Virus record (IMG/VR): IMGVR_UViG_3300007760_000117
Span: 1-20,610 of that record
Reading direction: 5' to 3' (one strand)
DNA from: a virus
Length of the DNA: 20,610 bases
Made by a program: the position numbers and the translations under genes. Every line of letters starts with the position of its first letter. Positions within the stretch are counted from its first letter, which is position 1. The notes under the pieces were generated by a model that was not told where the DNA came from, searched no databases, and saw only the letters and a program-made list of their open reading frames with translations. Below, one piece after another: positions 1 through 20,610 of this stretch.

Positions 1-103
1 GCACATAGGGAAGAAGTTCCTCTTTTGTGCCTTCATCAATTTCTTTGTTTTCAAGATGCTTGACCAATGTTCCGTCGATGTCAATGAACCAAGTTTTATT
101 CAT
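1..103 (-). CDS. HAD-like phosphatase, N-terminal fragment (cut by window edge)
   Basis: Only the first 34 codons are present and the gene runs off the left edge. The peptide begins MNKTWFIDIDGTLVKH. D8-I-D10-G-T is the DxDGT motif I of the haloacid dehalogenase superfamily, whose first Asp is the nucleophile that forms a phospho-aspartyl intermediate. The ATG at 103 overlaps the TGA of the preceding gene by four bases (ATGA), so the two are probably translationally coupled. Small HAD phosphatases and polynucleotide 3'-phosphatases are common in T4-like phages. The substrate cannot be told from this fragment. Confidence 0.8.
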   Translation of the reverse strand, partial: MNKTWFIDIDGTLVKHLENKEIDEGTKEELLPYV

Positions 104-564
104 TTAGGTTTCACCATCCGTTCCACTGGAATTAAGTCAGGAAATGCCTTATTAGATAATTTGGCCGTTAGACCCTTATAGTTCAGTTTCTTTTTGACCA
201 TAGTCAGTAGAATTTCTGCTTCTGTAATGTGTAGACCTTCTAATAGTTGTATGAAAAGTTGCTCTCGACGTGTCTTGCTTAGATCTTTGCCTTGTGCAGT
301 TGGATTTCCGTTGAAAGTAGCAAAACGTCCGATCTTCTTGGCCTCTTGAGTTAAACGCATATCAGCCAGATCATATGCTGGTGCATCATTGGGTTCAAAC
401 GGCGGTTTCGAGTCTGGCACTTGCCATTCTATACCTGAGTCAAATGCACCTCTCAGTACGATCTTTAAACCGTCACTCTCGTTTTCCTTTAGGATTTGTG
501 CTTTCTTAGACACTGATGTCACTTCGTCAACTTCGGTAAATATTTCGTGTAATGATTTTTGCAT
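100..564 (-). CDS. DUF6433 family phage protein
   Basis: A 154-aa protein. The N-terminus (SLHEIFTEVD, then a Lys-rich helix), the central 'LRGAFD' followed by 'PPFEPN', and 'RREQLFIQLLEGLH' near residues 99-112 match my recollection of DUF6433, a conserved protein of unknown function found near replication genes in marine T4-like phages. No catalytic motif or membrane segment is visible. It lies four bases after the RNase H stop. An AGGAG sequence sits about 12 bases upstream of the ATG, inside the end of the RNase H gene. Family assignment is from memory of the sequence pattern; the function is unknown. Confidence 0.75.
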   Translation of the reverse strand: MQKSLHEIFTEVDEVTSVSKKAQILKENESDGLKIVLRGAFDSGIEWQVPDSKPPFEPNDAPAYDLADMRLTQEAKKIGRFATFNGNPTAQGKDLSKTRREQLFIQLLEGLHITEAEILLTMVKKKLNYKGLTAKLSNKAFPDLIPVERMVKPK

Positions 565-568
565 GATC

Positions 569-1417
569 TTAGAATTCTCCTATGTGTTCCATCAAATTTT
601 TCAATCTGTTATCCATAAAGTAGGAAAGCAGTTTCGATCTGTCTGTTGGTTTGGTTTGTGTATACTGTTCCATAATCTCACATTTAAGTGATGATGGTAC
701 TTTGGTTAGATCGACCAATAGTTGGTTTCGTGCATAGTTTCGTAACATATTGGTAGTACAGAAAATCTCTGGATCTAGGTCGATCCATGATTCAACTTTC
801 TTTTTGGAAAGGGGGGTTTGCCTAGAATCGGTGACAAAGGTGTCGTCTGCACTCAAAAAATTGGGTACTCCGTCACCTTTGTCTCCACGCATGATATGCT
901 CTCTTAGAAACTGTTCTGGATTCTCGCATTTGAGATAACGTTTCTGTATAGGTGAATATTGCTCCACCCCTGCATATCGTTGCAATTGCATGAAATCCTT
1001 GTCACCCGATAAGACTAAAATGGCACTGGCATGATGTAGATGTTCGCAAAGTGTACCGATCACATCATCCGCTTCGGCAGTACAAACTTCTAGGACTTTA
1101 TAGGGAAAGTGCAGTTTCAGTTCTGCCTTAATTTGATTTAAGCATTCAAAAATAGCATTCCAATCGTGTGTCGATGTCTCACGCAATTTCTTTCTATGTG
1201 CCTTATAATGGGGAAATTTGATCTTTCTCCAGTAGTTGCGATTGTCGCAACATATCACCATCTCTCCACCGAAACGTTTTTTGAATTTGTTTCGATAGAG
1301 TCTGATGGAATTCAGCACCATATGTCTGATTAGATCTTCATTGATACCTTGTTTTTGTAGTGCTGGTTGGGCCATAAGTGACGAAATCAGCACTTGGTTG
1401 TAGTCCACTAAAATCAT
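569..1417 (-). CDS. rnh: T4-type RNase H (5'-3' exonuclease, FEN1/PIN-like)
   Basis: A 282-aa protein, close to the 305 aa of T4 RNase H, which removes RNA primers and adjacent DNA from lagging-strand fragments. The acidic metal-binding residues are all visible: D5 (ILVDYN), D58 (CCDNRNYWR), E115/D117/D118 (AEADDVIG), D139 and D141 (LSGDKDF), and D179/D182 in the helix-hairpin-helix part (MRGDKGDGVPN). The order and spacing fit the FEN superfamily. The basic stretch after D58 (YKAHRKK) matches the arch/DNA-contact region of the family. Its location among small replication-type genes fits. An AAGGA lies about 12 bases before the ATG at 1417. Confidence 0.93.
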   Translation of the reverse strand: MILVDYNQVLISSLMAQPALQKQGINEDLIRHMVLNSIRLYRNKFKKRFGGEMVICCDNRNYWRKIKFPHYKAHRKKLRETSTHDWNAIFECLNQIKAELKLHFPYKVLEVCTAEADDVIGTLCEHLHHASAILVLSGDKDFMQLQRYAGVEQYSPIQKRYLKCENPEQFLREHIMRGDKGDGVPNFLSADDTFVTDSRQTPLSKKKVESWIDLDPEIFCTTNMLRNYARNQLLVDLTKVPSSLKCEIMEQYTQTKPTDRSKLLSYFMDNRLKNLMEHIGEF

Positions 1418-1437
1418 AATAATTGTACATCCTTTTG

Positions 1438-1794
1438 TTATTCATCATCGGTAGTGGGCATAATGAAATCAGGAGAAAAACTGACATTAAGCATATCCTT
1501 GATTTTCTCTTGTTGTACCATTGAATCCTCTACCTGTTTTAAAGGATTGTTAGAACCAAGACCAACTTGCAATTCATGTCCGACACCGAGTTGTCCATAG
1601 AGAATTGCCCTTAGAAGTTCCACTACAATACGGAAATCTCTGGCAAAATCCTCATTGTGTATATCAAATTCCCAATCGGCAATCAATTCAATCATCAGTG
1701 GACACATCTCGGCCAGAAGTCTTTCGGCAACAACTTCTGGTTGCCTGAGATCGTCTGGTGTAGATGGGTGTTGTACAATTTTCTTCGTTGTCAT
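1438..1794 (-). CDS. hypothetical protein, 118 aa
   Basis: I do not recognise this protein. It has an amphipathic helical middle (residues about 25-70) without a convincing membrane segment and a polar, acidic C-terminus ending TTDDE. Its ATG overlaps the stop of the 248-aa gene as ATGA, and the RNase H gene follows 20 bases downstream, so it is part of the same replication-type operon. No catalytic motif is visible. The only clue to function is position. Confidence 0.75.
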   Translation of the reverse strand: MTTKKIVQHPSTPDDLRQPEVVAERLLAEMCPLMIELIADWEFDIHNEDFARDFRIVVELLRAILYGQLGVGHELQVGLGSNNPLKQVEDSMVQQEKIKDMLNVSFSPDFIMPTTDDE

Positions 1795-2537
1795 ATAGTC
1801 TGCAAATTCTTATCGAATGCATCCTGTGTAGAAACCTTTGTCTTTTTCTGTCTTGGTTTCTTACGTTCCTTCATGTATTTATCACAGTCGGAAATGATGC
1901 TATCCACGAATTTCTTGAATCGTTTCTGTTGTGGTCTGGTCAAGAAACTATAGGATTCACGATGTTCCTTGTACTGTAGACCAGTGGTCAGGACACATTG
2001 CAATTCCTTCTGTAAGACTTTGAACCATTTCTTGATCTCTGTACACACATTTTGCTTGAAATCCTTACCCTTAACGTAATTGTAAGCAGAGAAATCAGAT
2101 TTGACGTTGTTGTCTAATAACAGGTCAATCTCATGTTCCATTTCACCAATGGCATTAGAAGCAAGTTCCTGCGTGGTCAACTTACGAAATTTTGGTTCAT
2201 CATCATCCGTAGATACGGCCGTTTTCTTAGGAGTTTTAGGTTTTTGGTGATTTCTAATAAACCTTTTTATCTCTTTATCGAATCTAACTCTGGTCTGTTC
2301 TGGTAGTTCATACCCCTCACAAACCAATAGTGCCATTGTCGCCACTGCACCATCAGTCGTGTATTCATTAACCCCTTTCATGTTTTTGGTTTCATCGGTG
2401 GACGCAAACACGTCAAGATAATCCTTGACGTGTCGTTTGTCTTTCTTCTCACTACCATAAATGGCATTGTGGTTGAATGCCCGAATTAAATCTAATTCGG
2501 ACATTGGATTGTTGAACTTAGGGAATTTGATTTTCAA
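1791..2537 (-). CDS. hypothetical protein with basic C-terminus, TTG start
   Basis: A 248-aa protein of unknown function. The start is a TTG at 2537, preceded six bases upstream by a clear AGGAG, and this decides the start. The sequence is mostly charged helix, with a Pro/Lys linker around residues 98-106 and a very basic C-terminus (ERKKPRQKKTK). This suggests nucleic-acid or protein contacts, but no named fold is evident. It lies between the DUF262-like gene (15-base gap) and the 118-aa gene (ATGA overlap), near RNase H, so a role in DNA metabolism is possible but unproven. Confidence 0.78.
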   Translation of the reverse strand: MKIKFPKFNNPMSELDLIRAFNHNAIYGSEKKDKRHVKDYLDVFASTDETKNMKGVNEYTTDGAVATMALLVCEGYELPEQTRVRFDKEIKRFIRNHQKPKTPKKTAVSTDDDEPKFRKLTTQELASNAIGEMEHEIDLLLDNNVKSDFSAYNYVKGKDFKQNVCTEIKKWFKVLQKELQCVLTTGLQYKEHRESYSFLTRPQQKRFKKFVDSIISDCDKYMKERKKPRQKKTKVSTQDAFDKNLQTI

Positions 2538-2552
2538 AGGTATCTCCTATGG

Positions 2553-4499
2553 TTATACAGTGAAAAAGTCGTCTAATGACTCAGTTAGTTTCCTATGCTT
2601 CTTCAAATCCTCAACACTGTGAAAAACATCACCAATTTTAACTTGATTCCCAACTTCGGTCAAGATGTCATGATCTTTATATTCAATGACAACATATCGT
2701 CCTGATGTCTTGAAAGTCTTTTTATCAATGGAATGGTTGCCGATAGGATCTTTTCCACCCTGACGATTATACAATTCCTGTCGATACTTCGGACAATCAC
2801 GTCGATCAGTTCTAACAACTTGGTCACTCAATAGATCTTTTATGTTTGCACCTAGAAATTTTTCACCAATAATTGCACAAAGTCTATCAACTTTCTGCTG
2901 ACTATTCAATTGACCACCCAAGTGCGCCAATCCATCCATATCAGTTACATATTTCCCATGCTTACCATATTTCAGTTGTGATTTAGTCTGCAACATGCAC
3001 AAAATATCACCGACCTCTGGTGGCATCATCACCCCATTTTCATCATACCGATGGGATTGCTTGTATCCAGACTTAATTCGTGCTTTATCCACAAACAGGT
3101 ATCTGGTTTCTTTATGTTCATCATCGTACCAAAGTGAAAATCGACGAACAAATTCAAAATCATCCCCAACTACATAATCCTGTTCATTTTCTTCAAATGT
3201 TGTATACTCAGGATGATTTGAATTCGTCAACATGGTGTGGGCAATAACACAACAGAAGTGTTTTGCAATACTCCATTTTTGTTGATCTCCATTAGTACCA
3301 TTGTGAACAGATACCTTACCAATTGCTCCCAACAAAGCACCAAGTTCCTTCTGTTGTGCCTTCCCCAAAGTCGCGTCCAACGTTGGCAATATAGGTTTTA
3401 CATACTTCCAATTTTGGGAATTCATTCTAGTTCTAAATTGGTGTGGATCACCATTTCCATCATTTGCCTTTATCGTACCCAACAATAGTGGAGTACCATA
3501 CTTATACAACACCACTGCATACAAATATGCACCAAGACCATTAGAAGATCTTGCCCAGAATGAACCATCATCCTTATTATCATAGAAAGAATCTGCAAAG
3601 GAGGAAAATTTGTGTACACTAGGATCAGTTTCTGTCTTTGTGTAATCAAAATCCTCGACAATATTTGCCAATGGGTTCTTTGCCAAATTCATATCCCGAC
3701 AATGCACAGGAACTGGATCACCACAATTTAATGCGTTGAATAGTTCATTCATTTGGTCAAGACTCAATCCATTCCATTCCAGAGCAACGATCTTTCGAGC
3801 CAAAATTGCATCCTTAACTCGATCAGGCAACACTGACATGGACATCTTGTTAAGTGGAAATTGGAACGTTTTTCCACTTTCATCGACATAAGAAATTTTC
3901 ACATCATCCTTATCAAAAATCAAAGAATTTGTTGATGTGTAGGTTAAATCTTCTGTCAACACATCCGACCTACTTTGACCATCAAGAATCAACCGTTCAT
4001 GTCCATTCTTGATACGACCTTCAAGAATATTAATTCGTTTCTGGAAAAAATCGGTCATTTCCAACGATTCATCTACATCACGCAAACCCTTTAGAAGTTC
4101 CAACAATGGTTCAATTCGTGAAGTGTGAATAACTACACTCTTATTGAAACCACAATCAAAAAATGACGTTAAGAACCCTGCACGATCTTCACCAAGTATT
4201 GGGTGCTTATGCCGTTGCGAAATTAAAGGGGATGATGTGGATTGGGTTAAATAACCATCTTCGGGGTCTAATGCTTCCGATAAAGTTAATTCCTTAACCT
4301 CACACATATCATAAAGAGCATCAGGGATTACCGAATCCAACCACGCCTCAACATCACTGGCATACTTTTTGTGCGGTGAAATGTACGCACTAACATTTTT
4401 CTTCAATTCTTTCTCCAACTTTTTCTTCATACCATCACCTTTTTTCCTGTTCTTATCCTTATCTGCTACAACAATCTCAAACCCATCTGGCATATTCAT
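2553..4499 (-). CDS. DUF262/ParB-Srx-like protein with HNH-like C-terminus (candidate nuclease)
   Basis: A 648-aa protein. Residues 171-177 read ILDGQSR, and 254-260 read FNALNCG followed by a polar loop. These match the 'IDGQQR' and 'F..LN.G..L...E' signatures of DUF262 (GmrS-like, ParB/Srx fold), the nucleotide-using nuclease half of type IV restriction systems such as GmrSD. At 572-611 the pattern R-x2-L-Y-x-R-Q-G-G-K-D-P, then a spacer, then D609-H610-D611 and V-G resembles the HNH domain often fused to DUF262. The paired zinc cysteines of a standard HNH are absent. The ATG lies three bases after the preceding gene. In a phage it could act on host or rival DNA, or have been repurposed. 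Motif-level similarity only. Confidence 0.6.
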   Translation of the reverse strand: MNMPDGFEIVVADKDKNRKKGDGMKKKLEKELKKNVSAYISPHKKYASDVEAWLDSVIPDALYDMCEVKELTLSEALDPEDGYLTQSTSSPLISQRHKHPILGEDRAGFLTSFFDCGFNKSVVIHTSRIEPLLELLKGLRDVDESLEMTDFFQKRINILEGRIKNGHERLILDGQSRSDVLTEDLTYTSTNSLIFDKDDVKISYVDESGKTFQFPLNKMSMSVLPDRVKDAILARKIVALEWNGLSLDQMNELFNALNCGDPVPVHCRDMNLAKNPLANIVEDFDYTKTETDPSVHKFSSFADSFYDNKDDGSFWARSSNGLGAYLYAVVLYKYGTPLLLGTIKANDGNGDPHQFRTRMNSQNWKYVKPILPTLDATLGKAQQKELGALLGAIGKVSVHNGTNGDQQKWSIAKHFCCVIAHTMLTNSNHPEYTTFEENEQDYVVGDDFEFVRRFSLWYDDEHKETRYLFVDKARIKSGYKQSHRYDENGVMMPPEVGDILCMLQTKSQLKYGKHGKYVTDMDGLAHLGGQLNSQQKVDRLCAIIGEKFLGANIKDLLSDQVVRTDRRDCPKYRQELYNRQGGKDPIGNHSIDKKTFKTSGRYVVIEYKDHDILTEVGNQVKIGDVFHSVEDLKKHRKLTESLDDFFTV

Positions 4500-4501
4500 A
4501 C

Positions 4502-4840
4502 TTATTCCGAATCTCCAAATTTAATATTTCCGACATTATCGGTATCATCCAACACTGGACGTTCTAATCGTTCAATTTCTTCGGCAACAATCTTATCCAT
4601 TTTTGCTCTGAGTTTCTTGTCACCACCAATACCCCAAGTTTTTCCATACTGGTAGGGGTCTAATTTTTCCAGTACTTCATTCAACTGTTCTGGATAGTCG
4701 ATTTTGGCATATGCCACTTTCTCTAGTGCCTTTGTGATTCGTTTCCGTTCAAAGTGAATCCGATTGGCAATCGACTTCTTGACTCTCTGGTTGCGTTTCC
4801 GTTTTGCTCTCTTGTTCTGAATCTTCCGACTTAACGGCAT
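4502..4840 (-). CDS. basic hypothetical protein, 112 aa
   Basis: A Lys/Arg-rich N-terminal third (about residues 4-35) is followed by a mixed-charge helical region and an acidic tail ending FGDSE. A good AAGGA lies eight bases before the ATG at 4840. The first 31 codons overlap, in another frame, the end of the 86-aa gene upstream. The basic N-terminus could bind nucleic acid. I do not recognise a family. Its stop is three bases from the ATG of the DUF262-like gene, so the two are co-transcribed. Confidence 0.7.
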   Translation of the reverse strand: MPLSRKIQNKRAKRKRNQRVKKSIANRIHFERKRITKALEKVAYAKIDYPEQLNEVLEKLDPYQYGKTWGIGGDKKLRAKMDKIVAEEIERLERPVLDDTDNVGNIKFGDSE

Positions 4841-5009
4841 TCTTTATATCCTTATTCTTAAATTTTTCTAAAACCCATTCTTTATACAAATCACGGGCCA
4901 CATACTGATTATCACATGGAGTATTGTGTAAAATACCCCAAACGGTTGGTCTGGATTGATTATTATGACTATCCAGATACTGGTTGACTGTCTGCTTTAG
5001 GTTGTCCAT
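4749..5009 (-). CDS. small hypothetical protein with acidic tail overlapping next gene
   Basis: An 86-aa protein of unknown function. Residues 1-56 look like a folded domain, with a helix, aromatic residues and 'CDNQYVARDLYKEW'. The last 30 residues are low-complexity Ser/Glu/Gln/Thr and lie almost wholly within the out-of-frame overlap (4749-4840) with the basic 112-aa gene. The tail may therefore be an overprinted extension rather than a functional domain. The start at 5009 is inside the end of the 241-aa gene (41-base overlap), and only a weak AGAG precedes it. It sits in the replication-type operon. Confidence 0.6.
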   Translation of the reverse strand: MDNLKQTVNQYLDSHNNQSRPTVWGILHNTPCDNQYVARDLYKEWVLEKFKNKDIKNAVKSEDSEQESKTETQPESQEVDCQSDSL

Positions 5010-5694
5010 AGTTCTCTATTATTGTGACTCGATTGATTCTCGTTGTCTTATTGTCATGTTCGTATACGGATCTCTTATGCTCTACCACAGTGGCATTGAC
5101 CAAGACACAATCACCTATCTCAATCGAAACAGCAAACTCATGTCGTGAAAAGAAATGCACCAAATTCAGTTCTCTGGTGATGCATTTGTAGAGGTATCCA
5201 CCAGTGCTTGGTGTTCTACGTTCAATCACCTTCAGAAAGAACTTCTCACGTTTCTTCAACTCCCCCACATATTCAGATTCGGCATAGATTGCCTTGATTT
5301 CTTCTTTCTGTTTCTCTCGATCATACACACCAATGGCACTAATGGCAATCGGTATCTCTCGATCTGTAACAGTGCTATTCTTAAATACACTTTTTAGGTT
5401 GGTGACATAATCAGACTCACTATTGCTACCGAATCCTTGCCACTTCCAGTTCTCTACAAACTCAGAAATTTTATGTGCTAGATCTTTGTTTGCTGGTTTC
5501 TGAATTGCACTATTGGCAAAGGTTTGGTCATCTGCTAATAAAATATCTGTAACTGTTTCAGAAGTAGCAACAGTAGAAATTTCCGTTGCATCTTTCTTCG
5601 ATACGAAATTGCCCGTGTCCTGTACCACTTGCACACCAATTGCCAATACATGTTGAAGGTAGTGCGTACCTTTTAAACAAGTTCTCTTTGCCAT
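4969..5694 (-). CDS. hypothetical protein with possible OB-like C-terminal domain
   Basis: A 241-aa protein. The start is set at the ATG at 5694, nine bases after AGGAG; a TTG two codons earlier (5700) would be too close to that site. The C-terminal ~90 residues alternate hydrophobic strands and turns (KFFLKVIERR, YLYKCITREL, VLVNATVVEHKR) and end in TRINRVTII. This resembles small OB-fold-like domains in phage replication proteins, where 'T.(L/I)NRV' closes the last strand. The N-terminal part (MAKRTCLKGTHYLQHV) is unrecognised. A role in ssDNA or RNA binding is an inference only. Confidence 0.7.
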   Translation of the reverse strand: MAKRTCLKGTHYLQHVLAIGVQVVQDTGNFVSKKDATEISTVATSETVTDILLADDQTFANSAIQKPANKDLAHKISEFVENWKWQGFGSNSESDYVTNLKSVFKNSTVTDREIPIAISAIGVYDREKQKEEIKAIYAESEYVGELKKREKFFLKVIERRTPSTGGYLYKCITRELNLVHFFSRHEFAVSIEIGDCVLVNATVVEHKRSVYEHDNKTTRINRVTIIENYGQPKADSQPVSG

Positions 5695-5706
5695 TCTCAA
5701 TCTCTC

Positions 5707-5958
5707 CTATACAGACGCAGTACCGAATTCAGACTCAATTGCATCCAATTCAGAATCAGTTGGTTCAATATCATCTACATCTGCAATATGAAGTTCTTGT
5801 TCTTCACCTTCCAATTCGTGTGTAATCTCAACATCATCATCAATGATGCTATCCAACACTTTTTCAACACCATTTTCATCGGCAAAGAATTTAGCAATTA
5901 TATCATCGACATAATCATCATCAAAACCAAAACCATCATCATCAAAACCAAAACTCAT
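5707..5958 (-). CDS. small acidic hypothetical protein, first gene after promoter
   Basis: An 83-aa, strongly acidic protein that starts with Phe/Gly/Asp repeats (SFGFDDDGFGFDDDYVDD). No basic patch or membrane segment is visible. AAGGA lies eight bases before the ATG. It is the first gene downstream of the consensus promoter at 5994-6022, so it should be expressed early and strongly. Small acidic early phage proteins are often DNA mimics, polymerase-binding factors or inhibitors of host enzymes. Nothing here picks among these. Confidence 0.72.
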   Translation of the reverse strand: MSFGFDDDGFGFDDDYVDDIIAKFFADENGVEKVLDSIIDDDVEITHELEGEEQELHIADVDDIEPTDSELDAIESEFGTASV

Positions 5959-5993
5959 ATCTTCTATCCTTTTCCCATTGTTTAATATACTAT

Positions 5994-6022
5994 ATTATAC
6001 CATATTTTTCTGCGTTTGTCAA
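5994..6022 (-). promoter_or_regulatory. consensus sigma-70 promoter (copy D)
   Basis: Read on the minus strand, TTGACA (6022-6017), a 17-base spacer and TATAAT (5999-5994) form perfect -35 and -10 hexamers, with TGG before the -10 giving an extended -10. Upstream is TTTTTAGC, shared with the other three promoters, plus an A-rich tract. The leader to the ATG at 5958 is about 30 bases and lacks the hairpin leader of the other copies. It should serve the acidic protein and the genes downstream. Confidence 0.9.
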
Positions 6023-6065
6023 GCTAAAAATGCAGAAAGTGCGATTTTTTTTCTAACGGCCACAA

Positions 6066-8234
6066 CTAGGCAATCAGTTTGATAAAACGTGACAAAATAA
6101 CTTTGTTCACAGTTTTGGACTTGGAATGCTTTTTGAAAGCAGTAGTCAATACTCGTTTGCTTGCATCATCAGCAACTTCTAAATCACTTTCGGTATCCAA
6201 TGCCTTGCCACCTTTTATCAGGTAGAATTCATTGTACCCATCATGATTTTCGACTACCAGAGAACCATCACGATTGAAATCTTTTGACAGTCGTTTGAGT
6301 TCTGCATGGTCATAACCCCAACGACCACCAAGGCAATTATCAACAATGGCATTTTTTCCATTACCACCAGCAGTGACAAAAAACCCGATCACGTTGATAC
6401 CAAGTCTGTCATGAAGTGAACGCAAGAGAATATTGGTCACGTCTGAACGTTTCTCGATATTGTAGTTGATTTTGGTCTTGGTATCAGTGATATAACTGCT
6501 TTCGGTCGAACCATAATAACCACCTGCTCTGAAACTTTTGATTCCAGATGGTTGTGAACGGTCAACTACATAATCCAGACCATTGGAAGCACCATCAGTC
6601 AAGAAAATTGCATTGACAACTTCTAAGTTATTGCTTGCTTTGAATTTTGGAATGATGTCATGTGCCAACAGAATCGAATCGTTCAACGGAGTAGAACTCA
6701 ATGTCAGATTATCTGGCAATGACCAGTACCCACCGTTGTCTGCTTGATAGGCAACTGTGTAATAATCTTTGCAAGCATTATTAAAGGCATTGGTCTTAAT
6801 GCGACTAGACAGGAAATTCAACAGATGAACCTTGCTAACTGTGATGTCACCATCATCGTATTTACAAGCACCGACATAATCTCGATCATCATTGGAAAGA
6901 TTGACATTGTCAGTGAATGCATAAACTTCAAAAGGAATATTGACCTTTTTGCAGAACCAAACCAAATTCAAGACTTGTTTGGCAATTGACAATGTGCTAC
7001 CAATGATCGAACTCGACCAATCGACAAAAAGCACCAAACCGTGATTTTTGCCATCTGGAACTATGGTCACTCGTTTGAACAGATCATCATTGAATTTGTA
7101 AGTGTGCAACTTATCAACATTAAGAACACCAGTTTTGGCAACCGATGCTCTTGCGTGTTGCTGTGCATTTTTCTTTAATTCAAATTCCTTTGCTAGGTAG
7201 TTGACAGTTCGTTTGCTATCAGTCTTGAATTTATCATAGGACTCAACCAATCTCTCATGTTGCAAATAATCTCGACAACCATCTAACCAATAACTTATCA
7301 GTGAACGTTCAATGATAAAAGGTTCAGCATTAACCGATGGAATCGTACCATAAAATGGTTCAGACGCATTTTCATCAATTAAATGCTCAACAGCCGAATC
7401 ATCAAATGCTTTTTGTGTTTCAGACTCACTTGGTTGGTTCGGATGCCCTTTACCAAATGTGTCTGTTTCACCATCAGAATCATCGGAACCAGAATCATCA
7501 TCCGATTCTACATCAGAGGAATCTGTTTCATCGGTTTCTGGACTTTCTTCTTGACCAGAACCATCAGATGTGATGTCATCATCACCGTATTCACCATCTT
7601 CAGAGTCCTCTCCAAGACCTTGATCGGAAATGGCATCTTTATCGACATCATCAGAATAGTTGTCATAAATCCGTTTTGCTAGATCGACCACTTCTTCCCA
7701 AGTTTCAGAACCAGCAACTTCATTAACAATGGATTTTTCTTCATCGGTAAAAGGAACGTCAAATGCTCCATTGCCTTTGAAGAACAAATTGATTCGATCA
7801 ATAAATGTGTAGTCACCAATTGAACGTTCTGACGTACCGAAAAAATCACGTTCTACCAATTCAGCATAACCTTTGTAGAAGTTTTTACGCAGACCACTGA
7901 ATTTACGTTTGATTTTCTTTTCAATCCGTACATCTTCAATTACATTAAGGAATGATTTGACAGCATGTACGTTATTGGGGTCGATAGATTCACATAGTGC
8001 TGGAAGGTCAATGCTAGGTGTGAAAAGTGCGTGACCAACTTCATGACCAACTAACAGGTCATAAACGTCTGCACTAGCATTATCCCAATTAGGTAGACCC
8101 AATGTACGAGTCTTAACATTGAAATATGCAGTAGGAATATTTTCATGTCGAACTGAAATATTTTCGGTTGCCAACAACTTTGCCAAACCTGACTTTTGAT
8201 TTTTGCTAACTGATGTATTCAAGTGAAACTCCAT
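6066..8234 (-). CDS. CobT-like metallopeptidase/VWA-domain protein
   Basis: A 722-aa protein. H64-E-V-G-H68 is a zinc HExxH motif, and a Glu-rich helix near residues 98-105 (NVIEDVRIE) could supply a third ligand. A highly acidic Asp/Glu/Ser linker spans about 194-265. A von Willebrand A domain follows, with a MIDAS motif D405-W-S407-S-S409 and a later 'FLTDGAS'. This architecture matches the 'CobT-like' proteins of marine T4-like phages, often annotated as cobalamin biosynthesis. HExxH plus VWA argues for a peptidase or AAA+ partner role; no CobS/MoxR ATPase is in the window. The ATG at 8234 lies in a sequence conserved in other leaders, and a TTG at 8222, six bases after GGAG, may be the true start. 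Confidence 0.88.
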   Translation of the reverse strand: MEFHLNTSVSKNQKSGLAKLLATENISVRHENIPTAYFNVKTRTLGLPNWDNASADVYDLLVGHEVGHALFTPSIDLPALCESIDPNNVHAVKSFLNVIEDVRIEKKIKRKFSGLRKNFYKGYAELVERDFFGTSERSIGDYTFIDRINLFFKGNGAFDVPFTDEEKSIVNEVAGSETWEEVVDLAKRIYDNYSDDVDKDAISDQGLGEDSEDGEYGDDDITSDGSGQEESPETDETDSSDVESDDDSGSDDSDGETDTFGKGHPNQPSESETQKAFDDSAVEHLIDENASEPFYGTIPSVNAEPFIIERSLISYWLDGCRDYLQHERLVESYDKFKTDSKRTVNYLAKEFELKKNAQQHARASVAKTGVLNVDKLHTYKFNDDLFKRVTIVPDGKNHGLVLFVDWSSSIIGSTLSIAKQVLNLVWFCKKVNIPFEVYAFTDNVNLSNDDRDYVGACKYDDGDITVSKVHLLNFLSSRIKTNAFNNACKDYYTVAYQADNGGYWSLPDNLTLSSTPLNDSILLAHDIIPKFKASNNLEVVNAIFLTDGASNGLDYVVDRSQPSGIKSFRAGGYYGSTESSYITDTKTKINYNIEKRSDVTNILLRSLHDRLGINVIGFFVTAGGNGKNAIVDNCLGGRWGYDHAELKRLSKDFNRDGSLVVENHDGYNEFYLIKGGKALDTESDLEVADDASKRVLTTAFKKHSKSKTVNKVILSRFIKLIA

Positions 8235-8255
8235 AATCTAAAATGTTAATCAAAC

Positions 8256-8276
8256 GGTCAAGAACCTCTCTCAACC
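8256..8276 (-). promoter_or_regulatory. 5' leader hairpin, copy C
   Basis: The minus-strand leader contains GGUUGAG, a 7-base loop AGAGGUU, then CUUGACC, forming a 7-bp stem with two internal G-U pairs. The same stem with a different loop is present in the two 99-bp leader repeats. It lies between the promoter at 8287-8316 and the start of the CobT-like gene. It may affect mRNA stability or translation; the function is inferred. Confidence 0.5.
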
Positions 8277-8286
8277 TTACAACATA

Positions 8287-8316
8287 ATTATACCATATTT
8301 CGGTGGGCAATGTCAA
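8287..8316 (-). promoter_or_regulatory. consensus sigma-70 promoter (copy C)
   Basis: TTGACA (8316-8311), an 18-base spacer ending ATATGG, and TATAAT (8292-8287) on the minus strand give perfect hexamers with an extended -10. Upstream TTTTTAGC and an A-tract overlap the end of the 176-aa gene. This is a diverged copy of the promoter/leader repeated at 8866-8964 and 9766-9864. It should drive the CobT-like gene. Confidence 0.9.
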
Positions 8317-8324
8317 GCTAAAAA

Positions 8325-8855
8325 TCATTTTTTTTCCAATTTTCTTTGCAAATAATAACCTTCGGCCTTGAGTCTCTGATAACGTGCCTTTCGGTATGCT
8401 ATACTTTTGGCAGTTTTATTTCTTTCTCGTTCCTTTTCATTGTATGAATCGGCATTTTCTCGACGATAATCTCTTGCTTGTTGGTTACGTTTTTCTCTAT
8501 CCTGTTCTTTATTTTCTGCATATTTCTTTCGTGCTAATGCATTTCTTCTCTCTTTAACTTCTGGTCTACTGTTGTACTCCAATCGGTATGCTAGTTGTTT
8601 TTCAGATGGTTCATACTTATTTCTTCTCTCTTTCCTTTCTTCTTCTGAGAGTGTAGGATATACTCTAGGTCTGACACCTTCGGGTGCTAGACCATCAGCA
8701 ACACGTTGCTTGTTATGGTCGTAATACTTCTTGCCATATGCTTTGCGTTTCGGATTATTCGCATGTGAATTCTTCTTCTGAAGTCGTTCCTTATTCTCTT
8801 GATACCACTTTGCTCGATACTCTTTTCTAGTCAAACCATCTTTGGTTAATGTCAT
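8325..8855 (-). CDS. Lys/Arg/Tyr-rich helical protein, 176 aa
   Basis: I do not recognise a specific family. The protein is very basic and hydrophilic, with repeated units of the type Y-x2-(K/E)-x-Y-x2-N-K-(E/Q) (WYQENKERLQ, YYDHNKQRVA, KYAENKEQDR, DYRRENADSY). Such repeats form long charged helices and resemble Tyr/Lys-rich linker helices found beside HNH domains in phage proteins, but no HNH or other catalytic motif is present. A GGAG precedes the ATG by about 10 bases. It is served by the promoter at 8926-8955 and ends at the next promoter. DNA or RNA binding is likely from the charge alone. Confidence 0.75.
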   Translation of the reverse strand: MTLTKDGLTRKEYRAKWYQENKERLQKKNSHANNPKRKAYGKKYYDHNKQRVADGLAPEGVRPRVYPTLSEEERKERRNKYEPSEKQLAYRLEYNSRPEVKERRNALARKKYAENKEQDREKRNQQARDYRRENADSYNEKERERNKTAKSIAYRKARYQRLKAEGYYLQRKLEKK

Positions 8856-8891
8856 TGTCTTAAATCTCCATAATCTAACTGTTCATCAATC

Positions 8892-8912
8892 GGTCAAGAC
8901 CATTTCTCAACC
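8892..8912 (-). promoter_or_regulatory. 5' leader hairpin, copy B
   Basis: Minus-strand GGUUGAG, loop AAAUGGU, CUUGACC: a 7-bp stem identical to copy C while the loop differs. It lies between the promoter at 8926-8955 and the ATG at 8855. Confidence 0.5.
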
Positions 8913-8925
8913 TTCTACAATACTA

Positions 8926-8955
8926 ATTATACCATATTGGGTATGCCTATGTCAA
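8926..8955 (-). promoter_or_regulatory. consensus sigma-70 promoter (copy B)
   Basis: TTGACA (8955-8950), an 18-base spacer ending ATATGG, and TATAAT (8931-8926) on the minus strand. The hexamers are perfect with an extended -10 TGG. The -35 begins nine bases after the stop codon of the 56-aa gene. It should drive the Lys/Arg/Tyr-rich protein. Confidence 0.92.
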
Positions 8956-8963
8956 GCTAAAAG

Positions 8964-9134
8964 TCACTTTTTTTTCAATATTCTACGAATATTTTTCACT
9001 ATAGTCGTCAATCGAGTGATTCTATCATAGTTCTTATAATCAGCATGATCCTTCAGATGGCCGTATTCTGACAATTCGTTGAATCGTTTTCTTAGTGCAT
9101 CTTTGTGATGTGCTTTCCACTCTTTGTTGTTCAT
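8964..9134 (-). CDS. small basic hypothetical protein, 56 aa
   Basis: The protein is MNNKEWKAHHKDALRK..., mostly basic helix, ending RRILKKK. The ATG overlaps the stop of the 78-aa gene by one base (TGATG), and GGAG lies eight to ten bases upstream, so the start is well supported. The stop is immediately before the promoter at 8926-8955. I do not recognise the family. High Lys/Arg/His content suggests nucleic-acid contact. Confidence 0.7.
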   Translation of the reverse strand: MNNKEWKAHHKDALRKRFNELSEYGHLKDHADYKNYDRITRLTTIVKNIRRILKKK

Positions 9135-9370
9135 CAATTGCTCTCCAATTTAAATCCGATAGTTTTCGGTGTGTACGTACCATACGTAACTAATTGTCTC
9201 AAAACCTTATCAGGTAGAACACTGAAAAGATCGAAATCGAGATCCTTTGATAAGGATTTGAGTTCGTTTTTCTTCACCGACCAATAGACATTCGGTTGTA
9301 TTTCTTTCTGAATGTTTGCCAATGCACGTTGCAACTTCTGTTCTTTCTTCTTCTGTGACTTCTTTGCCAT
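9134..9370 (-). CDS. small basic hypothetical protein, 78 aa
   Basis: A Lys/Gln-rich N-terminal helix (AKKSQKKKEQKLQRAL) is followed by a mixed region ending TIGFKLESN. An AGGG-type ribosome site precedes the ATG at 9370. It follows the 57-aa membrane protein by 11 bases and overlaps the 56-aa gene by one base, forming a four-gene early unit behind the promoter at 9826-9855. Function unknown. Confidence 0.68.
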   Translation of the reverse strand: MAKKSQKKKEQKLQRALANIQKEIQPNVYWSVKKNELKSLSKDLDFDLFSVLPDKVLRQLVTYGTYTPKTIGFKLESN

Positions 9371-9381
9371 TATATAATACC

Positions 9382-9555
9382 CTACTTAGTTTTTTCAATT
9401 ATCAGACGTTTCAGACTTCCATCACGAACTGGTGTATATGCTAACATCAAACCAACCACTCCAAGAATCAAAGCAGCCATTGGTGATAACGTCGATAATT
9501 CCATACCACCGACTGAACCAAAAACCAAACCCATACCTGTCAAATACCTAATCAT
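9382..9555 (-). CDS. small membrane protein, 57 aa
   Basis: Starting at the ATG at 9555, seven bases after AGGAG, this reads MIRYLTGMGLVFGSVGG... with two hydrophobic stretches (about residues 4-18 and 26-40) split by a polar turn, then a basic C-terminal tail (VRDGSLKRLIIEKTK). This suggests a hairpin in the inner membrane with cytoplasmic ends. It is preceded by the 64-aa gene and followed by the 78-aa gene, and fills an otherwise empty 190-base gap. Small membrane proteins are common in early regions of T4-like phages; function unknown. Confidence 0.75.
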   Translation of the reverse strand: MIRYLTGMGLVFGSVGGMELSTLSPMAALILGVVGLMLAYTPVRDGSLKRLIIEKTK

Positions 9556-9565
9556 TGTATATCTC

Positions 9566-9760
9566 CTAATGATTTACGGCACGTAACCGAAATCTCAAAT
9601 CGTCGTGAATGGTCAATGCTGTGAGATCGTCATCACAGAAATCATCATAGGTTTCACCCCATGCATCTTCAGCAGTGTAAATGTTGTCATCTACACTAAC
9701 GATCCAATAAACTTCCTCAGATACTGAGGATTTGACTAACTGACCTTTTTTGTACTTCAT
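9566..9760 (-). CDS. small hypothetical protein, 64 aa
   Basis: The sequence MKYKKGQLVKSSVSEEVYWIVSVDDN... alternates strands and turns like a small SH3-type or beta-barrel fold, with an acidic centre (YDDFCDDDL). GGAG lies five bases before the ATG, and both come right at the end of the 99-bp promoter/leader repeat, so it is the first gene of its unit. No catalytic residues are recognisable and no function is assigned. Confidence 0.72.
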   Translation of the reverse strand: MKYKKGQLVKSSVSEEVYWIVSVDDNIYTAEDAWGETYDDFCDDDLTALTIHDDLRFRLRAVNH

Positions 9761-9791
9761 TGTAACTCCATAATCTAACTGTTCATCAATC

Positions 9792-9812
9792 GGTCAAGAC
9801 CATTTCTCAACC
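9792..9812 (-). promoter_or_regulatory. 5' leader hairpin, copy A
   Basis: Same 7-bp stem and AAAUGGU loop as copy B, within the 99-bp repeat, between the promoter and the first gene of the unit. Confidence 0.5.
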
Positions 9813-9825
9813 TTCTACAATACTA

Positions 9826-9855
9826 ATTATACCATATTGGGTATGCCTATGTCAA
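9826..9855 (-). promoter_or_regulatory. consensus sigma-70 promoter (copy A)
   Basis: TTGACA (9855-9850), an 18-base spacer ending ATATGG, and TATAAT (9831-9826) on the minus strand, with an extended -10. It directs the four small genes from 9760 to 8964. Confidence 0.92.
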
Positions 9856-9896
9856 GCTAAAAGTGAAGTTTTTTCAACTTTTTTTCGTTTGGGCCG

Positions 9897-9935
9897 AAAA
9901 AAAGGCATCGAATGTCTCACCGACACCCGACACCT
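9897..9935 (-). terminator. Rho-independent terminator
   Basis: On the minus strand a 14-nt arm (9935-9922, AGGTGTCGGGTGTC), a GGTGA loop (9921-9917) and a 14-nt arm (9916-9903) pair fully if G-U pairs are allowed, and the stem runs straight into seven T residues (9903-9897). It lies 38 bases after the last gene of the structural-type block and just before promoter copy A, separating the two units. Confidence 0.85.
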
Positions 9936-9973
9936 ATTTAGACGCATGGGAACGAAAAAGGTTTAGGTTATTT

Positions 9974-10141
9974 TCAACTTTTTTTAGAATCTCTCCACGT
10001 TTTTGGTTTCTTGCCTTTCCCCTTTCTTCGATTGGGATCACGATTGGTGTTTTTGAGTCGATTTCTCGATTTCTGCTTACGTCTGACTTCCGTTTCTAAA
10101 TGTTCAAAATCTTCGTTGTATTTTGAAATGTCTACCTTCAT
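9974..10141 (-). CDS. small basic hypothetical protein, 55 aa
   Basis: MKVDISKYNEDFEHLE is followed by a strongly basic tail (RRKQKSRNRLKNTNRD... KGKGKKPKTW). I set the start at the ATG at 10141, which follows the stop of the SegE-like gene by eight bases and has AAGGA about 12 bases upstream. The ATG at 10168 would add nine residues, overlap that gene and has no ribosome site. It is the last gene before the terminator. Function unknown; the tail could bind RNA or DNA. Confidence 0.65.
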   Translation of the reverse strand: MKVDISKYNEDFEHLETEVRRKQKSRNRLKNTNRDPNRRKGKGKKPKTWRDSKKS

Positions 10142-10149
10142 TTTTGATC

Positions 10150-10605
10150 TTAATCCTTTGCGAACCATCGGTTCATAATGTTTGAATTGTAATATTTCCG
10201 TTCCCCATCGGGAAACGTCGATGTCAATACATCTTCCTTGAATTGGTATTCAGTTTCCGTGTACCCCAATTCCGATTTCGTTTTGCAAAATTTTAATATC
10301 TCAAAATCAAACCCCTCTTTCCCTAATGTTTCGATTTCTTGGTTCAGTTCATCACATGAACCAGTGTACTCTTTCCAATCGGACTCTTTCTTGACATGCT
10401 TCCGATTGACTCGGCCCTTGACTTTCTTTCGTCTGGTGAACACCAACTGCTTCTTCCCGATGTATGACCTACCTGTGTCCTTACGTGTAATCCGATATAC
10501 GAACCCGAAATAATTGGTTGGTTGAATTTCCTCATTCATCCGTACCGTTCGGTGGTATACATATTTATCTTCAAGTGTCCAATGCCCTAATTCCATCACA
10601 ACCAT
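10150..10605 (-). CDS. SegE-type GIY-YIG endonuclease-like protein
   Basis: A 151-aa protein. 'FGFVYRITRKDTGRSYIGKKQL' at about residues 33-54 carries the paired V-Y and Y-I-G elements of a GIY-YIG nuclease. 'SDWKEYTGSCDEL' near 75-87, 'YTETEYQFKEDVL' near 115-127, with the Glu expected to bind metal, and 'YYNSNI' near the end fit the SegE-like GIY-YIG family. In T4, seg genes are free-standing homing endonucleases that spread into related phages; many relatives are fixed as conserved genes. The start may be the ATG at 10605 or the one at 10596, which overlaps the upstream stop as TGATG. Neither has a strong ribosome site. Confidence 0.78.
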   Translation of the reverse strand: MVVMELGHWTLEDKYVYHRTVRMNEEIQPTNYFGFVYRITRKDTGRSYIGKKQLVFTRRKKVKGRVNRKHVKKESDWKEYTGSCDELNQEIETLGKEGFDFEILKFCKTKSELGYTETEYQFKEDVLTSTFPDGERKYYNSNIMNRWFAKD

Positions 10606-11639
10606 TTCTTGAAATATTTATTGAAATCTTCCTTACTCCAATTATTTGCTTCAATTTCCTCACTGGACATATGTCGTCCGATTTCTGCTCCGATTTCCGA
10701 TGGGGTGTACATTTCTCCATCATAATAGACGTTCTGAATCTCAAAGTTGTCCATTATATGCTCATTGTAATCATATGTCTTATCTTCCGTACCCAATATA
10801 AAGAAATCCAGAATATTGTCGGTAAAGTACTTCTCTGCCATGTCAAATAGTTCTCTGGTCATACGAAATAGGGCCATTTTTGCTTTCTTGACCAACTGAT
10901 GATTAGATCCGTGTACTGTTTCAATCTTATCAACTATACCCTTCTCTTTGAGAGATTCATCGGGATCAAAACCTTTAACTATAAACCCCTGACCACCAAC
11001 CCAAAACAGTTTTGCGTGATCCAGATTTTTACTGGCATGAGACAAATAATCTGGATACGATGATCCTTGCTCTGGGGCAAATGCAAGATAGACATCAATC
11101 AATTCAGAACTATTGCTCTTTATAAACTTAGATGCATGGTCAATGATAGTCCTTCTCCATATCACATCCCAATTATGTAAAAAGTTTCCATCACCCGTTC
11201 TACGCATGAATTCCCTAGCAAACTGGTGTAGGTCAATCCATCTCCGACCCTGACTATCTGGTGAACTGAATATATCAAAATCTCCTTGAAATAGAACATC
11301 ACCCTTAACCTCAACCAATATTCCACCAGCAGTCTCCACTCCCTCTAGCATCAAAATTCCTGATCGAACATCTTTGATTTTAGTTGTGACTGATAGAGAT
11401 TTGGCACTATTCTGCAAATCAAACAATGTGGATATACCATCAATATCGGTAACGTGAAACCCTTCACTTTCCTTTGCTACATTCTGCATCCTATCAAGCA
11501 TCGGTTTGGATAAGGGAAATGGCAATGTGAACTGCCTTGACATCCAGTACTCGTATGGTTTTGCTCTAGTACCCAACCATGCCTTGATTTGTGGTGTTGC
11601 CCTTCTGCGTTCCAAGATGAACTGTTTGAATTTTAGCAT
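10596..11639 (-). CDS. tandem paralog 1 with capsid-targeting-like N-terminus
   Basis: A 347-aa protein. The N-terminus MLKFKQFILE resembles the T4 capsid-targeting peptide MKTYQEFIAE and ends in I-L-E, a fit to the (I/L)-x-E cleavage rule of the T4 prohead protease. The conserved domain follows: PLSKPM at 42-47, FHVTDIDGI at 61-69, SLSVTT at 81-86, a Gly-rich AGGILVEVKG near 104-113, and SQGRRWIDL at 129-137. The same blocks occur in the 336- and 554-aa neighbours. The C-terminal half differs and is unrecognised. Candidate internal capsid protein; the activity of the shared domain is unknown. Confidence 0.75.
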   Translation of the reverse strand: MLKFKQFILERRRATPQIKAWLGTRAKPYEYWMSRQFTLPFPLSKPMLDRMQNVAKESEGFHVTDIDGISTLFDLQNSAKSLSVTTKIKDVRSGILMLEGVETAGGILVEVKGDVLFQGDFDIFSSPDSQGRRWIDLHQFAREFMRRTGDGNFLHNWDVIWRRTIIDHASKFIKSNSSELIDVYLAFAPEQGSSYPDYLSHASKNLDHAKLFWVGGQGFIVKGFDPDESLKEKGIVDKIETVHGSNHQLVKKAKMALFRMTRELFDMAEKYFTDNILDFFILGTEDKTYDYNEHIMDNFEIQNVYYDGEMYTPSEIGAEIGRHMSSEEIEANNWSKEDFNKYFKKWL

Positions 11640-11641
11640 AT

Positions 11642-12652
11642 CTATACCTTGTATTTCGTTGGGAAATTCTTACCCATCTTTGCATTGAGAACTATTCTAC
11701 CGTTTAGGTTTTTGATCTGTTGCATTTCATCACGCAAGAATCCACCTTTATCACCCATTTTCACAATTGGGCCCTTATAACCAGACTTTTTTAGACTAGA
11801 AATCAAATCTTTTGCATCATAATCCAAGTGCGAAACTGATTTGCTATACACCTTTGATGGATGATAGATAACCTTTAGGATTTTGATTTCTGATAAAACC
11901 AATTCATCCCATTCCGTTTGATCTCCAGATCGTTTTCCCATCGTGAGCATTTTTTGTATCTGTTCTAGGTGTTTCTTGTTTTTGAGAATTTCCTCGATAC
12001 CATCCATATACCACTTGATTGCCCCTGCCTTTTCCTTTCCTGTACCATAATCTGATATTTCTGTCCAACTCTGAATATTATCACTTCTCCAATATTCTTC
12101 TGGTGTATCATAATCTGGTACTGTGACCCCATAATGCTTCTGTAACTCAGGATTCTGATTCTGTGCTTGAATTATCTGTTCATGCCCCTTCTGACGCATT
12201 TGTTGAATGTCATTCACAAAATCCATCCAACCTTCAAACACCTCACTGTGCCAATGTCTCTGGTACAATTGACCTGTTCTCAACCACCTACGTCCTTGAG
12301 TATCTCTAACAGTGGCAAAATCCTCTCCCATTTCCATCACAACTGTACCTTTTAGAACACAATAGACACCACCTTCGGTCAAAATTCCACCACCCTTGAT
12401 AAAACTATCTTCCGCACCCCTCATATCGGTCATGGTAGAGATTTGGTTCTTTTTACCTTGCATCCTAGCAAGTCCAACCACATCTTCCTGATCGGTGATA
12501 TGCATCCCATAACCTTCACGTTTAGCATTGGTTATTCGTTCCCACATGGGTTGTGAAAATGGGATTGGATACTCGTACTGGTCATCAGTGAAAATCAACT
12601 CTTTGATTTCAGTGGCAGTACCTTCTGTGATGAATTGTCTAAAGGTTTTCAC
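11642..12652 (-). CDS. tandem paralog 2 with capsid-targeting-like N-terminus, GTG start
   Basis: A 336-aa protein that starts with GTG, overlapping the upstream stop as GTGA. The N-terminus MKTFRQFITE is the closest of the three to the T4 capsid-targeting peptide and ends in I-T-E. Shared blocks: PFSQPM at 31-36, GMHITDQEDV at 49-58, QISTMT at 70-75, ILTEGGVYCVLKG at 90-102, TQGRRWLR at 118-125. The middle is Gln-rich and helical, and the C-terminus (YKGPIVKMGDKGG) is unlike the siblings. Likely virion-internal if the targeting peptide is real. Divergence from its neighbours shows the duplication is old. Confidence 0.75.
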   Translation of the reverse strand: MKTFRQFITEGTATEIKELIFTDDQYEYPIPFSQPMWERITNAKREGYGMHITDQEDVVGLARMQGKKNQISTMTDMRGAEDSFIKGGGILTEGGVYCVLKGTVVMEMGEDFATVRDTQGRRWLRTGQLYQRHWHSEVFEGWMDFVNDIQQMRQKGHEQIIQAQNQNPELQKHYGVTVPDYDTPEEYWRSDNIQSWTEISDYGTGKEKAGAIKWYMDGIEEILKNKKHLEQIQKMLTMGKRSGDQTEWDELVLSEIKILKVIYHPSKVYSKSVSHLDYDAKDLISSLKKSGYKGPIVKMGDKGGFLRDEMQQIKNLNGRIVLNAKMGKNFPTKYKV

Positions 12653-13104
12653 TTTCTGAATCTCCGCATCACGATCTCAGATAGAGCAATACCAGACACA
12701 AATGGGATTTTTGCTTTTTTGATTTCTTCTAAATCCTCATCTGACATGCCTTTGATTAGTTTAGTCAATTTCTGCATGGTTGGTGATGTTGGGTCTACTC
12801 TGTCGATCTTACCGAATTCTTTCTTCAGATTTTTGATCTGTTCTGGTGTAAACCCTTCTCGTTGGTATCCCTGATGTTTTTTCTGAAGTCTGCGTTCCCG
12901 ATTAGGATCGAAATCCCTGTCCAAATAGATGTCGGTTTTTCTATCGTAGTACAACCCTGCTTTCGGATCATAATACAATATCATACCGATCTCATGGAAA
13001 TAAAATGGGCCCTCCATATCAGGCATCGGTGGATATTCCTTCGGATCTATTAGATTTTTACCAAGTACCTTGTACCCGTCTACAAGTTCCCTATAAGTTT
13101 TCAT
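12649..13104 (-). CDS. protein with OCRE-like aromatic octamers
   Basis: A 151-aa protein. MKTYREL at the N-terminus also recalls the T4 capsid-targeting start but lacks an I-x-E motif. Residues 43-66 form three octamers, LYYDPKAG, LYYDRKTD and IYLDRDFD, the pattern of the OCRE (octamer repeat) motif known mostly from eukaryotic RNA-splicing proteins. The rest is charged helix (KNLKKEFGKIDRV) ending MRRFRK. It lies between two paralogs, with a TAATG junction upstream and a GTGA junction downstream, so it belongs to the same operon and probably the same structure. Function unknown. Confidence 0.72.
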   Translation of the reverse strand: MKTYRELVDGYKVLGKNLIDPKEYPPMPDMEGPFYFHEIGMILYYDPKAGLYYDRKTDIYLDRDFDPNRERRLQKKHQGYQREGFTPEQIKNLKKEFGKIDRVDPTSPTMQKLTKLIKGMSDEDLEEIKKAKIPFVSGIALSEIVMRRFRK

Positions 13105-14768
13105 TAGATTCCCCTTTTTGACTGCAACCAGACTGATGGTTTGTAATCAGGATCTTCATATTCAATAAACCTATCAGTTGCCTTTCCTAAAATTTCTTCC
13201 ATATTCTGTGTTGTGAACATTCCCAATGCAATAGCAATTCCATAGGCAAACAATCTATGACTTCCACCATCCTTTGATCCCAAAAGATTATATTTGGTAT
13301 TTTTCTCTGCTGTAAACATCCACTCAACGAATGCCTTTTTGGTTGCATTTGTAGGTCTGAAAATACTTGTCGAGACTCCCTTATCAATACCTATAAGTTG
13401 ATACTGAAATGGATTGATGTATTCATCCATTTCATAATACCCACTGTAATCTTTATAAAGTGGGTCTGCTGATGTTTCCTCAATTGCCTCGATGCCGAAA
13501 ATTTGTTCCAGATTAACATTCTCTTTCCAAGTTGGTATCATCACTTCTCCACCCAAACTTATCATTAATAGTTCTGGATGGTCTAAATCTGCATCAACAT
13601 ACTTTATTTTCTCTGCAAGATCTTCACCAGCTGGAATTCTTTCTGATGGAGGTACTGCACTATTAACTAATTGATCTACCGTACCATTTTGTACTGACTT
13701 AAAGTACTCTTGGGCCCGCAGTTCTATCACCAAATTTTCATAATGCTTATCCTTTGGTCTTTCGGCAGTTTTTGAATACATTGCATCAACAGGTATACCA
13801 GCAGAATTTCCCATCAATTCTATTTCCACAGATCCCATCCACTTTGTTGCACCAATCAAAACCACCTCGAATTCGTTCATCGAGATTTCATTCCACGAAC
13901 CATATTCATCTTCATCAGTTTGCATCATCATTTTCTGAATTTCATCCAGAAATCCCTTCTTCATTATCTTCTCCGCACCATCATACCACTGACGAACTAT
14001 CCACCCTTTGGTTTTCTTGTCTGGTACTAATTCTGGACGTTCAACTCCACCAAATTCAAATGGTTTGCCTACTTGCATTTTCAATTCAGCTGCTAATTCA
14101 TGAGTCATTGGTATACCACGTTTGGTGTTAAGAAGTACCCATTCCTCATCAATATATGAACCCTGATAATTTCCAAGTTTCAATTCCCCTGCTTTCTCTG
14201 ATGCAAGGTTATCGTCCTTATAGATGTGGGCAAAATTTCTCATGTATAGATCTTTGGGGAATTTCTTAACGGCACTGAGCATTATCTCACGTTTCAATTC
14301 ATGAAATAGTTCGTGCAACTTTTCTACAACTTGGAAAAAGTGCCTTTGTGATGTTGATCGTTTTGCTTGTGTTAATAGATTAGAAATACGAATCCATCTC
14401 CGACCCTGATTGTCTTGCAATGACCAAAAATCACTACCCGATTCAAGAACTGGATACCCGTGAACGATTGTCCAAACCCCACCAGTAGTGGCAATACCAC
14501 CTTTAAGCAAGTCTTTCATCACACCTCTTGGTGTTGTCATGACCGAAATTTGTCTGGCCGAATTTTGGATTCGTATTAAGTCGTCTATCCTATCGGCATT
14601 GGTGATGTGGATACCATATTTTTCAGTTGATTCTCCCTGTAATCGAACCATCATCTTTTTGGATAGTGGGATATGTGAATGTTCGTTGAACACCAACCAA
14701 TTAACTTCTTCTACCGCTTCAATCAATAGTGGTTGTTCTTCAGTGATGAATTTTTTAAATCTCAACAT
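13104..14768 (-). CDS. tandem paralog 3, long form, capsid-targeting-like N-terminus
   Basis: A 554-aa protein. The N-terminus MLRFKKFITE ends in I-T-E and is followed by LLIE at 14-17, a second possible (I/L)-x-E site. Shared blocks: HIPLSKKMM at 32-40, GIHITNADRI at 52-61, QISVMT at 73-78, IATTGGVWTIVHG at 92-104, NQGRRWIRI at 120-128. About 200 extra residues at the C-terminus carry no motif I recognise. AAGGA lies eight bases before the ATG, and the start overlaps the 65-aa gene by 14 bases. Candidate internal or injected virion protein, in the manner of T4 Alt or the internal proteins. Confidence 0.77.
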   Translation of the reverse strand: MLRFKKFITEEQPLLIEAVEEVNWLVFNEHSHIPLSKKMMVRLQGESTEKYGIHITNADRIDDLIRIQNSARQISVMTTPRGVMKDLLKGGIATTGGVWTIVHGYPVLESGSDFWSLQDNQGRRWIRISNLLTQAKRSTSQRHFFQVVEKLHELFHELKREIMLSAVKKFPKDLYMRNFAHIYKDDNLASEKAGELKLGNYQGSYIDEEWVLLNTKRGIPMTHELAAELKMQVGKPFEFGGVERPELVPDKKTKGWIVRQWYDGAEKIMKKGFLDEIQKMMMQTDEDEYGSWNEISMNEFEVVLIGATKWMGSVEIELMGNSAGIPVDAMYSKTAERPKDKHYENLVIELRAQEYFKSVQNGTVDQLVNSAVPPSERIPAGEDLAEKIKYVDADLDHPELLMISLGGEVMIPTWKENVNLEQIFGIEAIEETSADPLYKDYSGYYEMDEYINPFQYQLIGIDKGVSTSIFRPTNATKKAFVEWMFTAEKNTKYNLLGSKDGGSHRLFAYGIAIALGMFTTQNMEEILGKATDRFIEYEDPDYKPSVWLQSKRGI

Positions 14769-14952
14769 CGTCCAATTCCTTTATGTATACTAGAATTCTA
14801 TCTAATTTTGCTTCTATGCGAACAAGAGTTTCTGACAATGTGGTGTCACCCAATCCCAATTTATCCTGTACCACATCTGGTACAGGTATCGGTGATGCCT
14901 TGATTGCTGTCTTGGCAACATTCCGTAAGAGATTTTTAGGTCTGAGACTCAT
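14755..14952 (-). CDS. small hypothetical protein, 65 aa
   Basis: MSLRPKNLLRNVAKTAIKA has a basic amphipathic N-terminus. A Pro-rich turn (SPIPVPDVVQD) and a C-terminal heptad-like helix (LVRIEAKLDRILVYIKELDD) that could form a coiled coil follow. I chose the ATG at 14952; an upstream in-frame TTG at 14964 is only one base from the GGAG. The spacing from GGAG to this ATG is long (about 13 bases). It overlaps the start of the 554-aa paralog by 14 bases. Function unknown. Confidence 0.6.
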   Translation of the reverse strand: MSLRPKNLLRNVAKTAIKASPIPVPDVVQDKLGLGDTTLSETLVRIEAKLDRILVYIKELDDVEI

Positions 14953-15001
14953 GCTAAAATTCAAACTCCAATCCCTTATTGAATCTTAGCATGATTTCCC
15001 C

Positions 15002-15868
15002 CTATAAGTCCATGTGTGTAACTTGGTATTCCTCTGCACTTGCCGAAACTTCGACCTTATCTGCTTCCTTTTCTTCGATGAACAAATGTCGCAATGACTT
15101 GCGTTGTTTGTCCTTTCTGCGTTGTACTGCATCTGCATAGGTATCGTTTTCGTCATACAAGAATTGCAATTCCTGATGTGAGAAAAACTCATACAAACGA
15201 CTTGGATGCGTACCAAACCCCATCCACGTCATAACGTCTATGCCAAACCCCAATTGGATATTGGTGATTCGTGAACATAACCCTAACAGACCACCATTAG
15301 CATGAAACACTCCACCACCCGAATTTCCAAAAATAGATGGTGCGTTGTACATGATATACGATTTCTGCTCGATGATTTCACGCAAATAGGTTAGTTCACC
15401 CTTATTTGAAAATGGATCGTGTAGCAAACTGCAACCACTAGTCCAAACTTCGTCAAATAATTTCATATCTGCAATTTCGTTCTTGGGATAGATGGAAGCA
15501 ACCCAATCTTGTGGTTTGGTATTGGTAAGTCTCAGGGCCGCAAGATCATGATTTTTGTCATAGGCAATAATCTCTGCCTGTGTGCTATTTGCCGATGATA
15601 TTTTTGAACCATCATAATCAAAAACCTCAACCGAGACTTCTTCCATGATGTCCTTTTTGATTTCTCGTTTCAGCAGTGAATCCCATTCGTCCTTGACCGA
15701 GATTGCACCATCAATGACGTGCTGACATGTCAAAACTATATTAATAAATTTCCCTGCATTATTAGGATCTTCTTTGCTGTACACCAGCACACCAGATCCC
15801 CCTGCTTTCCCTGCCTTGACTCTAGTGACAGGATACAAAACCTTTTCGTGTAATTCTTGTTGATTCAT
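15002..15868 (-). CDS. trypsin-like serine protease
   Basis: A 288-aa protein with a chymotrypsin/trypsin-type triad: H50 in VLTCQHVI, D108 in NHDLAAL, and S183 in GNSGGGVF. The order H-D-S, the spacing and GNSGG match the S1/S1C proteases (DegP-like core). No PDZ domain and no signal peptide are visible, so it probably works in the cytoplasm or in the virion. The start at 15868 is supported by GGAG nine bases upstream and by an ATGA overlap with the 54-aa membrane ORF; a longer start at 15937 has neither. It sits just before the targeting-peptide proteins, so processing of virion proteins is possible. It is not the T4 gp21 prohead-protease type. Confidence 0.85.
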   Translation of the reverse strand: MNQQELHEKVLYPVTRVKAGKAGGSGVLVYSKEDPNNAGKFINIVLTCQHVIDGAISVKDEWDSLLKREIKKDIMEEVSVEVFDYDGSKISSANSTQAEIIAYDKNHDLAALRLTNTKPQDWVASIYPKNEIADMKLFDEVWTSGCSLLHDPFSNKGELTYLREIIEQKSYIMYNAPSIFGNSGGGVFHANGGLLGLCSRITNIQLGFGIDVMTWMGFGTHPSRLYEFFSHQELQFLYDENDTYADAVQRRKDKQRKSLRHLFIEEKEADKVEVSASAEEYQVTHMDL

Positions 15869-16029
15869 AGCATAATTCTCCATACAAACAATAGTGTAAT
15901 CCAAAATAATAATAATGTGATTGACAATGCCAACCAATACCTAACCCACAAATACAGCAGATAATGTTTCAATCCAACTGATTTCAATAGAACGAATCTG
16001 TCCTTATATTTATTTATAACCCACTTCAT
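15865..16029 (-). CDS. small membrane protein, 54 aa
   Basis: The ORF reads MKWVINKYKDRFVLL..., with a basic N-terminus and one long Leu/Trp/Phe-rich hydrophobic segment (about residues 23-50) that could span the membrane once or form a tight hairpin. Its ATG overlaps the 21-aa ORF stop (ATGA), and its TGA overlaps the protease ATG (ATGA). Both junctions argue that it is a real gene. A late-promoter-like sequence lies within codons 4-7. Function unknown; a lysis or membrane-anchoring role would be a guess. Confidence 0.62.
   Translation of the reverse strand: MKWVINKYKDRFVLLKSVGLKHYLLYLWVRYWLALSITLLLFWITLLFVWRIML
16011..16018 (-). promoter_or_regulatory. possible T4-type late promoter (TATAAATA)
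   Basis: The minus strand reads TATAAATA, the T4 late promoter consensus recognised by gp55-RNA polymerase. It is about 140 bases upstream of the protease ATG and inside the start of the 54-aa membrane ORF. It could be a coding coincidence. Confidence 0.4.
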
Positions 16030-16091
16030 TTCCCTGCCAATATAATTAGGGTAAAAAGTACAATTATAACAACCAACTCAAAGTCAGTCAT
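16026..16091 (-). CDS. micro-ORF, 21-aa membrane peptide
   Basis: MTDFELVVIIVLFTLIILAGK is a short polar start followed by one hydrophobic segment. The ATG overlaps the IscA-like stop as ATGA, and its own stop overlaps the next ATG as ATGA. The unbroken overlap chain is the main evidence that it is translated. Without that, a 21-codon ORF would not be reported. Confidence 0.45.
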   Translation of the reverse strand: MTDFELVVIIVLFTLIILAGK

Positions 16092-16402
16092 ACACTGAAA
16101 CTTTCACCGCATCCACAGGTTGAATTTGCGTTGGGATTTCCGATGCGAAATCCATTACCCATCAACCCATCCTCATAGTCAATCTCAGACCCCGCCAAAT
16201 ACAAAATAGATCTCTTATCACAAATAAGGTGAAATTCCTCATCAACCCACATCACCACATCCTTTTCATCATAATTGTCAAAGGAAAGGTTGTACTGGAA
16301 ACCAGAACAACCACCCCCTTCTACCTTAACCCTAAGACCTAATGTATTATCATCCATCATACCAATGCATTTCTGCATGGCAAATGGTGTTATTGTTAGC
16401 AT
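16088..16402 (-). CDS. A-type iron-sulfur cluster carrier (IscA/ErpA-like)
   Basis: A 104-aa protein, the usual length of the family. C32 in GGGCSGFQY and C96/C98 in STCGCGESF are the three cysteines that bind an Fe-S cluster or iron in IscA, ErpA and SufA proteins. Residues GNGFRIGNPNA before the second pair also match the family. It is expected to receive Fe-S clusters and pass them to client enzymes in the cytoplasm, which here would be host or phage Fe-S proteins. The ATG overlaps the preceding stop (TAATG). A glutaredoxin gene lies about 600 bases upstream in the same direction. ErpA versus IscA cannot be told apart. Confidence 0.92.
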   Translation of the reverse strand: MLTITPFAMQKCIGMMDDNTLGLRVKVEGGGCSGFQYNLSFDNYDEKDVVMWVDEEFHLICDKRSILYLAGSEIDYEDGLMGNGFRIGNPNANSTCGCGESFSV

Positions 16403-16653
16403 TATTCCTCTACCAATCTAACCATCGTGATCTGACTACCAGAAAATGTCACATTTTTACCTGTATCAGTTTTCAGTGAAACAACATCTTCCATGTCATC
16501 CCACCAAACCCGTGAAACGATACCCGTGTTATACTCTCCCCTTGCTAGAATACCCACTCGTTTTTTGCTGTCCATTGCGTATCGGCAACAAGACACATTT
16601 CTTGATACCGAATTTTCAATCTTCGACAAATATTCACCGTTTACAAACTCCAT
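16402..16653 (-). CDS. small hypothetical protein, 83 aa
   Basis: I do not recognise the family. The N-terminal half has a CC pair (VSCCRYAM) and a basic turn. The C-terminal half alternates strands (GIVSRVWWDD, VVSLKTDTGKNVTF), suggesting a small beta-barrel. A GGGGG-type ribosome site precedes the ATG at 16653. It is the first gene after the late-promoter motif at 16685-16692 and is coupled by TAATG to the Fe-S carrier, so a related function is possible. Confidence 0.72.
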   Translation of the reverse strand: MEFVNGEYLSKIENSVSRNVSCCRYAMDSKKRVGILARGEYNTGIVSRVWWDDMEDVVSLKTDTGKNVTFSGSQITMVRLVEE

Positions 16654-16684
16654 AGACCTGCCCCCTACGAACTTTATGCAAATG

Positions 16685-16692
16685 TATTTATA
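16685..16692 (-). promoter_or_regulatory. T4-type late promoter (TATAAATA)
   Basis: A perfect TATAAATA on the minus strand in a non-coding gap, right after the stop of the 31-aa ORF and 31 bases before the ATG at 16653. The distance fits a late start site followed by the GGGGG ribosome site. It probably opens the Fe-S carrier/protease/paralog unit, which ends at the terminator at 9897-9935. Confidence 0.65.
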
Positions 16693-16695
16693 ATT

Positions 16696-16791
16696 TTACG
16701 AAAGCAACGCAAGCATAATAAAGGCAAAAAATATCAATGTTCCAATCATGTCTGCAATAAACTTTTCATTATCTGAAAGTTTAGAAGTCAT
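16696..16791 (-). CDS. micro-ORF, 31-aa membrane peptide
   Basis: MTSKLSDNEKFIADMIG is followed by a hydrophobic segment (TLIFFAFIMLALLS) at the C-terminus. The ATG overlaps the end of the 65-aa gene by 11 bases, with a G-rich site about 11 bases upstream. It fills the gap before the late promoter. One transmembrane helix is likely; function unknown. Confidence 0.55.
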   Translation of the reverse strand: MTSKLSDNEKFIADMIGTLIFFAFIMLALLS

Positions 16792-16978
16792 TTATGGCCG
16801 TACCCCCCTTGAGTAGTGCTTCTGCTTGCCAGACCAGATCTCGTATCATGGCAAATTGCAACCGAGTTTTCCATGCCTTTTCTTCTTCTACAGTTCGATT
16901 CAGATTTTCAGAAATGTGCTTCATTTCCTCTACCAGTTCAAAAAATTCTTCTTTTTTCGATTCATCCATAATATCCAT
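16781..16978 (-). CDS. small helical hypothetical protein, 65 aa
   Basis: The start is the ATG at 16978, just after AACGGGGGAAGT and 10 bases past the glutaredoxin stop. A longer reading to 17074 would cover the end of the glutaredoxin gene and has no ribosome site. The protein is almost entirely helical and charged (KKEEFFELVEEMKHISENL, then WKTRLQFAMIRDLVWQAEALL), typical of a coiled coil or small helical bundle. No family recognised. Confidence 0.7.
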   Translation of the reverse strand: MDIMDESKKEEFFELVEEMKHISENLNRTVEEEKAWKTRLQFAMIRDLVWQAEALLKGGTAINDF

Positions 16979-16988
16979 ACTTCCCCCG

Positions 16989-17282
16989 TTAAAATCCTCT
17001 AAAACTTGTATCTCTAATAGGAATTCTAGGATTTGAACCATTTTCTTCAAACCCCTTATCATCCAGATAATCAATCAGATCCCCACTATCAACCTCAACT
17101 AACATATCATCATCAAGTTGAACACATGGTTGTGATTTCTGACCTGTCTTTTCCACCATTTCTTTAAAATATTCTGGTATGTGAATTTGCCTTTCCTCGT
17201 ATTCGATGCCATACTTTGCTAAAACCTCTCTTACACCCCGACTGAAACTACATTTCTGTTTTAGGTATGCAATTGCGATCAT
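16989..17282 (-). CDS. glutaredoxin-like protein with monothiol C-S-F-S site
   Basis: A 97-aa thioredoxin-fold protein. Its active site is C11-S-F-S14 in place of the dithiol CPYC, so only the first cysteine is present. The cis-proline is P52 in QPCVQL, and 'VDSGDLIDYL' near 64-73 matches the glutathione-binding loop. CxxS types use a monothiol mechanism (deglutathionylation or cluster binding, as in CGFS glutaredoxins). The ATG overlaps the preceding stop as ATGA. A class II RNR lies upstream and an IscA-type carrier downstream, so either redox support or Fe-S handling is plausible. Confidence 0.88.
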   Translation of the reverse strand: MIAIAYLKQKCSFSRGVREVLAKYGIEYEERQIHIPEYFKEMVEKTGQKSQPCVQLDDDMLVEVDSGDLIDYLDDKGFEENGSNPRIPIRDTSFRGF

Positions 17283-17440
17283 TCAGTACCATTCTCCTTG
17301 ATATATTCTTGAAGTGCATTCTGTATCCACTTCTCTATTGCAGTTTGGTCATCTGTACCTAAATGTTCAACAATCTTCTGGTACAAATCTTCTTCTAATT
17401 CCAACTCGACTTCGTTCTGTTCTTCTTCATTCATCATCAT
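17279..17440 (-). CDS. small acidic hypothetical protein, 53 aa
   Basis: MMMNEEEQNEVELELEEDLYQKIVEHL continues to TAIEKWIQNALQEYIKENGTE. The first ATG of three is at 17440, 10 bases after GGAG. A longer reading to 17530 would sit wholly over the membrane-protein gene. The composition and helix pattern resemble small ribbon-helix-helix or antitoxin-like proteins, but the basic strand of a DNA-binding RHH is absent. Coupled to the glutaredoxin by ATGA. Confidence 0.65.
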   Translation of the reverse strand: MMMNEEEQNEVELELEEDLYQKIVEHLGTDDQTAIEKWIQNALQEYIKENGTE

Positions 17441-17711
17441 CACTTGCTGTCTCCAATAGTGTGTTATCCTGTTCCGAATTGTTGAACCAAAAATCAATGA
17501 CCTTGCCCCAACTTCCCACGAAAGCCCCAACCATGACCAAAAGCACCTCTTTCCAACCAGCAGTCAAATCCTTACCCAATGCCATAAATCCCATCATCAG
17601 CACAATTATCAAACCAAAGATGAAAATTATGCTAATAGTGGCATACCATTTTCGTTGACTGCGATACATTATCAATTTCATAAATTCCTCATGTTCACTC
17701 ACTTTCATCAT
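17427..17711 (-). CDS. membrane protein, holin-like
   Basis: The ATG at 17711 is placed 10 bases after AGGA and gives 94 aa. A TTG at 17783 would add a 24-residue acidic helix and overlap the preceding gene. Two transmembrane segments are visible: WYATISIIFIFGLIIVLMM and WKEVLLVMVGAFVGSW. The motif 'GAFVGSWGKVIDFWFNNS' recalls phage holins, in which a Gly-rich membrane helix is followed by 'xIDFWFG(S/N)S' and a charged tail. No endolysin is visible in the window. Holin is a reasonable guess, not a demonstration. Confidence 0.65.
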   Translation of the reverse strand: MMKVSEHEEFMKLIMYRSQRKWYATISIIFIFGLIIVLMMGFMALGKDLTAGWKEVLLVMVGAFVGSWGKVIDFWFNNSEQDNTLLETASDDDE

Positions 17712-17727
17712 TTGAGTTAATTCCTGT

Positions 17728-18324
17728 TCAATTTCCTCGATTTCTTCTACCACGTCCACCACCTCTTGATCTAAATTGCTCAATCATACGAGATCTTTCC
17801 TCTGGACTCGCATTCTGGAATCTTTGGATTTGTCCTTCCCATTGCCCACGTCCTTGTCCTCTGGATCTCCCCTGCACTCTTTCAGTGCTTTGAGTAGATC
17901 TTCGTTGGCTTGAACGTGCAGATCCAGTTGTATCATTAGACGTTTGTTGAGTTCTCGCAGATGTACGTTCTCGTTTATTAGTTTTCGTTGAAAGGAAAGA
18001 AAGTCCGTTTCCGACATAAGATTTCCCCGATTTCATAACTACCTTTTCGTTCGTGATCTTATTGATAACATCATCTCCCAAACTATCACCAACAGAAACG
18101 ACCAACAAACGATTTCTTCCAATACGACTAACATATGCTCTAGCAAAATCCTCACCGACAATAGTGCCGATTAATTCAAATTTTGGTGTTGGGTCTGGTC
18201 TAGTCCAACCCAACGGTCTAAACAGATTGTTATCTGTAATGACTTGATAGTACGCAAAATCGTTCTGCGTACTATCAATCTGTGTGAATAATAAACTGCT
18301 AACAATCAGGCAGATTTGGATCAT
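17728..18324 (-). CDS. secreted GspC/PilP-like protein with Arg-rich tail
   Basis: A 198-aa protein. The start at 18324 (ATG, AGGA about 10 bases upstream) gives MIQICLIVSSLLFTQIDS, a likely signal peptide or anchor without a lipobox; an ATG at 18330 is also possible. Residues about 25-100 ('DNNLFRPLGW', 'KFELIGTIVG', 'YVSRIGRNRLLVVSVGDSL', 'VVMKSG') match the 'nLF..L' and 'GD.i....V..I....V.l..G' pattern of GspC homology-region and PilP-like domains of secretion and pilus systems. The rest is Ser/Thr/Gln/Arg/Gly-rich and ends RGGGRGRRNRGN. A second frame (17784-18017) lies inside this tail. A host-derived gene is likely. Confidence 0.65.
   Translation of the reverse strand: MIQICLIVSSLLFTQIDSTQNDFAYYQVITDNNLFRPLGWTRPDPTPKFELIGTIVGEDFARAYVSRIGRNRLLVVSVGDSLGDDVINKITNEKVVMKSGKSYVGNGLSFLSTKTNKRERTSARTQQTSNDTTGSARSSQRRSTQSTERVQGRSRGQGRGQWEGQIQRFQNASPEERSRMIEQFRSRGGGRGRRNRGN
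17784..18017 (-). CDS. possible overprinted coiled-coil protein, 77 aa
   Basis: A second minus-strand frame inside the Arg-rich tail of the GspC/PilP-like gene. The sequence MSETDFLSFQRKLINE... continues into a leucine-rich heptad helix up to about residue 47, then a charged tail. CGGGGAAATCTT precedes the ATG, the same G-rich ribosome-site style as other genes in this operon. It ends one base from the optional TTG start of the holin-like gene. The 234-base overlap covers exactly the low-complexity part of the other frame. It is either a real overprinted gene or a chance ORF. Confidence 0.4.
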   Translation of the reverse strand: MSETDFLSFQRKLINENVHLRELNKRLMIQLDLHVQANEDLLKALKECRGDPEDKDVGNGKDKSKDSRMRVQRKDLV

Positions 18325-18715
18325 AACCATACATTCCTATATCAGAATCAAGTTTCAAAGACCCCGTACTATCACTAATGGTCAAAGTTAATGCGTCCTT
18401 CAATGAAGTTTTTGATATTTCCTGAGCAAGTTTCATCCCATACTCCGCCCATGAATCAAAATAATGCTGTTCTTCTTCCCCAAGAACCAATGCAATTTCC
18501 TGTACAATATCAGAATATTCTATATTAGGAAACTCACTGGCAACCGTTCCAACCAGATCGGCATAAGCATCAAAGGTTGCTGATTCGTACCCATTAGACC
18601 CTGCATATATCCATGTAGCAAAATGACTGCTATCCAATGCCACCATTGGATCTTTTTTAATCTGTTCACTGATAAACTCTTTCCGACTATCCGTTTCGTC
18701 TAAATATACTGGCAT
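18299..18715 (-). CDS. acidic hypothetical protein, 138 aa
   Basis: I do not recognise this family. The protein is acidic, with a helical middle ('DIVQEIALVLGEEEQHYFDSW', 'YGMKLAQEISKTSL') and a C-terminal strand-rich part ('LTLTISDSTGSLKL') ending PDC. The start at 18715 follows TTTTAGGGGGAAATT. Its 3' end overlaps the GspC/PilP-like gene start by about 26-32 bases. No signal peptide or catalytic motif is visible. Confidence 0.72.
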   Translation of the reverse strand: MPVYLDETDSRKEFISEQIKKDPMVALDSSHFATWIYAGSNGYESATFDAYADLVGTVASEFPNIEYSDIVQEIALVLGEEEQHYFDSWAEYGMKLAQEISKTSLKDALTLTISDSTGSLKLDSDIGMYGYDPNLPDC

Positions 18716-18724
18716 AATTTCCCC

Positions 18725-18832
18725 CTAAAATATTAATTTCCATAAAAATTTTATTGTCAGTGTCCAAAAGGTGAAACAAAACAATAATATACCCATCCAT
18801 ACCAACAACTTGTACACATCGAACTCAAACAT
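18725..18832 (-). CDS. micro-ORF, 35-aa membrane peptide
   Basis: MFEFDVYKLLVWMG leads into an aromatic-rich hydrophobic segment (ILLFCFTFWTLTIKFLWK), one likely transmembrane helix. The ATG directly follows the stop of the 125-aa gene (TAAATG), with AAAGG eight bases upstream. It fills the only gap between its neighbours and ends 10 bases before the next ATG. Function unknown. Confidence 0.58.
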   Translation of the reverse strand: MFEFDVYKLLVWMGILLFCFTFWTLTIKFLWKLIF

Positions 18833-19210
18833 TTAACTTGCCTTTAGTTCTTCTATATATTCCTCAAAGGATTGAGTTGTTTCTTCATACTTCTTTTTGG
18901 CATTGACATTTTCATAATATCTTGCCCATCCCTCTGCCCAAACAGATTCTCGTTCGACAATTTCTCGCATCAAATTACCCAAAATTTTCCGAGTAGTTGC
19001 CATAGGCAATGCAGATTTTATACGATATGCAACCTGTGTGAATGCATTTTCAAAATCTCTACCTACAAATCTACCACCTGATATGAATTGAGAAATCAAA
19101 TCATAACTTTCTGGTACTACTCCCTCGTCTAATATTTTTTTAACTAATTTCTCAAGCAACCAATCAACATCGTCACTAAAATCTTCATTTATCATTTCGT
19201 ATAAACTCAT
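18833..19210 (-). CDS. helical hypothetical protein, 125 aa
   Basis: MSLYEMINEDFSDDVDWLLEK starts a mostly helical acidic-basic protein. The middle has 'GGRFVGRDFENAFTQVAYRIKSAL', and the C-terminus is a long charged helix ending EEYIEELKAS. The ATG overlaps the RNR stop by one base (TAATG), so it is translationally coupled to the RNR. That suggests a linked role, but I see no known RNR accessory motif (no thioredoxin fold, no ATP cone). Confidence 0.72.
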   Translation of the reverse strand: MSLYEMINEDFSDDVDWLLEKLVKKILDEGVVPESYDLISQFISGGRFVGRDFENAFTQVAYRIKSALPMATTRKILGNLMREIVERESVWAEGWARYYENVNAKKKYEETTQSFEEYIEELKAS

Positions 19211-20610
19211 TAAAACACCTCACATGAACCACCACTACAGGCAAGCTCACCTTGTAAATTTGTATTATCATCAATCTCAGTTACATCTTCCAGATTGATG
19301 CGTTGAATTTTCTTAGAGAATTCCTCATACTTGGATTGGTCAATATCCTCGAATGGTGCTTGCACATACGTACCATTATCATATGGCAAAAATGACAGAC
19401 CATTAAAGGCATCTTGATTATTCCACAACCACGTAGAAACTCTACCCCAATCATCTTGTTTGATACTAACAGTAGCAGACACGTTATGTGTATTCATACC
19501 ACCATTATGGCCCGACTTCACCCATGTCTTGGTGAAGTGCTTGACCCGATTCAAGAACTGTTCCACATCCTCTGTTCTGACTTTTGCTCGATCTGGTGCT
19601 TTCACTGGTACAGTTATAACTGCCCCATCACCAAATACTTCGTCCTCTACCACTTCTGGAACATTCTCTAATAGGTATTTATATATTGCTTCATTCTTCC
19701 CAACACGCAAACGTCGATTGTAAAAATCGTTGTGCCATGCATGTATGCCTGATGATGTACCCAAGACCAAACTACCTGTACCCTCTGGTTTGACACACGT
19801 AACCCTTTTTGCTGGATTGATACCTAGAATTTTAGCAATTCGTTGATTTTCCGCAACAGAACATTTTGCCGATTCCGCAAAATCGTATTCCATTTCATCA
19901 ATAGATGCAATACCCGTCAACGAAACCCCCAACAGTGCTTCCTTCTCGGTCTGTTTTTTCCATTGCGCCCTAAGATAATGAAAATCGGTATAGGATGCCT
20001 GTAATGTACCTATAAATGCGGCTACTTCTGCCCGTCGATTCAAATCCTCTTGACTTTCCAAATCTGACACGTTGATTGATGTCAAGTTACAGAATTGGTA
20101 CGGATTTAAACTGATTTCACAGCATGGGTTAGACCCCAATTCGATGTTATTAGTGAAATACAACCCTGGCTCACCAGACCCTGACTGCTTAATTACATCC
20201 CATTTGGTTTCAAATAGATCTTTGGTTATCAACGGTCTAGCAATCACAATTGAGTTGTTAGATCTGGCACGTTCTGGATAGAAATGATACCATTCCATCT
20301 TACCCGTTTTTTGCATGGTCTGATATGCCGCCGTGTTCAAAAATATAGGTTGAGTTTTACAATATTTTCCATCTCTCCACACACTAACAATTATATTAAA
20401 AACGTCATCGTGACTTGACAGAATTTCTTCTTCGACTACATCATATGCCGTTTTGCATTTCATCATTTCTTCGTCGGCAATGCTGAACAATGAGATCAAC
20501 GCACTTCTGCGAATTCCCCCTGCCAATACTGCATCGGCAATCAGACATAAAACGTCATGACATTCCAAAGGTGATAATTTTTCACCATCCTTTTTGGCAT
20601 CCAACATGGT
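19210..20610 (-). CDS. adenosylcobalamin-dependent ribonucleoside-triphosphate reductase (class II RNR), C-terminal part
   Basis: About 466 residues are present and the 5' part lies beyond the right edge; the ATG at 20607 is internal. Counted from that Met, C162 in NPCCEI and C173 in FCNL are 11 residues apart, as C408 (thiyl radical) and C419 are in Lactobacillus leichmannii RTPR, and E164 matches the catalytic Glu. 'GIRRSALI', 'VKPEGTGSL' and 'SSGIHAWH' are further matches. The C-terminus ends CSGGSCEVF, a C-x4-C pair like the RTPR redox shuttle. The enzyme makes dNTPs using B12 and no oxygen or second subunit. Reductant could be host thioredoxin or the glutaredoxin encoded nearby. Confidence 0.92.
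   Translation of the reverse strand, partial: TMLDAKKDGEKLSPLECHDVLCLIADAVLAGGIRRSALISLFSIADEEMMKCKTAYDVVEEEILSSHDDVFNIIVSVWRDGKYCKTQPIFLNTAAYQTMQKTGKMEWYHFYPERARSNNSIVIARPLITKDLFETKWDVIKQSGSGEPGLYFTNNIELGSNPCCEISLNPYQFCNLTSINVSDLESQEDLNRRAEVAAFIGTLQASYTDFHYLRAQWKKQTEKEALLGVSLTGIASIDEMEYDFAESAKCSVAENQRIAKILGINPAKRVTCVKPEGTGSLVLGTSSGIHAWHNDFYNRRLRVGKNEAIYKYLLENVPEVVEDEVFGDGAVITVPVKAPDRAKVRTEDVEQFLNRVKHFTKTWVKSGHNGGMNTHNVSATVSIKQDDWGRVSTWLWNNQDAFNGLSFLPYDNGTYVQAPFEDIDQSKYEEFSKKIQRINLEDVTEIDDNTNLQGELACSGGSCEVF

Follow-up and report, generated by a model that had tools for sequence, protein, structure and literature searches.

A T4-like ten-residue leader marks a family of candidate injected proteins in marine phages

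Results and Discussion

Three paralogous phage proteins begin with the same leader

Three genes in a 20,610-base virus record, the whole of which is referred to here as the window, encode paralogous proteins that begin with a conserved ten-residue leader, and this leader is the equivalent of the one on the internal head proteins of phage T4. The same leader is present on published virion enzymes of related phages, a prohead protease is encoded on a related contig, and the closest structural matches to the predicted fold are members of the ADP-ribosyltransferase (ART) superfamily. Taking the proposal as a whole, we consider it reasonably likely that the proteins are packaged in the capsid, trimmed by a protease, and injected as effectors that are probably ART-like. 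The family and its sequence signature are new, as is the observation that one leader marks a candidate set of injected proteins consistent with published proteomes.

The window is a genome fragment with T4-like gene content, including an RNase H with the T4 C-terminal domain and a 722-amino-acid peptidase of phrog_459. Head genes are absent from it, and it contains no Rfam elements and no tRNAs. Positions 10596-14768 hold four open reading frames on the minus strand (554, 151, 336, and 347 amino acids), with the following features.

13104..14768, minus strand: member 1, 554 amino acids (leader, candidate ART-like core, and an extra C-terminal part of ~230 residues); evidence: ORF, paralogy, and ortholog L013:20422-21531 with support 0.994
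14739..14768, minus strand: leader of member 1, MLRFKKFITE, predicted cut after E10; matrix score 17.3
14358..14678, minus strand: conserved core of member 1, residues 31-137 (IPLSKKM...HIT...ISVMT...GGI...QGRRW)
12649..13104, minus strand: 151-amino-acid ORF between members 1 and 2, starting MKTYRELVDG, without I-x-E
11642..12652, minus strand: member 2, 336 amino acids, GTG start; evidence: ORF, orthologs L005:2363-3418 and L006:9977-11008 with support 1.0, and AlphaFold2 model with pLDDT 84
12623..12652, minus strand: leader of member 2, MKTFRQFITE; matrix score 23.1; pLDDT <50 for residues 1-8 of the model
11864..12568, minus strand: candidate ART-like core of member 2, residues 29-263 (H51-x-T53, S72, G89, D111, G120-R121-R122-W123, W248-D249-E250)
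10596..11639, minus strand: member 3, 347 amino acids; evidence: ORF, paralogy, and ortholog L012:52-1092, 86% identical, with support 1.0
11610..11639, minus strand: leader of member 3, MLKFKQFILE; matrix score 16.6
11205..11522, minus strand: conserved core of member 3, residues 40-145

An initial annotation of this DNA had described three tandem paralogs, and the relatedness of the proteins is indeed far above chance, with BLASTP E values over the first ~145 residues of 3e-25 (554 versus 336 amino acids), 5e-20 (554 versus 347), and 2e-18 (336 versus 347). A shared QGRRW block is found where it had been placed, at residues 121-125, 119-123, and 130-134 of the 554-, 336-, and 347-amino-acid proteins, and all three carry the ten-residue start peptide ending in I-x-E. 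The description as tandem needs to be relaxed, because the 151-amino-acid ORF separates the first and second members. This ORF is not a paralog of the other three, the fetched contigs contain no relative of it, and its place in the gene set is uncertain. Homology among the window proteins continues beyond residue 140. The wider family has kept a second half (IKDYxDGxEKIxKK ... WDExVVNNIKIKK), which is present in degenerate form in the window proteins.

The proteins belong to a large undescribed family

The window proteins represent a large undescribed marine-phage family that lies outside every described family compared. At least 199 stretches in IMG/VR encode relatives, and 153 family ORFs are distributed over 84 loci, with many contigs holding two to four copies, frequently next to one another, and with copy numbers that differ between contigs. 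No family match for the window proteins was obtained in Pfam, PHROG, or PDB sequence searches, and none was found when these proteins and one relative were compared by tblastn with 50,697 phage records. Weak Pfam matches to Peptidase_C78, OCRE, and EF-hand were rejected as below cut-off, partial in coverage, and not common to the homologs. Full-length family profiles detected no member in the phages Melnitz or HTVC008M. A scan of bacterial genomes yielded only one relative, which lies in a metagenome-assembled genome on a contig of 3.5 kb, and the family therefore looks phage-borne.

Each window copy has its own orthologs elsewhere (supports of 0.994, 1.0, and 1.0). Orthologs of the 336- and 347-amino-acid copies are 55-86% identical, whereas the paralogs share 30-40% identity among themselves, and by this sequence comparison the paralogs are old, stable lineages that have been kept in parallel.

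The leader is conserved, modular, and equivalent to that of T4 internal proteins

Among 134 members of the family, leader positions F4, [YF]7, [LI]8, and E10 are kept, with E10 present in 121 of the 127 sequences aligned at that position. Conservation then drops sharply past the tenth residue, as the initial annotation had anticipated, and gives way to a linker of variable length and sequence that extends up to W/S-x-S and F21, the next well-kept position. Information content is ~3.3 bits per position within the leader, where positions 1, 2, 4, 7, 8, and 10 also served for selection, and ~1 bit beyond it. The conservation of E10 is not circular, because the pattern used to trim the family starts left out positions 8 and 10. 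A few members have changed leaders, for example MKTLLEFS and MINFNEVYYKSVQKE.

The leader also occurs well outside the family. On the same contigs, 128 further leader-bearing ORFs form ~29 mutually unrelated clusters, a count that depends on the regular expression used; a few of the one-off clusters may be chance matches. These clusters include proteins resembling zeta kinase, RimK, methyltransferase, 5'-nucleotidase, cytidylyltransferase, and polyA polymerase or tRNA nucleotidyltransferase, as well as DUF6267. The leader is thus a modular element.

In T4, internal head proteins carry a capsid-targeting sequence that is removed by gp21 (PMC5694885). When a weight matrix trained solely on leaders of the marine-phage family was applied to T4, ipIII, ipII, and ipI took the first three places among the 74 genes scored (55-105 kb of the genome). 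The T4 proteins Ip1-Ip3 share with the family a ten-residue N-terminal leader on otherwise unrelated proteins (MKTYQEFIAE in ipII and ipIII, MKTFKEFTST in ipI). However, no homology to the family was seen outside the leader, and they are ~100-200 amino acids long, whereas members of the family are ~300-550 amino acids long and mutual paralogs.

Applied to S-CREM2, the same matrix gives its three highest scores among 219 genes to gp14, gp154, and gp6. These are an APH-like kinase, a cytidylyltransferase, and a SAM hydrolase, and all have been found in CsCl-purified virions (PMC10665884, Table 3). The virion-detected Cas9 of this phage has PLRFASFMAE at residues 16-25, and its gp13 starts with MKDLHSFLTE. 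The authors of that study considered the enzymes to be possibly encapsulated and made no mention of a leader (PMC10665884). In S-SM1, the cytidylyltransferase T4-GC190, which was detected in virions (PMC3037559), starts with MKKFSAFLNE. The virion enzymes of S-CREM2 and S-SM1 thus have the same leader as the family, but their protein bodies are unrelated to it. The top ranks alone are separated in S-CREM2: among the 193 proteins not classed as structural, leader scores of virion and non-virion proteins do not differ significantly (P = 0.10) because many virion proteins lack a leader. An earlier test in S-CREM2 with a loose motif was superseded by the matrix, its pattern having been too loosely chosen.

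A related contig of 134.5 kb carries two family genes together with a T4 prohead protease (gp21 homolog, E = 1.2e-36) and gp23. Its gp23 reads VFMTE|AAHA where a T4-like gp23 cut is expected and thus has a putative F-M-x-E site, and its gp21 contains FICE as another putative site. Further putative sites are FLSE|AAP and YITE|A in Melnitz and FLGE|IA in HTVC008M. As read from the sequences, the head-protein sites and the leaders end alike, in [FY]-[LIM]-x-E, and cleavage at these positions is predicted. Together with the sharp boundary of the leader at residue 10, its occurrence on ~29 unrelated clusters, and the proteins recovered by the matrix, these features provide strong support for the view that the leader is a capsid-targeting sequence, and we regard this function as very probable. 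To our knowledge, no phage that carries this family has a virion proteome.

The predicted fold is possibly ADP-ribosyltransferase-like

Essentially invariant across the 134 members are H51, G89, D111, G120, R121, R122, and E250 (member 2 numbering), with H51 present in 134 of 134 sequences and E250 in all 133 aligned. The invariance of H51, D111, G120, R121, R122, and E250 argues for an enzyme. AlphaFold models are confident both for the 336-amino-acid protein (pLDDT 84, pTM 0.83) and for a relative (pLDDT 90, pTM 0.85). In the former, H51 lies in a predicted strand at residues 46-53 and E250 in one at residues 248-263. This model therefore has a His in the first core strand and a Glu in a late strand, where ARTs carry a catalytic His or Arg and a Glu, and these residues may be catalytic.

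The best VIA-align row for the 336-amino-acid model is Tpt1 (Z 5.8, rmsd 4.3, 97 aligned), with DarT among the next rows (Z 4.7, rmsd 4.4, 115 aligned), where Z values below 8 may reflect a common arrangement only. CteC (5.1), DarT1 (5.0), and DarTG (4.8) make up three of the top four rows for the model of the relative, and TreTu and Tpt1 appear further down. This recurrence of separate ART families in two predicted structures is more than we would expect from chance. Many additional rows to RNA polymerase beta were discarded, as they involve the helical insertion alone and a common helical arrangement.

The initial annotation had raised the comparison with ART folds as speculation, and fold prediction and searching bear it out only in part: the nearest structures for the family belong to the ART superfamily (Tpt1, DarT, and CteC, Z 4.7-5.8), but the Z values are modest, Foldseek returned nothing at E ≤ 0.001 against PDB and viral models, and no sequence-profile match was found. 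Specifically, hhalign comparisons with DarT and KptA gave probabilities <1%, no better than those for shuffled columns, and no ART Pfam model matched the family. An ART-like nature of the family is therefore plausible but unproven, and we rate it as slightly better than an even prospect.

In DarT (HIT) and Tpt1 (KptA; HGT), as in the family, the first core strand bears an H-x-T motif and leads into a helix, and DarT likewise has a late Glu. In the alignment with Thermus DarT, residue 45 of the model corresponds to residue 7 of the chain, which would place H51 on His13 (YHITHIDN) if ungapped. In contrast to DarT, Tpt1, and CteC, the family has a ~100-residue helical insertion, D111, and GRRW, and no known ART offers a matching role for the invariant Asp111 or GRRW.

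T4 Alt is a capsid-packaged ART of the R-S-E class. The likeness that we propose to Alt is of a protein that would be packaged in the capsid, trimmed by the prohead protease, and injected, with an ART-like fold; by analogy, the family proteins may modify host molecules using NAD. Membership in the Alt family itself finds no support in ART Pfam models or PHROGs, neither of which matched, and the family differs further from Alt in its invariant H-x-T strand. Head-packaged ARTs have been proposed to be a broader phage strategy (PMC9503650).

The proteins could alternatively be packaged and injected without being ARTs, acting as another type of enzyme or as binding-type inhibitors of restriction or defence like T4 Ip1-Ip3. 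We consider this possible but clearly less likely than ART-like cargo. The T4 proteins Ip1, Ip2, and Ip3 have the leader alone in common, with each one inhibiting a specific GmrSD enzyme (PMC12373910). Target-specific inhibitors of this kind would suit divergent tandem copies, and there is no sequence link from the family to any ART. However, the near-invariance of H, D, GRR, and E over 134 very divergent sequences looks catalytic rather than like that of an interface, and both models match ART enzymes best.

A proposed route from prohead to host

In our proposal, the products of the three genes are cargo of a T4-like marine phage. Their first ten residues would act as the capsid-targeting sequence that brings each protein into the prohead core, where a gp21-type prohead protease would cut after Glu10. 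The trimmed protein would then remain with the packaged DNA and enter the host cell at infection. Its body would be a new domain, probably ART-like, with the invariant H-x-T strand, the late invariant Glu, and a helical insertion that interrupts it, and could, like T4 Alt, act on a host or defence target by modifying it just as the DNA enters the cell. Several divergent copies side by side would probably reflect different targets.

Two other explanations fare far worse than this proposal. Given that gp21 also cuts the T4 core proteins gp22, gp67, and gp68 (PMC5694885), the family could serve as a structural or morphogenetic part of the head (scaffold, core, or ejection channel) and bear the leader by chance, but this is highly improbable in view of copy numbers that differ between contigs, the lack of matches to PHROG head and tail families, and a compact, enzyme-like predicted fold with invariant polar residues. 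There is equally little to recommend the leader as some other N-terminal tag, such as a translation, degradation, or different localisation signal: it is present on possibly late-acting enzymes (methyltransferase, RimK, and tRNA-nucleotidyltransferase-like proteins), but the matrix recovers T4 ipI-ipIII and virion-detected S-CREM2 enzymes, and the aromatic-aliphatic-x-E ending is the same as that of putative gp23 and gp21 sites in related phages.

More tentatively, the one leader might mark dozens of unrelated injected enzymes in marine T4-like phages, of which the multi-copy ART-like family (H-x-T / D / GRRW / WDE) would form a major part. The enzymes counted in this leader-marked arsenal are kinases, a RimK-like ligase, a methyltransferase, NMNAT-like and tRNA-nucleotidyltransferase-like proteins, SAM hydrolase, and Cas9. 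In that case, a ten-residue tag would suffice to read from sequence which proteins abundant ocean phages inject, many "hypothetical proteins" would become testable injected effectors, and a new candidate enzyme family would be available for the first minutes of infection. A single rule would also account for the SAM hydrolase, kinase, cytidylyltransferase, and Cas9 in published cyanophage virions.

Leader-bearing genes and neighbors of the family

Other ORFs near the family genes in the window are as follows.
12649-13104, minus strand: 151-aa ORF between two family genes, starting MKTYRELVDG
15002-15937, minus strand: trypsin-like peptidase (PF13365, E = 2e-12)
16088-16402, minus strand: 104-aa ORF with the C-terminal end CGCGESFSV

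The start of the 151-aa ORF resembles a degenerate T4 leader lacking I-x-E, and its relatives were not found among the fetched contigs. The peptidase, immediately upstream of the family genes, carries no leader. Judged by eye, the 104-aa ORF resembles an iron-sulfur carrier of the A type (IscA/HesB), here in a phage.

On one contig (L008:4572-13928), a single family member is surrounded by a run of leader-bearing genes:
polyA-polymerase/tRNA-nucleotidyltransferase-like gene
cytidylyltransferase-like gene (GRFQPFHPGH)
three unknowns of 300-718 aa

A gene cluster directly follows gp41 in the cultured relatives Melnitz (MZ577097:12203-19789) and HTVC008M (103767-111718). Some of its proteins, DUF6267 among them, begin with a leader-like peptide whose last residues fit [LI]-x-E (MQGFKTFLSE, NFSKYITE and MYNDLLVE). 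The virion-detected Cas9 of cyanophage S-CREM2 (OR473000:7704-10313, minus strand) has its leader, PLRFASFMAE with the predicted cut before A, at residues 16-25 rather than at residue 1.

A leader-bearing ORF (L075:342-770, 143 aa) has no Pfam match and contains FYRGIG...GLYLT...A, which on visual inspection looks like the classical R-S-E type ADP-ribosyltransferase motif.

The sole family relative found in bacterial genomes (L111:1250-1522) comes from a Saprospiraceae MAG, where it sits on a 3.5-kb contig that may be viral contamination.
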